From: Hyphomicrobiales bacterium
GTDB lineage: Bacteria > Pseudomonadota > Alphaproteobacteria > Rhizobiales > Rhizobiaceae
DNA: 59,976 nucleotides
Assembly (NCBI GenBank): GCA_900474095.1
Contig: UCOA01000053.1
Location: 1 to 59,976 of the forward strand
Direction: 5' to 3'
The translations under genes and the position numbers were made by a program. How positions within the stretch are numbered: the stretch's first letter is position 1; each line of letters begins with the position of its first letter. Under the pieces are notes generated by a model. That model was not told the origin of the DNA. It saw only the letters and a list, made by a program, of their open reading frames with translations, and searched no databases. Positions 1 to 59,976 of the stretch are shown here, piece after piece.

Positions 1-624
1 GTCATCGTCGATCCCGCCGATGACCTCAATCGCAATGCTGCCAACGCAATCCTGAAAATTCTCGAGGAGCCGCCAAAACGATCGTTGTTCCTGGTGCTGA
101 CCCATGCGCCGGGCAAGCTGCTGCCGACGATCCGTTCGCGCTGCCTGCCGCTGCAGTTGAAGCCGCTGGCACCCGCCGCTTTGCGCGACGCGATGACCAA
201 TCTCGGCTTCGACCTCTCCGGTCCGGATGCGCAAAAAGTGCTTTCGGCTGCGGATGGCAGCGTGTCGGAAGCGTTGAAGCTGATCAATTATGGTGGCCTC
301 GACATCATGACCGCCTTCGAAGCGATCCTTGCCGGGCAGGGGCCGGCGGTCCGCAAGGATATGCACAAGCTCGCCGATGTTCTTTCCGCCAAGGATAGCG
401 AGACCATTTTCGGTTTCTTTTCGGCGCTGGTGAGCGGGCATGTCATGCGGGCGGCACGACAGGCGGCAGCCGCCGGCGACATCGCCGGGGCCGAACGCTT
501 TGCCCGGCTGTCGTCAGCCATCGGCGAGCGGCTTTCCCTGGCGCAAGCCTATAATCTCGATCGCAAACAGACCGTTCTTTCGATCCTCGACGACATCAAG
601 ACGCAGTCCCTTCCGGCGGTCTGA
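1..624 (+). CDS. holB: DNA polymerase III subunit delta' (3' part)
   Basis: The reading frame is open from the first base, so the true start lies upstream of the window. Visible residues include an NAANAILKILEEPP stretch (sensor/P-loop-neighbour region of the clamp-loader AAA+ fold), then THAPGKLLPTIRSRC, the sensor 1/SRC arginine-finger motif of DnaX/HolB clamp-loader subunits, followed by a helical C-terminal collar domain. Delta' is the rigid stator of the clamp loader that places the beta clamp on DNA. The next intact gene is metG, the usual Rhizobiales order. About 207 residues are visible out of roughly 340 in the family. Identification is firm from the SRC motif and context. Confidence 0.93.
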   Translation, partial: VIVDPADDLNRNAANAILKILEEPPKRSLFLVLTHAPGKLLPTIRSRCLPLQLKPLAPAALRDAMTNLGFDLSGPDAQKVLSAADGSVSEALKLINYGGLDIMTAFEAILAGQGPAVRKDMHKLADVLSAKDSETIFGFFSALVSGHVMRAARQAAAAGDIAGAERFARLSSAIGERLSLAQAYNLDRKQTVLSILDDIKTQSLPAV

Positions 625-870
625 ATTTCCACTTGTGTTCGACCGCGGCTGCAAGATCGATGCGGTTATGTGCGCGTTGCAGGTCCTGTTCAGATTGTCC
701 CTTCAGGCGACCACGGCTGGTCAGCTTGTTCCATATCTAGGTGAGCTCACCGAGTTCCTCATGCATCTTGAGGACGAACCAGTCCCGATCCCGCTGGATC
801 TGGTGCAGGTCTCCATAGGCCGCCGATGCGCGAGAGAATGTATTGCCAGGGTGTTTCACGCCCCTTCGTT
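625..870 (-). pseudogene. Decayed MazG-like pyrophosphatase
   Basis: This fills the 427-base gap between holB and metG. Read on the minus strand, the frame gives DLHQIQRDRDWFVLKMHEEL, then GELT, a TAG stop at 737–739, then IWNKLTSRGRLKGQSEQDLQ, RAHNRIDLAAAVEHKWKF. These blocks match the order of small MazG-like nucleotide pyrophosphohydrolases (RDRDW, K..EE.GEL, RGR.KG, D...I..KW). Two lesions are visible: the stop where family members have Gln (CAG to TAG), and loss of the roughly 20-residue segment between QDLQRA and IDLAAAVE that carries the ADVL metal-binding part. The N-terminus fades into unrecognisable sequence around 870. It is a relic rather than a gene; family assignment is from memory of motifs. 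Confidence 0.6.
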
Positions 871-1051
871 CGCTTAATGTTCCAGATTGCGGCAGCGATT
901 GTCAGGCGTGCGTAGGATCTGGACGTTGTTGCTGGACAATTGATTGTGCGGCATCCGCAGGCAGCTTTTCTGGGGGTATACTGTTTCATCCGGCCATGGG
1001 ATGCGCTAATAGCCAGACACCAAAAGATCAGACACAGGCCGAAACCCGATC

Positions 1052-2611
1052 ATGACCGACACGTCCCCGTTTTACATTACCACCGCGATCTCCTACCCGA
1101 ACGGCAAGCCGCATATTGGCCACGCCTACGAGTTGATCGCGACGGATGCGATGGCCCGCTACCAGCGGCTGGACGGACGCGACGTATTTTTCCTGACGGG
1201 AACCGACGAACACGGCCAAAAGATGCAGCAGACGGCACGCAAGGAAGGCATTTCGGCGCAGGAACTCGCCGATCGCAACTCGGCCGAATTCCAGAAGATG
1301 GCGGTGTTGCTGAATGCCTCGAATGACGACTTCATCCGCACGACCGAGAAGCGGCACCACGAGGCGGTCAAGAATATCTGGAGCCGCATGGGCGAGGCGG
1401 GCGATCTCTACAAGGACAGCTATTCCGGCTGGTATTCCGTGCGCGACGAAGCCTACTATCAGGAAGGCGAGACCGAACTGCGCGCCGATGGCGTGCGCTA
1501 CGGACCTCAAGGGTCGCCGGTCGAGTGGGTGGAAGAAGCGAGCTACTTCTTCAAGCTCTCCGCCTACCAGGACAAGCTGCTGAAGCACTATGAGGAAAAT
1601 CCGGATTTCATCGGTCCGGCCGAGCGCCGCAACGAGGTGATCTCCTTCGTTAAATCCGGCCTCAAGGACCTGTCCATGTCGCGCACGACATTCGACTGGG
1701 GCATTCCGGTTCCGAACGACCCGGGCCATGTCATGTATGTCTGGGTCGATGCGCTGACCAACTATATCACAGCGACCGGATATCTGACCGATCCGGAAGG
1801 GCCGCGGGCGAAATACTGGCCGGCGGATATCCACATGATCGGCAAGGACATCATCCGTTTCCATGCGGTCTACTGGCCAGCCTTCCTGATGTCGGCGGGC
1901 CTGCCGTTGCCAAAGAAGGTCTTTGCGCACGGCTTTCTGCTCAACAAGGGCGAGAAGATGTCGAAATCGCTCGGCAACGTCGTCGATCCCTTCAATCTGG
2001 TCGAACATTTCGGCCTCGACCAGATCCGCTATTTCTTCCTGCGCGAAGTCTCCTTCGGCCAGGACGGCAGTTATAGCGAGGAGGGAATCGCGACCCGCAT
2101 CAATTCCGACCTCGCCAACGGCATCGGCAACCTCGCCAGCCGTTCGCTGTCGATGATCGTCAAGAATTGCGACGGGAAGATCCCCGAATGCGGACCGTTG
2201 ACCGAAGAGGACAAGGCGATGCTGGCGTCGGCCGATGCGCTGCACGCCTCCACACGCGACGACATGAACACGTTGATGATCCACCGGGCGCTGACCTCCA
2301 TCATTGCGGTGGTTTCCGAGGCCGACCGCTATTTCGCAAGCCAGGAACCGTGGGCGTTGAAGAAAACCGATCCGGCGCGCATGGCAACCGTGCTCTACGT
2401 CACGGCGGATGTCGTGCGCCAGATAGCCATACTCCTGCAGCCTTTCATGCCGGAGTCGGCGGGAAAGCTGCTCGATCTCGTCGCCGTTGCGACCGACAAG
2501 CGCGATTTCGCGTCTCTTGGCAAAGCGGGACGTCTGGTCGCAGGAACGCCTCTGGAGGCGCCGAAGCCGGTGTTCCCGCGCTATGTCGCGCCGGAGCGTG
2601 AGGACTCTTGA
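1052..2611 (+). CDS. metG: Methionyl-tRNA synthetase
   Basis: 519 residues. Charges tRNA-Met and initiator tRNA with methionine in the cytoplasm. The class I HIGH motif is PHIGH at residues 20–24 and the second signature KMSKS at 302–306; both lie in the expected order, with the connective-peptide region between. The protein stops after the anticodon-binding helical domain and has no C-terminal EMAPII/Arc1p dimerisation domain, the short form usual in alphaproteobacteria. The ATG at 1052 has no strong Shine–Dalgarno, but the upstream frame is not conserved and the [18 protein letters not shown] start is canonical. Only one base separates its stop from the TatD start, so translation is probably coupled. 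Confidence 0.97.
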
Positions 2612-2612
2612 A

Positions 2613-3392
2613 ATGCTGATCGATACCCATTGCCATCTGGACTTTCCGGATTTCGAGGCCGAGCGCGACGCGATCATCGAGCGCGCCAGGGCGGCCGGTG
2701 TCGGCCAGATGATCACCATTTCGACGCGGGTGAAGAGGTTCGACACGATCCTTGGCATTGCGGAACGCTATGCCAATGTCTTCTGCTCGGTCGGCACGCA
2801 TCCGCACAATGCGGACGAGGAGCTGGATATCGAAACGGCCGATCTAGTGCAGCTTTCGGCGCATCCCAAGGTCGTCGCGATCGGTGAGGCAGGGCTCGAT
2901 TATTTCTACGATAACGCGCCGCGCGATGCGCAGGTGATCGGTCTGCGCCGCCATATCGCGGCAGCGCGGGAAACCGGGCTGCCGCTGGTGATCCATAGCC
3001 GTTCGGCGGACGAGGATATGGCGGCGATCCTGGCCGAGGAAACAGGGAAGGGGTCCTTCCCTTTTCTGCTCCATTGCTTTTCTTCCGGGCCGGATCTGGC
3101 GCGTGTCGGCGTCGAGCTCGGCGGCTATGTTTCCTTTTCCGGTATCCTGACCTTTCCGAAATCGGAAGAACTGCGCGAGATAGCCAAGACCGTTCCGCAT
3201 GACCGCATGATCGTCGAAACCGACGCGCCGTATCTGGCGCCAAAGCCGTTCCGAGGCAAGCGCAACGAGCCCGCCTATGTCGCCCATACGGCGCAGGTCC
3301 TGGCCGAGACGATCGGCGTTTCGACGGAGGAGATCGAGACGATCACCACCGAAAACGCGTTGCGCGTTTTCTCGAAGATGCCGAGGCTCTGA
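2613..3392 (+). CDS. TatD-family metal-dependent DNase
   Basis: 259 residues, full length for the YcfH/TatD amidohydrolase-like TIM barrel. Metal ligands are visible in order: DTHCHLDF at the N-terminus (HxH), GEAGLDYFY, the His of IHSR, LHCFSSG and the final Asp in ETDAPYLAP. Family members are 3'-5' exonucleases/DNases thought to act in DNA repair and quality control. The ATG at 2613 was chosen because it follows the metG stop by one base and starts exactly at the conserved first strand; the longer open frame upstream overlaps metG. It sits as the middle gene of the conserved metG–tatD–MBL unit. Confidence 0.93.
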   Translation: MLIDTHCHLDFPDFEAERDAIIERARAAGVGQMITISTRVKRFDTILGIAERYANVFCSVGTHPHNADEELDIETADLVQLSAHPKVVAIGEAGLDYFYDNAPRDAQVIGLRRHIAAARETGLPLVIHSRSADEDMAAILAEETGKGSFPFLLHCFSSGPDLARVGVELGGYVSFSGILTFPKSEELREIAKTVPHDRMIVETDAPYLAPKPFRGKRNEPAYVAHTAQVLAETIGVSTEEIETITTENALRVFSKMPRL

Positions 3393-3393
3393 C

Positions 3394-4230
3394 GTGGCGG
3401 CGAGGCGGGTTTTCACCATTCTCGGCTGCGGCTCGTCTCCGGGCGTACCGCGCATCAATGGCGACTGGGGAGCCTGCGACCCGACCAATCCCAAAAACCG
3501 CCGCACGCGCGCGTCCTTGCTTGTGCAGCAGATTGGTCCAGACGGCGGAGCGACAACCGTTGTCATCGATACAGGACCGGACTTCCGCGCACATATGATC
3601 GCGGCAAGGGTCGAGAATGTGGATGCTGTGTTCTACAGCCATGCGCATGCAGACCATATCCACGGTATCGACGACCTGCGCGGCTACGTCCAACACACCG
3701 GCAAACGCATGCCGATCTGGAGCGATGCGGCAACGCTGGACCGCATTCGCGAGGCCTTTCGCTACTGCCTCGAAACACCGCCCGGCAGCAGCTATCCGCC
3801 GATCGTCGAGGCGAAGATCATCGATCCGTCGCTGCCGGAAATCACGATCACCGGCGCCGGTGGTGCGATCGTTTTTCAGCCTCTGTTGCAGCACCACGGC
3901 AGCATCGTATCCCTCGGATTTCGCATCGGCGATTTTGCCTATTGCAGCGATGTCAGCGGTTTCCCTGAGGAGACGATCGCCAAGCTGTCGGGGCTCGACA
4001 CGCTGGTGATCGACACCTTGCAATACAAGTTCCACCCAAGCCATCTGTCGGTCGAACAGTCGCTTGGTTGGATCGAACGCTTCGCCCCGAAACACGCCGC
4101 GCTGACCCACATGCATACGCCGCTCGACTACGAGACGCTGATGCGCGATACGCCGGATCGCGTCGAGCCGGCCTATGACGGGATGCGGTTTGAATTCGAC
4201 GTGACCGACGAGGGCGGGCCGATCAGCTGA
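3394..4230 (+). CDS. MBL-fold hydrolase, PhnP-like
   Basis: 278 residues from a GTG start one base after the TatD stop. The metallo-beta-lactamase HxHxDH motif appears as [10 protein letters not shown], followed by further metal ligands in [17 protein letters not shown] and the late THMHTP His. Closest functional relative by layout is PhnP (cyclic phosphodiester hydrolase), and rhizobial genomes carry this gene directly after tatD. The substrate here cannot be told from sequence. Its last eight bases overlap the 3' end of the convergent purC, so there is no room for a bidirectional terminator between them. Confidence 0.88.
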
Positions 4231-5176
4231 AATAAGGCTGCAGGTTGCGCCGGATGCGATCAAGAACGGTGGCCCCGGAAAGATCCGCCACGAAACGCTG
4301 GCCGGTGATCGTCTCGTAAGCCTCGATATAGACTTTCGAGGTCTGTTCAACGAGATCGGTCGGAATTTCCGGGATCGGGTCCTTGTAGGGATCGCAGCGT
4401 TCGGTCACCCAGGCGCGCACGAAATCCTTGTCGAAGCTCTTCGGCCGCGCGCCGGTGGCAAAGCTTTCTGCGTAGCTCTCGGCAATCCAGTAGCGGCTGC
4501 TGTCGGGTGTGTGGATCTCGTCGGCGAGAACGATGCGGCCCTCCTTATCCGTGCCAAATTCATATTTGGTATCGACGAGAATGAGGCCGCGTTCGGCGGC
4601 GCGCTCCTGGCCCCGCTGAAACAGCGCCAGGGCGTAACGGGACACCGTTTCCCATTGTTCTGCGGTCAGCAGTTTCTGCGACAGGATATCGGCGGCGGAA
4701 AGCGGCTCGTCATGGCCGCCGTCGAACGCCTTGCTGGTCGGCGTGATGATCGCTTGCGGCAGTTCCTCGTTATCCTTCAGGCCGTCCGGCAGCTTGAATC
4801 CGTACATGTCGCGTTCGCCGTTCCTATATTTGGTCAGGATCGACGTGCTGGTCGTGCCGGCAAGATAACCGCGCACCACAATTTCGACCGGCAGGATGTC
4901 GAGCCGCGTGCCGACAACGACGTTGGGATCGGGATAGTCGATGACGTGGTTGGGGCAGATGTCGGCCGTTTTTTCAAACCAGTAGCGGGCGGTCTGTGTC
5001 AGCACCTGACCCTTGAAGGGGATCGAGGTCAGGATCACGTCGAAGGCGCTCAGCCGATCCGTCGCAATGATGATCCGCCTGCCATCCGGAAGATCGTAGT
5101 TCTCGCGAACCTTGCCTTTGTAGCGTCCCGGCAGTTCGGGAATGAAAGCGTCTGAAAGAATGCGCAAATCGCTCAT
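4223..5176 (-). CDS. purC: SAICAR synthetase (long form)
   Basis: 317 residues. Catalyses ATP-dependent ligation of CAIR and aspartate, step eight of purine biosynthesis. N-terminal GKVRENYDL is the ATP-binding start, [11 protein letters not shown] the conserved nucleotide/CAIR-site motif, and [14 protein letters not shown] the C-terminal signature. Length is about 70 residues more than E. coli PurC (237), matching the longer bacterial/yeast-like form; many rhizobia carry this copy besides the short one next to purSQL, so the window copy may be a second purC. ATG at 5176 begins at the conserved SDLRIL region. Confidence 0.93.
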
Positions 5177-5301
5177 CGAGTCCGGTCTTTCGCTGACGGT
5201 TGAGATTGGTGTCGCTTAAGCCCGGTACATGTCAAAGGTCAAGCGGAAGGCCGTAAACAATTCGGTATTCCGATGAAATGCCGAAGCGCTTCGAACGAAT
5301 G

Positions 5302-5376
5302 TGGTACGCCCAACGGGACTCGAACCCGTGTTGCCGCCGTGAGAGGGCGGCGTCCTGACCACTAGACGATGGGCGC
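5302..5376 (-). tRNA. tRNA-Glu (anticodon CTC)
   Basis: Reading the minus strand gives a full cloverleaf: acceptor GCGCCCA pairing with TGGGCGT (one G–U), D arm with TAGTGGTCAGGA, anticodon stem CCGCC/GGCGG around loop CTCTCAC (anticodon CTC), T arm with GGTTCGAGTCC, discriminator A and an encoded CCA. It lies between purC and the accessory region; its 3' end faces purC. Confidence 0.96.
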
Positions 5377-5916
5377 TCGGGGCTATTGACAGCACCATAC
5401 AACAAAAAGGACGAATAGGCACCATAGAGCGCTGCCAGCCAACCATGATGAAGATCGACCATCGTGTCTAGCGGTTGCTTACGCCCAAGGGTAACGCATG
5501 AGCGGGCGCGAAGTCTTTGCGACCGAATATCATGCTAAATCGATAAAGCATTACCGTTGAAATTCTGGCGGAGCCGCAGTCTGCCGTGGCAGGAGCTCCC
5601 TCCATTATCGAAGGGAAAAGTGCACCCCTCCCGTCGGGCGGATTATTGCGCCAATGTCGACGCCAAGAATTTGGCCGCGCGCTCCTGCGCAGCGCGCGCT
5701 TTTTGTGCTCCCGATTTCAAAAAGAAATCCTGCGTGCCGCCTTCAAAAACAACGAGGCTCGATGATGAACCGACACCAGGTCACGCAATTCTTGTCCGAT
5801 GGAGAGGGGAAAGACCCGATCTGCGCTGCGCCAGATCAAACGTGTCGGACTTCAAGTAACAACCCCAACCCGAGGTTTTGACATCGCCCATTCTCGCACA
5901 CAGGTTTGTGGCACGG
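5377..5916. other. 540-base gap, possible hydrolase-tail relic
   Basis: No intact gene. On the minus strand, about 5645–5760 reads VVFEGGTQDFFLKSG, AQKARAAQERAAKFLASTLAQ and a stop. The pattern (valine strand, GGTxDFF, then an amphipathic terminal helix) resembles the C-terminus of a dienelactone/alpha-beta hydrolase, but there is no recognisable upstream homology. A GC-rich hairpin with a short T run (5677–5704, plus strand) falls inside the same stretch. Confidence 0.25.
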
Positions 5917-6882
5917 TCACGCGGGTGCAGCGACAGCTGCATATTTTTGTGCAACCACTGCGCAAACCATCAATTGAATTTGGTGAAAAAGCATGAGTGG
6001 CAGTACGATCGCACCGATCGACTGCCCGGCGAAAATGACGCCTGCCATCGGTACGCCGCTGGCAAGGCTTTTCTTCGATCCACAAAACGTGATGGTGATC
6101 TGGTCTGGCTTGCTGAAACCCATAAATCTGCTGCCGCGCATGGTGAAGGTCAGCACAATGGCGAGCAGTAGGATGTCGAGCCCGATAACGATGGCGATAT
6201 CTCGCAGCGAGAAGGTTTGCCACAATCCTTCGACAACCGCCTTGCTGAAGGCGAGATAGACGACCATCAGGATTGAACCTCTGTCGACAGGGGTCAGCAT
6301 TTTCTTCTTGGAGCGAATCCAATTCCCGATCCACGGCTGCAAGATCTGCCCGACGACGAAAGGCGCGAGCAACTGCAACAGGATTTTCTGCAGGACATCC
6401 CAGGAAAAACCCCCGTGACCACCGACGGAGTAAAGCAGGCCGACGAGCATCGGTGTCAGAAACATGCCGAATATATTGGATGCCGAAGCAGCGCAAATCG
6501 CAGCCGGAACATTCCCCCCGGCCATCGACGTGAATGCGATTGAGGACTGCACTGTGGACGGCAGGACACAGAGGAAGAGGATGCCCAGATAGAGTGGCTG
6601 TGGCAGGATTGAATCCGGAATGAGGCCGAGCGCCATGCCGAGCAGGGGGAAAACAGCGAATGTCGTCAGAACAATGACGAGGTGCAGGCGCCAATGCAGG
6701 ATGCCGGCGATGACAACATCGGTGGACAGGCGTGCGCCATGCAGAAAGAAAAGGAATCCGATCGCAATGCTGGTCGCGACGCCGAAATAATCCGCAAAAT
6801 TGCCGGTCGCAGGAAGCAAAGAAGCGAGGGCGACGCTACAGACGAGCAGGAGCGTAAAGGTGTCGGGTAAGAAACGGCGCAT
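5917..6882 (-). CDS. SBF-like (YfeH-type) transporter
   Basis: 321 residues with nine to ten hydrophobic segments covering almost the whole chain. The sequence pattern (FFLHGARLS after helix 2, LPSTVQSSIAFT in the middle, and GSKKSLASGVPMA in the C-terminal half) is that of the SBF-like family (PF13593) related to bile acid:sodium symporters. The two re-entrant broken helices would sit at the STVQSSIAF and SKKSLASG motifs. Substrate unknown; a sodium-coupled organic anion is the general family expectation. A good GAGG Shine–Dalgarno precedes ATG 6882. It lies 22 bases after the SSADH stop, as the last gene of the minus-strand catabolic operon, so it may handle an intermediate or product. Confidence 0.85.
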   Translation of the reverse strand: MRRFLPDTFTLLLVCSVALASLLPATGNFADYFGVATSIAIGFLFFLHGARLSTDVVIAGILHWRLHLVIVLTTFAVFPLLGMALGLIPDSILPQPLYLGILFLCVLPSTVQSSIAFTSMAGGNVPAAICAASASNIFGMFLTPMLVGLLYSVGGHGGFSWDVLQKILLQLLAPFVVGQILQPWIGNWIRSKKKMLTPVDRGSILMVVYLAFSKAVVEGLWQTFSLRDIAIVIGLDILLLAIVLTFTMRGSRFMGFSKPDQITITFCGSKKSLASGVPMAGVIFAGQSIGAIVLPLMLFHQIQLMVCAVVAQKYAAVAAPA

Positions 6883-6904
6883 GATTTTCCTCGCATTCGA
6901 TCAG

Positions 6905-8338
6905 TCAGACGGATTCCGTCACCAGCTTGGGGTTGAAATAGCTATCCATCGCTTCGGTCCCGCCTTCGGATCCGTATCCTGAATCCTTGATTCCGCCGAA
7001 GGGCAGTTCCGGCAGTGCAAGGCCGTGATGGTTGACCGATACCATTCCGCTTTGAATATCCCGTCCCAGCGCGGTGCTTGTTTTCGCCGACGTTGTGTAT
7101 GCGTAGGCTGCCAAACCATAGGGAAGGCGGTTGGCTTCCTCTATGGCAGCCTCATAGGTGGAAAAAGGGCTCACAACCGCAATCGGGCCAAAGGGCTCCT
7201 CGTTCAACACCCGGGCCTCCAGCGGCACATCGGTGAGGACGGTGGGTTTGTAGAAATTCCCACGGTTGCCAATGCGCTCGCCCCCAGTCGCGATCCGTCC
7301 TCCTCGCGACACAGCATCGACCGTCAGCGCTTCCATGGCCCCGATTCGTCTGCCGTTTGCAAGCGGTCCCATTGTTACGCCCGCATCCAGTCCGTTGCCC
7401 ACTTTGATCGCCTCTGCCGCCCTGACAAAGCCATCGAGGAACTTGGCATAGACCTTCTCCTGGATGAGAAACCGGGTTGGAGCAACGCAAACCTGACCCG
7501 CATTGCGGAATTTCGCTCCAGCCAGGATTCTGACAGCAAGATCGACGTCGGCATCGTCGAACACGATCGCCGGCGCGTGGCCGCCAAGTTCCATCGTCAC
7601 CCGCTTCATATGCGTGCCCGCCAGAGCCGCCAGCTGTTTGCCGACAGGAGTGGAGCCCGTAAAGGAGATCTTGCGAATGATCGGATGGGCAATCAGGTGA
7701 TTGGAGATATCGGCGGGCACGCCATAGACAAGATTGAGCACGCCGGCCGGCAGGCCGGCATCGACGAATGCGCGGACAAGCTCGGCACAACTCGCTGGTG
7801 TTTCTTCCGGTCCCTTGAGAATGACCGAGCATCCCGCCGCAAGACCGGCCGAAACTTTGCGCACGGCCTGGTTCAACGGAAAGTTCCAGGGGCTGAAGGC
7901 GGCTACTGGACCAATCGGCTCTTTGATGACGATCTGGCGAACATTGGGAGACCGCGCAGGGACAACTCGACCATACGCCCGCCGCGCCTCCTCGGCAAAC
8001 CAATCAATCGTATCGGCTGCCCCCAAAGTCTCGGCTCTGGATTCCGCCAGCGGCTTCCCTTGCTCGAGGGTCAATATTCGCGCAATTTTCTCGACCCGGT
8101 CCCGTAGCAACTGCGCAGCGTTGCGCAAAACCTTGGATCGTTCGAATCCGCTGATTTCCCGCCAGATGTTAAAACCGGCAGAGGCGGCGGCAAGGGCTTC
8201 GTTAAGGTCGTCCCGCCCGGCATTTGCCACCGTTCCAATGATTTCATCGGAGGCGGGATTGACGATCGAAAGGCGCTCTTTCGAGCCGTCGTGCCAGACG
8301 CCGTCGATGTAGAGTTGTGTTTGCGGATAGTCCGACAT
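6905..8338 (-). CDS. SSADH-type aldehyde dehydrogenase
   Basis: 477 residues, the length of GabD-type NAD(P)-dependent dehydrogenases. Motifs: PWNFPLNQ (cofactor fold start), GSTPVGK, general base Glu250 in TMELGGHAP and nucleophile Cys284 in NAGQVCVAPTR; C-terminal PFGGIKDSGYGSEGG. The start is the ATG at 8338, seven bases after GGAG; the open frame upstream is not ALDH-like. It should oxidise the semialdehyde made by the neighbouring aminotransferase (for example succinate semialdehyde from GABA). Upstream in the same operon are the GGT-like and aminotransferase genes, downstream the SBF-like transporter. Confidence 0.9.
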   Translation of the reverse strand: MSDYPQTQLYIDGVWHDGSKERLSIVNPASDEIIGTVANAGRDDLNEALAAASAGFNIWREISGFERSKVLRNAAQLLRDRVEKIARILTLEQGKPLAESRAETLGAADTIDWFAEEARRAYGRVVPARSPNVRQIVIKEPIGPVAAFSPWNFPLNQAVRKVSAGLAAGCSVILKGPEETPASCAELVRAFVDAGLPAGVLNLVYGVPADISNHLIAHPIIRKISFTGSTPVGKQLAALAGTHMKRVTMELGGHAPAIVFDDADVDLAVRILAGAKFRNAGQVCVAPTRFLIQEKVYAKFLDGFVRAAEAIKVGNGLDAGVTMGPLANGRRIGAMEALTVDAVSRGGRIATGGERIGNRGNFYKPTVLTDVPLEARVLNEEPFGPIAVVSPFSTYEAAIEEANRLPYGLAAYAYTTSAKTSTALGRDIQSGMVSVNHHGLALPELPFGGIKDSGYGSEGGTEAMDSYFNPKLVTESV

Positions 8339-8360
8339 CACGTTCTCCGATGTTTTGAAA

Positions 8361-9953
8361 TCAGTAGCCCAGGGCGCATCCGTCCTTGCGGTGATCGGAC
8401 GCGCCGAGCAGGGTTCCGTGTTGATGGTCAATCCAGACTGCCTGTGCCCCGCCAATGGCCCATTTCGGGGGCACCACCTTGAAGCCTCGGCCGTTGAGAT
8501 TTTCGCCGATGACAGTTCGAATTGTTTCCTCGGCTTCAATCGTCTTGGTGCCGGGAAGGGGAAACAGACGAGGAAGGTCGACCGCCGACTGTATATCCAG
8601 GCCGTAGTCGAACAGCTTCGACAGAAAATGCGCATGTCCCATTGCCTGATAGTGACCGCCCATGACGCCGAACGAGAGGGCTGCTTTGCCGTTTCGCGTC
8701 ACCATTCCCGGAATGATCGTATGCATTGGCCTCTTGCGCGGGCCGATCGCATTGGGATGTCCCTCCTTCAGTACGAAACTCTGGCCGCGGTTGTGAAACA
8801 GCACTCCCGATTTCGGTGCCATGAGGCCACTGCCGTAGGGATGGAAAATTGAATTGATGAAGCTGACGGCATTGCGGTCTTTGTCGACCACCGAGATATA
8901 GACCGTGTCCGAGTGCTCCACGCCATCGATGAAGCCGGTAGCATCGGAAGCTTCATTCAATTTAATCTTTGAGGCAAGGCTCTCGGCAAGTTCATCTGAC
9001 AACAGAAAATCGACCGGGACATTCGAGATTGCCGCGTCTGCCAGCCAGCGTTCGCGTGCTGCATAGGCAAGCCGCGTCGCCTCGACTTCGATGTGCAGGT
9101 TGTCGGCGTTTAGAGGATGACCCGACGGCGTGAATCGTTCCAGAATCTTGAGGATCATCAAAGCGATGATGCCCTGTCCATTCGGAGGGCATTCATGAAC
9201 CGTCCAACCGCGATAGGTTGCGCTGATAGGCGCGACATATTCCCCTTCGGCGGATGAGAAATCCTCGATGGTGTGCAGGCCGCCGAGCGAGCGAAGATAA
9301 GAGGTCATGTCTTCGGCGACGCCACCACGGTAAAATGCATCACGGCCGTGCCTGCCGATCACCGATAACGTCTCTGCGAGTTCCGGCTGACGCTGAATGG
9401 ACCCAACTGCGGGAACTTCATCGTTGTCGAGGAAAATGCGGCGCGTCGACGGGTCGAGGGCGAGCATGGCGCGCTGATGCGAAATATCCGCGGAAACGCG
9501 CGGTGTAATGCCATAGCCGTCATGCGCAAGCGCGATTGCTGGCGCCAAGATATCGGCCATCGACATGCGCCCATGATCTGCCACGAGGCGCGTCCAGGCG
9601 TCGACAGCGCCTGGAATGGTCACCGCGTGAGGCGAAGACCGCGCGATCTCGGAAATTCCCTGGTCCTTGAACCATTTGAGATCCACGGCCGCGGGCGTGC
9701 GACCAGACCCATTATAGGCGATCACCTGGTCGCCTCCGTTGAGGGCCAGCAACGCGAAACAATCGCCGCCAATGCCGGTGGAGCCGGCCTCGACTACGCA
9801 CTGGACGGCGCAGGCCGCCACCGCCGCATCGATGGCCTTGCCGCCACTTCTGAGGATGTCGATAGCGGTTATGGTTGCCGTGGGATGGGATGTTGCAGCC
9901 ATGCCGCTACGACCCACAGCGATCGAGCGCCCCGGTTGTTCGAAGTTCCGCAT
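8361..9953 (-). CDS. Gamma-glutamyltransferase-like Ntn hydrolase
   Basis: 530 residues, one chain expected to self-cleave into large and small subunits. The N-terminal signature GSTGIGGDCFALL and the processing/nucleophile region HSDTVYISVVD are present; Thr of DTV is the likely catalytic N-terminal residue, as in YwrD-like members rather than the TTH form of E. coli Ggt. No signal peptide is seen, so it is probably cytoplasmic, unlike periplasmic Ggt. The ATG at 9953 follows AAAGGA by seven bases and is preferred over a TTG at 9971. It may hydrolyse a gamma-glutamyl conjugate in the guanidino/amine route, or another cyclic or amide substrate; the chemistry is not settled by sequence. Confidence 0.87.
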   Translation of the reverse strand: MRNFEQPGRSIAVGRSGMAATSHPTATITAIDILRSGGKAIDAAVAACAVQCVVEAGSTGIGGDCFALLALNGGDQVIAYNGSGRTPAAVDLKWFKDQGISEIARSSPHAVTIPGAVDAWTRLVADHGRMSMADILAPAIALAHDGYGITPRVSADISHQRAMLALDPSTRRIFLDNDEVPAVGSIQRQPELAETLSVIGRHGRDAFYRGGVAEDMTSYLRSLGGLHTIEDFSSAEGEYVAPISATYRGWTVHECPPNGQGIIALMILKILERFTPSGHPLNADNLHIEVEATRLAYAARERWLADAAISNVPVDFLLSDELAESLASKIKLNEASDATGFIDGVEHSDTVYISVVDKDRNAVSFINSIFHPYGSGLMAPKSGVLFHNRGQSFVLKEGHPNAIGPRKRPMHTIIPGMVTRNGKAALSFGVMGGHYQAMGHAHFLSKLFDYGLDIQSAVDLPRLFPLPGTKTIEAEETIRTVIGENLNGRGFKVVPPKWAIGGAQAVWIDHQHGTLLGASDHRKDGCALGY

Positions 9954-9967
9954 GCTATTGTCCTTTA

Positions 9968-11350
9968 TCAATAGAGGTTGTTGGCGCGCGCCCAGGTGTA
10001 GGTGTCATCAAGGGCCCTCTCGGAGCGGTCGAACATGTCATTGATCTGGGCTTCCGTGATGATGAGTGGCGGGCAAAGTGAATAGTTGTCGCCGAGCGCA
10101 CGGGTGACGACGCCGTGCACTTGAGCCCGCTTGCCGGCATGGACCGCGATAGCGTCCGCCGGCTTGAACGGCTCCTTGGTTTCCTTGTTGCGAACAAGCT
10201 CCAGCGTGCCAATCAGGCCGCGTCCGCGCGCGTTTCCGACAAGCGGATGTTCACTGAGCGCGTGGAGCCTTCGTTGAAAGAGCGGCGCCACCTGTTTCAC
10301 ATGCCCGACGATGTCGCGCTCTTCATAGATGTTCAGGGTTTCCAATGCGACGGCGGTGGCAACCGGGTGCCCGCTATAGGTGAAGCCGTGGCCGAAGGTG
10401 CCGATCTTTTCGCTCTCGGTGACGATGGCTGCGTGAACCTTCTCGTTGACCATCAGCGCGGAAATTGGCTGGTATGCCGCCGATAGCTGCTTTGCCATGG
10501 CGATCATGTCGGGTTGCAGCCCGAAACTTTCGGAACCGAACATCGTTCCGAGCCGGCCGAAACCGCAGATCACCTCGTCGGCAATCAACAGGATATCGTA
10601 CTTCTTCAGGATCGCCTGGATCTTCTCATAGTAGGTCGGTGGCGGAACGATGCAGCCGCCGGAGGCCATCAAGGGTTCGGCGAAGAAGGCGCCGATCGTA
10701 TCAGGTCCTTCAGCGAGGATCAGATCCTCAAGCGAAACCGCGCAACGGGTCGCAAATTCGTCCTCGGTCTCACCCGGAAGACCGTAGCGATAATATTCAG
10801 GGCAATCCGTATGAAGGACCCTGTCGATCGGCAGATCGAAATCGCGATGATTGTTGGGCAATCCCGTGAGGCTTGCCGAGGCAATCGTCACCCCATGATA
10901 GGCACGCCAACGGGAAATGACCTTTTTCTTTTCCGGCTTGCCAATCGCGTTGTGGTAGTACCAGACGAGTTTCAGGGCGGTGTCGTTGGCCTCCGAACCC
11001 GAATTGGCGAAGAACACTTTCGACATGGGGACCGGAGCCAGGCGGATCAGCCGCTCGGCGAGTTCGATGGCTGTCTCATGCGATTTGCCGCCAAAGCTGT
11101 GATAGAACGGCAATTCCTGCATTTGTCGCGTGGCAGCGTCCACCAGCCGTTGCTCGCTGAAGCCTAGCGACGCGCAGAACAGTCCACCGAGCCCTTCGAT
11201 ATATTTATTGCCGTCGCTGTCGATAATGTAGATGCCTTCACCTTTGGCAATCACAAGCGGACCGTCCTTCAAATGCTGCGACGCATTCGTATAGGGATGA
11301 AGAACGAACGCGGCGTCGCGCGCCTCCAGGGAGTTGAGAAGAATGGTCAC
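9968..11350 (-). CDS. Class III omega-aminotransferase
   Basis: 460 residues, fold type I PLP enzyme. SGSEANDTALKL binds the cofactor phosphate, Asp258 in IADEVICGFGR contacts the pyridine nitrogen, and Lys287 in AMAKQLSAAYQP forms the internal aldimine. The overall pattern is that of pyruvate-dependent omega-amino acid/putrescine transaminases (SpuC, GABA–pyruvate type). It starts at a GTG (11350) seven bases after GGAG. The GGT-like gene follows after 14 bases. A role in converting a terminal amine such as GABA, beta-alanine or putrescine to the aldehyde used by the dehydrogenase fits the context. Confidence 0.9.
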   Translation of the reverse strand: MTILLNSLEARDAAFVLHPYTNASQHLKDGPLVIAKGEGIYIIDSDGNKYIEGLGGLFCASLGFSEQRLVDAATRQMQELPFYHSFGGKSHETAIELAERLIRLAPVPMSKVFFANSGSEANDTALKLVWYYHNAIGKPEKKKVISRWRAYHGVTIASASLTGLPNNHRDFDLPIDRVLHTDCPEYYRYGLPGETEDEFATRCAVSLEDLILAEGPDTIGAFFAEPLMASGGCIVPPPTYYEKIQAILKKYDILLIADEVICGFGRLGTMFGSESFGLQPDMIAMAKQLSAAYQPISALMVNEKVHAAIVTESEKIGTFGHGFTYSGHPVATAVALETLNIYEERDIVGHVKQVAPLFQRRLHALSEHPLVGNARGRGLIGTLELVRNKETKEPFKPADAIAVHAGKRAQVHGVVTRALGDNYSLCPPLIITEAQINDMFDRSERALDDTYTWARANNLY

Positions 11351-11474
11351 AATGGATCTCCAATCGACGGTCTAAGCGAGATGAAAAGGCACGGCACTCT
11401 GACGCTGCCGCCGAGCTGTTCGTGCGCTCGGCGGAAGCCATTTTTTTGGTTTATCGAGGGTATCGTTCGGTCGA

Positions 11475-12317
11475 TTATTCGAGGCCGATCTTCATCCATT
11501 TTTTCGCGAGCTCGTTGATTGTGCCGTCAGCCTTCGCGGCGCTGATTGCCTCGTCAAACATGGCTTTCAGTTCGGTGTCGTCCTTGCGCAGGCCAGCTGC
11601 AATCCCTTGGCCGAATACCCCACCGGTCAAGGTTGGCCCGGCAATCGTGTAGTCCTTGAAGTCATCTTTCGACAGCGTTGCGGTCAGCGATGTCTTCTGT
11701 GCGACGACAGCGTCGATGCGACCTGCCTGCAGATCGAGGTCGTGTTGCTCGACGGTCTTGTATTCGCGCGGGTCGACGACATCCTTGAAATATGTATCAA
11801 GGAAAGCGACGTTCGCCGTGGAGACCTGCGCGCCGACAGCCTTTCCTTTCAGGGCATCGCGAAGGGGTTGCAATTCCAGTTCGACCTTTGCTTTGTCGCC
11901 TGCAAGGTCGATAGTTGTACCGGTGCCAGGCAGATTTGCGAGCGGGCCCGATTTTTCAACCATCAAGGCTGCGGCCGTTGGAGCGTAAGGTTCGCTGAAG
12001 GAGATGACCCCGAGACGCTTCTCTGTGACGATCATCGATGCCATGATGGCATCGAACTTCTTGGCATTCAGCGACGGGATGAGCCCGTCCCAGTCCTGCG
12101 CAACGATATTGCATTTGATCTTCATGCGGGCGCAAAGATCATTGGCGAGATCGATTTCAAAACCGGCAAGCTTGCCGTCGGGCCCGGTGAAATTCCAAGG
12201 CTCATAGGCGCCTTCAGTAGCAATGGTGATTTCGGTTGGCTTGGTCTGGGCGTGGGTGCTGCCGACAGCAACAGTGCCGACAACTAGGCTAGCGAGTGCA
12301 AGTTTGCATTTCCTCAT
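11475..12317 (-). CDS. Polar amino-acid ABC binding protein
   Basis: 280 residues. Sec signal peptide MRKCKLALASLVVGTVAVGS ending near THAQ, then the family 3 solute-binding domain (ITIATEGAYEPWNF, GFEIDLANDLCARM, DGLIPSLNAKKFDAIMASM). Closest to HisJ/ArgT/octopine-type periplasmic receptors for basic amino acids. Several ATGs are in frame; 12317 is chosen because AGGGG lies seven bases before it, while the ATG at 12323 is only two bases from AGGGG. The matching permeases and ATPase are divergently placed at 14.3–16.6 kb, so the transporter is split across the two arms of the locus. Confidence 0.9.
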   Translation of the reverse strand: MRKCKLALASLVVGTVAVGSTHAQTKPTEITIATEGAYEPWNFTGPDGKLAGFEIDLANDLCARMKIKCNIVAQDWDGLIPSLNAKKFDAIMASMIVTEKRLGVISFSEPYAPTAAALMVEKSGPLANLPGTGTTIDLAGDKAKVELELQPLRDALKGKAVGAQVSTANVAFLDTYFKDVVDPREYKTVEQHDLDLQAGRIDAVVAQKTSLTATLSKDDFKDYTIAGPTLTGGVFGQGIAAGLRKDDTELKAMFDEAISAAKADGTINELAKKWMKIGLE

Positions 12318-12382
12318 TTTCATTCCCCTTTTTGGTTTTTCGCTCGTTGGTGAGCGGCGGTTGTTTTGATCAGCGTGATGGC

Positions 12383-13438
12383 TCAATGCTGCCGGGACGC
12401 GCGGACCCTTATTGCCTCTGCGGCCAGGCAGAGGAGTTCGAATAAAACCTGAGCGGCGACGTGCGCTGTATTCGTTGTCGGATCGTATTGAGGCGCGATC
12501 TCGACAACGTCACCGCCGACAACATCCAGTCCGGAAAGACCGCGAAGGATGCCAAGCGCTTGCGTGGAGGTGAGCCCGCCGATTTCCGGCGTGCCGGTGC
12601 CCGACGCGAAGGCCGGGTCCAGGGCGTCCACGTCAAAGCTGACATAGGTCGGACCGTCGCCCGCAATCGCGCGGGCCTTTTCGATCACCCGCTTGATGCC
12701 GAGTTCCTCGACCTCCTCGGCGTGAATAACTGTCATCCCGGAGGCGTAGGAGAACTCCCAGAGATATTCGGAATTGCCGCGAATACCGATCTGTATGGTC
12801 CGGCGGGGGTCCAGCACACCGTCGAGTACGGCTTGTCGGAATGGACCGCCATGATGAAACTTGCAGCCCTCAAACGAGCCGCTCGTATCGCAATGAGCAT
12901 CGATGTGGATCATGCCAACTGGACGATCGCGGCCGACGGCGCGAAGCAAAGGCAGCCCTATCGAGTGATCACCGCCGACCGAGAGCGGGACGACCCCAGC
13001 CTCGACGATGCTGCTAACATACCGCTCTATATCCTCATGCGAACTGACCAGATCGAAACGGCTGCGAAAGGGTACGTCACCCACATCTGCGACGCGGGCG
13101 TGTGCAGCGGGAACCGCACGCAGCACGTGATCATATGGCCCGACTCGCTCGACGTTGCGAACGGCGCGGGGACCGAACCGCGCGCCGGGGCGGTTCGTCA
13201 CACCTAGATCCAATGGGATACCCAGAAGCGCAACATCGATGTCTTCAAAACGAGGCGCAGCATCTTGCCGTAAAGGCGCCTTCAGCAATGTTGGAACACC
13301 GCAATAGGGGGCCTGGCGGTTGTCACCTTCGCCGAACACCAGATCCGCAACCTTGCGAAACTCTGGATCGAAAATGTCGGCCCCGGATGCGTTCTCATAC
13401 CGGGCGCGGAGTTCCTCAAGGCATAATATCTGCGGCAC
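12383..13438 (-). CDS. Arginase-family ureohydrolase (agmatinase-like)
   Basis: 351 residues. The dinuclear manganese motifs are complete: GGDHSIGLPLL, HIDAHCDT and SFDVDALDPAFASGTGTPE, so it should hydrolyse a guanidino group to amine plus urea. The extended N-terminus is like agmatinase/guanidinobutyrase/guanidinopropionase members rather than rocF arginases. The start is inferred to be GTG 13438, since GGAGG sits six bases upstream; no in-frame ATG lies near the conserved start and the open frame runs to 13639 into the divergent regulator. With the omega-transaminase and SSADH downstream, 4-guanidinobutyrate to GABA is an attractive reaction, agmatine the alternative. Confidence 0.88.
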   Translation of the reverse strand: MPQILCLEELRARYENASGADIFDPEFRKVADLVFGEGDNRQAPYCGVPTLLKAPLRQDAAPRFEDIDVALLGIPLDLGVTNRPGARFGPRAVRNVERVGPYDHVLRAVPAAHARVADVGDVPFRSRFDLVSSHEDIERYVSSIVEAGVVPLSVGGDHSIGLPLLRAVGRDRPVGMIHIDAHCDTSGSFEGCKFHHGGPFRQAVLDGVLDPRRTIQIGIRGNSEYLWEFSYASGMTVIHAEEVEELGIKRVIEKARAIAGDGPTYVSFDVDALDPAFASGTGTPEIGGLTSTQALGILRGLSGLDVVGGDVVEIAPQYDPTTNTAHVAAQVLFELLCLAAEAIRVRASRQH

Positions 13439-13520
13439 GTAGGTCCTCCATTCGTGTCTATGCCCGTTGTTTTTGCTGATTGTCGTTTGTCGACATAATC
13501 CGATTGAATGTTGTGGGCAA

Positions 13521-13535
13521 TATTGTATACATATT
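13521..13535. promoter_or_regulatory. Candidate GntR operator
   Basis: In the divergent intergenic region (13439–13625) the sequence TATTGTATACATATT contains the perfect 8-base palindrome TGTATACA centred at 13527/13528. FCD-type GntR regulators bind short palindromes of the TNGT/ACNA kind, and the regulator gene starts 90 bases away. It could control both arms. Inference from position and symmetry only. Confidence 0.4.
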
Positions 13536-13625
13536 CGTATTCCGCTTGATCGTGCAAGAGGAAAAAAGATATCGTCCTCGCAGGGCTCGGATTTTCGGGT
13601 CTGCGGACGATGAAAGGGGATCGAC

Positions 13626-14324
13626 TTGACACTCAGCAAAAACGAGCCGCGCGGCTCGCTGCGTGAATCGACTTACGCTCAACTGAAGGATTTGATCCTC
13701 ACCGGACAGCTCCGGCCGTCCGAGCGGCTTTCCGAAAACACTCTCGCAAAGAGGTTTGGAGTTAGCCGAACACCACTTCGAGAAGCACTGATGAAGCTCG
13801 AAGAGGAAGGTTTGGTCGTTGGCCAAAGAAACCTTGGCTACACGGTTTCTGATTTGGATATCACTGCGTTCTGCAATCTTCTGGTTGTTCGGGAGGCGCT
13901 CGATGTGTGTGCAGCCCGGCTCGCGTGCGTCACGGCCACTGAGGAAGACCTCGACAGGCTCCGCGGCGTCATCGCGCAGATGGTCGAACTCAAGGAGAGT
14001 GCCTATGACACGCCTTCAGATGCGGCGCGAAACCTAGATCTCGGCCTCTATATCCACAGGGTAATCCTGGAGGCGACGCGCAACGATGCGCTCATCCGGT
14101 TAAGCGACCAGGTTTATCAACAGCTGCGGCTGGCGCTGTGGCTCGAGGTTCTGTGGGTGGACCTTGAACACACAGATTTGGACGAACATCGCGCTATCTC
14201 TGATGCCATTTGCGCGCGCGATCCGGAGGCGGCAGAGGCGGCTGCGCGAGTCCACGTTCAGAGTTCACTTAAAAACATGTCGAAGCTCCAGCGCATTTGG
14301 GCGCATCGACGGGCTGCGGATTAA
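13626..14324 (+). CDS. GntR/FCD transcriptional regulator
   Basis: 232 residues. N-terminal winged helix (residues about 10–75: YAQLKDLILTGQLRPSERLS, RFGVSRTPLREALMKLEEEG) followed by an all-helical FCD ligand-binding domain with metal-type residues in LGLYIHRVI and DLDEHRAI (Asp/His pattern). Starts at TTG 13626 after AAGGGG. It is divergent from the ureohydrolase operon and heads the permease/ATPase operon, so it most likely represses both arms and responds to the imported amino or guanidino acid. Confidence 0.9.
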   Translation: MTLSKNEPRGSLRESTYAQLKDLILTGQLRPSERLSENTLAKRFGVSRTPLREALMKLEEEGLVVGQRNLGYTVSDLDITAFCNLLVVREALDVCAARLACVTATEEDLDRLRGVIAQMVELKESAYDTPSDAARNLDLGLYIHRVILEATRNDALIRLSDQVYQQLRLALWLEVLWVDLEHTDLDEHRAISDAICARDPEAAEAAARVHVQSSLKNMSKLQRIWAHRRAAD

Positions 14325-14353
14325 CTCGCCAGGCGCAGAGAGGTTAAGTACGT

Positions 14354-15079
14354 ATGGAGCTCATTGACCGATATTTGGTGCTCGTCGGTTTTGGCGAAAC
14401 CGGCTGGGGGGCCCTGCTTCTAAGCGCGGCTGCGATGACCCTGGGGGTCTCCGTTTGCGGTTTCCTAACGGGTACGATTCTTGGATCGGTCATCACGTTC
14501 ATGCAACTATCGCGCTACGCGATTCTGCGGTGGTTAGCGGATGGCTACACGACCATCCTGCGCGGTGTGCCGGATCTTCTTGTCATCTACCTGTTCTATT
14601 TCGGCGGAAGCGCATTTCTCGGGTATGTTGGAGGTCTCTTTGGCTACCAAGGCTTCGTTGGTATGCCGGCCTTCCTAACCGGCACATTGGCTCTCGGCGT
14701 GGTTTCCGCTGCCTATCAATCCGAAGTGTTTCGCGGAGCTTTCAAGTCCGTTGCCAGCGGCGAGCTCGAGGCAGCGAGTGCTGTCGGGATGCGGCCATGG
14801 CCGAAGTTTCGTCGCATCATCGCGCCGCTGGTTCTCCGCTATGCCATCCCTGGACTGGGAAATACCTGGCAACTCGTGCTGAAGGAATCGGCGCTTATTT
14901 CCGTTACAGGGCTCGTCGAACTCCTGCGCCAATCTCAAATCTCGGCCGGTTCGACTAGGCGGCCTTTTGAGTTCTATCTGACCGCCGTCGTTCTGTATCT
15001 CGTCATCACCTGGGCATCCTCGAGCATTTTCCGCCACTTGGAAACGAGAACCCTGCGTGGCACCCGGAGGGCCTTGTAA
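14354..15079 (+). CDS. Amino-acid ABC permease (HisQ-like)
   Basis: 241 residues with about five membrane helices. The HisM/HisQ-type permease signature for ATPase contact is present in the EAA loop, GELEAASAVGMRPWPKFRRI. The N-terminal GTILGSVITFMQLS and TTILRGVPDLLVIYLFYFGG pattern is that of octopine/histidine/arginine systems. The stop overlaps the next ATG as TAATG at 15077–15081, so the two permeases are translationally coupled and probably form the heterodimer. Confidence 0.92.
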   Translation: MELIDRYLVLVGFGETGWGALLLSAAAMTLGVSVCGFLTGTILGSVITFMQLSRYAILRWLADGYTTILRGVPDLLVIYLFYFGGSAFLGYVGGLFGYQGFVGMPAFLTGTLALGVVSAAYQSEVFRGAFKSVASGELEAASAVGMRPWPKFRRIIAPLVLRYAIPGLGNTWQLVLKESALISVTGLVELLRQSQISAGSTRRPFEFYLTAVVLYLVITWASSSIFRHLETRTLRGTRRAL

Positions 15080-15783
15080 TGGACTTCATCTTCATGTGGG
15101 AGGCGTTTCTCACCTTGCTGCCAGGCCTCCCGCTCACACTGGAGCTTGCCGTGACATCGATTGTTGCCGGCGGTATCCTCGCTGCTGTCATTTCCCTCAT
15201 TGCCGTGGTCGGCGGGCCGATCGGCCGTGGTTTCACCCGGGGCTACGTCTTCGTCTTTCGAGGGTCGCCGCTGCTCGTACAGATGTTTTTGATCTACTAT
15301 GGCCTTGGACAATTCCGACCGCTGTTGCAGGACCTCGGGCTTTGGGTCGTCTTTCGTGAGCCCTATTGGTGTGCAGTGATCGCACTGACTTTGAACACAG
15401 CGGCTTATTCAAGCGAGATATTCCGCGGAGGATTACAGGCAGTTTCCGTTCAGCAGGTGGAGGCAGCCCGTGCCTGCGGCATGTCGGGCCCACTGCTGTT
15501 CAGGCGCATCGTCTTGCCAATCGCCGTCCGGCAGGCGCTTCCAGCCTACGGCAACGAAGTCATCTTGATGCTCAAGGCAACCGCGCTAGCGTCGGTTATC
15601 ACCATTATGGAAGTGACTGGCCTTGCGGGAAAGTTGATTGCCGACAGCTTCCGGGCCTTTGAGGTCTTCATTGTCGCCGGTGCGATATATCTCGCCGTTA
15701 CCTTCTTCGTCACGCGGTTGCTGATGATCATCGAATTCTGGCTCTCGCCTCATCTTCGTATGAGGCCACCATCCTTGACATAA
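15079..15783 (+). CDS. Amino-acid ABC permease (HisM-like)
   Basis: 234 residues, second inner-membrane subunit. It has five hydrophobic segments and an EAA loop, [41 protein letters not shown] is typical for HisM/OccM-type proteins. Start ATG overlaps the upstream stop by one base. Together with the ATPase downstream and the binding protein on the other arm it completes a polar amino-acid importer. Confidence 0.92.
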
Positions 15784-15820
15784 ACGGGAGTACGCATGTC
15801 CGACAGAGGGAACATTTCCA

Positions 15821-16600
15821 ATGACCGACAACAATAATGGCATGGCCGCCGTCTCGGTTAGAGATTTGCGCAAAAGCTTTGGTCCTCTTGAAGTTTTGAA
15901 AGGGATTTCCCTGGAAGCTCAGGAAGGTGACGTGATTTCGATTCTCGGCTCGTCCGGTTCCGGAAAGTCGACGATGCTAAGATGCATCAACATGCTCGAA
16001 GTTCCCGATAGCGGAGAAATCCGCATAGCCGGCGAAATGTTCGCCTTAAGGAAAGGCCGCCACAAAACCGAGCCGACCGATCGCCGGCAGGTTGACCGCC
16101 TTCGTGAGCACATCGGGATGGTGTTCCAGAGCTTCAACCTTTGGTCTCACATGACGATACTTCAGAACGTGATAGAAGCGCCTGTCCATGTGCAAAAGCG
16201 CAATCGGGCCGAATGCGTCGAGGAGGCAGAGGCTTTGCTCGAGCGGGTGGGGATCGCCGACAAAAGAAATTACTATCCAGCACATCTGTCCGGCGGACAA
16301 CAGCAACGTGCGGCCATCGCGCGTGCGCTCGCGCAAAGGCCAAAGGTCATGCTGTTTGACGAACCGACATCTGCCCTCGATCCGGAGCTCGTTGGTGAAG
16401 TCTTGAAGGTCATGCGCTCTCTCGCCGAAGAAGGCCGAACGATGCTCGTCGTCACCCACGAGATGGCGTTCGCACGCGACGTGTCCAGCAAGATCGTGTT
16501 TCTGCACAAAGGCGTTGTCGAGGAAGAAGGGGATCCTGGCGAGGTTTTTCGGAACCCAAAATCTGACCGTTTCAAACAGTTTTTGTCGAACGAGCGATAA
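15821..16600 (+). CDS. Amino-acid ABC ATPase (HisP-like)
   Basis: 259 residues, complete nucleotide-binding domain: Walker [10 protein letters not shown] at residues 43–51, Q-loop VFQSFNLW, signature LSGGQQQR, Walker [15 protein letters not shown] and switch His in VVTHEMAF. The spacing and the FNLWSHMT motif place it in the polar amino-acid (HisP/GlnQ) group. It follows the HisM-like permease by 37 bases and ends the right arm of the locus; downstream only gene relics follow. Confidence 0.94.
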
Positions 16601-16612
16601 GGATCAGGTTGG

Positions 16613-17040
16613 AATGAACTTGCTTGCGGATGAGGCCGCGACTTGTGTGGCGACGTCTCGATACAAGCATCGACGCAAAACACATCGCGCAACAGATCTT
16701 CTTTCACGATCTGGTCCGGAGGGACTGCGGCAACGATCCGACCGTCCTGCAGGACGATCAGCTCGTCGCAGGAACATGGCTGCGTGGTTGAGGTCGTGCA
16801 GCGCGACAATGCTGGTAACCGGCAGGCTGGAGACGAGCCGCATGAGGTTAATCTGGTATTGAATATCGAGATGGTTGGTCGGCTCATCGAGGATCAGCTC
16901 TCTCGGAGATTGTGGCGGCGACCTTGCAATATGGGCGCGCTACTTTTCGCCGCCAGGCAGGCTTTGCTGTCATTCCGCTTGCCGACCATGCCGGCCCGCT
17001 CCAGTGCGTCCTCGACTACCCGGTCATCGACGAGCATCGC
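16613..17040 (-). pseudogene. Relic of siderophore ABC ATPase (FecE-like)
   Basis: Minus-strand fragments in changing frames spell an iron-siderophore ATPase: DDRVVEDALERAGMVGKRN near 17000, ELILDEPTNHLDIQYQINL (Walker B and D-loop) near 16880, VTSIVALHDLNHAAMF (switch His) and, after a frame change, CDELIVLQDGRIVAAVPPDQ and EDLLRDVFCVDACIE. The signature LSGGE region is scrambled and the N-terminal half with Walker A is absent. No partner permease or receptor remains. Confidence 0.75.
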
Positions 17041-17332
17041 TCGTGAGGAGATCTTCGGCCCCGTGCTTTCGATCATGCCGTACCAGGACGACGAAGAGGC
17101 AATCGCGATTGCCAGACACCGTCTATGGATTGGGCGCCCATGTCCAGTCCTCAGATCAGGAGCGGGCACGGCGGGTCGCCGCGCGCATCCGTGCCGGCCA
17201 GGTTCATATCAACTATCGGCTTGGGACGGAGCGGCCGCGTTCGGTGGCAACAAGCGCTCGGGTAACGGCCGCGAGTATGGCATTCACGGGCTCGAAGAGT
17301 ATCTCGAGACGAAGTCCATCCTCGGTTACTGA
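17036..17332 (+). pseudogene. Relic of aldehyde dehydrogenase C-terminus
   Basis: Plus-strand fragment beginning abruptly with IAREEIFGPVLSIMPYQDDEE, then a frameshift near 17120 into DTVYGLGAHVQSSDQERARR and AARIRAGQVHINY, and a return to the first frame for WDGAAAFGGNKRSGNGREYG and HGLEEYLETKSILGY before the stop. These are the ordered C-terminal blocks of the ALDH superfamily. Catalytic Glu and Cys regions are missing. It abuts the FecE-like relic on the other strand, so two unrelated gene ends were joined. Confidence 0.8.
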
Positions 17333-18255
17333 CGAGGCGACGCGGCGCGGTCGGCTCGCCAGGGCAGTGGCTTCAGCGACTGACGAAGCATCGTTAGGAA
17401 AGCAGTAGTCCGCGCGCTTCGCCCGTGCCGCGAGCCGAGCATGGCGACGATATCGGCCGGCGGGAGCTTCCAGTCGGGGAGTACCTGCCGCAGCCGTCCC
17501 TCCGCGAGATCTTCTGCCACGTTCCACTCGGAACGGATCATGATGCCTTGATGTGCAAGTGCCCATTCGCGGATGACGGCACCGTCGTTGCTCGACATTG
17601 CTGGATCGACACGCACCGTCACATGCTCCTGTCGCGGCCCCGTGAAGCGCCACAGCGTCACGTCCTCTTCATTTTCCCGAATGGCAAGACAGCGATGTTG
17701 AGCAAGGTCAGCGGGCGACAAAATGGGCGGAGCCGAGTCAAGGTATTTCGGACTTGCGCAGAGAATCCGGGGGTTCGGTGCCAATGTCGTAACGATTTGG
17801 TCCAGATGTCCCGGCGCCCCGATGTGGACAACGACATCGTAACTTTCAACGAGCATGGCCGTTGGATGGTCGGACAGCTGCAAGGCCGCGGTCGCGCCGA
17901 GGTGCTCTCGTGCGAAGGCATCCACGACCGGGGCGACATAGAGCCGTCCGAACCCATGTGGCGCTGCGACCCGGAGGTGTCCGCGAACCGCACCCGTGCG
18001 ATCAGCCAATGCCTCGGCCAGCGAGTCGATGGCTTCACCGACGATAACGCTGTGAGACGCCACCAATGAGCCCTCTTCGGTCAGCAGCAGGCGTCGTCCG
18101 GAGCGGTCGATCAGCCGCACCCCGACTTTCTCCTCGAGCGCGCGCAAGCGCTGGGTTACCGCCGGAGGCGTTACGTTCAGCTTTCTCGCGCTTTCTGCGA
18201 GAGATTTCGAGCCGGTGAGGACCGAAAAGAAGGCAAGATCGTCGGACGTCAGCAT
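17326..18255 (-). CDS. LysR-type transcriptional regulator
   Basis: 309 residues from the ATG at 18255 (an in-frame ATG at 18282 would add nine residues). Winged-helix at residues 1–60 (LTSDDLAFFSVLTGSKSLAE, LNVTPPAVTQRLRALEEKVG), then a two-lobed effector domain. Divergent from the D-threonine-aldolase-like/RidA operon, 91 bases from its ATG, so it is the likely regulator of that pair. A nine-base direct repeat AGCATTAAT lies in the shared promoter. Its 3' end overlaps the ALDH relic by seven bases. Confidence 0.88.
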   Translation of the reverse strand: MLTSDDLAFFSVLTGSKSLAESARKLNVTPPAVTQRLRALEEKVGVRLIDRSGRRLLLTEEGSLVASHSVIVGEAIDSLAEALADRTGAVRGHLRVAAPHGFGRLYVAPVVDAFAREHLGATAALQLSDHPTAMLVESYDVVVHIGAPGHLDQIVTTLAPNPRILCASPKYLDSAPPILSPADLAQHRCLAIRENEEDVTLWRFTGPRQEHVTVRVDPAMSSNDGAVIREWALAHQGIMIRSEWNVAEDLAEGRLRQVLPDWKLPPADIVAMLGSRHGRSARTTAFLTMLRQSLKPLPWRADRAASPRQ

Positions 18256-18293
18256 TAATCCATACCTGAAGCGAACATTCACAGAGCATTAAT
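18251..18293. repeat. Direct repeat AGCATTAAT in divergent promoter
   Basis: AGCATTAAT occurs at 18251–18259 and 18285–18293, 34 bases apart (start to start), between the LysR gene and the enzyme operon. The first copy includes the LysR start codon. It may be part of the LysR binding region; no other support. Confidence 0.35.
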
Positions 18294-18346
18294 TGTCATC
18301 TTTATGGTTTCGCGACAAGGTGAAATTCGAATTGGAGATCGGATAC

Positions 18347-19525
18347 ATGGATCTAGCGACTATCGACCCGCCCGCCCATTCGGCCGCCACGACCAGTCTT
18401 GAGGCGCTGGAAACGCCCTGTCTGGTTCTGGATGCGGACCGGATGGACCGGAATGTCTCGCGGCTCAGGAGCCGGCTTGATGGCCTTGGCGTGTCACTGC
18501 GACCGCATCTGAAGACCGCGAAGTCGATTGAAGTGGCCCGGCGGTTCATGAGCGCGCCCGAGGGGCCGGCGACCGTCTCCACGCTGAAGGAAGCCGAGCA
18601 GTTCGCGGCCGCAGGCGTTCGCGACATGATCTACGCGGTCGGCATCGCCCCGGCGAAGCTCGCGCGTGTCGCCGAGCTGCGCGCCAAGGGCGTTGATCTT
18701 GTGGTCATTCTGGACACTGTCGAGCAGGCACGGGCGGTCGCCGAGGCATCCCGGAACGCCGGAATGCGCATCCCGGCCATGATCGAGGTCGATTGCGACG
18801 GCCACCGCTCGGGTGTTGTGCCCTCCAACCACGCCCAGTTGCGGGAGATCGGGCAGGTGCTGGCGGCAGGTGCCGAGCTGCGTGGCGTTCTGACCCATGC
18901 TGGCGACAGCTACAAGGGTGGGGGCGTCGAGGCGCAGCAGCGCTATGCGGAAGCGGAGCGATTGGCCGTTGTGGAAGCCGCGCAGTTTCTGCGCAGTGCG
19001 GACCTGCCGTGCCCGGTCGTCAGCGTCGGTTCGACGCCGACGGCCCATCACGCGAAGGATCTTGCCGGAGTGACCGAAGTCCGCGCCGGCGTGTTCGTGT
19101 TCTTCGATCTGGTAATGGCAGGCATCGGGATTTGCCAGGTGGATGACATCGCGGTCAGCGTTCTTGCGACCGTTATCGGACACCAGCGCGAGAAGGGCTG
19201 GATCATAACCGATGGCGGATGGATGTCGCTGTCGCGGGACCGTGGCACCAGCAAGCAAGCCGTCGATCAGGGCTATGGTCTCGTCTGTGACATCGACGGC
19301 AATGCCTATCGTGACATCATCGTTGCCGATGCGAACCAGGAGCATGGAATTATCGCCGTGCGGCCCGGGTCCGGCGCGCGCCTACCCGATCTGGCGGTAG
19401 GAGACCGGGTGCGGATCCTGCCTAACCATGCGTGCGCTACCGCTTCGCAGCACGCGGCCTATCATGTAGTCCGCGGCCGCTCGCACGCCGTTGAGGCCTG
19501 CTGGCCGCGCTTCGGAGGCTGGTAA
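18347..19525 (+). CDS. DSD1-family PLP enzyme (D-threonine aldolase-like)
   Basis: 392 residues. Alanine-racemase-type PLP barrel: LETPCLVLDADRMDRNV then RPHLKTAKSIEVAR, where the Lys of HLKT is the expected Schiff-base residue; a C-terminal beta domain follows with metal-type His/Cys in the LPNHACATASQH motif, the DSD1/D-threonine aldolase zinc or manganese site. Likely reaction: cleavage of a D-3-hydroxy amino acid to glycine plus aldehyde, or D-serine-type dehydration. Start at ATG 18347 after GGAG; the open frame upstream lacks family similarity. It overlaps the RidA start as TAATG, pairing an imine-forming enzyme with an imine deaminase. Confidence 0.88.
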   Translation: MDLATIDPPAHSAATTSLEALETPCLVLDADRMDRNVSRLRSRLDGLGVSLRPHLKTAKSIEVARRFMSAPEGPATVSTLKEAEQFAAAGVRDMIYAVGIAPAKLARVAELRAKGVDLVVILDTVEQARAVAEASRNAGMRIPAMIEVDCDGHRSGVVPSNHAQLREIGQVLAAGAELRGVLTHAGDSYKGGGVEAQQRYAEAERLAVVEAAQFLRSADLPCPVVSVGSTPTAHHAKDLAGVTEVRAGVFVFFDLVMAGIGICQVDDIAVSVLATVIGHQREKGWIITDGGWMSLSRDRGTSKQAVDQGYGLVCDIDGNAYRDIIVADANQEHGIIAVRPGSGARLPDLAVGDRVRILPNHACATASQHAAYHVVRGRSHAVEACWPRFGGW

Positions 19526-19950
19526 TGTCCAACTCCATAACCGTGAGTACCGATCGTGCGCCCAGTCCTGCGGGTCATTACTCGCAAGCGAAGCTGGCCG
19601 GTCAGCATCTTTATATTTCCGGGCAACTCCCGATCCGGCCGGGTGGGCAGCCGCTTGCCGACGACAGTTTCGAGACGCAGGCGGGGCAGGCTATCGACAA
19701 CATGCTGGCGGTTCTGGAGGCTGCCGGCGGAACCCCGGCCGATCTCGTCAGGGTGACGGCCTATATTGTCGGCGTGAGCAATTGGCCACGCTTCAACCAG
19801 GTTTATGCAGCACGGCTGGGGGATGCCCGCCCGGCGCGCACCGTCGTTCCGGTGCCCGAACTCCACTACGGCTATCTCGTTGAAGTCGATGCGATCGCCG
19901 TGCTCGCTCAAAACGCTCCTGCCCGACAGGCAGAATACAGTCCAGAATAA
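19525..19950 (+). CDS. RidA/YjgF-family enamine/imine deaminase
   Basis: 141 residues, full RidA fold: GHYSQAKLAGQHLYISGQLP, FETQAGQAIDNMLAVLEAAG, DLVRVTAYI, and the C-terminal RTVVPVPELHYGYLVEVDAI block. The canonical catalytic Arg of the family (in RxxR/A near residue 105) would be in PARTVV. RidA proteins hydrolyse reactive 2-aminoacrylate-type enamines released by PLP enzymes, which fits its one-base overlap with the DSD1-family gene. The last 12 residues after AVLAQ are unusual and continue into sequence shared with the broken RidA copy at 23.5 kb. Confidence 0.9.
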   Translation: MSNSITVSTDRAPSPAGHYSQAKLAGQHLYISGQLPIRPGGQPLADDSFETQAGQAIDNMLAVLEAAGGTPADLVRVTAYIVGVSNWPRFNQVYAARLGDARPARTVVPVPELHYGYLVEVDAIAVLAQNAPARQAEYSPE

Positions 19951-19975
19951 ATCAGTTCAGGTCGGCCTTCGTTCA

Positions 19976-20262
19976 AGTGCAGCCGGTGTTGAAGGCTCCC
20001 GGGGACAGGCCTGGCTATATTCTCTCGGGGCATATGGATGTAGTTCCGGCTTCGGAACCGAACTGGAACATCCGATCCCTTCCGCCTGCGAGCCGAGTGC
20101 GGTCAACGCTTCGGCAGAGGGGCGTACGACATGAAGGGCTTTCTCGCCGCCGCCCGTGCCCGCTATCGCAGGGATGCCACTGAGCCGCCCGATATCTCGC
20201 CTTTTCCTACGATCAGGAAGCCGGTTGCTGCGGCGTACCACACGTGATCCGGCAGAGCGGAG
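19976..20262 (+). pseudogene. Relic of ArgE-like M20 deacetylase
   Basis: Three frames spell consecutive pieces of an acetylornithine-deacetylase-type peptidase: [20 protein letters not shown], then DPFRLRAECGQRFGRGAYDM KGF, then LAFSYDQEAGCCGVPHVIRQ. The same blocks occur intact in the gene at 46.1–47.2 kb. Here the catalytic Glu of the EEAG motif is Gln, and at least two frameshifts separate the blocks; the C-terminal domain is absent. It ends just before the promoter of the SSADH gene. Confidence 0.8.
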
Positions 20263-20280
20263 AAAATAATCCGCGCAACC

Positions 20281-20357
20281 AAATTGATCTGTATTGACAC
20301 CAATTGCAAGACCAATTCTTATATTGATCGCGTGTCAACCCTGATTGGTAGCGAACG
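20281..20357 (+). promoter_or_regulatory. Promoter/operator block, copy A
   Basis: TTGACA at 20294–20299 is followed by a -10-like TTATAT at 20319–20324. Over it lie direct half-sites ACCAAT at 20299–20304 and 20311–20316 (12 bases apart) and the inverse ATTGGT at 20344–20349. The block is nearly identical to 28441–28514, which precedes the DadA-like gene and is divergent from a GntR gene. It should place this SSADH under the same regulator. Confidence 0.65.
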
Positions 20358-20366
20358 GTGCTCAAA

Positions 20367-21863
20367 ATGAAACTAACTTCCGCACAAGAAATAAACCCTG
20401 TTGTCTCTTCGGACGCGGCTGCTGTGGTCCGCGATGCTCCTGCGCAACTGTTCATCGGCGGCGAATGGGTCTCTGCAACAGAGGGTCGGACCTTCGAAGT
20501 GGTCGATCCCTCGACAGCGGGTGTAGTCGCCACCGTTTGCGATGGCGATATCGCAGATGGAATTTCCGCGGTCGATGCGGCGGAAAAGGCCTTTGCGGCT
20601 TGGAAGGCGACCTCTCCGCGGCGTCGATCCGACGTTTTGATGAAATGCTTTCACCTTCTGCTCGAACAGGCCGAATGGTTGGCACAACTGATCACCGTGG
20701 AAAACGGCAAGGCACTTCCGGACGCTCGGTCGGAGGTCGCCTACGCGGCCGAGTTTTTCCGCTGGTACGCGGAAGAAGCTGTTAGGGCGCCCGGTGAATT
20801 CGGATCTGCACCTTCAGGCGCCAATCAGATCATCGTGAAGCATGAGCCAATTGGTATCGCGGTATTGGTAACGCCTTGGAACTTCCCGGCAGCAATGGCG
20901 ACCCGCAAAATCGCTCCGGCTTTGGCCGCGGGCTGCACCTGTATCCTGAAGCCCGCAGCGGAGACCCCTCTTACGGCGCTGGCGATTGGCGAAATTATGC
21001 GGCAGGCAGGCGTTCCGGCTGGGGTGGTCAACATCGTTACAACGAGGAACGCCGGACCCGTAGTCAGCGCCATGCTGCATGATAAGCGGGTACGGAAGCT
21101 CTCATTTACCGGCTCGACCGGCGTCGGCAGAGCACTGCTGCGCGAAGCTGCGGACCAAGTTGTCAGTTGTTCAATGGAGTTGGGCGGCAATGCACCCTTC
21201 ATTGTATTCGATGATGCCGATCTTGAGACTGCAGTCGCTGGAGCAATGGTTGCCAAGATGCGCAATGGCGGCGAGGCATGTACTGCTGCGAACCGCTTCT
21301 ATGTCCAGAAGGGGATCCTGGGTGACTTCACCCGGCGTTTCGCCGAGGAGATGGCCGCACTGGAAGTAGGGCCGGGACTGGCTCCGAATACGCAGCTTGG
21401 TCCCCTTATTACCGAGGCCGCGGTCGCCAAGGTGGGACGGCTGGTAGACGACGCCGTTGCCAAGGGAGCCCAACTGATCGTAGGCGGCCGCAGGTTGAAT
21501 GGTGACGGCTTCTACTACCCGCCGACCGTATTGGCCAACGTTTCTCCCGATGCTGCATTGCTTGGCGAAGAAATTTTCGGACCGGTTGCGCCAATCATTG
21601 CGTTTGATACCGAGGACGAGGTCGTCCACATGGCGAACGACACCGAATACGGACTGGTATCGTATGTCTTTAGCGGAGACCTCAGGCGCGCGCTTGCGGT
21701 TGCCGGGCGGCTGGAAAGCGGCATGGTTGGAATCAACCGAGGCGTCGTCTCCGACGCTGCCGCACCGTTCGGCGGCATGAAGCAGAGCGGTCTGGGCCGC
21801 GAGGGAAGCCACCACGGCATGCTCGAATATCTCGAAACAAAATACATCGCGGCCAGTTGGTAG
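20367..21863 (+). CDS. SSADH-type aldehyde dehydrogenase
   Basis: 498 residues from ATG 20367; a GTG at 20358 would add three, and neither has a clear Shine–Dalgarno. Motifs: VTPWNFPAAM, GSTGVGR, Glu271 in SMELGGNAP, nucleophile Cys305 in NGGEACTAANR and C-terminal PFGGMKQSGLGREGSHHG. The GEACTAANR and SGLGREG patterns are typical of succinate-semialdehyde dehydrogenases; many accept other omega-semialdehydes. It is transcribed from promoter block A and is followed by a cupin gene 133 bases later. A function in oxidising the aldehyde produced by the DadA-like oxidoreductase controlled by the matching promoter is an inference. Confidence 0.9.
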   Translation: MKLTSAQEINPVVSSDAAAVVRDAPAQLFIGGEWVSATEGRTFEVVDPSTAGVVATVCDGDIADGISAVDAAEKAFAAWKATSPRRRSDVLMKCFHLLLEQAEWLAQLITVENGKALPDARSEVAYAAEFFRWYAEEAVRAPGEFGSAPSGANQIIVKHEPIGIAVLVTPWNFPAAMATRKIAPALAAGCTCILKPAAETPLTALAIGEIMRQAGVPAGVVNIVTTRNAGPVVSAMLHDKRVRKLSFTGSTGVGRALLREAADQVVSCSMELGGNAPFIVFDDADLETAVAGAMVAKMRNGGEACTAANRFYVQKGILGDFTRRFAEEMAALEVGPGLAPNTQLGPLITEAAVAKVGRLVDDAVAKGAQLIVGGRRLNGDGFYYPPTVLANVSPDAALLGEEIFGPVAPIIAFDTEDEVVHMANDTEYGLVSYVFSGDLRRALAVAGRLESGMVGINRGVVSDAAAPFGGMKQSGLGREGSHHGMLEYLETKYIAASW

Positions 21864-21996
21864 GCGCCGGCAATTCTGACCGCTTCGTCCTCCTACCGGT
21901 ATTGGCAATCTTGTAAACGAGGCCAAAGCCAACTTGAATCATCTCGTCTAACGACGAGGCGGATTTGCTTTTACTCTGGAATAAATGGAGAGCTAA

Positions 21997-22350
21997 ATGT
22001 CACTACTCAAAACCATCGAGCCGAATCCTTCGTTCGAACCGAAGCACACGACTGCCGCGCCGGATCGCCTCATCGCTGGCGCCCCCGCTTTCAAAACCTG
22101 GGCGCAGGACAGCGCCAAAGAGGGTAGGGTCAATTCCGGTGTCTTCGAGGCCACTCCCGGCGAAACGCACTCTATCAAGGGTGAAACCTTTGAGTTTTGC
22201 CATATCCTGCAAGGAGTGATAGAGCTGACCGAGAAGGGTAAGGCGCCGGTCATTTATCGCGCGGGCGACAGCTTCGTGATGAAACCCGGCTATGTCGGGG
22301 TCTGGAAAACGATCGAGACGGTCCGGAAAATCTTCGTCACCGTCACTTAA
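21997..22350 (+). CDS. Cupin-domain protein (small)
   Basis: 117 residues, single cupin barrel. Motif 1 is seen as GETFEFCHILQGVIELTEKG and motif 2 as YRAGDSFVMKPGYVGVWK. The usual metal-binding HxH of motif 1 is not present as such (only the His of CHIL remains), so it may not be a metalloenzyme; members of this group (DUF861-like, ethanolamine-utilisation-type) often have unknown function. ATG 21997 follows GGAG by six bases. A clear paralogue of equal length lies at 44712–45065 and a truncated one at 39923–40093. All three sit beside amino-acid catabolic genes. Confidence 0.85.
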   Translation: MSLLKTIEPNPSFEPKHTTAAPDRLIAGAPAFKTWAQDSAKEGRVNSGVFEATPGETHSIKGETFEFCHILQGVIELTEKGKAPVIYRAGDSFVMKPGYVGVWKTIETVRKIFVTVT

Positions 22351-22544
22351 TCACTGCACCGAACGAGACCGTTCCGACGCACATTGCCTCCTATTTTTAA
22401 GGCGGGAACGGAGGGAACTGGCAGGAAGTCTGCCGCTCGGCAATTCCCGAAAATGGCTGGGCGGATTATTCGCTCAAGCGCTCTTAAACCGAGCTCGTGC
22501 TTCCTGCAGTATGCCCATCAACAAAGAGCTTGCGCATCGCTGTT

Positions 22545-23097
22545 GTCGCAGTACAGCCTGAGTTCCCTTAACTTCACGCGCGGACCGGGAAAACCTGCCG
22601 CTGTTGTTCCAAGGTGAGCGTGGATCAACGGAAACGATCGCTCTCACGCCTTTCGAGGCTCACCATCTAGATGGTGCCCTGGCGCTGCAACGCATCAAAT
22701 TGTCGTGGATCGGACTGGACGCCCTTCCGGCAATCAAAGCGCTCGATCGTGCGGCTTTCGGCGCCGAGCGCGATGCGCTTCAGTGCGCTGGTGAAGGAGG
22801 TTACGTTTGCCGTCATCCGGAACGGTGACAATATCGTCGCCTTTGCGGCTGCGCGGCAGTTCGGGAAGGGCGAAGTCGTCGGGCCGGGTCGTTGCAGCGA
22901 ACTTCGAACAGGCGAGGGATTTGGAAGGTCGTTTCGTCCGCATTGACATCTCTCAACTGAGCGGCCTGTCATCATTGCTCGAAGACTGGGGGCTGCCTCA
23001 GGAGGGTGGAGTCATTGCGATGGCTCGGGGTGCAAAAGGCCAGTCTCAAATAGCGGCAGTTCGAACTTTCTGCCTTGCGAGCCAGGCTATTGGCTGA
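22545..23097 (+). pseudogene. Relic of double-GNAT acetyltransferase
   Basis: Frame-broken C-terminal half of a protein like the intact 47702–48577 gene. Ordered matches: SLNFTRGPGK / FQGERGSTETIAL, DALPAIKALDRAAFGAERDA, VTFAVIRNGDNIVAFAAARQ, FGKGEVVGP, EGRFVRIDISQLSGLSSLLE and a C-terminal AMARG block with ALASQAIG-like end. At least three frameshifts are needed to join them, and the first GNAT domain is absent. The 194 bases before it (22351–22544) hold nothing I recognise. Confidence 0.72.
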
Positions 23098-23225
23098 CTT
23101 TTTGGCTCAAAGTGCGATGCATTTCACGCTGAACGCCAAACCAGTGCATCTTATTGCCTCTGGACGAGACACAAGATAGGCCGTCCGTCCTTGGTCTCAG
23201 AGTAGGACGACGCGGGAGGGGCGAT

Positions 23226-23321
23226 ATGAGCCCGTTCCATGCCTTTCGGCAGGTCGACTGTCAGGCCGCGCACCGAAAGTGCCGCGTCGTCTCCCAGTTT
23301 GGGTTTCGTGTTAACGGCCAT
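23226..23321 (-). pseudogene. 5' fragment of oligopeptide ABC ATPase
   Basis: The first 32 codons of an ABC ATPase (MAVNTKPKLGDDAALSVRGL, then TVDLPKGMERAH) match the start of the intact gene at 51344–51439 with only two base differences that I can see over 96 bases. After codon 32 the sequence diverges abruptly and reads to a stop in unrelated sequence. The upstream GTTGAAAAGGGGG element resembles the ribosome-binding region of the intact gene. It is a recently copied, truncated fragment. Confidence 0.85.
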
Positions 23322-23397
23322 CAATATATCCCCCTTTTCAACGCAGCATTTCGTTTGCGATTTTTGTCGCTGCTCCTGTCCGGCGCGATCAAAGCCC

Positions 23398-23517
23398 GCC
23401 CACTTTGACTTTGGAACCGTCAAAGAAGCGCGACAGGCGGAAGGGCGTGGGATCAACGCAAGGCTTATCGTTAGCAACCAGGTCAGCCGCCAGGCGGCCG
23501 CTGACCTGAATTGATTG
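23398..23517 (-). pseudogene. 3' fragment of DadA-like FAD oxidoreductase
   Basis: Minus-strand frame reads SGRLAADLVANDKPCVDPTP then FRLSRFFDGSKVKVGGL and a stop. This is the terminal segment of glycine/D-amino-acid oxidase-type proteins (compare GAGRLVSEI…SPYRLSRFIDGS at the end of the 28.7 kb gene). Nothing of the FAD-binding part precedes it; instead RidA-like sequence runs straight into it in the same frame, so the junction is a deletion or rearrangement. Confidence 0.75.
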
Positions 23518-23610
23518 ATCGGAGCTGTATTCTGCCGGTCGGGCAGGAACGTTTTGAGCGAACACGGCGATCGCATCGCGTTCAACGAGACAGCCGTAGT
23601 AGCGGTGCCC
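23518..23610 (-). pseudogene. 3' fragment of RidA-like gene
   Basis: Reads YYGCLVERDAIAVFAQNVPA then RPAEYSS, matching the C-terminus of the intact RidA at 19.5–19.95 kb; I count seven differences over about 77 aligned bases. Similarity continues past the intact gene's stop (TCAATTCAGGTC versus TCAGTTCAGGTC), so both copies descend from one rearranged ancestor. Confidence 0.75.
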
Positions 23611-23630
23611 GCCAGCGCCGAGTGTTGGCT

Positions 23631-24359
23631 TCAGCTGTGGATCAATGCTGACCGGGTAATATCACCCCGGTCGGCCTGAATCCGCTCGAGCACGTCGATC
23701 TCCGTCTCGATCTCCAATTGGAGGAAGGAGCTGCCGGAAAAAGCGCCATTGAAAGCTGCCGTTCCGATGGTAAACCCTGCTGCACCAGATCGCACTACGG
23801 CCGCCATCCTTTCCGGGCTGTCGATGGACCCGGCAATCACCACAGGTTTCTCGACGGCCTCGCACACGCGCGTCATCAGCGCTTCCACATCGCCGTCGAA
23901 GCGATAGGCGAGCAGATCGAGACCGCTGACGCCGTCGATTGCGGTCAATTGACGAGCACTTTCTACGATCGTGTCGATCGTCCCTTCGAGTTTGCTCGGA
24001 TGACCGACGATCTTGCCGGGGAAGGGATAGTAGCGGATATTCCTGCTGGCGATAAGCGGCAGAACGACATTCGGTCGGGTCCCACCCATCAAGATGTCGA
24101 CGCCGAGGTCGACTGCGGCCTGCGCGGATCGTCGCTCGCTCTCCTCGTCGAGGCTGACCACTTCTAGGTAGAGCGTCGCACCCGATGATTTGATTGCTGA
24201 AGCAAGGTCCAAAAGTTTATCGAACGGCAGGCCAATATCCTTGAAACCCACATGCGTGATGCCGGCCGCAAGCACATCCTTGAGGCGCTCAGCCGCGTCG
24301 GCAACGGTCCGGTCCTGGTTGGTCAGCATGAAAATGAAGTCGGGGGAAGTCTGGGGCAT
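23631..24359 (-). CDS. TIM-barrel protein of unknown function
   Basis: 242 residues, start ATG 24359 nine bases after GGAG; the open frame further upstream lies inside pdxA2 and is not similar to anything. The sequence alternates strands and helices as in HisA/HisF and ribulose-phosphate-epimerase-type barrels: FIFMLTNQDRTVADA, GITHVGFKDIGLP, LYLEVVSLDEE, VDILMGGTRPN, and phosphate-site-like PVVIAGSIDSPERMAAVVRS followed by AAGFTIGTAAF. It ends the DUF1537–PdxA2 operon with an 11-base gap. A role on a phosphorylated acid-sugar intermediate is likely, but the reaction is unknown; the conserved KDIG and GSID loops suggest a sugar-phosphate ligand. Confidence 0.7.
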   Translation of the reverse strand: MPQTSPDFIFMLTNQDRTVADAAERLKDVLAAGITHVGFKDIGLPFDKLLDLASAIKSSGATLYLEVVSLDEESERRSAQAAVDLGVDILMGGTRPNVVLPLIASRNIRYYPFPGKIVGHPSKLEGTIDTIVESARQLTAIDGVSGLDLLAYRFDGDVEALMTRVCEAVEKPVVIAGSIDSPERMAAVVRSGAAGFTIGTAAFNGAFSGSSFLQLEIETEIDVLERIQADRGDITRSALIHS

Positions 24360-24370
24360 CGAAAGCGCTC

Positions 24371-25345
24371 CTAGATTGCGTTGAGAATCAGCGCCTGATC
24401 GAAGGCGTAGCGAAGAGAGGAATGGTCGGCCGTACCTCGGCCCGCGATGTCGAATGCCGTGCCGTGATCGACGCTGGTACGAATGAAGGGCAAACCGATG
24501 GTGACGTTGACGCCGTTGTCGATGCCAAGATACTTGACCGGAATGAGACCCTGGTCGTGATATTGCGCGACGACGATATCGAACTCGCCCTTGCGGGCCC
24601 GCATGAAAATCGTGTCTCCGGGCCACGGACCAGATGCGTTTATTCCGAGCTCCTGAGCTCGGCTGACCGCCGGCGCAATAATGTCGAGATCTTCGCGTCC
24701 GAACATGCCGTTTTCACCGGCATGGGGATTGAGGCCGGCGACGGCAACGCGGGGCGAAGCAATGCCATAAGCCTTGCCTGCCCTGTGCGCCAGTTCGATC
24801 GTCCTGAGCACGGAATCCTGCGTCACGAGGTCGATGGCATCGCGCAACGAGACGTGGATCGTGACCAGGATGACGCGCAGTTCGTCGTTTGCCAGCATCA
24901 TCGCGAACTTGTCGGTCCCCGACCGTTCTGCAAGAATTTCAGTATGCCCGGGATAATTGAGCCCACCCTTCTTCATTGCCTCCTTGTTGATCGGCGCGGT
25001 GACGATTGCCGCGATGTTGCCTGCCAGCGCTTCGTCGACCGCTCTCACGACATAGTCGTAGCTGGCGCGACCAGCGCGAGCGTCTACCTGACCGATCGGC
25101 AAGTCGTCCGGCAGATCGGAGACGTTGAGAACGGCTATGAGTTTGCTGTCTGAGACAGCCTCATCGACTGACGCGATGGGCTTCACCTGGAGAGGAAGAC
25201 CGAGGGCTCGGACCGCACGATCCATCACCTTGGCGTCACCAATCACCACCGCTTGCTCCGGCAGTCCATCCGCGAAAATGCGCGCGACGATTTCCGGGCC
25301 GATCCCGCAGGGATCGCCCATCGTTATTCCAATAGGTTTCTTCAT
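24371..25345 (-). CDS. pdxA2: 4-phospho-D-threonate/erythronate dehydrogenase
   Basis: 324 residues of the PdxA family. GITMGDPCGIGPEIVAR is the start signature, ITAPINKEAMKKGG the substrate loop, and the metal His residues are in TIHVSLRDAID, GLNPHAGENG and VVAQYHDQG. The neighbour is a DUF1537 kinase, the hallmark of PdxA2 proteins that oxidise and decarboxylate 4-phospho-D-threonate or D-erythronate to dihydroxyacetone phosphate rather than serve vitamin B6 synthesis. ATG 25345 has GGAG seven bases upstream and overlaps the kinase stop as ATGA (25342–25345). Confidence 0.88.
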   Translation of the reverse strand: MKKPIGITMGDPCGIGPEIVARIFADGLPEQAVVIGDAKVMDRAVRALGLPLQVKPIASVDEAVSDSKLIAVLNVSDLPDDLPIGQVDARAGRASYDYVVRAVDEALAGNIAAIVTAPINKEAMKKGGLNYPGHTEILAERSGTDKFAMMLANDELRVILVTIHVSLRDAIDLVTQDSVLRTIELAHRAGKAYGIASPRVAVAGLNPHAGENGMFGREDLDIIAPAVSRAQELGINASGPWPGDTIFMRARKGEFDIVVAQYHDQGLIPVKYLGIDNGVNVTIGLPFIRTSVDHGTAFDIAGRGTADHSSLRYAFDQALILNAI

Positions 25346-26553
25346 TTCTTGTCTCCAAGCCAAAGGCCTCGAAGCACCTCGGCTGATTTCAGCAGGACAT
25401 TCGACGAACCGAAGCCACCCGCCTTTGTGATAATGTAAATGGGATGCGATCCGGTCATGCGGCCGATCGGAATTCCGGGCTCGATCTCGCCCAGAATATC
25501 CAGCGAACCGATCTCGAGTTCGCTCAACACTGATTCGGCCGTGTCGCCCCCAGTCAGGAAGAGCCCGGTCACGGGATGACGTTCCATAATCGTGCGTACC
25601 GCCTGGCCAAGAGCAATCGCGATGGCCCGAGGATTGGCCGACGTGCCGCTCTCAGACGTCGTTAGAATGACATCTCCACTAGATCCAGATTGGCTGTGTT
25701 GCACAAGGGCGTTTTGGGCCGCAAGAATGGGAGAGCGAGACGCCTCCTCGGCGTCGACTATGATCTGCCGGACTTTGCCGGTGCTTATCAGCCTTGAGCA
25801 TTGCTCGCGGCTCAGCGGATTGACGCTGCCGATGACGAAGAGATTCAGCGACGCCGTGGCGGACAACGGTGCGATGTCATCAGCCCATCCCACGTAGTCC
25901 GCCAACGCGGTCGCCAGTCCGGGAGAACCGCACCAAAGGATGGACTTCGGATCCGCCGCCGATTTCACCAGCAGGGCCAGATCTTCCTGCATTGCCGCAT
26001 CGGCAATCAGCAACTTCCGGCCATCAGCGATAAGTTCGCCGGACTTCAACGCTCGAATTTCCGCAAGCCCAAGAAAACGCACTTCTGCGTCTGGGATACT
26101 CCGAAACAGAGCGCGAAGATGCGAGTCTGTTATGGGGTGGAGCGGGTCCTTTGCAAACTCTGTGTTCTCCAACGGCACACCACGAAGAAGCTGACGTCCT
26201 CCTTCAGTGGTACGCCCAACTGCGGGGAAAGCCGGAGCGACAATTGCAATAGACCTACCGGAAGCCGCGAGCGCAGCCGTTATTTCGGCTCCAACGTGGC
26301 CGCGAATGGTGGAATCGACGGTATTGTAAAGAATATCTGCGGACACTAGGCTTTTTGCCGCCAGCGTCGCCCGATCGACAGCGTCCTCAACGGATGTTGC
26401 GCGGCTTGCCTTGTTTACCGAGACAATAGCGGCATCATCAGGCGGCGATCGCCGATGATCGGTGAAGACAACGCATCTGTGTCCCATGCTCACGAATGGT
26501 GCGGCGCCATCCGTTGCACTCGTCAGATCATCGGCTAGAATTCCTACCTTCAA
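25342..26553 (-). CDS. Four-carbon acid sugar kinase (DUF1537)
   Basis: 403 residues. The N-terminal domain begins GILADDLTSATDGAAPFVSM, the sugar-acid binding signature of the family, and the C-terminal nucleotide-binding domain has FLTGGDTAESVLSELEIG and IITKAGGFGS. DUF1537 kinases (OtnK, DtnK, LtnK) phosphorylate C4 of threonate or erythronate. With PdxA2 directly downstream, D-threonate or D-erythronate catabolism to DHAP is the best reading. First gene of a minus-strand operon divergent from a LysR gene; the 107-base gap to it holds the promoters. Confidence 0.9.
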   Translation of the reverse strand: MKVGILADDLTSATDGAAPFVSMGHRCVVFTDHRRSPPDDAAIVSVNKASRATSVEDAVDRATLAAKSLVSADILYNTVDSTIRGHVGAEITAALAASGRSIAIVAPAFPAVGRTTEGGRQLLRGVPLENTEFAKDPLHPITDSHLRALFRSIPDAEVRFLGLAEIRALKSGELIADGRKLLIADAAMQEDLALLVKSAADPKSILWCGSPGLATALADYVGWADDIAPLSATASLNLFVIGSVNPLSREQCSRLISTGKVRQIIVDAEEASRSPILAAQNALVQHSQSGSSGDVILTTSESGTSANPRAIAIALGQAVRTIMERHPVTGLFLTGGDTAESVLSELEIGSLDILGEIEPGIPIGRMTGSHPIYIITKAGGFGSSNVLLKSAEVLRGLWLGDKK

Positions 26554-26627
26554 AATCGCTGTCCCGTCGGTTTCTATGCGGCGACGAGGATATTAACGCT
26601 ATTGCTTCGGACGAAAAAACGATCAAT

Positions 26628-26657
26628 TGTGACAGAAATAGATAACTTGAAGTCACA
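26628..26657. promoter_or_regulatory. Inverted repeat TGTGAC–N18–GTCACA
   Basis: TGTGAC at 26628–26633 and GTCACA at 26652–26657 form a perfect six-base inverted repeat just before the LysR ATG at 26661. It could be an autoregulatory site controlling the divergent acid-sugar operon. The LysR gene has no visible Shine–Dalgarno because the repeat occupies that place. Confidence 0.35.
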
Positions 26658-26660
26658 GAT

Positions 26661-27530
26661 ATGGCCGCCCGATTCCCTTCATTATCCGCACTGAGAGCCT
26701 TTGAATCCGCCGCACGTCATTTGAATTTCGGGCGCGCTGGCGATGAATTGTTTGTTACGCATAGCGCCGTCAGCAAGCAGATACGCTTGCTTGAGGAAGA
26801 TCTGGGAGTGGCCCTTTTCGAAAGACGAAACAGGGCTGTTTTCCTCACCGAGGCGGGGCGACGGCTGCTTGTTACGATGAGTGAGGTGCTCCGCCAGATC
26901 GGCGATTGTTGCGATGAAATCAGAGGTGGCGGTTCGGCACCGCTGGTGGTCTCATGCGAACCGACATTCACGCAGCGTTGGCTAATCCCACGCCTCCCGC
27001 AATTCAATGCACTTCATCCGGATGTCGAGGTTCTTGTATTGGCCGCTGGCGGTCCGGTGAACTTCGACAGGAGCCATATCGATTTGGCACTAAGGAGAAG
27101 CGATTTTTCCTGGTCGCCGGAGCTCTTTATGGAAACGGTGGTCGAAGAGCGTGTCGGCCCCGTATGCGCGCCACGCCTGTTGGTTTCCGGCAGCGATGAT
27201 ATCCTCTCCCTGCCACGCATTCATTCGGCTACTCGTCGAGATGCATGGTCCCGGTACATCGCGGATAGTCGGATTGGAGGTCTAAATCCCCCCGGCAGCC
27301 AAGTGTTCGAACATTTCTATCTGAGCATCGAGGCGGCAATCGCTGGGCTAGGCGCCGCGATCGGCCCAGAACCGTTGGTAGCGGACGCCGTCGAAAGCGG
27401 GCAACTGGTGGCGCCGCGGGGATTCTCCAGCAACGGCTATAGCTATATCCTGTTGAGCCGCCTTCCCTTCGAAGGCGATGCCAGGAGACGAAACTTCCTC
27501 TCCTGGCTTCGAAGGCAGTTTGCCCCTTAA
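26661..27530 (+). CDS. LysR-type regulator (GcvA-like)
   Basis: 289 residues. Helix-turn-helix start FPSLSALRAFESAARHLNFG, HSAVSKQIRLLEEDLGVALF, then a periplasmic-binding-fold effector domain (SCEPTFTQRWLIPRLPQFNA). The LNFGRAGDELFVTHSAVSKQ pattern is the GcvA/AmpR subgroup. It is divergent from the DUF1537–PdxA2 operon and is its probable activator. No Shine–Dalgarno is visible before ATG 26661, which suggests weak or leaderless translation. The following 214 bases to the GntR gene hold no gene I can recognise. Confidence 0.9.
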   Translation: MAARFPSLSALRAFESAARHLNFGRAGDELFVTHSAVSKQIRLLEEDLGVALFERRNRAVFLTEAGRRLLVTMSEVLRQIGDCCDEIRGGGSAPLVVSCEPTFTQRWLIPRLPQFNALHPDVEVLVLAAGGPVNFDRSHIDLALRRSDFSWSPELFMETVVEERVGPVCAPRLLVSGSDDILSLPRIHSATRRDAWSRYIADSRIGGLNPPGSQVFEHFYLSIEAAIAGLGAAIGPEPLVADAVESGQLVAPRGFSSNGYSYILLSRLPFEGDARRRNFLSWLRRQFAP

Positions 27531-27744
27531 ACGGACAGACGCACGTTAGGCGGATCAAATGGCGAATATATCTTCCGAACGCTTCACCTCGCGCATTTTT
27601 CTTGGCAACAGCTGGCCAGCACCTTGGGACTGATACTTAGTAAGATTATCGACCAGACTGGCGAGATAGCGAAGATCGCGGCCGAGCCGGTTTCAGTGAA
27701 GACGCGACAACACCCTTTCAATACCAGATCGATCAAATTAGGTT

Positions 27745-28413
27745 TCAGATATTGGGGCCGAGTATATTTGTTCTGGCTTCTATAATGTGTTCGTACATGT
27801 TTCGCTCAGCCTCTCTGCTATCACGATCTTTGATTGCGTCGAGAATTGCCTGATGGCTGATGATATAGGCCTTCCTGCGCTCAGCGGTCAGTGATTGTTC
27901 TTTCATTTTTCCCCACAGATTTCCCGCCCGCACTGAGTGAATACCTTCATAGAGCGACGCAAGAAGACCGTTGCGCGCGGCTTGGACGATGATGCGATGA
28001 AAAACAGCGTCCCATTTTTCGAATTCGCCTAGTGATTCCGATGAGTTGCCTCGATCGATTGATTTCTGGATTTCTTCGATTTCCTGCGTGGTCGCCCGTA
28101 ACGCTGCCAACGCGGCGATCTTGGGTTCCATGATCAGCCGAGCCTCGAAAACTTCCCCCGGATAGGTGCGCAATGCGTCTCCTTCATTGCTTAACGGGCG
28201 ACGAAGGGCACTCGAGCTTACGCCGCTGCCAGCGATAAAGGTCCCTCTGCCAACGTGCCTGATAACGCGGCCTTCCTTCTCTAACGAACCAAGCATCCTT
28301 CTAAGGGCGGTACGGGGCAGTCCAAGTTTCAGCGCCAAGTCTCGCTCAGGAGGCAATCGATCTCCTGGTTCCAGACCTTCCGCCTCAATAAAATCTTTCA
28401 ATACCACGCTCAT
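27745..28413 (-). CDS. GntR/FCD transcriptional regulator
   Basis: 222 residues. N-terminal winged helix (FIEAEGLEPGDRLPPERDLA, LGLPRTALRRMLGSLEKEG), linked to a helical FCD domain (FEARLIMEPKIAALAALRAT, WDAVFHRIIVQAARN). The FadR-like LPPERDLA motif fits a repressor released by a small acid. ATG 28413 follows GGAGGG closely. Divergent from the DadA-like gene over promoter block B; the same ACCAAT/ATTGGT half-sites also precede the SSADH at 20.4 kb, so it probably controls both. Confidence 0.9.
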   Translation of the reverse strand: MSVVLKDFIEAEGLEPGDRLPPERDLALKLGLPRTALRRMLGSLEKEGRVIRHVGRGTFIAGSGVSSSALRRPLSNEGDALRTYPGEVFEARLIMEPKIAALAALRATTQEIEEIQKSIDRGNSSESLGEFEKWDAVFHRIIVQAARNGLLASLYEGIHSVRAGNLWGKMKEQSLTAERRKAYIISHQAILDAIKDRDSREAERNMYEHIIEARTNILGPNI

Positions 28414-28440
28414 GTGCCCTCCAATAATTTTTGCGAACCA

Positions 28441-28514
28441 ATTTGATCTGTATTGACACCAATAGCAAGACCAATCTTATACTAATCACGGGACCAATGC
28501 CGGATTGGTAGCGA
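28441..28514 (+). promoter_or_regulatory. Promoter/operator block, copy B
   Basis: TTGACA at 28453–28458 and TTATAC at 28477–28482 with an 18-base spacer form a strong sigma-70-type promoter. Four half-sites overlap it: ACCAAT at 28458, 28470 and 28493 and the inverted ATTGGT at 28504; the last two make the palindrome ACCAAT-N5-ATTGGT. Their 11–12-base or double spacing puts them on one DNA face. Nearly the same block occurs at 20281–20357. Confidence 0.65.
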
Positions 28515-28741
28515 ATGGCGCTGAAGTCCAAGGGGTACCAGCTATGCACTGCCGGAAGAAGGATTATCAGAGGCAGCATGCCGATGACGCGCGCGCGTGA
28601 GGTCGGCGGAACAGATGTCGACGTCATCGCATCGGCGAGGGGTCGGAAACGTTGCGTGTTCGCGATGAATAACTTGCGGGTGCCAGCGTTCCTGTCGGAG
28701 ATGACCGGATATTCATGAATGAAGCCAGAGGAATAGAAATT

Positions 28742-30076
28742 ATGCCGGTCGAGGTTCAGAAAGTCAGTGACAGCACCTCTTTTCCAACCCAGGTCGATGT
28801 CGTCGTCATCGGGGCAGGGATCGTCGGTACCTGCACGGCCTACGAGCTCACCCGAAAAGGGGTGTCCGTTGCTCTGCTCGAAAAGGGCATCGTCGGCGGC
28901 GAACAGTCAAGCCGCAACTGGGGATGGGTCCGCCAGCAGAACCGCGATATCCACGAACTGGCCCTTGCCATGTACAGTCTGCGGCGCTGGGAGGAATTGG
29001 GCACCGAGATAGGCCGCGATCTCGGGTTTCGTCGAAGCGGAATACTTTACTGCACCAAAAACGAGGCGGATGTCGCCCGGTGGGAAAAGTGGGGCCAGGC
29101 CGCACGCATTCAGGGATTTCACAGCCAGATACTCAGTGCTTCCGAGGCTAACGAGCGGACTTCGGGTGGCACATCCTCCTGGGTTGGCGGCGTTTGGTCT
29201 CCGACCGATGGGAGAGCGGAGCCCAGCCTTGCTGTGCCTGCCATCGCCGAGGCCGCGAAGGAAAACGGCGTATCGCTCCATCAGAACTGCGCCGTTCGGG
29301 GCCTCGACATTGCCAACGGCCGGGTAACAGGAGTGTGGACGGAACGAGGACTTGTAAAAGCGAGCACCGTTGTTTGCGCTGGCGGAGCATGGGCTTCCCG
29401 CTTTTCTCATCGTTATGGCATTGAGCTTCCGGTCGCAAACATCTCCGGGACAGCGATCAAGACGACCCCCGCGCCCGAAATCATTCAAGCAGGATGCCTC
29501 TCGGCTTCAAACTTCGTGTTGCGGCGTCGGACAGACGGCTCCTACACGGTTGCCGTGCCGGGACATGGTACGCTCGACATCACGCCGCGAGGAATGCGAT
29601 ACGCATTCAAATTCTACCAGATGTACCGCAGCAAGATCAGCAAGAAGCTCAAATATCGCCTCAACAGCAGCTTCTGGAGTGGTCCCGATGCGTTCGGCAG
29701 TTGGGAGAACGACGAGATCTCGCCGTTTGAAAAGAACCGCATTCTCGATCCGGCGCCCGACGCTGAACTTGTCAAGCTCGCCATCAAGAACCTTGAGAGC
29801 GAGTACCCGGCGCTCAAAGGGATTGGGGTCGAGCGCGCGTGGGGAGGGCTCATCGATACCTCTCCGGATCTCGTCCCCGTTATCTCAAGAGTGGAGCAAC
29901 TGCCCGGTTACGTGATTGCCGCGGGCTTCAGCGGACACGGTTTTGCTATCGGACCGGGGGCCGGTCGGCTGGTCAGTGAGATCGTCCTGAATGAAACGCC
30001 GATGACGGACATCTCACCCTATAGACTGAGCCGGTTCATCGATGGTTCAGCGATCAGACGTCCGGAAATGATGTAG
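28742..30076 (+). CDS. DadA-like FAD oxidoreductase
   Basis: 444 residues from ATG 28742, which follows GAGG by ten bases; ATG 28715 would add nine residues. FAD-binding Rossmann start VDVVVIGAGIVGTCTAYELT with GxGxxG, then the DAO-family EQSSRNWGWVRQQNRD loop and C-terminal GYVIAAGFSGHGFAIGPGAG. Glycine/D-amino-acid oxidase family; it should oxidise a secondary or D-amine to an imine at the membrane or in the cytosol. The long 5' leader (about 230 bases from the -10) contains no confident gene. A broken C-terminal copy lies at 23.4 kb and a more distant relative at 56.8 kb. Confidence 0.9.
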   Translation: MPVEVQKVSDSTSFPTQVDVVVIGAGIVGTCTAYELTRKGVSVALLEKGIVGGEQSSRNWGWVRQQNRDIHELALAMYSLRRWEELGTEIGRDLGFRRSGILYCTKNEADVARWEKWGQAARIQGFHSQILSASEANERTSGGTSSWVGGVWSPTDGRAEPSLAVPAIAEAAKENGVSLHQNCAVRGLDIANGRVTGVWTERGLVKASTVVCAGGAWASRFSHRYGIELPVANISGTAIKTTPAPEIIQAGCLSASNFVLRRRTDGSYTVAVPGHGTLDITPRGMRYAFKFYQMYRSKISKKLKYRLNSSFWSGPDAFGSWENDEISPFEKNRILDPAPDAELVKLAIKNLESEYPALKGIGVERAWGGLIDTSPDLVPVISRVEQLPGYVIAAGFSGHGFAIGPGAGRLVSEIVLNETPMTDISPYRLSRFIDGSAIRRPEMM

Positions 30077-30570
30077 CCGTCGACCGCGGGTGTAACGCAA
30101 GGTACTGTTTGTCACCTAGCCTCGTTCAGACGCGAGACCCCAAAACCCACAACTGCGTGGAGGCCATAAACCGGACAGAACTGACATCAAGGTCCCCGTC
30201 GAGTTTTGTGGTCTCAACTGTGATCGCGAACTAATGAAAAACCGCGCCGGGAAGGGGTGTTCGTGGGGAGAGGGCTTGGGCTCAAAGCGAGACCGCGATT
30301 TACAACTAGCCCTTGTGGGACAGTTTGGCTTCTTGTGGATTGAGGTGGAGTCAAAGGCGGCGGCCGGTTTTGTGGCAGAAGGTTACGAGCGTTTGACGAA
30401 GTGGGGGTACTATGATCAGCGATCCGGGCATCGTCTCGGCCCAGCTGGGACCTTCTTTGATCCCGACCGGGCCGAGGCCGCCACGCGCGAACAAACCGCG
30501 GCGCGCTGTGGCCACAAGGTTGAACATCCTGATGAGCCATCAGGCGCGGACCTTGCGGCTGAGCCCCGTC
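30077..30570. other. 494-base gap at left edge of tricarboxylate island
   Basis: I see no coding similarity on either strand. A seven-base hairpin CCTGATG/CATCAGG (30528–30544) lies 27 bases past the stop of the 903-residue gene but lacks a T tract. No transposase remnant, inverted terminal repeat or tRNA piece was recognised, although this is where foreign-looking genes begin. Confidence 0.4.
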
Positions 30571-33282
30571 TTAGACGACGTGCTTGCAGGCCGAGGCTGG
30601 CGTGCGCGTGTCCATGTTCCGGCCCCGATTGAGGTGGTCGTCGATTTCCGCCGCCGCACCGATCATCCGCCCGAACAGGAAGATGGTGAAGGCGGCGGTT
30701 TCCAGGTTGCGGTCGGTCATATTGCCGGCCTGATGATCCTTCCACAGCACCGCCAGCAACAGCGCCGCGATGATCGCATCGACGTTCACGCAGAATACAT
30801 AACGGCTGGCCCCTACCTCATAAAGCTGGCGCACTAGCTCGCGGTAGAAACGGTGGAAAACGTTGTATTCGCCGCGTTCCTCCATGAATTTCGCGATGAA
30901 GCGTTCGCGCGGGTCGAAGTTTTCCGATTTGCCCTTGAAGACCGGATGGTGGACGCCAGGCAGCGCGCGGACCTCTGTTCCCAGTTCCTTGGCCTGCGCC
31001 TTTTCGCGTTTGTAGGCCAGCGCAAATTCCCGTGCCATCGCCGTCAGATCGAGCCCATGCGCGGGATCTGTCGGGTCCTTCAGCCCCTTACCGCGGAACT
31101 GCTCCAGCAAGAATGCCATGCCCTCGAAGCCGTTACCGCCGTGGCTATAGCCGGAATGGGTCAGGAAGCCGACCATCGCCTTGTTGATCTGCACCCGGCC
31201 GGGCGTCTGCGGGCCATCGGCGGACACCGCGCCCTTGGCCCCCTGTGCAGTGATCGACCCCGGCCCGTTCGAGATCAGAAGCCCGATCAGGATCTGGACA
31301 TAAAGCGCCTCGGTGGGATCGGGCTTCTTGCCGGTCATCGCCAGACAGCAGATATCGGCCATGGTCCAGTGCGAGAAACGTTCCTCGCGCGGAATACCCC
31401 ACAGGCTGCCAGAGCGGTGATGCTCGCCCGGAATGGTCGCGCCGACCATGACGCCGTAAAGCCGCAGATACCACGGCAGCGTCTCGGCCGTCAGACGGCT
31501 GATGCGCTTGCGAGCCAAGGGACCCCAGGCGATGGTCGTGGTGATCGCGGCCAAGATCGCGTCGCGCGACAGCCGTTGGTCAAAGCCCAGCAAAAACCGC
31601 AGGAACACCGACTTGCCGCCCCGCGCTTTGATTGCGGCCAGCATGGCTTCAGGTCGGGGATCATCTGCATCCTCGGGCGTGGCAAGGAACAGCGCCCGGG
31701 TTTCATCGTCCACCGAGATATCCGACACGTCGAAGTCGTCGTCCCGGCCGTCGCACAGGCCCGATTGGGCGAACAACGTGATCAGCGCGCGGGCACAGGC
31801 CAGCGCGCGTTCAACCCGGCGCGGGCCGGTGATCGCCGCCGCTACCGACATGACCGTGTTGGGCGAGTTTCCGGCATCTCGCGCCGCATCCGCCGCCAGC
31901 AGGATCGGGTCGCCGACCAGATTGACCTCGGCCGCCACGGCCACGTCCAGCAAGGCTCGGTCATGGGCATCGGCGATTTCGTGGACCAAGGGAAGCGCGA
32001 ACATCGCCTCAAGCGGTTGCAGCGCCAGATCCAGCACGCGGTGGCCGTGGACGCTGGTCACCTGCGTCTGCGGGTCCATCAGCGACGCGCCCGAGGCGTC
32101 CTTCATCGACTGCCGCGCCATCACCGCGCCGATCTGCTGCGACCGGACGGCGATCTGTTCATCGTAGGGCGCTGGCGCGACGACAGTGGGCAGGACCAGA
32201 TCAGGGGGCAGTGTCAGGCCCTGATCGTTGGCGATCCACGGCTTGAGCGACAAGGACCCTCGCGGAGCGAAATCCGGCTGGATGCCGTTCAGCGCCATCA
32301 CGGCTGTCAGGGCCGCAGGAATATCGGCGATATTGGTGACAAGGGCTCCCTTGGCGGAAACATGCGGTGTTTCGGGCGTGTAGATTCCCCCGACACCGAA
32401 TGCCTCCATGAACCAGCGTTCCTTGTCCTCGGCGCTGTCGCCCGAGCCGGCCATCGCCCCGGCATGGCCGACGGCGCGGGTCAACTTGGCCTTCCAGCGG
32501 CCGACGACGCAGGCCACGACCGGCTTCTGCCAGTCGATGTTCTTTTCGTAATAGCCGCCCGGTTCGGCGTAGAGCACTCCCGCCTTGCTGCGCTGATCCT
32601 TGGCAAAGGCCAGCGCAAAGTCGCGCGCCGCATATTGGATATAGACGTCCTTGCCCGACGAGATCAGCGTCGTCGTGCCCCAACCCGCCGTGGTCAGGTA
32701 TTGTGCAATGGTCGTGGTGAAGCCACCCGAGTTGGAAAAGATCGCGACCGAGCCCTTGACCAGAGACTCCTCGGGGTGATCGCCGCCCAAGGCGCCGCCG
32801 ATGCGGACGCGGTTCCAGCTGTCTGCCACGCCAAGACAATTGCCGCCGATGACATCGATGCCATTCGCCTGCGCCATCGCCCGAATTTCGCGTGCGTCAT
32901 GCACTGCGATCTTTTCGGTGATGATGACGATCTTGCGCAGGTCAGGATTTACGCGGATCAGTTCTGCCACGCCGTCCCGCACACCAGCAGGCGGCAGATA
33001 CACCACGCCAGTGTTGAAGCTGTGACCGGCGCGAATGCCCTCCAGCACGGTGTTGAACACCGGGATATCGCCAGCAGGCGTCTTCAGCACCTGACCCGAA
33101 CGGCCGGGCGAGGTGCCGAAGACAACGTTGCCGCCGGAAAAGGCATTGCTGACCGGGGTCACGGTTCGACTTTCGCCGCCAAGGATATTCAGCACGCAAA
33201 CACGATCCTCGGGTGAGGCGATGGCTTCGAGCCGGTCCAGGCCAAGGAAATAGGGTAGGCCGGAAATTGCTTGTTGTCGCAT
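30571..33282 (-). CDS. ATP-citrate-lyase-like large subunit (SucD–citrate synthase fusion)
   Basis: 903 residues. The N-terminal third is a SucD-type CoA-ligase domain: SNAFSGGNVVFGTSPGRSGQ, GGNCLGVAD, FSNSGGFTTT and the phosphohistidine motif VGHAGAMAG. The C-terminal part is a citrate-synthase-like lyase: THSGYSHGGNGFEG, LPGVHHPVFKGKSENFDPRE and VNVDAIIAALLLAVL give the His, His and Asp equivalents of the citrate synthase triad. This is the AclA layout of two-subunit ATP-citrate lyase, but about 300 residues longer. Where ACL and citrate synthase have a DHG motif this protein has ISNGPGSITAQ (His to Asn, by-eye alignment), hinting at a different acid. Its partner is the ATP-grasp gene ending ten bases upstream. 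Confidence 0.85.
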   Translation of the reverse strand: MRQQAISGLPYFLGLDRLEAIASPEDRVCVLNILGGESRTVTPVSNAFSGGNVVFGTSPGRSGQVLKTPAGDIPVFNTVLEGIRAGHSFNTGVVYLPPAGVRDGVAELIRVNPDLRKIVIITEKIAVHDAREIRAMAQANGIDVIGGNCLGVADSWNRVRIGGALGGDHPEESLVKGSVAIFSNSGGFTTTIAQYLTTAGWGTTTLISSGKDVYIQYAARDFALAFAKDQRSKAGVLYAEPGGYYEKNIDWQKPVVACVVGRWKAKLTRAVGHAGAMAGSGDSAEDKERWFMEAFGVGGIYTPETPHVSAKGALVTNIADIPAALTAVMALNGIQPDFAPRGSLSLKPWIANDQGLTLPPDLVLPTVVAPAPYDEQIAVRSQQIGAVMARQSMKDASGASLMDPQTQVTSVHGHRVLDLALQPLEAMFALPLVHEIADAHDRALLDVAVAAEVNLVGDPILLAADAARDAGNSPNTVMSVAAAITGPRRVERALACARALITLFAQSGLCDGRDDDFDVSDISVDDETRALFLATPEDADDPRPEAMLAAIKARGGKSVFLRFLLGFDQRLSRDAILAAITTTIAWGPLARKRISRLTAETLPWYLRLYGVMVGATIPGEHHRSGSLWGIPREERFSHWTMADICCLAMTGKKPDPTEALYVQILIGLLISNGPGSITAQGAKGAVSADGPQTPGRVQINKAMVGFLTHSGYSHGGNGFEGMAFLLEQFRGKGLKDPTDPAHGLDLTAMAREFALAYKREKAQAKELGTEVRALPGVHHPVFKGKSENFDPRERFIAKFMEERGEYNVFHRFYRELVRQLYEVGASRYVFCVNVDAIIAALLLAVLWKDHQAGNMTDRNLETAAFTIFLFGRMIGAAAEIDDHLNRGRNMDTRTPASACKHVV

Positions 33283-33292
33283 GGCTTTCTCC

Positions 33293-34567
33293 CTAGGCCG
33301 CGATGTTCATGGAGCGTGCGATCTGCTCGCGCCCGCCGGCGCGCATCCAGTCGTCGATGCGCTTGGCGTAATTCACGACCTCGGAAATCGCGCTGTCGAA
33401 GCCGAAGAAGCGGTACGGCACGCCCAGACTGTCCAGCGTATCGGCCAGATTGCCCATGCCGCGCACCAGGTTCGGACCGCCGCGCCCCACGACGACGTAG
33501 AGCGGTACCGGCCCATGCTTGGAAAAATGTTCGCGCAGCGCGTCGCCCATGCCCCGAAAGGTTTCGAGGATGTCGGTGTTGTTCGACTTGCCGCCGATGA
33601 TGAACAGCACGTTGGTTTGTTTCAGGAAATGGCGATAGCAGATCGCGGCCACCGCCTTCATCTTCTCATAGGGCGGGTTACCGCCAAAATCGGACGAGAT
33701 GATCGCGGCCTCGCCCAGAACCTCGGTCACAAGGCTGTTTGCGCCGCCGCCAAAGGTCGGCGCAAGGATGCTGCCGGCTTCGTTGATCACGAACACATCC
33801 GATTGACCCTGGTGGGTCCGCAGCTGATTCACTTCTTGTTCGAAATCCGAAATGTCGGCAGCAAAAAGGTGCGGCGGCAGGCCCAGGCGACCAACACGAG
33901 GATCGTCGCGGTCGAACCCGCACTTGAAGTCACAGGCAATCGGCGTCAAGCGCCCTTCCTTGCCCGGCCGCATGCGGATCGGGTTCAGCTCCAGCGTGGT
34001 CATTCCGTAGTGGTGCATCAGCTCCCACAACTTTGGCAGATGCTGGACCAGCGGCGAAATCACCTCTTTCGGCGCGCCGATATCAGTCAGCGCATTGGCC
34101 ACGACAAACGCCTTTAACCCGGTCAGGGCATCGAAGGGGATCGAGGCGATTTCGGTCTTGTCCAGCTCTTCGATATCGACCCCGCCGCGATGGGTGATTG
34201 TCATGGTCGGTGCGCGATATCGGGTGTCGTCGGTGATCGAAAAATAGATCTCATGCTCGGCCGGAACGCCCGCTTCGAAGGTGACGCCATTGGCCTTGGC
34301 GGTGGCGTTACCGTGGCGGTGTTCCGCGAAATACAGCCGTTCCTTTTCCGCCAGGGCCGTGCGCAGGTCGCGGGCCCTGCCGATCAACCCGGCCTTGCCC
34401 TTCATGCCGACGCCGCCGCGAAAGACGGGCTTGACGAAGACAAGGCCGTGGCCGTCTATCATCGCCTGGATCTGGTCTTCGGACGCATCGGGTCCAAGCA
34501 CCTCGGTCGCGGGAAAACCGACATGGGCCAGCAATTGTGCACCCGTGAGCATTCCGGTCACTTCCAT
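33293..34567 (-). CDS. ATP-citrate-lyase-like ATP-grasp subunit
   Basis: 424 residues, starting at ATG 34567 with AGGAGG five bases upstream; the long open frame above it runs antisense-like into the terminator and tctA. N-terminal ATP-grasp fold (MLTGAQLLAHVGFPATEVLG, FVKPVFRGGVGMKGKAGLIG, LELNPIRM with the metal Asn) as in SucC/AclB, then a CoA-ligase/citrate-binding flavodoxin-like domain (ILAPTFGGGANSLVTEVLGE, VLFIIGGKSNNTDIL, VVGRGGPNLVRGM), similar to the citrate-binding domain of ACL. It should use ATP to phosphorylate the partner's His and form an acyl-CoA of the imported acid. Ten bases separate it from the large subunit. Confidence 0.85.
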   Translation of the reverse strand: MEVTGMLTGAQLLAHVGFPATEVLGPDASEDQIQAMIDGHGLVFVKPVFRGGVGMKGKAGLIGRARDLRTALAEKERLYFAEHRHGNATAKANGVTFEAGVPAEHEIYFSITDDTRYRAPTMTITHRGGVDIEELDKTEIASIPFDALTGLKAFVVANALTDIGAPKEVISPLVQHLPKLWELMHHYGMTTLELNPIRMRPGKEGRLTPIACDFKCGFDRDDPRVGRLGLPPHLFAADISDFEQEVNQLRTHQGQSDVFVINEAGSILAPTFGGGANSLVTEVLGEAAIISSDFGGNPPYEKMKAVAAICYRHFLKQTNVLFIIGGKSNNTDILETFRGMGDALREHFSKHGPVPLYVVVGRGGPNLVRGMGNLADTLDSLGVPYRFFGFDSAISEVVNYAKRIDDWMRAGGREQIARSMNIAA

Positions 34568-34594
34568 GAGTTCCTCCTGTAGTTCCTGAAATAT

Positions 34595-34627
34595 GCAAGA
34601 AAGGAACACGGCCCGAAGGCCGTGTCC
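34595..34627 (-). terminator. Intra-operon terminator/attenuator
   Basis: On the minus strand GGACACGGCC-TTCG-GGCCGTGTTCC forms a ten-pair stem (one bulged A) with an extra-stable TTCG loop, followed by TTTCTT. It lies in the 68-base gap between tctA and the ATP-grasp gene, all in one direction, so it should reduce read-through from the transporter genes to the enzyme genes. Confidence 0.75.
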
Positions 34628-34635
34628 GGAAGTCA

Positions 34636-36138
34636 TCAGTCCGTGAAGATCTCGTCGCGCGATTTGCGCATTGAGGGCAGGACAGCAATGATCAGCGCGA
34701 CAAGGCCGATCAGCAGCAGGACAGCCGACAGCGGCGAGGTCAGGAAGGTGGTCATGCTGCCGTCCGAGATGATCAGCGCCTGACGCAGCTTTTCCTCGAG
34801 CAGCCGTCCCAGCACGAAGCCAAGGGCAAGCGGTGCCGCCTCGAACTGCAACTTGTAAAGCGCAAAGCCCAGCAGCCCTAAGATGCCCGCCATGATCACC
34901 TGACCCGCGTCGTTCGAGATCGAGAACAGGCCGATGCAGCAGAAGGCCACGATCGCCGGAAACAGCAGGCGGTAGGGCACCTTCAGCAGCTTCACCCACA
35001 CACCGATCAGTGGCAGGTTGATGATGACCAGCATCAGGTTGCCAATCCACATCGACGCGACCAGACCCCAGAACAGGTCAGGGTTATTCTGGATCACCTG
35101 CGGGCCGGGGACGATGCCCTGGATCATCATCGCGCCGACCATCAGCGCCATGACAGCGTTCGGCGGCAGTCCCAATGTCAACAGCGGGATGAACGAGGTC
35201 TGCGCGCCGGCGTTATTGGCCGATTCCGGGCCGGAGACAGCCTGCGGCACGCCTTTGCCGAAATCCTGCGGCCGGTCTGAAATACGCTTTTCCAGCGCAT
35301 AGCTGGCAAAGGGCGCAAGGATCGCGCCATTGCCCGGCAGCACGCCCAGGATCGAGCCAAGGCCGGTTCCGCGCAGGATCGCGCCAAGGTTCTGGCGCAG
35401 TTCTGTCAGGGTCGGTAGCAGCCGTCCAATCGTGCCGCGCATGACGTCGCGCTTTTCCGGGTCGGCAAGGTTCTTGAAGATCTCGCCAAAGCCGAAGACG
35501 CCCATTGCCAGCACCACGAACTCGATGCCGTCGGTCAGCATTTGCAGCCCGAAGGTCATCCGTTCGCGCCCGGTTTCCATATCGGCGCCGACGCAGGACA
35601 GCAGAACCCCCGCGACGATCATCGCCAGCGCCTTGACGAGAGAGCCATGCGCCAAGACCACCGCCAGCACCAGACCCATAATCATCAGCGAAAAGTATTC
35701 GGCGGGGCCGAACAGCAGCCCAAGCTTGGTCATCGGCATCGCCAGCGCCGCGATGACGATGGTCGCGAAGGTGCCCGCGATGAAAGAGCCGATCGCCGCC
35801 AGCCCCAGCGCAAGACCCGCCTGCCCCTTCTTGGCCATTTCATGCCCGTCGATGGCGGTGACCACCGCCGTCGCCTCGCCGGGGATATTGACCAGGATTG
35901 CCGTGGTCGAGCCGCCGTATTGCGCGCCGTAATAGATGCCGGCAAGCATGATCAGCGCGCCGGTCGGGTCCAGCGACAGCGTGACCGGCAAGAGGATCGA
36001 GATTGTCGCCACCGGGCCCACGCCCGGCAACACGCCCACCAACGTGCCGATCAGGCAGCCGATGAAGCAGAAGAAGATATTTTGCAGGGTAAAGGCTACC
36101 GAAAGGCCCAGACCCAGATTTTCAAACATGGCCATCAT
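34636..36138 (-). CDS. tctA: Tripartite tricarboxylate transporter, TctA
   Basis: 500 residues with about eleven to twelve hydrophobic segments, the large membrane subunit of the TTT family. Diagnostic loops are GVLPGVGPVATISILLPVTL near the N-terminus and GVLPGNGAILAPFASYALEK in the middle, followed by GAQTSFIPLLTLGLPPNAVMA; these duplicated glycine/proline-rich loops line the substrate site. Symport with protons or sodium is the family rule. Start is one of three near ATGs (36138, 36135, 36129); the tctB stop ends two bases before the first. Works with TctB and the TctC receptor upstream. Confidence 0.93.
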   Translation of the reverse strand: MMAMFENLGLGLSVAFTLQNIFFCFIGCLIGTLVGVLPGVGPVATISILLPVTLSLDPTGALIMLAGIYYGAQYGGSTTAILVNIPGEATAVVTAIDGHEMAKKGQAGLALGLAAIGSFIAGTFATIVIAALAMPMTKLGLLFGPAEYFSLMIMGLVLAVVLAHGSLVKALAMIVAGVLLSCVGADMETGRERMTFGLQMLTDGIEFVVLAMGVFGFGEIFKNLADPEKRDVMRGTIGRLLPTLTELRQNLGAILRGTGLGSILGVLPGNGAILAPFASYALEKRISDRPQDFGKGVPQAVSGPESANNAGAQTSFIPLLTLGLPPNAVMALMVGAMMIQGIVPGPQVIQNNPDLFWGLVASMWIGNLMLVIINLPLIGVWVKLLKVPYRLLFPAIVAFCCIGLFSISNDAGQVIMAGILGLLGFALYKLQFEAAPLALGFVLGRLLEEKLRQALIISDGSMTTFLTSPLSAVLLLIGLVALIIAVLPSMRKSRDEIFTD

Positions 36139-36139
36139 G

Positions 36140-36691
36140 TCAGTATCCGATCAACCAGGGCGCTACAGCCAGCGACAGCCCAAGCGCGTAACGGAACAGG
36201 GCGATGCAGACCACGGTCAGGATCGCCGCGAAGATCAGCAGTTCGCCATAGCGCACATCCTTGGCAGCGATGCCGGAGAATATGATCGACAGAGGCGTCG
36301 CCACCGCCATGCCCAGCACCGGCACCGAAAACGCGCCGAAGTCATAGCCGCGGATGGTGATCGCGAACAGGAAGACGCCGATCAGAACCGGCAGCATGTC
36401 GCGAATGGGCCAGCTTCCGGTCGTTTCCGCCCGGTCATTCCATGTCACCGCGATCTGCATTAGCCCCAGCAGGATGATCATGATCGACAATGCGCGCGGC
36501 AACAGGCCTGAGCCGACGCCACCCTCGCCCTGGAAGGGCAGGTCGGAACCTGCCCAAAGCGCGAAGAGGCCAAATACCACGAGGCTGATACCAGCCAGCC
36601 TTTCGCGGCCGAGCCATGGGTACGATGGCGGGGAGGCAGGCGGGGTTGGCGGACGAGCGGGGAGATCAACGTGGATAACCTCTTGGGTCAT
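36140..36691 (-). CDS. tctB: Tripartite tricarboxylate transporter, TctB
   Basis: 183 residues with four predicted membrane helices (GISLVVFGLFALWAG, LSIMIILLGLMQIAV, MLPVLIGVFLFAITI, LLIFAAILTVVCIALF) after a proline-rich cytoplasmic start. TctB subunits are poorly conserved; the assignment rests on size, topology and position between tctC and tctA, which is the classic tctCBA order. Its ATG lies three bases after the tctC stop. Confidence 0.88.
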   Translation of the reverse strand: MTQEVIHVDLPARPPTPPASPPSYPWLGRERLAGISLVVFGLFALWAGSDLPFQGEGGVGSGLLPRALSIMIILLGLMQIAVTWNDRAETTGSWPIRDMLPVLIGVFLFAITIRGYDFGAFSVPVLGMAVATPLSIIFSGIAAKDVRYGELLIFAAILTVVCIALFRYALGLSLAVAPWLIGY

Positions 36692-36694
36692 GGC

Positions 36695-37666
36695 TTATTC
36701 CACCTTGATGTCTGCGGCCTTGACGACCTCGCCCCAACGGGTGCGCTCGGCAGCCATGAAGTCGGCAAACGCCTGACCGACGAGGTGCGACGGAACGCCA
36801 CCGTCCTTTCGCAGGCTCTCGATGAAGGCCGGATCGGCCAGCGTTTTAGCGGTGGCATCGGCCACCTTGGTGCGCACATCCTCCGGCAGACCTTTGGGTC
36901 CCAAAAGACCATACCAAGCCGAGGCGCTGTATTCGGGCAGGCCGGATTCGGCCACGGTAGGCACGTCGGGCAGCGCAGCAAAGCGGTCTTTCCCGGTCAC
37001 GGCCAGCGCCTTCAGCGTGCCATCCTGAATCAGACCGATCACCGACGGCACGGTCGTCACCATGAAATCGATATGACCGCCCAAGAGGTCGTTAATCGCC
37101 GGGCCTGCGCCTTTATAGGGTACGTGCTTCAGCTTGATGTCGGCCATCTGGCCCATCAGCAGCGTGGCGACATGGCTGGCCGAGGCATTGCCCGCCGAGC
37201 CATAGACCAGCTCGCCGGCCTTCGCCTGCTTCAGCAGTTCCTGCATCGAATTGACTTGCAGGCGCGGACCGGCGACGACCACCAGCGTGGCGTCGGCGAT
37301 CATGGCGATGGGGTCCAGCGTCTCGGCCGGGTCGTTACGCAGCTTGAAGATATGCGGGTTGACGACCATCGGACCCTGGTTGCCGATCAGCAGCGTGTAG
37401 CCGTCGGGATCGGATTTGGCGGCGACATCGGTGCCCATGTTGGCCGCGGCGCCCGGACGGTTTTCCACGATGACGCGACCGCCAAGCGCCTTTTCAAACC
37501 GCGCCGCAAAGACGCGCGCGATGGCGTCTGTGCCGCCACCCGCGGCATAGGACACAACGATGGTCACCGGCTTTGACGGATAGTCCTGCGCCATGGCGGG
37601 CAGCGCGGCAAGCGATATGGTCGCCACGCTTACGGCAAGCGCAAATCGACGAGTGAATTTAAGCAT
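36695..37666 (-). CDS. tctC: Tripartite tricarboxylate receptor, TctC
   Basis: 323 residues. Cleavable signal peptide (RRFALAVSVATISLAALPAM A) followed by QDYPSKPVTIVVSYAAGGGTD, the standard mature start of Bug/TctC receptors; the ligand loop GGGTD and later SAGNASASHVA are seen. The receptor decides the substrate of the TTT system. The PrpF-like isomerase and the ACL-like enzyme suggest a tricarboxylate such as citrate, aconitate or a homologue, but Bug proteins as a family bind many carboxylates. GGGAGG precedes the ATG. Confidence 0.92.
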   Translation of the reverse strand: MLKFTRRFALAVSVATISLAALPAMAQDYPSKPVTIVVSYAAGGGTDAIARVFAARFEKALGGRVIVENRPGAAANMGTDVAAKSDPDGYTLLIGNQGPMVVNPHIFKLRNDPAETLDPIAMIADATLVVVAGPRLQVNSMQELLKQAKAGELVYGSAGNASASHVATLLMGQMADIKLKHVPYKGAGPAINDLLGGHIDFMVTTVPSVIGLIQDGTLKALAVTGKDRFAALPDVPTVAESGLPEYSASAWYGLLGPKGLPEDVRTKVADATAKTLADPAFIESLRKDGGVPSHLVGQAFADFMAAERTRWGEVVKAADIKVE

Positions 37667-37722
37667 GTGTTTTCCTCCCTTGGTAAAACAGTCTGCGACG
37701 CCACACAGCGCCCAAAGCTAAG

Positions 37723-38793
37723 TCAGTTTTTGCGCCGAACCAGCGCGGCTCCTTCAAACAGTCGCCGGCAGGTGCGGGTGATGAAGACGACCGGGTCAAG
37801 CGTGGTTTCGTCCCGTTCGACGCGAACATCTATGCGCCCGGTCGGATGTTCCAGCGTCAGGTCGGCCGGAAAGCTCAGCTCGGGCAGCATGGCGCCAACA
37901 ATGCTGTCGGGCAGCGTCGCGGCAATGGCAATCGACACGGCCCCGGTTGTGGCCAGCGACGTGTGGCAGGCATGCGGCGTGAAATAGCGCACGGCCAGCG
38001 TGCCACCGTTGCGCGGCGTCCCGATCAATACGGGTTTGGGCAGAACCGAGTCGCGAACATCGCCAAGACCCATCCGCCGCCCGGCTTCGATCCTGATTTC
38101 CTCAAGCTGGGCCATGAATTCCCTGCTGGCATCCAGTTCCGCCGCGCTTTCGGATCCGGTCAGACCGAAATTCTCGGCCCGCGCGATGACCACGGGGGTT
38201 GCGCCGTCGATTAACGAGACGGGGACGCCGTTGATGATTTCCTGCGGTGTGCCCGAAGGCAGCAGCATACCGGTCTTTGCGCCTACTGCTTCAAGGAAGG
38301 CAAGATAAACCGGCGCGGCAGTGCCCGGCACGCCGTCGATCGCGGTTTCGCCCTGATAGCGCAGCTCGCCACCCGGTGTCTGAATCCGCGCCTCGATGAT
38401 CTTGCCGGTGTTCACATTATGCACGCGCACGGTGGTTTCGCCCCTCTGCGCCGAAATCAGCCCCTTTTCGATGGCAAAGGCCCCGACCGCCGACAGCATG
38501 TTGCCGCAATTCGGCCCGGTATCGACCGCGCGTTCCAGAACCTTCACCTGTGCGAACAGGTAATCCACATCGGCTCCGTCGCGCGTCGACGGCCCGACAA
38601 TGGCGACCTTGGATGACAGCGAATTGCCGCCACCAAGCCCGTCAATTTCCAGCGGGTGCCCCGATCCCATCATCTCGAGCAGCAACTCGTCACGTTGCCG
38701 GGGGTCGCTGGGCAGATCGCTGTTCAGAAAGAACGGACCTTTCGAGGTGCCGCCGCGCATCAGCACGCAAGGAATGCGTATCTGGTCGTCCAT
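37723..38793 (-). CDS. PrpF/4-oxalomesaconate tautomerase-like isomerase
   Basis: 356 residues, the size of GalD-type 4-oxalomesaconate tautomerases and slightly shorter than PrpF (2-methylaconitate cis–trans isomerase). Diaminopimelate-epimerase-like two-lobed fold with PCVLMRGGTSKGPFFLNSDL at the start, DTGPNCGNMLSAVGAFAIEK carrying the first active-site Cys, and FTPHACHTSLATTGAVSIA with the second Cys region. These enzymes move a proton across a double bond in unsaturated tricarboxylates. ATG 38793 was chosen over the longer frame because GGAG precedes it and homology begins here. First gene of the minus-strand island operon. Confidence 0.88.
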   Translation of the reverse strand: MDDQIRIPCVLMRGGTSKGPFFLNSDLPSDPRQRDELLLEMMGSGHPLEIDGLGGGNSLSSKVAIVGPSTRDGADVDYLFAQVKVLERAVDTGPNCGNMLSAVGAFAIEKGLISAQRGETTVRVHNVNTGKIIEARIQTPGGELRYQGETAIDGVPGTAAPVYLAFLEAVGAKTGMLLPSGTPQEIINGVPVSLIDGATPVVIARAENFGLTGSESAAELDASREFMAQLEEIRIEAGRRMGLGDVRDSVLPKPVLIGTPRNGGTLAVRYFTPHACHTSLATTGAVSIAIAATLPDSIVGAMLPELSFPADLTLEHPTGRIDVRVERDETTLDPVVFITRTCRRLFEGAALVRRKN

Positions 38794-38894
38794 GTATGAT
38801 TCTCTCCTGCGGCAAGATCGCGCCGTCTCCATGGACCAGAGTGAGCCAAAACTACTGTGTTGTTAATTGCAAAGAATTCGTACATTATTCCGGT

Positions 38895-39842
38895 ATGAGA
38901 AATAATTTCGAATTTCTGGACTTACGCGCCTTTCTAGCGGTCCTCGACCTGTCGTCGTTTCACGAGGCTGCAACGGTGCTGCATCTGTCGCCGCCGGCGC
39001 TGTCGCGGCGCATCCGCGGGCTGGAAGAGGCTGTAGGCGCGCAATTGATCGAACGGACGACACGGCGTGTCGCGCCCACTCAGATCGGGCGCGAACTGGC
39101 CCCGCTGGTTCGCCGTCTGGTCGATGAATTTGAGGAATCGATCCTGTCGATTTCCGAGCTGGGCGGGCGACATCGCGCGCAGGTCACGCTGGCTTCGGTG
39201 CCAACCGCCGCGTTCTACTTTCTGCCGCGCGTGATCGAGGCATTCAACCATCGTTTTCCCGGAATCCGTTTTCGTATCATGGACTTGTCCGCCAATGAAG
39301 GTCTTGATGCTGTAGCCAATGGCGAAGTCGAATTCGGGATCAACATCACCGGGGCGACGCGGGACGATTTGACCTTTACACCGCTGATGGAGGATCCGTT
39401 CGTCCTTGCCTGCCGACGTGACCATCCCTTTGCCTCGGAAAAAACCCTGTCATGGTCGGCGCTGGAGGGGCAGCCGCTGATCGGCGTGTCTAAGAAATCA
39501 GGCAACCGCGCGGTGTTGGACCAAGCGCTGGCAATGGCAGATCTGCGGCTGAACCTGAACTGGTTTTATGAGGTGAACCACCTGTCAACGTCTTTGGGAC
39601 TGGTCGAGGCCGGATTGGGCATTTCGGTCCTGCCCCGGCTTGCCACGCCGCAACGCGAACACCCGCTGATTGCGACAGTGCAGTTGGAAAACCCGGTAGT
39701 GGTGCGATCGATTGGCCTCGTAGAACGCCGAGGTGCGCGGCTGTCACCTTCGGCCCTGCGGTTCCGCGACATGCTGATCAACGAATGGCGCGGTGGCGCG
39801 GCAGAGATAGCAAGATCTCGCAGCGAGACCGACCGGGTCTGA
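38895..39842 (+). CDS. LysR-type regulator of the tricarboxylate island
   Basis: 315 residues. DNA-binding start FEFLDLRAFLAVLDLSSFHE, LSPPALSRRIRGLEEAVGAQ, followed by a two-lobe effector domain (VTLASVPTAAFYFLPRVIEA). Divergent from the PrpF-like gene with 101 bases between the start codons, so it is the probable activator of the whole island and would sense the imported acid. The long open frame upstream overlaps the isomerase gene and is not used. No Shine–Dalgarno is obvious before ATG 38895. Confidence 0.9.
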   Translation: MRNNFEFLDLRAFLAVLDLSSFHEAATVLHLSPPALSRRIRGLEEAVGAQLIERTTRRVAPTQIGRELAPLVRRLVDEFEESILSISELGGRHRAQVTLASVPTAAFYFLPRVIEAFNHRFPGIRFRIMDLSANEGLDAVANGEVEFGINITGATRDDLTFTPLMEDPFVLACRRDHPFASEKTLSWSALEGQPLIGVSKKSGNRAVLDQALAMADLRLNLNWFYEVNHLSTSLGLVEAGLGISVLPRLATPQREHPLIATVQLENPVVVRSIGLVERRGARLSPSALRFRDMLINEWRGGAAEIARSRSETDRV

Positions 39843-39922
39843 GCACCGACGGCCGATATTCGACCTTCCACAAAAGGCTGCCCGAAGTCTGTTAAGCCGT
39901 TGTATCTCAGAGAGAAGGCCCG

Positions 39923-40093
39923 TTACGACATACACAGGTCGCCGTGGCGGCCTTGCGCACGCGCGGCCGCGATGATGGATTCCAGGGGCCAGCTTTTAAA
40001 CTGTGGGTTCCCTGAAATCAGGCGCTTCCGGTGGAGCTTCGATTCGTTCGGCGCGAATGATCGATTTTGATCAATAGTCTTTAGAAACGACAT
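39923..40093 (-). pseudogene. Truncated cupin (third copy)
   Basis: Starts MSFLKTIDQNRSFAPNESKL and continues to RLISGNPQFKSWPLESIIAA, matching the first 38–40 residues of the cupins at 22.0 and 44.7 kb, then changes to unrelated sequence and stops. The barrel itself is absent. The break lies about 150 bases outside the LysR gene, at the right edge of the tricarboxylate island, so the insertion may have cut it. An ATTGGT(ACC) element precedes its start. Confidence 0.75.
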
Positions 40094-40613
40094 GATTGGT
40101 ACCGTTATGGTGGTTGGGTGAAGAGGGGCATCAGCGGGTCCTGTGTTGGCGTCAACCAGGACCTTCTTGCCGGCGACAGGCTGCGAACCGACCCGGCTGG
40201 TAGCCTGGCCTATTGCTTGTTCGCAAAGACCAGCGACGGCGGACCGCAAATCGGAGCTGCGGTTCGGATTGATCTAGGCCAGGAGCCGGCCGCGGAGCAA
40301 GTGGCCTTTCTGTTGATACGCCGACGGCGGCAGCGCCATTAATCCGCAACGCACAATGACGCTTGGGCGGAGGGGAGGGTACGCCGAGTTGCGCGGCGTC
40401 TATAATTGTGCGCATCCGCGACTACCGTAAATTAGAACATAATTTAATACAAAATTATGTTTGTTTTTCTACATTTAATGAGATCGTCTCGATCTGCACC
40501 CGACATGACGTAGGGGTGTATTGCTTACCTGCTGCAGAATGAATTTTCGGCTGGTTTCTTGGGCAGTGGATGCGGGCCGGCCGCGTGATGGCCAGCCTGC
40601 AGGGTGAGGAAAA
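40094..40613. other. 520-base gap before chemoreceptor gene
   Basis: No coding similarity recognised. 40425–40485 is strikingly A+T-rich (ATTAGAACATAATTTAATACAAAATTATG) and is the probable promoter region of the chemoreceptor gene. Confidence 0.35.
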
Positions 40614-42446
40614 ATGATCCGACCGAAAATCAAAACCGTGCTTCTTGGTCTGTTCGCCGCGTTTGGCTTGATGTTTGCCCTGTTTGGCTGGTTGTCGATC
40701 AGCAACATGCAGACCCTCCATCGCCATGCGGAAGAGATAACGACCGACAGGATGCCGAAAGCGGTCGGCCTGAAGAGTCTGGAGGGGGCGTTCTTTCGCA
40801 TGAACTTCGCCTATTCCCGCCTCATCCTCTCCGAGTCGCCGGAAGAAATGGCTGCGGCGGAGAAATTCCTGGTCGAGCGGCAGGCCATTTTCACGACGTC
40901 CCTTCAAGGGATCGCGCCGCTCTTTGAATCGGAAAAGGGCAAAGCCCTCGTCGGAGACGTTCAAGGAGCCGTTGCCGCCTATCTGTCGCCGGCGGACGAC
41001 ATGGCCTCGGCTGCGCGCAAAAACCAGGATGCCGAAGCCCGGATGGTGTTCTTCCAGAGGATGTTCCCGGAAGTGCAGAAGGTAACGTTAGCCGTCGCCG
41101 CTCTGATGGCCTTCAACGACGAACAAACAAAGACCGCCTTTGACAACTCCGAGGTCGCCTACAACAGCTCTTTTCTCATCACATTGGTGCTGGTCGCCGT
41201 CTGCGGTTTGGTAATGATCGGAGCGGCTGTCTTTGCAGTTAAGGGAATTGCCTCGCCCGTCCACAACATCACTGCCGCGATGAACCGGCTCGCCGGCGGT
41301 GACGCATCCTCGGCCATCCCCTACGCCGGGCGTGCCGACGAGATCGGCGAAATGGCTGCGGCCGTCGAGGTTTTCCGCACCAACGCCCTTGCAAATCGCC
41401 GGCTCGAGGACGATGCCGCAAGACAACGCACGCTCGCCGACAACGAGCGGCTTCGCAATGACGCGACGGAAAAGGCCAAGTCCGACGCGATGCGGCGGGC
41501 AACGTCTGGGCTTGGCGACGGCCTGAAACACTTAGCCTCAGGCAAACTGAATTTTCAGCTGGTCGACGCTTTTGCCGAGGATTTCGAAAGCCTTCGCACC
41601 GACTTCAATGCGTCAATACGGCAACTGGCCGAAACGATGGGCGCGGTAGCGCAGTCGACGGGGCAAATCGATAGCGGCACGCGGGAGATCAGCCAGAGCG
41701 CTGAAGATCTTTCCAAGCGCACGGAACAGCAGGCCGCCTCGCTTGAGGAGACGGCCGCGGCGCTTGATGAGATCACCGTCAATGTTGCCAATTCCTCCAA
41801 ACGGGCCGAAGAGGCTCGCAGCGTCGCGGCGCTTGCAAATGCCAGTGCGGCCCAGTCTGGCACCGTTGTCGCCAATGCGGTGAATGCGATGCGCCGGATC
41901 GAGGAATCGTCCGGCCAGATCTCAAACATCATCGGCGTCATCGACGAGATCGCCTTCCAGACCAATCTTCTGGCACTGAACGCCGGCGTAGAAGCGGCAC
42001 GTGCAGGGGATGCGGGCAGGGGCTTCGCCGTCGTCGCCCAGGAAGTGCGTGAACTTGCCCAGCGCTCCGCAAAGGCCGCCAGGGAAATCAAGGAGCTTAT
42101 CCGAAACTCCACAGCCGAGGTCGAAAGCGGTGTCAAACTCGTTGGCGAAACCGGCGATGCCCTGAAGACCATCGAGACCTATGTCGTGACGATCAACCAG
42201 CACATGGACGCAATCGCCACCTCGGCCCGCGAACAGTCGGTCGGTCTTGCCGAAGTCAACACGGCGGTCAACCAGATGGACCAAGTCACCCAGCAGAATG
42301 CCGCCATGGTCGAGGAGACCAATGCGGCGAGCGCGACGCTTGCCAACGAAGCGTGTCGTCTCCGGGAACTCATCTCGCAGTTCGTGCTTGATGCCCGCAA
42401 CAGTTCCAATAATGCGGAATCCCGTGGTTCGCGCCGCGCCGCCTGA
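40614..42446 (+). CDS. Methyl-accepting chemotaxis protein
   Basis: 610 residues. TM1 at about 7–28 ([20 protein letters not shown]), a periplasmic four-helix-bundle (4HB_MCP-type) sensor to about 185, TM2 about 188–210, a HAMP domain with the [20 protein letters not shown] joint and a second HAMP-like stretch, then a cytoplasmic hairpin with the conserved tip [31 protein letters not shown] that binds CheA/CheW. The C-terminal end has no CheR/CheB pentapeptide. Start ATG 40614 follows GAGGAAAA. It stands alone between the island and region 5, followed by its own terminator; its ligand cannot be read but nearby catabolic genes suggest small acids. Confidence 0.94.
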
Positions 42447-42510
42447 GATTGGCACGTCCCGAATGTTTCAGGCAAGCCACCCGCGCGCCAGACCATTTTA
42501 GAACCACTCA

Positions 42511-42538
42511 AGGCTCCGGTCAATCCGGAGCCTTCTTC
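42511..42538 (+). terminator. Rho-independent terminator after MCP gene
   Basis: AGGCTCCGG-TCAAT-CCGGAGCCT forms a perfect nine-pair stem with a five-base loop, followed by TCTTC, 65 bases after the chemoreceptor stop. Confidence 0.8.
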
Positions 42539-42559
42539 GCCAGCCCCTTAGCGATTTGA

Positions 42560-43205
42560 AGCAACAGCCGGTCTCATCCTTCGGCGTCAGAAGACCGCCA
42601 ACGATCTTCTCGCGCACATGCTTCAGCGCCGGCTCGTGATAACCGATTGCCATAACCCGTCTTAATTCCGTAGGAAATGGTGCCTGATCGCGGGCGACGT
42701 CCTCGAGCGTCTGGTTGGAGGCCGAGGATTTCCATGATGCTCCCGAGCCTCAGCCTGCCTTCCGGGACGGCGGTGATATCGATGGTGTGCTGTCCATGGT
42801 GACGCGGCCGACGATCGGCAGGCGAACGCCACACCAATACTTTCCACTGAGGCTGCGCAGTAGGCCGTCGGCATAACCGCGGCGATGGTGGCAACGCCCG
42901 GTGTCGCGGGGGTTGCGCGCCGTGTCAGCAAGCTCCTGGCAAGAACTGCGATACTTCAATCACAAGGTCATGCCAGGCTCGGAGCTAGCGGCACGTTCGG
43001 CATGCGTCTTCTTGGGCCATGATCAGCACGCCTTGGTGCGCCCGCGATTACAGCGCGGGTACGACTGCCGTCGATGTCTGGGACAATACCCCAGCCTATG
43101 CTATGTTGCCGGGTCTACGACCCTCGATTGTGCCGCTACGCCGCGCCATTCGCACCGATGAGCCCGTCTCACGAACAGGCTGGTGTCCTTCAGCTCGTTC
43201 ATCGT
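42560..43205 (-). pseudogene. Chimeric relic: SSADH start and alanine racemase end
   Basis: Reading the minus strand from 43205, MNELKDTSLFVRRAH…WRG and SRVVDPAT resemble the N-terminus of SSADH, and WPKKTHAERAA near 43000 matches the same segment of the intact SSADH at 58.6 kb. From about 42900 the frames change to alanine racemase C-terminal blocks: YADGLLRSLSGK, LPIVGRVTMD, ITAVPEGRLRLGS and ISYGIKTGYGNRLSR. Many frameshifts separate them. Neither catalytic core survives. Two different genes were joined before or during decay. Confidence 0.6.
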
Positions 43206-43213
43206 GTCATTTG

Positions 43214-44257
43214 TCAGCCAAGCGCCGAAATCACTGCTGTGGTGATTGCTTCTGTCTTGTCCTTGCCAGGGAAGGCGCCGATGCCACGTGCAGTCGTCGC
43301 CTCGATCGCGGCCATGACATTGCAAGCGGCGGTTTTCTCGCCAAGGTGATCCAGCATCATCGCGCCCGACCATATGGCGGCGATCGGATTGGCAATGCCG
43401 AGATGGGCGATGTCTGGCGCCGAGCCATGGACGGGTTCGAACATGGATGGCGCCGAGCGATCCGGATTGATATTGGCGGAGGCGGCGAAACCTAGCCCGC
43501 CCTGAATGGCGGCGCCAAGGTCTGTGAGGATGTCGCCGAACAGATTAGAGGCGACCACTACGTCGAGGCTTTCCGGCGCCATGACCATGCGGGCGGCCAT
43601 CGCATCGATATGATAGCTCGTCACCGATACATCTGGATACTCGCGCGCAAGCGCCTGGGTGATCTCGTCCCAGAACACCATTGAATATTTCTGTGCATTG
43701 GACTTGGTGACGGAAGCGAGCTTTCCGCGCCGCCCACGCGCTTGCTCGAAGCCGAAGCGCAGGATGCGCTCCACGCCCTTGCGGGTGAAGATCGAGGTTT
43801 CGACCGCCACTTCATTGTCGGCACCCTGATGAACGCGGCCGCCCGCGCCGGAATATTCACCCTCGGTGTTTTCGCGAATGCAGAGAATATCGAAGGCGTC
43901 TGCCTTCAGCGGACCTTGAACGCCCGGCAGCACTCGGTGCGGGCGGATGTTGGCATATTGGACGAAGGCCTTGCGGATGGGCAGAAGAAGCCCGTGTAGC
44001 GAGACAGAATCCGGCACTTTCGCTGGCCAGCCTACCGCGCCGAGCAGGATGGCATCGAAGGATTTCAGGGTGTCTATGCCATCGGCGGGCATCATCGTAC
44101 CATGCTGGAGGTAATAGTCGCAGGACCAGGGATAGCTGGTCGCGGCCAAAGAAAAGCCGCCTATGTCGGCTGCTTTTTCCAGAACGACCCAAGCCGCATT
44201 GGTCACGTCAGGGCCGATACCGTCTCCCGGCAGAAGGGCAATTTTGTAGGTCTTCAT
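43214..44257 (-). CDS. Tartrate/D-malate-type dehydrogenase
   Basis: 347 residues of the isocitrate/isopropylmalate dehydrogenase family. YKIALLPGDGIGPDVTNAAW at the start, IRENTEGEYSGAGGR (substrate loop), and the metal Asp cluster in VVASNLFGDILTDLGAAIQG with the NAD-binding EPVHGSAPDIAHLGIANPI. The NTEGEYSG plus VHQG pattern is that of tartrate dehydrogenase/decarboxylase and D-malate dehydrogenases (TtuC/DmlA), which oxidise and often decarboxylate the 2-hydroxyacid. AAGGATAACCG precedes ATG 44257. It lies downstream of a cupin and 2-hydroxyacid dehydrogenase on the same strand, suggesting a hydroxyacid catabolic unit. Confidence 0.88.
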   Translation of the reverse strand: MKTYKIALLPGDGIGPDVTNAAWVVLEKAADIGGFSLAATSYPWSCDYYLQHGTMMPADGIDTLKSFDAILLGAVGWPAKVPDSVSLHGLLLPIRKAFVQYANIRPHRVLPGVQGPLKADAFDILCIRENTEGEYSGAGGRVHQGADNEVAVETSIFTRKGVERILRFGFEQARGRRGKLASVTKSNAQKYSMVFWDEITQALAREYPDVSVTSYHIDAMAARMVMAPESLDVVVASNLFGDILTDLGAAIQGGLGFAASANINPDRSAPSMFEPVHGSAPDIAHLGIANPIAAIWSGAMMLDHLGEKTAACNVMAAIEATTARGIGAFPGKDKTEAITTAVISALG

Positions 44258-44293
44258 CGGTTATCCTTAGAGGCTAATAAGCACGCTCTTGCT

Positions 44294-44503
44294 CTAGCGG
44301 TTGGCGAGACAGGCTTCGCGGCCGAGATCCTTGCCGATCCCCGATTGCTTGTAGCCACCGGTCGGCAGGATTTGATCGCGCGAGCGACCGTAACGATTGA
44401 CCCAAGCGGCCTGCAGCCGCCGCGTCATGCGAATGGCGGGCGACAGGTCGCGAGTGAAAGGGCCGGCCGCCAGACTGTAGGTATCCTTGTGATAGGTTTG
44501 CAC
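44294..44503 (-). pseudogene. Relic of aldehyde dehydrogenase C-terminus
   Basis: Open frame reads YSLAAGPFTRDLSPAIRMTR then WVNRYGRSRDQILPTGGYKQ and SGIGKDLGREACLANR to a stop, the ordered C-terminal blocks of betaine/gamma-aminobutyraldehyde-type dehydrogenases. About 70 residues remain; the cofactor and catalytic domains are gone. The 208 bases up to the cupin gene (44504–44711) contain nothing further that I recognise. Confidence 0.78.
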
Positions 44504-44711
44504 AAGATTACTGTCAGATCCCCCGCATCATGTGTCGACTGGCGCCCGCAGACGGACGAAAACGCCGTTTTACCAAGTCCCGTCAGTTGGATCTTCGGGG
44601 CGGCAGCACGACAGTTGCCTGGTCGGAAAGTTACGAAGAAGTGGCGGCACGACGCATGAGCATGCGCGGCCGCCGAAGTTTCAAAGCGAGCGGGGACAGC
44701 CCAGGATCGTG

Positions 44712-45065
44712 TCACATGATGGTGACGTAGATCTTGCGGACTGTCTCAATGGTTTTCCAGACGCCGGTAAAGCCGGGCTTCATGATGAAGCTGTCCCCCG
44801 CCTTGTATAGCATCGGCTCCCCATCGTCGGGCGTGATCTCAATGATGCCGGACAGGATGTGGCAGAACTCAAAGGTCTCGCCCTTGATCGAGCGCGTCTC
44901 GCCTGGCGTCGCTTCCCAGATGCCAGTGTGGATCATCTCGCCGCGGGTTACGTCCTGTGGCCAGGTTTTGAAGGACGGGTCGCCGCTGATGAGGCGTTCC
45001 GGCAAGGGCTTCGATTCCCGCGGCGTGGCGGCAGGATTGGTGTCGATGGTTTGCAGCAGAGTCAT
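44712..45065 (-). CDS. Cupin-domain protein (small, paralogue)
   Basis: 117 residues, the same length and architecture as the cupin at 22.0 kb: TLLQTIDTNPAATPRESKPL lead, PGETRSIKGETFEFCHILSG motif 1 and YKAGDSFIMKPGFTGVWKTI motif 2, ending KIYVTIM. As in the paralogue, only one His is seen in motif 1. AAAGG lies five bases before ATG 45065. It is 28 bases downstream of the 2-hydroxyacid dehydrogenase gene, in one transcription unit. Function is unknown; a recurring link with amino-acid catabolic enzymes is the only clue. Confidence 0.85.
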   Translation of the reverse strand: MTLLQTIDTNPAATPRESKPLPERLISGDPSFKTWPQDVTRGEMIHTGIWEATPGETRSIKGETFEFCHILSGIIEITPDDGEPMLYKAGDSFIMKPGFTGVWKTIETVRKIYVTIM

Positions 45066-45093
45066 GGATAACCTTTCTTGGTTGACTGTCAGA

Positions 45094-46017
45094 TCAGTAG
45101 CCGCGTGTCCGGTCGATCAGGCCGATCGGATCGAGACCTGTGCGGTGGCGCTTGATGTTGTCGATGACGGCGCGCGCCGCCGTGTCCGCCTGGGTGACGC
45201 TCGCAATATGTGGCGTCAGTATGATCTTCGGATGCGACCAGAAGGCATGGCCGGGAGGCAGCGGTTCCGGGTCCGTTACGTCGATGACGGCTCCCGCCAG
45301 ATGGCCACTGTCAAGTGCTTCGACCAAAGCGGCATGATCGAGCTGCGGGCCGCGTCCGGTGTGGATGAGACTGGCACCGACCGGCAGCATGGCGAACAGA
45401 TCCGAATTCAGCAAGCCGCGCGTTTCTTCCGTCAATGGTAGCAGACAGACCAGAATATCGATGCCCCTGAGAAAATCTTGCAACCCGTCCTGTCCGCTAT
45501 GGGTGGCCACACCTTCGATTTCGCGCGGACTGCGGCTCCATCCGGACAAGGAAAATCCAAAAGGCTTCAGGCGATCGAGTACAGCACTGCCCAGTGCACC
45601 CAGGCCGAGAACGCCGACGGTCCGGTCTGCTGCCCGCGCCTGCGGAATGCCTTGCCATATGTGGTTTTTCTGATGGAGAAGATAGGCCGGAAGATTGCGG
45701 TGCAGCGCCAACACTGCAAGCGTCACGTATTCCTGCATCATGCGGATGATGCCATCCTCGACCATGCGCACCAGCTTCACACTCTCCGGCAGGCGGTCAA
45801 TCTGAAATTGATCGACGCCGGCGCCGATTGAAAAGAGGATCTCCAGATTGGAGTAACGATCGAGGTCGTCGGGCGCCGTCCAGGTTATCAGGTAACGGAC
45901 GTCGTGGGGATCGACGGTTGCCGGGTCCATGGAAAAGGGAACGTCCGGAAGCTCACGGGCAAAAGCTTCCCGGAAAATAAGGCCGCGTTTGGCGTCGGAG
46001 TTGAATAGCAAAGTCAT
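45094..46017 (-). CDS. 2-hydroxyacid dehydrogenase (GhrA-like)
   Basis: 307 residues of the D-2-hydroxyacid dehydrogenase family. NAD(P)-binding [20 protein letters not shown], catalytic Arg in [14 protein letters not shown] region, Glu in [13 protein letters not shown] and His in [13 protein letters not shown]. The short N-terminal catalytic domain and the SWSRSPREI segment following the Rossmann motif fit glyoxylate/hydroxypyruvate reductase A. It would reduce glyoxylate or a 2-keto acid. It sits between the ArgE-like gene (58-base gap) and the cupin. Confidence 0.9.
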
Positions 46018-46075
46018 TCGTATTCTCTCGTTAGGTCGGCTGTTGCATCCGCGCCCGTCACGGTGCGTGCCTTCT

Positions 46076-47200
46076 TCATCTGGAAAGCCGCGCGCCGAGC
46101 GTTTCGATCATGGATTGGCAAGCGATCAACTCATCCACAAGAATGAACTCGTCCGGTCGGTGCGCGCGGGAGATATCGCCCGGGCCACAGATGATCGCGT
46201 CGATCCCAGCCTCCTGATAGAGACCGGCTTCCGTTCCGTAGCTAACCGCCGCGAGCGGCTCCTGGCCCGTTAGCTCCCTGAGCAGTTGCGCGAGTGGTGC
46301 ATCGTTCGCAAGCGACAAGGCTGGATAGGCGCTCATCAGATCCCAGTTTACCTGCAGCCCCCGGCTTCGCAGGCTCTCAGCCTTTTCTCTGATCGGGGCG
46401 AGAAGTGCAGAGGGGGAAACGCCGGCAATGGCGCGCGCTTCAAATTCGGCCACGCACAGATCGGGAATGATGTTGACGGCCTGTCCGCCCCTGACTGTAC
46501 CGACCTGGAGGGAGGAGTAAGGGGGGGCGAAAGCCGGATCGAAAGGACCAAGTGCAAGACGTTCGGCGCCGGCGGCTGCGTCGGCCAGCACCTCCGCCAT
46601 GGCGTGGATGGCATTCAAGCCTTGATCGGGTCGCGAGGAATGGCCCGACCGGCCGCGGATTTCAACGCGCGCTGCTGCCTTGCCTTTATGGGCGCAGATC
46701 GCGCGCATGTTGCTCGGTTCGCCGATAATCGCGCCTTCGGGCTTGGCGCAGAGTTCGGGAAGATGCTTGATCAAATGCGGAACGCCGCGGCAGCCCGCTT
46801 CCTCGTCGTACGAAAAGGCAAAATGGATTGGTTGCGAAAGCTGTCTTGATGCGAGTGCCGGCAAGGCGGCGAGTGCTGCTGCAAGAAAGCCCTTCATATC
46901 TGAGGTGCCGCGGCCATAGAAACGATCAGCCTGCGCGCGCAACTCGAAGGGATCCGACGTCCATTCCGGTTCGTTGGCCGGCACCACGTCCATGTGGCCC
47001 GAAAGGATATAGCCGGGGACGTTCTTCGGACCAATTGTTGCGAAAAGGTTCGAGCGATCGCCTTCCGGTCCCGGAAGAATGGTCACCTCTTGATTGAACC
47101 CCGCCACATAAGCGTGAATCCATTCGACGATTGCGCCGTTCGGCTGGCCAACGACGGAGGGAAAAGCCACCAGCTGTTCGAGGATTTCAACGGCTTGCAT
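46076..47200 (-). CDS. ArgE-like M20 deacetylase
   Basis: 374 residues, length and pattern of alphaproteobacterial acetylornithine deacetylase. First metal ligands in [16 protein letters not shown], catalytic Glu in [13 protein letters not shown], dimerisation domain starting near [26 protein letters not shown], and C-terminal metal His in [16 protein letters not shown]. Start ATG 47200 was chosen because homology begins at [17 protein letters not shown] and AGG precedes it; 26 extra residues upstream are poor. Nearby genes are a GNAT protein and an OCD-like enzyme, so N-acylated ornithine or a related N-acyl amino acid may be the catabolic substrate rather than arginine biosynthesis. A frameshifted copy lies at 20.0 kb. 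Confidence 0.87.
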
Positions 47201-47701
47201 TGTCTGAACCTGGACTTGAGGGCTTCTATGAGCATGGATGGGCATGCTGTCGGGACATGGCAGATGGCTTTGGATCAAAGCTTACTGGCTTATCGCCGGA
47301 TTGCATGCCGAAAGCGGGCCTCTTTTCAGCGTTTTCTTCCGAAGGACAGGCTGTCTTGAGCAATTCCTGTCGGCCGTTCCTTACATTCCATGCGCGATGA
47401 GACTCACATCGCGGGACGCGGTTTTCCCGCCTTACCGAGCAAACAACGAGTTTGAGGGTCTGAGCCGACATTTCCGAGGCTGCGCGACATCTACCGGATC
47501 GATGCCCGCATCGCCCGTGTTCCCGCGGCCGGTCGATGGTGATTGTCGGAGGCGCTTTGATTGAGCTCACGGCTCGGCATTGGTCCGAAGGCTGGCTCTA
47601 ACGGCTTAACAACGCGTCGCCATCGTTAAGGTTCGCCATCGCGTTTAGTCTTTCGATTTCAAACCTTTCGTTGCAGAAAGCCGATACCGAAGTGGCGTGA
47701 G
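47201..47701. other. 500-base gap between GNAT and ArgE-like genes
   Basis: No protein similarity found in any frame. It should hold the promoter of the ArgE-like operon, but I see no convincing -35/-10 pair or operator. Confidence 0.3.
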
Positions 47702-48577
47702 TTAGCTCAACGCGTGGCCGGCAAGGCCAAAAACCGCCGGTTCGCCGTCAACTTGGTTCAGGAAGCGGCGTCCTTTGGACATGGTCGCGACGGTCTCGGA
47801 AAGCGTCAGCCCGCTCTGCTGAAGAAACTCGGGGAAGACGCCTTTCTCGCGCGTATCAATGCGCACGAACTGGCCTGCCAGATCCTTGAGATGCACGGCT
47901 ACGAGATGGATTGCATCCTGATCATTGCTTGCCACGATCGGTCCGACCACATGGCCGCGCCCGAACTCGCGACACATGGAATAACCAACGATTTCGTCGC
48001 CGCGCCGGAGCGTGCAAATGGACGCGCCTTCTGAAAGCAACGCAAGCAGCCTCTCGCGATTGATCCCGAAGGCCTGCGTGTCGAGAGCTTTGATCTCATG
48101 GAGCTTGTCGTTCGACAGCTCGCTCAGTTGCCCGTTTAGATCAGGTAGCGGAGGAAGCCCAGGTGTGACGTCTCCCTGGTATTGATAGACAATCGCTTCC
48201 TTCGTGAATCCGAGCGAAATATAAAGGTTGTAAGCGGCTTTGGTCGAATTCAGCGTCAGATTTCGGTCGCCGCACTGCTCAAACACCTGTTCCATGAGCC
48301 AGCGCCCATTTCCTTGTGCTTGCGTGCGGGGTGAGGTGATCACGAGGCCGATGGTGGCGAAATCGTCCCCCTGGGGGAACCACATTGCGCTTCCGAAGAC
48401 ACGCCCTATCCCATCGACCGCAACGATGCCCCGGCCGGCGCGGCGTAGGAAATCCCAGTCTTTGGGCCGGTGTGGCCAACCGACGCCCATCGACAGGGCG
48501 TGAAGCAAGGTCACATCAACACTGTTGATATCTTGGGCGATCAATTCGAACGATTTGAGGCGCACTGATTTTTGCAT
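47702..48577 (-). CDS. Double-GNAT N-acetyltransferase
   Basis: 291 residues, two GNAT-related halves. The first (1–140) has the acetyl-CoA loop region IGLVITSPRTQAQGNGRWLM with AYNLYISLGFTKEAIVYQYQ; the second (about 165–280) has GDEIVGYSMCREFGRGHVVG and ends with a FVRIDTREKGVFPEFLQQSG strand/helix as in the N-acetyltransferase_1/_18 pair common in rhizobia. Likely acetylates a small amine or amino acid. The Shine–Dalgarno before ATG 48577 is weak. A broken copy of its second half lies at 22.5–23.1 kb, also close to an ArgE relic, suggesting the two functions travel together. Confidence 0.87.
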   Translation of the reverse strand: MQKSVRLKSFELIAQDINSVDVTLLHALSMGVGWPHRPKDWDFLRRAGRGIVAVDGIGRVFGSAMWFPQGDDFATIGLVITSPRTQAQGNGRWLMEQVFEQCGDRNLTLNSTKAAYNLYISLGFTKEAIVYQYQGDVTPGLPPLPDLNGQLSELSNDKLHEIKALDTQAFGINRERLLALLSEGASICTLRRGDEIVGYSMCREFGRGHVVGPIVASNDQDAIHLVAVHLKDLAGQFVRIDTREKGVFPEFLQQSGLTLSETVATMSKGRRFLNQVDGEPAVFGLAGHALS

Positions 48578-49121
48578 TTTCGGGTATCCGCTCCGTTCGC
48601 CGGATCGCGCAACTCCACCAGCGGCCCACCAGTGTCTTTGACCTTCACGCAGATTGCAATCCCAGTCACACTATCGCGCGCCAAGACCAGCAGATTTGGC
48701 TTGTTATGGCATTCCTTTCGAAATCTTTAGCTGAACTCATTCCCTATTCAGCATAGAAAACTTTTACCTCCGACCTGGTCTAGGTAGTAGCTGGCGAACT
48801 CCGAAGGCAACTTAATCGCTTTGAACGTCAAAGATATCCTGGCAAGACTGATCGTATTCCCTCCGGTGTACGTTGAACGGAATTTGCGCACTCGCCATCA
48901 CCGGGCAAGACGACATGCCCGCGAGCATATACTTCATAGAGGGAATGAGGGCGCGACTGATAGACGGATGTGCGGCGTTACCCGAAAAGCCCGCCCGAAA
49001 GGCAGCACGTTCATCCAGAAAGGCCTTGAAGTTGCTGCATTGACTGGGGCGTGCCCTAAAAAAATGTGCTGACGGCGGCGCGGGAGGGTGCAAGCGTCCG
49101 CCCACGCGCGGCAATGGGATT
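48578..49121. other. 544-base gap, possible short ArgE-start relic
   Basis: No gene. The plus strand at 48821 reads MNVKDILARLIVFPPV, which resembles the first strand/helix of M20 deacetylases (compare [13 protein letters not shown] at 47.2 kb), but similarity stops after about 16 residues. Treated as a possible relic only. Confidence 0.25.
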
Positions 49122-50093
49122 CTACCAAGGCCAGGACAGGGCCGTGCCCTGACCCTTTGCGGTGGCCAGGTGCCAAAGCATTTCAGCGACGACCAAGTCC
49201 TGAAGGGCTAATCCGGTCATGTCGAAGATCGTAATATCTTCGAGAGCACGCGTCACCTTTACGTTGCCCGTCAACACATCTCCGATCTCGATCGAGGGGC
49301 ATTCGGCATCCCATTGACCTTCGCCAATCGAACGAGATTGCTCGCGATCGTCTGTAAAGAGTCGGGATCGGCGAAGAATACCCTCGGGGATCTCGCGCTT
49401 GCCTTTCGTGTCGGTTCCTACGCAATTGAGGTGTGTGCCTGCGCGGACCGCGCCGGCGGAAAACAAGGGCCCACCGCCCGGTGTTGCAGTCACGACAATG
49501 TCGCTTTCCCTGACGGCCGCATCAGCGTCTTGAGCGTGGATGAGGGCGCATAAATGCCCGAATTCCCTTTCGAACCCATCGTCGGGTTGGCCGTTTACCG
49601 TCAGATACGAGACACGTTGGATCATCGGCATGTAGCGCAAGGCAAAACTGAGCTGTATCCGCGCTTGAGTGCCAGTGCCGAAAATGCAAACGGATGTGCT
49701 CTCCGGCCGCGCAAGCAGCGTCAGGCCGAGAGCGCCTGCTGCACCGGTACGGACAGTAGTAATGGTGTTCCCGTCGATCAAGCAAAGGGGCCTGCCTGTG
49801 TGCGGATCGATCAAAAGGATGGTGGCCTGATGAGGTTCTTTTCCGACCTTTCGGTTGCTCGGCCAAAAACCGGCTGCCTTGAATCCGAGCAAATCCGCGC
49901 TCGATACATCCCCCGATTTGATGCCAAAAACGCCGCCTGTATGAAGCTGCTCGCGCACGACAGGAAAGACGCGACCTTCGCGCTGGCTATGCAGCGTGAA
50001 GGCCCGCTTCATCGCATCGAAGACCTTGGCCGGCTCCATGAGCTGCCCGACGTCATCGGCGTCAAGCAGAAGAAACTTAGCATCGCTGGGCAT
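49122..50093 (-). CDS. Ornithine cyclodeaminase/mu-crystallin family protein
   Basis: 323 residues. Substrate-domain start FLLLDADDVGQLMEPAKVFD, KSGDVSSADLLGFKAAGFWP (active-site Lys in GIKSG), the LIDGNTITTVRTGAAGALG loop, and NAD-binding VCIFGTGTQARIQLSFALRY; VGTDTKGKREIPEGIL carries the conserved Asp. Family members interconvert cyclic imines and amino acids or deaminate ornithine to proline; EutC, LhpI and alanine dehydrogenases belong here too. AGGAGTATTCCC precedes ATG 50093. Closeness to ArgE-like and GNAT genes suggests an ornithine-like or N-acyl diamino-acid route. Confidence 0.9.
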   Translation of the reverse strand: MPSDAKFLLLDADDVGQLMEPAKVFDAMKRAFTLHSQREGRVFPVVREQLHTGGVFGIKSGDVSSADLLGFKAAGFWPSNRKVGKEPHQATILLIDPHTGRPLCLIDGNTITTVRTGAAGALGLTLLARPESTSVCIFGTGTQARIQLSFALRYMPMIQRVSYLTVNGQPDDGFEREFGHLCALIHAQDADAAVRESDIVVTATPGGGPLFSAGAVRAGTHLNCVGTDTKGKREIPEGILRRSRLFTDDREQSRSIGEGQWDAECPSIEIGDVLTGNVKVTRALEDITIFDMTGLALQDLVVAEMLWHLATAKGQGTALSWPW

Positions 50094-51343
50094 GGGAATA
50101 CTCCTGCGCAGGATCTGCGCGATGATGTGAATTTGCGTAGATAGTAAACTTCGGCTCCCACAGCCGTGCTCCGGATTTGGCGCACAGAAAGAATATCCTG
50201 TGGTTTGCCGTCCTCTTGAAAGGCGATTATTGCGAACAGAGCCGTTCGCACCTCCTTTGGGCCCGGGCGTAGACTCTCCTCCGATTGATCGGAGCCGAGC
50301 TTAAGCTGCGCCCAGCAATGAAATTTGCGCCGTAGAGGCATAATCAGGCCCGTCTTGGGGATTTCAGGGCGTGGTCGTCGGCGCGGTTTCATCGGCTTCA
50401 ATGCTACGAACAGGCTGAAAAAGTCCGGCGTGAAAAGGTCGCTCTGTTCAACGCCGAACGCGTTGAGTATGTGCGTCGGTCCGCAACCCCAACCTGGGTG
50501 TTGAAGGAAACTATTACGACGGCATGGGACGGCGACCCAACCGCGCGGCCCATCGTTGCGATGCACACCGGCAAGCCCTGGGTCCCTGCACATCGTGGGC
50601 AACCAGGGCAGAACAGATTTGCGGCTCTTACCGACCTTCGCTACAAGCGGTAGCATCGCTCACCGCATTTTCGGCTTCGCGCACAGGACGCTGGTGCCGT
50701 CGCCCACGTTTAATCATTTGAAGTTTACTTCCGCTGCAGAGTTTTTACCGGGCAGGGCGTTCATTTCCATGGCGCGGCATGGGCCCATAATTCGTCCGGC
50801 AACCCGGAACAGGCACTCACCCTTGAGCATCATCATGAGGGTGTCGGCACGATCTTCATGCCGAACGATGCGCCCGAACTGAGGACTCGCGCAGCGCTAT
50901 AGCGCCGAGCGCTGTACGGAGAATGCGGTGGTTCATTCTCGGACCAGCGATTACCAGTTTGGTATCGTCCAGGGTTTTGTCGAACTTGGGCGGACTTAGC
51001 CTCGCGGATCCAGGGAATGAGAATATGCTAATTTCGACCTTCCTTTCGGTAGTTCCTGCTGCGACAACCGCAGTTTCAGCGATTCCATGGGAACATATCC
51101 GGCCATACTGCTTGGCATTCGGAGCATTGACACGTCGAGATAGACGCGTTCGAGGGGTCCGAATGGCCGACGATCGCTGGTCCGTGTCCGAAATTGGGAA
51201 TGCAGGGTTTGGTCCCGTTCACATTCACTTGCGGAGCAATGAGGACCGGCAGAGAATAAGCAACGACTTACATAGATTACCTGCGGAGCGAGGAGCACAG
51301 TCGTAATCCACAGCAGACTTACCGTTGAAGAGGAGGAGCCTTG
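50094..51343. other. 1.25-kb region without recognisable genes
   Basis: Short broken frames on both strands, none with a family I can name. 50470–50640 and 50700–50930 have coding-like composition on the plus strand, so they are probably old gene remains. The end (51310–51343) carries the GAGGAGGAG ribosome-binding region of the oligopeptide ABC operon. Confidence 0.35.
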
Positions 51344-53008
51344 ATGGCCGTTAACACGAAGCCCAAACTGGTAGACGACGCGGCACTTTCGGTGCGCGGC
51401 CTGACAGTCGACCTGCCGAAAGGCATGGAACGGGCTCATGCCGTCGAGAACATCTCGTTTGATCTTAAGCGGGGTCAGATACTCTGCATTATCGGCGAGT
51501 CTGGTTCAGGCAAGTCGGTGACGGCAAATACGATCATGGGGCTCTTGCCGAAGGTAATCCGCGTCTCGTCGGGGTCCATTCATCTTGACGGCACGGCGAT
51601 AATCGGCGCATCGCCGAAAAAGCTGCGGGATATGCGCGGCCGCGTCGTATCGATGATTTTCCAGGATCCGCTATCGGCGCTCAACCCTCTGATGACGGTA
51701 GGCGAACAGATTACGGAAGCCATGGCCGCCCATGGGGTTGGCACGAAGGCATCGCGGCGCAGCCGGGCCGTCGAGTTGCTGACTGAGGTGGGTCTGCCCG
51801 ATCCGGAACTCATGTACTTCCAATACCCGTTCCGGCTTTCCGGCGGCCAACGCCAGCGCGTGATGATCGCCATGGCGCTCACGCTCGAGCCGAGTGTCCT
51901 GATCGCCGACGAGCCGACGACAGCACTCGACGTCACGACGCAGGCGCAGATTCTCGAGCTGATCCGGGACATTCAGCGTCGCAAGGGCATGAGCGTGATG
52001 TTCATCACCCATGACTTCGGCGTCGTCGCAGAAATCGCGGACAGTGTCGTGGTCATGGAGAAAGGGCGCATCGTCGAGCAAGGCAGCGCCGAGCAGGTCC
52101 TGAAATCACCCACCCATGCCTATACAAAGCGCCTGATCGCGGCCGTCCCGCGCCTGACCGGCGAGGATCGTATCCCCCAGGATACCGTCAGCAAGGCGAC
52201 GATCCTGAAGGTCGAGGGACTGGCCAAGACATATCGCAGCGGCAGCGCGCTGTTCGGCAGCCAGCGTGTCGTGCCTGCGGTGAACGATGTCTCGTTCGAC
52301 TTGGCGCATGGGCGCACCCTGGGCGTTGTCGGCGAGAGCGGCTCCGGCAAATCGTCGCTGGGAAGACTTCTGATCAAGCTCCAGGACAGCGACGGCGGTC
52401 GAATCCTGTTTGAGGGCAACGACATCGCCAAGCTTTCGGAATCCGAGTTCCGTCCGCTGCGGCCTCGAATCCAGATGATCTTCCAAGACCCTTTCGCATC
52501 GCTGAACCCGCGTTCGACCATCGGACAAATCCTTACCGTGGGACCCGTCGCGCACGGGATGTCCTATTCCCAGGCGCGTGAGGAGGCACGAGCGTTGCTG
52601 TCACATGTGGGCCTCGATGCCGGCGCCTTCGGCCGCTATCCGCACGAGTTCTCCGGTGGGCAACGCCAACGCATCGGGATCGCCCGAGCTTTGATGTTCA
52701 AACCAACGCTGCTGGTTGCTGACGAGGCAGTCTCTGCTCTCGACGTGTCCATCCAGGCTCAGATTCTCGAGCTGCTGGACAAAATCCAACGAGAGACCGG
52801 CGTATCGATGATCTTCATCACCCATGATCTGCGTGTCGCCAGCCAGATCTGCGACGAAATCGCAGTGATGCAGAAAGGGCGAATTGTCGAACACGGTCCG
52901 CCATCTCAGATCTTCCTGGACCCGCAATCAGCCTACACACGTGAGTTGGTGGCGGCGATTCCTGGAGAGCGACCGAGGAGCACCCGGCCGATTGCTGCGA
53001 ACGTTTGA
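51344..53008 (+). CDS. Oligopeptide ABC transporter, fused DppD–DppF ATPase
   Basis: 554 residues with two complete nucleotide-binding domains. Domain 1: Walker A GESGSGKSV, signature LSGGQRQRVM, Walker B VLIADEPTTALD; domain 2: GESGSGKSS, FSGGQRQRIG, LLVADEAVSALD. Both end with the oligopeptide C-terminal extension (SPTHAYTKRLIAAVPRL, DPQSAYTRELVAAIPGE). This is the GsiA/YejF type. ATG 51344 is preferred to TTG 51341 since AGGAGG lies seven bases upstream. A 96-base, nearly identical copy of its start sits inverted at 23.2 kb. Next gene overlaps in spacing (35 bases to the receptor start). Confidence 0.93.
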   Translation: MAVNTKPKLVDDAALSVRGLTVDLPKGMERAHAVENISFDLKRGQILCIIGESGSGKSVTANTIMGLLPKVIRVSSGSIHLDGTAIIGASPKKLRDMRGRVVSMIFQDPLSALNPLMTVGEQITEAMAAHGVGTKASRRSRAVELLTEVGLPDPELMYFQYPFRLSGGQRQRVMIAMALTLEPSVLIADEPTTALDVTTQAQILELIRDIQRRKGMSVMFITHDFGVVAEIADSVVVMEKGRIVEQGSAEQVLKSPTHAYTKRLIAAVPRLTGEDRIPQDTVSKATILKVEGLAKTYRSGSALFGSQRVVPAVNDVSFDLAHGRTLGVVGESGSGKSSLGRLLIKLQDSDGGRILFEGNDIAKLSESEFRPLRPRIQMIFQDPFASLNPRSTIGQILTVGPVAHGMSYSQAREEARALLSHVGLDAGAFGRYPHEFSGGQRQRIGIARALMFKPTLLVADEAVSALDVSIQAQILELLDKIQRETGVSMIFITHDLRVASQICDEIAVMQKGRIVEHGPPSQIFLDPQSAYTRELVAAIPGERPRSTRPIAANV

Positions 53009-53043
53009 GAACCACGGCGAATATCGCCACTAGGGAGAAGATT

Positions 53044-54714
53044 ATGACCAAAGATTTCACGACCGGATCGACCTACTCGCGACGCGACGCGCTGCGCCTG
53101 ATGGCAGCGGGCGGCGTCGCCTGCTTTGCCGCACCCAACCTCTTCGGCAAGCCTGCCTCTGCGCAAAACCTTCCAACAACCCCGACCGGCCGCGTCGTCG
53201 TCGGGCTTTCGCAAGAACCCACCGTCTTCAACCCGCTGATGGCGCATACCGAAGTTGACGATGCATTGCATTTCTCGGTGTTCGATGCGCTCTTTCGAAT
53301 GGACCCCAAGGGCGTTCTTCAGCCCAATCTCGCGGCCGAAGTGCCCACACAGAAAAATGGCGGCATTTCGCAGGACGGCCTGCAGTGGCGTGTTCGTCTG
53401 CGTGATGACGTCCGCTGGCACGACGGCGAGCCCTTCACGGCCGAGGATGTGAAGTTCACCCTTGAGCTCATCACCAATCCGAAATTCCGCGCGTGGCGCA
53501 CCGCGGGCCATTCGCTGGTGCGCGATATCACGGTGGTCTCGCCGACCGAGATCACCTGGCGGATGGAGGAGGCCTTCGCCCCCTACCTGTCGTTTCTCGC
53601 CGAAACCTTCATTGTTCCCAAGCACATCCTCGAAAAAGAGGCCGACCCCAACGCCGCCGCCTTCAGTCAGGCGCCTGTCGGCACTGGCGCATTCAAGTGG
53701 GCGCAGCGCATTGCCGGCGACCATATCGAACTCGTCGCGAACGCGGACTATTTCGGCGAAGGTCCATATGTCGAGCGGCTCGTCCTCAAATACATTCCTG
53801 ACATGACGGTCCTCTACACCCAGTTTGTAAGCGGCGACATCGACCTTGTCGACCAGGCATACATAACCGCCGACCATTACCAGGAAGCCAGCAAATTGTC
53901 GGGTCGTGTGGTGACCCTGGAGCCTGGGGCCTCGGTCGAGTCGATCTATCTCAATCTTGAGAAGCCGCAATTCAAGGATCCGGCGGTGCGCCAGGCGCTC
54001 TATGCCGCAATAGACAGAAAAACGATCATCGACGCAATCTATTACGGCATCCACAAACCCACCGAGACGTTCATGCCGCAGAATTCCTACTACTACAATC
54101 CGGACCTGCCGGCGCAGGAGTACAGCATCGACAAGGCGCGCCAGATCCTCGACGAAGCCGGCTGGGTACCGGGTCCCGATGGAATCCGCGCGAAGGACGG
54201 CGTTCGGTTGTCGTTCTCCAACGCAACGACGGCAGGCAACAATCTGCGTGAGCAGGTGCAGCAGTTCCTACAGCAATCGTTCGCCGAAATCGGCGTCGAG
54301 ATGACAATATCGAACCTGCCAGGGGCGGTCATGTGGGGCGATTTCTGGCTCAAATCGCAGTTCGACTCCGCCATCTCCGGCGTAACGAATGTTATCGCGG
54401 CCGACCCCGACGTCACCAATCGCCTGCACACCAGCGCAATTGTTGCAAAGGGCGGAAAGGGCTCGAACACCGGCCAATACTCCAACCCCGAGGTCGACGC
54501 GCTGCTCGAAAAAGGTGCCCGCACCTTCGACCCGGAAGCACGGCGCGCCATCTATCTTCGTGTGCAGGAAATCGTCCGCCAGGACCTGCCGTTCCTGCCG
54601 CTGTTTGCCTACACCAACGTGTTTGGCCGCAAGGAAGGGCTGGAGGGCTTCGAGTCGAATGCCAACACCCGCGTCGCATCCTGGCATGCTGCCGGATGGC
54701 ATTGGAAGAGCTGA
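53044..54714 (+). CDS. Oligopeptide-type ABC binding protein (Tat signal)
   Basis: 556 residues of solute-binding family 5. The N-terminus TYSRRDALRLMAAGGVACFA contains a twin-arginine motif and a hydrophobic core ending near PASAQN, so export is probably by Tat as a folded protein. Mature domain features: RVVVGLSQEPTVFNPLMAHT, WRVRLRDDVRWHDGEPFTAE DV, and C-terminal QEIVRQDLPFLPLFAYTNVF. Homologues bind peptides, opines or glutathione. Start ATG 53044 follows GGGAG; the frame open from 53005 overlaps the ATPase end. The linked oxidoreductase and SSADH suggest an amine or amino-acid conjugate as ligand. Confidence 0.92.
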   Translation: MTKDFTTGSTYSRRDALRLMAAGGVACFAAPNLFGKPASAQNLPTTPTGRVVVGLSQEPTVFNPLMAHTEVDDALHFSVFDALFRMDPKGVLQPNLAAEVPTQKNGGISQDGLQWRVRLRDDVRWHDGEPFTAEDVKFTLELITNPKFRAWRTAGHSLVRDITVVSPTEITWRMEEAFAPYLSFLAETFIVPKHILEKEADPNAAAFSQAPVGTGAFKWAQRIAGDHIELVANADYFGEGPYVERLVLKYIPDMTVLYTQFVSGDIDLVDQAYITADHYQEASKLSGRVVTLEPGASVESIYLNLEKPQFKDPAVRQALYAAIDRKTIIDAIYYGIHKPTETFMPQNSYYYNPDLPAQEYSIDKARQILDEAGWVPGPDGIRAKDGVRLSFSNATTAGNNLREQVQQFLQQSFAEIGVEMTISNLPGAVMWGDFWLKSQFDSAISGVTNVIAADPDVTNRLHTSAIVAKGGKGSNTGQYSNPEVDALLEKGARTFDPEARRAIYLRVQEIVRQDLPFLPLFAYTNVFGRKEGLEGFESNANTRVASWHAAGWHWKS

Positions 54715-54781
54715 CCTCCGCCGCCGCCGTCGCGAGTTGCGGCGGCGGCCCATCCATTGACGCTGTCATGAGGAGAGCTGA

Positions 54782-55732
54782 ATGCGTGGCTTCCTATTAA
54801 ACCGGCTCTCCCAGAGCCTCGTCCTGCTCCTGATCGTTTCGGTCATCGGGTTCGTCGTCCTGAACCTGATCCCGGGTGGCCCGCTGGCGCAATTTGGGCT
54901 TGATCCCAGCATGACCCAGGATGATCTCGACCGTCTCAAAGAACAACTGGGCCTCAACCGTCCGCTGTGGATGCAATATCTGGACTGGGCCTGGCGCCTT
55001 GTGCAGGGTGACTGGGGTCACTCCTTCCGTGACGGTGCGCCCGTTCTGGACGTGATCGGCCGGCACATTTTTGCAACGCTGTTGTTAATGGGGTCTTCCA
55101 CGATCATTGCGATCGCCGTCGGAACGTGGATCGGCATCCGTGGCGCCACGCACCGGTATTCGGTGTTCGACTATCTGGGGACGGTCGGCGCCATGGTGGC
55201 GCTGTCGATCCCGACCTTCTGGTTTGGGCTTATCGGCATCTACGTCTTTTCGCTTCAGTTGGGCTGGTTGCCGGCCGGCAACATGTACACGATCGGGGAT
55301 GGCTCGGCACTGAATTACATGCATCACCTGATCCTGCCGAGCATAGTGCTGGCGCTGGTCCATGTCGCCATCTGGAGCCGCTACATGCGATCCGCGACGC
55401 TGGACGTCATCAGCCAGGAATTCGTCAAGACAGCGCGTGCCAAGGGACTGAGCGAGCGGCGGATATTGATGAAACATGTCGTCGGCAACGCCCTGCTGCC
55501 AATGATCACGCTGGCGGGAGTGCAGCTTCCCAGCGTGCTGACGGGCGCCCTGGTTACCGAGACGGTGTTCACATGGCCCGGAATGGGTCGGCTGTTCCTG
55601 GATAGCCTCGGCTACAGCGACTATCCGGTGGTGATGGGACTGCTGATGTTCTCGGCCATTCTCGTGATCCTCGGCAATCTCATCGCCGACATCGCCGTCG
55701 CTGTCATCGATCCTCGTATCCGTTTGAGCTAA
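54782..55732 (+). CDS. Oligopeptide ABC permease (DppB-like)
   Basis: 316 residues, six membrane helices. N-terminal GFLLNRLSQSLVLLLIVSVI and LGLNRPLWMQYLDWAWRLVQ, then GALVTETVFTWPGMGRLFLD, are DppB/GsiC hallmarks; the EAA loop is EFVKTARAKGLSERRILMKH. Pairs with the DppC-like protein 36 bases downstream. GGAG six bases before the ATG. Confidence 0.94.
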   Translation: MRGFLLNRLSQSLVLLLIVSVIGFVVLNLIPGGPLAQFGLDPSMTQDDLDRLKEQLGLNRPLWMQYLDWAWRLVQGDWGHSFRDGAPVLDVIGRHIFATLLLMGSSTIIAIAVGTWIGIRGATHRYSVFDYLGTVGAMVALSIPTFWFGLIGIYVFSLQLGWLPAGNMYTIGDGSALNYMHHLILPSIVLALVHVAIWSRYMRSATLDVISQEFVKTARAKGLSERRILMKHVVGNALLPMITLAGVQLPSVLTGALVTETVFTWPGMGRLFLDSLGYSDYPVVMGLLMFSAILVILGNLIADIAVAVIDPRIRLS

Positions 55733-55768
55733 GCGCGTCATGAGACGCTCAACAGGGAGTCATCACTT

Positions 55769-56641
55769 ATGACCGCCATCGCCGCAAATTCGAACCTGGA
55801 CCGCTGGTGGAACAGCCGAACCGCACGCCGATTTATGAGCCACCATCTGGCTCTGCTCGGGATGGTCATGATCGCCTTACTGACGCTGGCGTGTGTCTTG
55901 GGTCCGTACCTGCTGCCCTATGATTCACTCTATATCGATCTGCGCGCCCGTTTTGCTCCCCCCTTGACCGGCAGCCACTATCTGGGCACCGATCCCCTGG
56001 GGCGGGACGTGGCGGCCCGGCTCTTCATGGCGGGACGTATTTCCCTGCTCGTCGGCTTTTCCGCCATGCTCTTGTCGACGCTCATCGGAACGCTCGTGGG
56101 CGTGATCGCAGGGTACCGCGGCGGCTGGCTCGGCATGGCGCTGATGCGCACAGTGGATGGCTTTCTGTCCTTCCCGTCGATCTTCCTGGTGCTGGCCCTC
56201 GCCGCAGCACTGAAACCCAGCCCGATCATGATTACCGTTGTCATCGCCGTCTCCAGCTGGATGGAGGTTGCCCGGATTGTCGAGGCCGAGGTCCGCTCGC
56301 TTCGCGAGCGCGAGTTCGTCCAGGCCGGGCGCATGTTGGGGCTAAGCGGAACCCATATCATGTTCCGCGAGATCCTGCCCAACGCCATCGGTCCGATCAT
56401 CGTCGCGGCCACCCTGACTGTTGCCCGGGCGATCCTCATGGAGGCCTATATCAGCTTCCTTGGCTATGGAATTCAGCCGCCGCTGCCCAGTTGGGGCAAC
56501 ATGCTGAACGGTGCGCAGCAGTATCTCGGGACCGCACCCTGGCTGGCGATCATTCCTGGTGCCGCCATTACCATCGCGGTCACCAGCTTCAACTTCATCG
56601 GCGACGGCCTGCGCGACGCGTTCGATGTTCGCGGGGATTGA
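55769..56641 (+). CDS. Oligopeptide ABC permease (DppC-like)
   Basis: 290 residues, six membrane helices with the N-terminal cytoplasmic tail usual for DppC/GsiD (RFMSHHLALLGMVMIALLTL). LTGSHYLGTDPLGRDVAARL is the conserved periplasmic block, EFVQAGRMLGLSGTHIMFRE the EAA loop and PSWGNMLNGAQQYLG the C-terminal motif. Completes the importer. GGGAG precedes ATG 55769. Confidence 0.94.
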   Translation: MTAIAANSNLDRWWNSRTARRFMSHHLALLGMVMIALLTLACVLGPYLLPYDSLYIDLRARFAPPLTGSHYLGTDPLGRDVAARLFMAGRISLLVGFSAMLLSTLIGTLVGVIAGYRGGWLGMALMRTVDGFLSFPSIFLVLALAAALKPSPIMITVVIAVSSWMEVARIVEAEVRSLREREFVQAGRMLGLSGTHIMFREILPNAIGPIIVAATLTVARAILMEAYISFLGYGIQPPLPSWGNMLNGAQQYLGTAPWLAIIPGAAITIAVTSFNFIGDGLRDAFDVRGD

Positions 56642-56826
56642 CGGCAAGGAAATCCGATCGGATCGGCAGGACGGGGGAAGCGTCGCCCCGCTCGTCGATT
56701 GTTTCGAGAGGTCGTGTGCTAACCGTAGCTGCTGACTTTTGATCAACGAGCAGGCCCAAAAGTCGCCTGTCTTCCTTGTCGGCAATCCCAGAAGGCCTTG
56801 GCCAAACGCAACGAGAAGTTAATCCC

Positions 56827-58137
56827 ATGGACGACTCCACAATCGCAGACAAGAACTCACCCTATTGGTGGGAAGCGGCACCCGTCAAACCACTGCCGCG
56901 GCAGCCGCTGGCCAAGAAACTCGACGTGGCGATCATAGGCGCCGGATACGCCGGGTTATCGGCCGGGCTCGTTCTGGCGCGCGAGGGGCGTTCGGTCGCG
57001 GCCTTCGATGCGATGAACCCGGGCGAGGGCGCCTCGTCGCGCAATGGCGGCATTACCAGCGGAAGCATCCGCCCGGACTACGCCACAATCACCCGGCGCT
57101 TCGGCGAAGACAAAGCCATCGCCATCGAGGCCGAGGGCAAGATCGCCCGCGAGTTCCTCTATGACTTCATCAGGACCGAAGGGCTGGACTGCGACTTCAA
57201 TCTGGTCGGCCAGTTCAAGGGCGTCATCGGGTTCGACCAATACGAGAAGACCGCCCGCAACGCCGAGACCCTGGCAAAAAGGCTAGGTATCGAATCTTAC
57301 GCCGTCCCGTATGCCGAACAACGCGACTACATCGGCACCGATTTCTATCGCGGCGGCATGGTGCGGATGGATATTGGCGGGCTGCATCCGGCCAAGTTCC
57401 ATGCTGAACTCCTAAGGGTGGCACTGGCTTCGGGACTGACGGTCCATTCCGGGACGCGTGTGACTTCAGTACAGAAAGATGGCTCCGAGTTCCGCGTCGT
57501 GACGTCGGCCGGCACGGTCCAGGCGCGCCAAGTCCTGGTCTGCACGGACGGCTATACCGATGGTGCGGTGCCCTTCCTGCGCCGCCGACTGGTGCCGGTT
57601 CGCAGCCGCATAATCGTAACAGAGGAACTCGCGCCTGACGTCATGGCGCGGCTGATGCCGAAGCAAATGATGATGACCGAAGGCCGCCAGCTCGGATTCT
57701 ACTATCGGCCGACGCCGGACGGCAAACGCATCCTGTTGGGCGGGCGCGACAGCTCTCGCGCTGGCGATCCGGATGGGCCTAAGCTCGTTCTGCGCAAGGG
57801 ACTCGTGAATCTCTTCCCCGAACTTGAAAACGTCCGTCTGTCGCACACCTGGTTCGGCAATGTCGCGATGCACCGCGACATGCTGCCCCGCATCTTCGAA
57901 AAGGACGGTGTGGTTTATGCCACCGGATTCTGCGGTTCGGGCGTCGTCTGGGCACCGTGGGTGGGCATACACGCCGCCCACAAGCTGCTGGGCCATCGCC
58001 AACAGGCGCACAGCGCCTTTGACTTCCGACCGCCGGCCTTCATTCCATTTTACAACGGCAACCCATGGTTTATGCCGGCTATTATTCAAGGCTATCGCAT
58101 CCAGGACCAAATCGCCTTGTACCGTGCTAGCCGCTGA
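56827..58137 (+). CDS. FAD-dependent amine/amino-acid oxidoreductase (PuuB-like)
   Basis: 436 residues. SPYWWEAAPVKPLP lead, then FAD-binding LDVAIIGAGYAGLSAGLVLA, the GEGASSRNGGITSG loop typical of PuuB/OrdL-type gamma-glutamylputrescine oxidoreductases and sarcosine-like oxidases, and GFCGSGVVWAPWVG near the C-terminus. It should oxidise a secondary or primary amine of the imported compound to an imine or aldehyde, which the SSADH downstream can process. ATG 56827 is chosen since family similarity starts here; the frame from 56776 has no ribosome-binding site. Confidence 0.88.
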   Translation: MDDSTIADKNSPYWWEAAPVKPLPRQPLAKKLDVAIIGAGYAGLSAGLVLAREGRSVAAFDAMNPGEGASSRNGGITSGSIRPDYATITRRFGEDKAIAIEAEGKIAREFLYDFIRTEGLDCDFNLVGQFKGVIGFDQYEKTARNAETLAKRLGIESYAVPYAEQRDYIGTDFYRGGMVRMDIGGLHPAKFHAELLRVALASGLTVHSGTRVTSVQKDGSEFRVVTSAGTVQARQVLVCTDGYTDGAVPFLRRRLVPVRSRIIVTEELAPDVMARLMPKQMMMTEGRQLGFYYRPTPDGKRILLGGRDSSRAGDPDGPKLVLRKGLVNLFPELENVRLSHTWFGNVAMHRDMLPRIFEKDGVVYATGFCGSGVVWAPWVGIHAAHKLLGHRQQAHSAFDFRPPAFIPFYNGNPWFMPAIIQGYRIQDQIALYRASR

Positions 58138-58462
58138 GAAGATGTCCGGCACCCGGCCCTTCGGCGGGAGCCGGCTCCTCGGCAGAAACCTCGTGGCAAC
58201 GACCGAAGATGTGACTGCCGCGTGCCGCAAAAACGTTATTTTCCACCGCGACCACACCGCTAGTCGATACATGCTGCTTGTCATCCTTCGCTAGTCTTAG
58301 CAGAGGAACAGGTGGAGGGGCAGTCTGGTCCCGTGTCTCCATCCCTCGGTCAGGCGCACCCGTCGGTGATCCTGTGTTGAGGGCATGCCGACGGCGCGGG
58401 ACGGACCTTCATGCACCGCGGCGGTTCTTGCAGCCGACGACTGATCGTCAGAGAGGAACACT
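58138..58462. other. 325-base gap before terminal SSADH
   Basis: No gene seen. The stretch 58141–58185 is rich in CCGG-type self-complementary sequence but no clean terminator with T tract is present. Co-transcription of the SSADH with the upstream operon is therefore possible. Confidence 0.35.
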
Positions 58463-59920
58463 ATGCTTCAGTTGAAGGACAAAGATCTATTCCGGCAGGC
58501 CGGCCTGATCGGCAGTGCCTGGTTAGGTGCTGCCACGGGCAAGACGATTGACGTCGTTGATCCAGCGAGCCAGACGACGCTAGGCACTATTCCGGATATG
58601 GGTACCATTGAAACTCGCGCAGCCATTCAGGCAGCCAGCGCCGCTTTTGCACCGTGGAAGAAAAAGACCCATGCCGAGCGCGCCGCCCTGCTAGAGCGGT
58701 GGCATGCATTGATGATCGAAAATCTCGAGGATCTTGCACTGCTCCTTACACTTGAGCAGGGCAAGCCACTCGACGAAGCCCGCGCGGAAATTCATTATGG
58801 CGCGTCCTTTGTCAAATGGTTTGCCGAGGAAGCCCGCCGCATCGGCGGCCACACCATTCCCTCGCCGACGGCGGATCGCCGCATCGTCGTGCTCAAGGAT
58901 GCTGTCGGCGTCTGCGCCATCGTCACACCGTGGAACTTTCCGAACGCGATGATTACCCGCAAGGTGGCCCCCGCATTGGCGGCCGGTTGTACGGTGGTGA
59001 TCAAGCCCTCTGAGTTCACGCCCTATTCGGCGCTCGCCCTCGGTGTCCTTGCCGAGCGCGCTGGCATTCCGGCTGGCGTCATCAACATCGTCACCGGCAT
59101 GCCGACGGAGATTGGCAACGAGATCATGGCGAACGAAACGGTGCGCAAGATCTCCTTCACCGGCTCAACGCGCGTCGGTTCGCTGCTGATGCGCGGCGCT
59201 GCGGACAGTATTAAGCGATTGTCGCTCGAACTCGGCGGCAATGCACCCTTCATCGTCTTCGACGATGCCGATCTCGACCTTGCCGTCGAGGGTGCCATTG
59301 CGTCCAAATTCCGAAATGGCGGGCAGACCTGCGTCTGCGCCAACCGGATTCTCGTTCAGGGCAGCGTTTACGCCGCCTTTGCCGAAAAGCTCAGCGCGCG
59401 CGTAAACGCGATGAAGGTCGGCCCGGGAACCGAACCCGGCAACGCCATAGGACCGATGATCAACGCTGCGGCGATCGAGAAGATCAACCTTCATGTCGAA
59501 GACGCGCTGGCAAAGGGCGCTAAGGTGGTAGCACGGGGCAGTTCGCTGCCGGAAGGCAAACAGTACATCGCGCCGATCGTCCTTACCGGGGCGACGGCCG
59601 AAATGCTGCTCGCCAGCGAGGAAACGTTCGGCCCGGTTGCTCCGCTCTTTCGCTTCGAAACGGAAGAAGAGGCGATCGATATCGCCAACGGCACGCCGTT
59701 CGGCCTCGCCGCCTATTTCTACACCGAGAACCTCAAGCGCTCCTGGCGAGTCGGCGAGGCGCTCGAATTCGGCATGATCGGGCTCAACACAGGGGCGATT
59801 TCCACCGAAGTGGCGCCTTTCGGCGGCGTAAAGCAGTCGGGGCTCGGGCGCGAAGGCGCGCAGGTCGGCATTGAGGAATATCTCGAAATGAAGAGCTTCC
59901 ACATTGGCGGTCTGAGTTAG
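58463..59920 (+). CDS. gabD: NAD(P)-dependent succinate-semialdehyde dehydrogenase
   Basis: 485 residues, the length of E. coli GabD (482) and closest to it among the three intact dehydrogenases here. KDKDLFRQAGLIGSAWL start, VTPWNFPNAMITRKVAPALA, Glu256 in LSLELGGNAP, nucleophile Cys290 in GGQTCVCANR (the double Cys spacing CVC is the GabD redox-sensitive pair), and PFGGVKQSGLGREGAQVG. Oxidises succinate semialdehyde or a homologue from amine breakdown. GAGGAACACT precedes the ATG. Ends 56 bases before the window edge. Confidence 0.93.
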   Translation: MLQLKDKDLFRQAGLIGSAWLGAATGKTIDVVDPASQTTLGTIPDMGTIETRAAIQAASAAFAPWKKKTHAERAALLERWHALMIENLEDLALLLTLEQGKPLDEARAEIHYGASFVKWFAEEARRIGGHTIPSPTADRRIVVLKDAVGVCAIVTPWNFPNAMITRKVAPALAAGCTVVIKPSEFTPYSALALGVLAERAGIPAGVINIVTGMPTEIGNEIMANETVRKISFTGSTRVGSLLMRGAADSIKRLSLELGGNAPFIVFDDADLDLAVEGAIASKFRNGGQTCVCANRILVQGSVYAAFAEKLSARVNAMKVGPGTEPGNAIGPMINAAAIEKINLHVEDALAKGAKVVARGSSLPEGKQYIAPIVLTGATAEMLLASEETFGPVAPLFRFETEEEAIDIANGTPFGLAAYFYTENLKRSWRVGEALEFGMIGLNTGAISTEVAPFGGVKQSGLGREGAQVGIEEYLEMKSFHIGGLS

Positions 59921-59976
59921 GCCGGGCTTTCTCGCCGGATAGTTTTTGTCCGATGCCTGCACCCGCTTACAAAGCC

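Follow-up and report, generated by a model that had tools for sequence, protein, structure and literature searches.

What does an ATP-citrate-lyase-like pair of genes do at the end of an operon that also encodes a tricarboxylate transporter and a PrpF-family isomerase? The question is raised by a 59,976-nucleotide stretch of a Hyphomicrobiales genome (hereafter the window), in which an earlier note had described a LysR regulator divergent from a PrpF-like gene, tctCBA, an ATP-grasp gene and a gene for a 903-residue fusion protein. All of these genes were recovered, as follows (ACL, ATP-citrate lyase):

30571..33282, minus strand: type II ACL large subunit (AclA-like), 903 aa; PF13607/PF02629
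33293..34567, minus strand: type II ACL small subunit (AclB-like) with ATP-grasp and citrate-binding domains, 424 aa; PF08442, and PF16114 Citrate_bind at E 1e-13
34636..36138, minus strand: tctA, large membrane subunit of a tripartite tricarboxylate transporter; PF01970, E 2e-147
36140..36691, minus strand: tctB, small membrane subunit; PF07331, E 3e-12
36695..37666, minus strand: tctC, periplasmic receptor; PF03401, E 4e-67
37723..38793, minus strand: prpF, PrpF-family isomerase, YbhH-like, 356 aa; PF04303, E 6e-108
38860..38876, no strand assigned: candidate LysR box TTGTTAATTGCAAAGAA between lysR and prpF, with a presumed regulatory function
38895..39842, plus strand: lysR, LysR-type regulator, 315 aa; PF00126 and PF03466

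The operon is located on the minus strand in the order prpF-tctC-tctB-tctA-ATP-grasp-fusion, with lysR divergent, and its successive intergenic gaps of 56, 3, 1, 68 and 10 bases are consistent with a single transcript. The start of the ATP-grasp gene is most likely the ATG at 34567, behind an aggagg, and was preferred to that of a 585-aa open reading frame from 35050, which was rejected as an over-extension, while an antisense open reading frame of 787 aa (30853–33216, plus strand) is presumably a high-GC artefact. A search for the same gene set in other genomes, as suggested by the earlier note, identified the full set including lysR in Rhizobium giardinii (L047), Paracoccus (L043) and Gemmobacter (L046), at 71–99% protein identity. 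The candidate LysR box is situated within the most conserved intergenic block of these three operons and that of the window when aligned, and 16 of its 17 positions, as counted by eye, are identical in all four. A lysR homologue is oriented divergently from prpF in L042, L043, L046, L047, L050, L094, L103 and L104.

In total, 426 relatives were found, of which the best 80 were kept, and the sample is thus biased towards near relatives. The context set consisted of 109 stretches (the window and L035–L142), from which the 717-aa fragment of L083 was left out for the tree and the counts. From the resulting tree of 108 rows, which is confined to the window fusion and its relatives, we assigned a window clade (48 rows), heterotroph sister rows (28, representing two branches and not one clade), a clade associated with the reductive TCA (rTCA) cycle (12), a magnetotactic-type group (19) and one other row.

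There is strong evidence that the last two genes of the operon belong to the published "type II ATP-citrate lyase" family of tubeworm symbionts and magnetotactic cocci, as judged from their sequence, the sites of published primers, the fold and a related clade located in rTCA clusters. An adjacent, upstream, same-strand ATP-grasp gene accompanies the fusion gene in 103/108 loci (median gap 55 bases, with a gap of 867 bases containing another gene in L120), while the other five loci have at most 504 bases of sequence upstream of the fusion gene; the pairing is therefore beyond chance. The published type II primers (PMC3522073) encode VAKEEWF and NGFEAIA, and the window gene carries the corresponding sites EDKERWF and NGFEGMA at the expected spacing (1318 bases), with base mismatches at 6 of 22 and 4 of 21 positions, respectively. 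The two primers had their best sites 1.0–1.5 kb apart in 67 of 123 sequences, 66 of them at 1303–1339 bases, and 56 yielded no primer pair when the best site per primer and strand alone was considered. Furthermore, the fusion can be aligned end to end with the enzymes of magnetotactic cocci and rTCA clusters in the tree of 108 (genome G353 is presumably Magnetococcus MC-1). The best PDB matches were the small subunit of citryl-CoA synthetase for the fusion (6hxq_A, E 2e-34) and its large subunit for the ATP-grasp protein (6hxq_B, E 2e-25 by single sequence and 2e-39 by profile). Identity with type I ACL was rejected, given the length of the fusion (903 aa versus about 610 aa for AclA) and its weak sequence match. 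The pair is thus not a new enzyme type but a member of a family with a documented role in autotrophs; the earlier description of the two genes as resembling ATP-citrate lyase, with a module of the citrate-synthase type and a link to the uptake of tricarboxylates, was borne out.

The fusion is composed of a CoA-binding/CoA-ligase alpha module (residues about 1–330), a helical middle part (about 365–590) and a citrate-synthase/citryl-CoA-lyase-like module (about 590–903; H714, H779, D835, R792 and R872). The GHAGA phospho-His motif reported earlier is located at residues 272–276 (H273), and the His/His/Asp triad maps to H714, H779 and D835; this triad and the set of eight named residues are invariant in 108/108 sequences, the window included. 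For the predicted C-terminal structure, each of the 50 listed PDB rows is a citrate or methylcitrate synthase, citryl-CoA lyase or an ACL lyase module; by sequence, the lyase module aligns weakly with solved lyases (E 0.05), and the full-length model of the fusion has a pTM of 0.63. The N-terminal module does match succinyl-CoA synthetase alpha profiles, as would be expected if the pair were an ordinary succinyl-CoA synthetase or an FdrA-type protein without lyase activity, the outcome which the earlier note had regarded as fatal to its proposal. However, the scores are far under the model cut-offs (119.7 versus 336 and 58.4 versus 370 bits), neither Pfam nor NCBIfam listed an FdrA model for the pair up to an E of 0.01, and the C-terminal part is predicted to adopt a citrate-synthase/lyase fold with invariant catalytic-type residues. 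Both identities were consequently rejected, and this explanation is hardly credible.

The family relatives, primer sites, fold and rTCA clade make citrate cleavage the expected chemistry of the family, and citrate is likely to be the acid cleaved. At three of 261 doubly conserved positions, near-fixed differences separate the window clade (L627, S713 and H778) from autotroph-type enzymes (F, A and N, respectively), and positions 713 and 778 adjoin H714 and H779 (hypergeometric P 0.014 for A713S and N778H beside catalytic-type histidines, in a residue set chosen by us). These differences make it possible that the substrate of the pair is a homologue of citrate (2-methylcitrate, homocitrate, or a hydroxylated or carboxylated citrate), with PrpF acting on the matching unsaturated acid, and the PDB relatives of PrpF do include methylaconitate and methylitaconate isomerases. 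Conversely, the heterotroph sister groups retain N778 (28/28), the ATP-grasp/citrate-binding subunit displays no such difference among 100 sequences, the eight named residues do not vary, and the TcuA-, TcuB- and TcuC-type partners of relatives belong to tricarballylate use. A homologue as substrate is therefore considered rather unlikely. It is similarly doubtful that the window clade represents a dedicated catabolic lyase whose altered specificity (S713, H778) allows cleavage of a non-citrate tricarboxylate delivered by PrpF, which, if true, would constitute a new enzyme activity and pathway.

The genomic context of the relatives was assessed by tblastn with reference proteins, which detects only the families used as references. 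In the rTCA clade (12 relatives, 57–61% identity), rTCA-type genes adjoin the pair in 10/12 loci, and in 6/6 of those flanked by 7.5 kb or more of sequence on either side; by Pfam, these neighbours are POR-type subunits (2-oxoacid:ferredoxin oxidoreductase), aconitase and monomeric isocitrate dehydrogenase. None of the rTCA genes sought was found next to the pair in the 19 magnetotactic-type loci (the search covering the neighbourhood of the pair, and the open reading frames of five stretches being also inspected by eye), and thus the contextual link to the rTCA cycle rests on the clade of 12. Among the 30 window-clade loci that extend 7.5 kb or more to either side of the pair, TctA/TctC was detected in 17, PrpF in 10 and TcuA plus TcuB in five, while by the same search PrpF was not found in 20 and none of the transporter families sought in nine. 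Some window-clade pairs adjoin an ABC system, and a listed transporter part is present in 14/20 loci of the heterotroph sister groups. Furthermore, one group of heterotroph sisters has a TcuC-like carrier. In Caballeronia (L038) the pair is accompanied by an MFS protein that reaches 757.9 bits with the model of TcuC, the tricarballylate/H+ symporter (cut-off 445), and the TcuA of a Gemmobacter locus (L035) scores 670.9 bits against 369. Members of the family thus reside in tricarboxylate-use loci across Rhizobiales, Rhodobacterales, Burkholderiales and Halomonas, and the loss of transporter and isomerase from all homologous loci, which would have spoken against the original proposal, is not seen, as both recur.

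The host genome (6.4 Mb) encodes one citrate synthase and yielded no match to the POR_N family, which makes a reductive cycle unlikely; rTCA autotrophy of the host was accordingly rejected, in agreement with the earlier view that it has no obvious need for a reductive-TCA ACL. In some ACL-bearing autotrophs the cycle can operate in the oxidative direction, and relatives of the pair occur in rTCA-type clusters, so the enzyme might run backwards as an ATP-forming citrate synthase or serve an incomplete rTCA cycle. Given the host's own citrate synthase, the lack of a POR_N match and the presence of a transporter and PrpF in the same operon, this is highly improbable. A chance-neighbour check for transporters, which covered the host genome, identified six TctA genes (that of the operon included) and a single PrpF gene, which is the operon copy.

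The tripartite tricarboxylate transporter is complete, with TctA, TctB and TctC together (PF01970, PF07331 and PF03401). The operon PrpF is assigned to its superfamily (PF04303, 361.4 versus 27 bits), has YbhH as best PDB match (6otv, E 3e-113) and, as TarA/TbrA of this superfamily are aconitate isomerases (PMC11495376), may be regarded by sequence as a candidate aconitate isomerase at superfamily level. NCBIfam names it a 4-oxalomesaconate tautomerase (478.9 bits versus an equivalog cut-off of 440), and were that its true function the operon could degrade an aromatic-derived C7 tricarboxylate whose hydrated form is citrate-like. However, the model appears broad, since it also names the PrpFs of the ABC locus L042 and the TcuAB locus L035; among solved structures, all three PrpFs tested are closer to E. 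coli YbhH than to the 4-oxalomesaconate enzyme; and the operon holds no ring-cleavage or downstream hydratase/aldolase gene. This assignment is thus very unlikely.

The best reading of the observed gene set, sequence family, predicted fold, residue conservation, genomic context and lack of a POR_N match is that the cell takes up aconitate, tricarballylate or citrate and channels it to citrate, which is then cleaved with ATP and CoA; the operon is, on balance, probably a tricarboxylate-utilisation unit with a type II ACL as its last step. LysR would sense the acid and TctCBA would import it, PrpF would convert trans-aconitate (or a close relative) to cis-aconitate, and host aconitase would convert the latter to citrate. 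The ATP-grasp subunit and H273 of the fusion would then form citryl-CoA from citrate, ATP and CoA, which the citrate-synthase-like C-terminal module (H714, H779, D835) would split into acetyl-CoA and oxaloacetate. Both building blocks would be gained directly, so that not all of the carbon would have to pass both decarboxylating steps of the TCA cycle. We infer trans-aconitate as the acid imported, and the same holds for the hydration by aconitase, for the direction in which the reaction runs and for how the operon is regulated. An unusual acid, though conceivable, is not needed, as the transporter types and TcuAB of relatives point to aconitate, citrate or tricarballylate. With an unsaturated acid as the import, the system would also not be self-contained, as was claimed: the action of PrpF is limited to shifting a double bond and the lyase presumably acts on a 3-hydroxyacyl-CoA, which calls for a hydratase, and no aconitase or other hydratase gene is present in the operon. 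Host aconitase likely supplies this step.

Compared with known systems, the window pair shares its module order and expected reaction with type I ACL (Chlorobium AclBA, human ACLY), but differs in the large subunit (about 617 aa in 6hxj_B versus 903) and in an alpha part that matches at only E 1e-12 to 8e-4. Citryl-CoA synthetase and lyase (6hxq, 6hxp), the former providing the best solved relatives, are expected to perform the same two chemical steps as separate enzymes, whereas the window fuses the synthetase alpha and lyase parts with an extra helical part and, in a weak alignment, has N672 where citryl-CoA lyase has His. The Bacillus tar trans-aconitate operon (TarA/TarB/TarR; PMC11495376) similarly combines a regulator, a transporter and a PrpF-superfamily aconitate isomerase, but with other surrounding genes, and the term "citrate lyase" is absent from the main text of that paper. 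Genes of the tricarballylate tcuABC type (TcuAB or TcuC) accompany the pair in relatives, but not in the window operon. The closest system is type II AclAB of tubeworm symbionts, Thioflavicoccus and magnetotactic cocci, with the same adjacent ATP-grasp and approximately 900-aa CoA-ligase/lyase fusion genes, the published primer sites and about 52–61% identity to members treated as autotroph-type. The available parts of PMC6315080, PMC3522073 and PMC6783814 treat its published members as enzymes of CO2 fixation or the rTCA cycle and contain no purified example; no report of a catabolic context was found in the open-licence literature searched. In contrast, the window pair belongs to a tricarboxylate-uptake operon in a host without a POR_N match, which suggests that type II ACL also has a food-using role in non-autotrophs, possibly as a route by which tricarboxylates yield acetyl-CoA and oxaloacetate with less loss of carbon. 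As the family occurs in tricarboxylate-use loci, its presence alone should not be taken to indicate autotrophy, and these loci offer cultivable hosts for genetic and biochemical tests of an enzyme otherwise associated with autotrophs.

Gene and domain checks on the window bore out the genes and coordinates set down in the earlier note, which comprise an operon and a divergent regulator:

start 38793, minus strand: prpF, isomerase, first gene of the operon
minus strand, following prpF in this order: tctC, tctB and tctA, tripartite tricarboxylate transporter
start likely 34567, minus strand: ATP-grasp gene
30571-33282, minus strand: gene for the 903-aa CoA-ligase/lyase fusion, last gene of the operon
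38895-39842, divergent from the prpF operon: LysR regulator gene

The intergenic gaps from prpF to the 903-aa gene are 56, 3, 1, 68 and 10 bases. A protein search of the 6.40-Mb host genome (279 contigs, 99.73% complete) identified a single copy of the 903-aa protein, with two further matches of approximately 300 aa (E 7e-20 and 3e-14) confined to its N-terminal module. Elsewhere in the window, positions 24371-26553 encode an SBD_N/NBD_C kinase and a PdxA-family dehydrogenase, a combination known from four-carbon sugar-acid use, with a LysR gene at 26661-27530, and an Iso_dh-family dehydrogenase of 347 aa (43214-44257) lies near the operon, apparently as a separate gene.

Pfam detects the citrate-binding domain PF16114 in the ATP-grasp protein, and among solved structures the large subunit of citryl-CoA synthetase is closest to it (6hxq_B; E 2e-25 for the single sequence, 2e-39 with a profile). 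The 903-aa protein is likewise closest, over its N-terminal third, to the small subunit of citryl-CoA synthetase (6hxq_A, E 2e-34); its phospho-His motif is located at H273. The C-terminal part displays a weak sequence match to citryl-CoA lyase (6hxp, E 0.05), while a structure search with the predicted model of residues 420-903 (pLDDT 88.1, pTM 0.87) gave 50 listed matches, every one a citrate or methylcitrate synthase, a citryl-CoA lyase or an ATP-citrate lyase (ACL) lyase module, with a best E of 2e-5 and a best target-normalised TM of 0.66 among these. The full-length model (pLDDT 83.9, pTM 0.63) aligned lengthwise with type I ACLs and superposed poorly on them (rmsd 17-23 Å in ranks 2-6); the modules are therefore supported, and their arrangement is not. 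Residues ~365-590, which link the CoA-ligase module to the lyase module, are mostly helical (confidently predicted from ~420 onward); they have no Pfam match and may account for the length surplus over type I AclA.

In the weak alignment with citryl-CoA lyase, H714, H779, R792 and D835 correspond to the lyase residues of GSAHGG, GYGH, DPR and NVD, whereas N672 occupies the position of the His of the DHG motif. Eight residues (H273, N672, H709, H714, H779, R792, D835 and R872) show no variation in 108/108 sequences, and the Asn at 672 appears, on this weak alignment, as a family-wide difference from the solved enzyme.

Published accounts describe primers for a tubeworm-symbiont "type II ACL", encoding VAKEEWF and NGFEAIA (PMC3522073), genes postulated to encode a type II ACL in Magnetococcus MC-1, an organism in which citrate cleavage was detected (PMC6783814), reductive TCA (rTCA) clusters holding type II aclAB, korABCD, Hdr-Flx, aconitase and isocitrate dehydrogenase (PMC6315080), and related Planctomycetes enzymes intermediate between citryl-CoA synthetase/lyase and type II ACL (PMC5459899). 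In the window gene the counterparts of the primer sites read EDKERWF and NGFEGMA (6 and 4 base mismatches, respectively; 1318 bases apart), and the best sites were paired at 1.0-1.5 kb spacing in 67 of 123 sequences tested. These sites, the published descriptions and the relatives from the phylum sample described below together place the pair (ATP-grasp and 903-aa proteins), at the level of sequence, in the type II ACL family.

The surroundings of the relatives were compared on a tree of 108 sequences, built by a quick method. A clade of 12 (support 100) comprises Gallionellaceae, Nitrosomonadales, Hydrogenophilales, other betaproteobacteria and one Rhodospirillales MAG; rTCA-type genes adjoin the pair in 10/12, and in 6/6 of those flanked by 7.5 kb or more on each side, the two exceptions (L091, L095) being contigs under 5 kb. 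The gene types across the ten contigs (L086, L087, L093, L097, L100, L102, L106, L108, L114 and L116) are POR-type subunits, Hdr-like proteins, aconitase, monomeric IDH and SucCD, in sets that vary by contig; SucC and SucD were assigned by eye and similarity. In the representative L086, Pfam identified POR_N, TPP_enzyme_C, POR subunits, iron-sulphur proteins, aconitase and monomeric IDH. The 19 magnetotactic-type stretches, so labelled because one member is probably Magnetococcus MC-1, matched neither rTCA nor transporter reference proteins.

No rTCA marks were found around the 48 sequences of the window clade. Among its 30 loci with good flanks, TctA or TctC was present in 17, PrpF in 10 and TcuA with TcuB in five; at least one transporter part of the families sought occurred in 21, and none in nine. 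Of the 28 heterotroph sister-group sequences, 20 have good flanks; a transporter part was found in 14 of the 20, seven of these with an MFS protein, whose representative in L038 (Caballeronia) is TcuC-like (757.9 bits, cut-off 445), and malic enzyme in five. Malic enzyme near the pair was seen in L073, L088 (MaeB type), L089, L096, L101, L113 and L120, where it could carry oxaloacetate/malate on to pyruvate. Across all context stretches, TctA occurs in 30 and shares the strand of the pair in 23 of these; PrpF occurs in 15 and shares it in 12. The lysR-prpF divergence is retained with Tct genes in L043, L046, L047, L094 and L104 and with an ABC transporter in L042, L050 and L103; across these loci the transporter type varies while regulator, isomerase and lyase are constant. 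With six TctA genes and a single PrpF across the 6.4 Mb of the host genome, chance adjacency of transporter and PrpF to the pair is unlikely there. A 4HBT thioesterase lies on the pair's strand in 18 loci, including Gemmobacter L035 (12696-13088; YciA-like, below cut-off), and hydrolysis of acetyl-CoA by such an enzyme would waste ATP already spent.

In the proposed pathway, PrpF would shift the double bond of trans-aconitate to yield cis-aconitate, host aconitase (assumed present) would convert this to citrate, and the pair would cleave citrate, through citryl-CoA, to acetyl-CoA and oxaloacetate. TcuAB, which converts tricarballylate to cis-aconitate, would channel tricarballylate into the same route in five relatives. 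As PrpF moves only a double bond and the lyase module, by analogy with citrate synthase run in reverse, should require a 3-hydroxyacyl-CoA, a step appears to be missing from the operon; no hydratase was found within it, and host aconitase is therefore the simplest link. Interconversion of cis- and trans-aconitate is described for the PrpF-superfamily enzymes TarA and TbrA (PMC11495376). Counting against this pathway, the window PrpF bears the NCBIfam name 4-oxalomesaconate tautomerase, above cut-off; among solved structures, E. coli YbhH was closer than the 4-oxalomesaconate enzyme for the three PrpFs compared. A POR_N search that was positive in 10/14 control genomes gave no match in the host, which has a single citrate synthase; a reductive cycle is therefore unlikely, as judged by this family.

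When 31 autotroph-type sequences (12 rTCA clade, 19 magnetotactic-type) were compared with the 48 of the window clade, 261 positions were at least 95% conserved within both sets, and three of these differed between them (F627L, A713S and N778H; window-clade exceptions L068 and L080 at 713, L066 at 778). Two of the three adjoin histidines of catalytic type (P 0.014 that two or more of the three would do so, the residue set being our choice), and it is consequently possible that the pair cleaves a citrate homologue instead of citrate. The ATP-grasp subunit displayed no such between-set difference in 100 sequences.

Close relatives of the pair are rare near the host and widely scattered elsewhere: they occur in 2/61 genomes of the kin sample (the host and G007, of the same genus) and 2/289 of the class sample (the host and G208). 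The large subunit was found in 39/398 genomes of the phylum sample, host included, the remaining 38 being of other classes (48-57% identity over their matches); surroundings were taken for 19 of these, which form one clade in the tree, the magnetotactic-type group. Relatives were additionally present in 20 plasmid records, 19 covering at least 80% of the query, and GTDB contigs contained 426 relatives, of which the best 80 were retained. The window sequence clusters first with Rhizobium giardinii, then with Paracoccus and Gemmobacter, and the operon proteins and LysR share 77-94% identity with Paracoccus L043, a pattern suggestive of lateral transfer between Rhodobacterales and Rhizobiaceae. 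An Anaerolineae MAG copy is very close to one in a genome of the host's class (L078/L141), reflecting either contamination or recent transfer.

In searches of the open-licence literature, a limited scope, no report of a catabolic operon with a type II ACL was found. The enzyme family is already known; its link to tricarboxylate uptake and isomerisation in such hosts is the part for which we found no earlier report.
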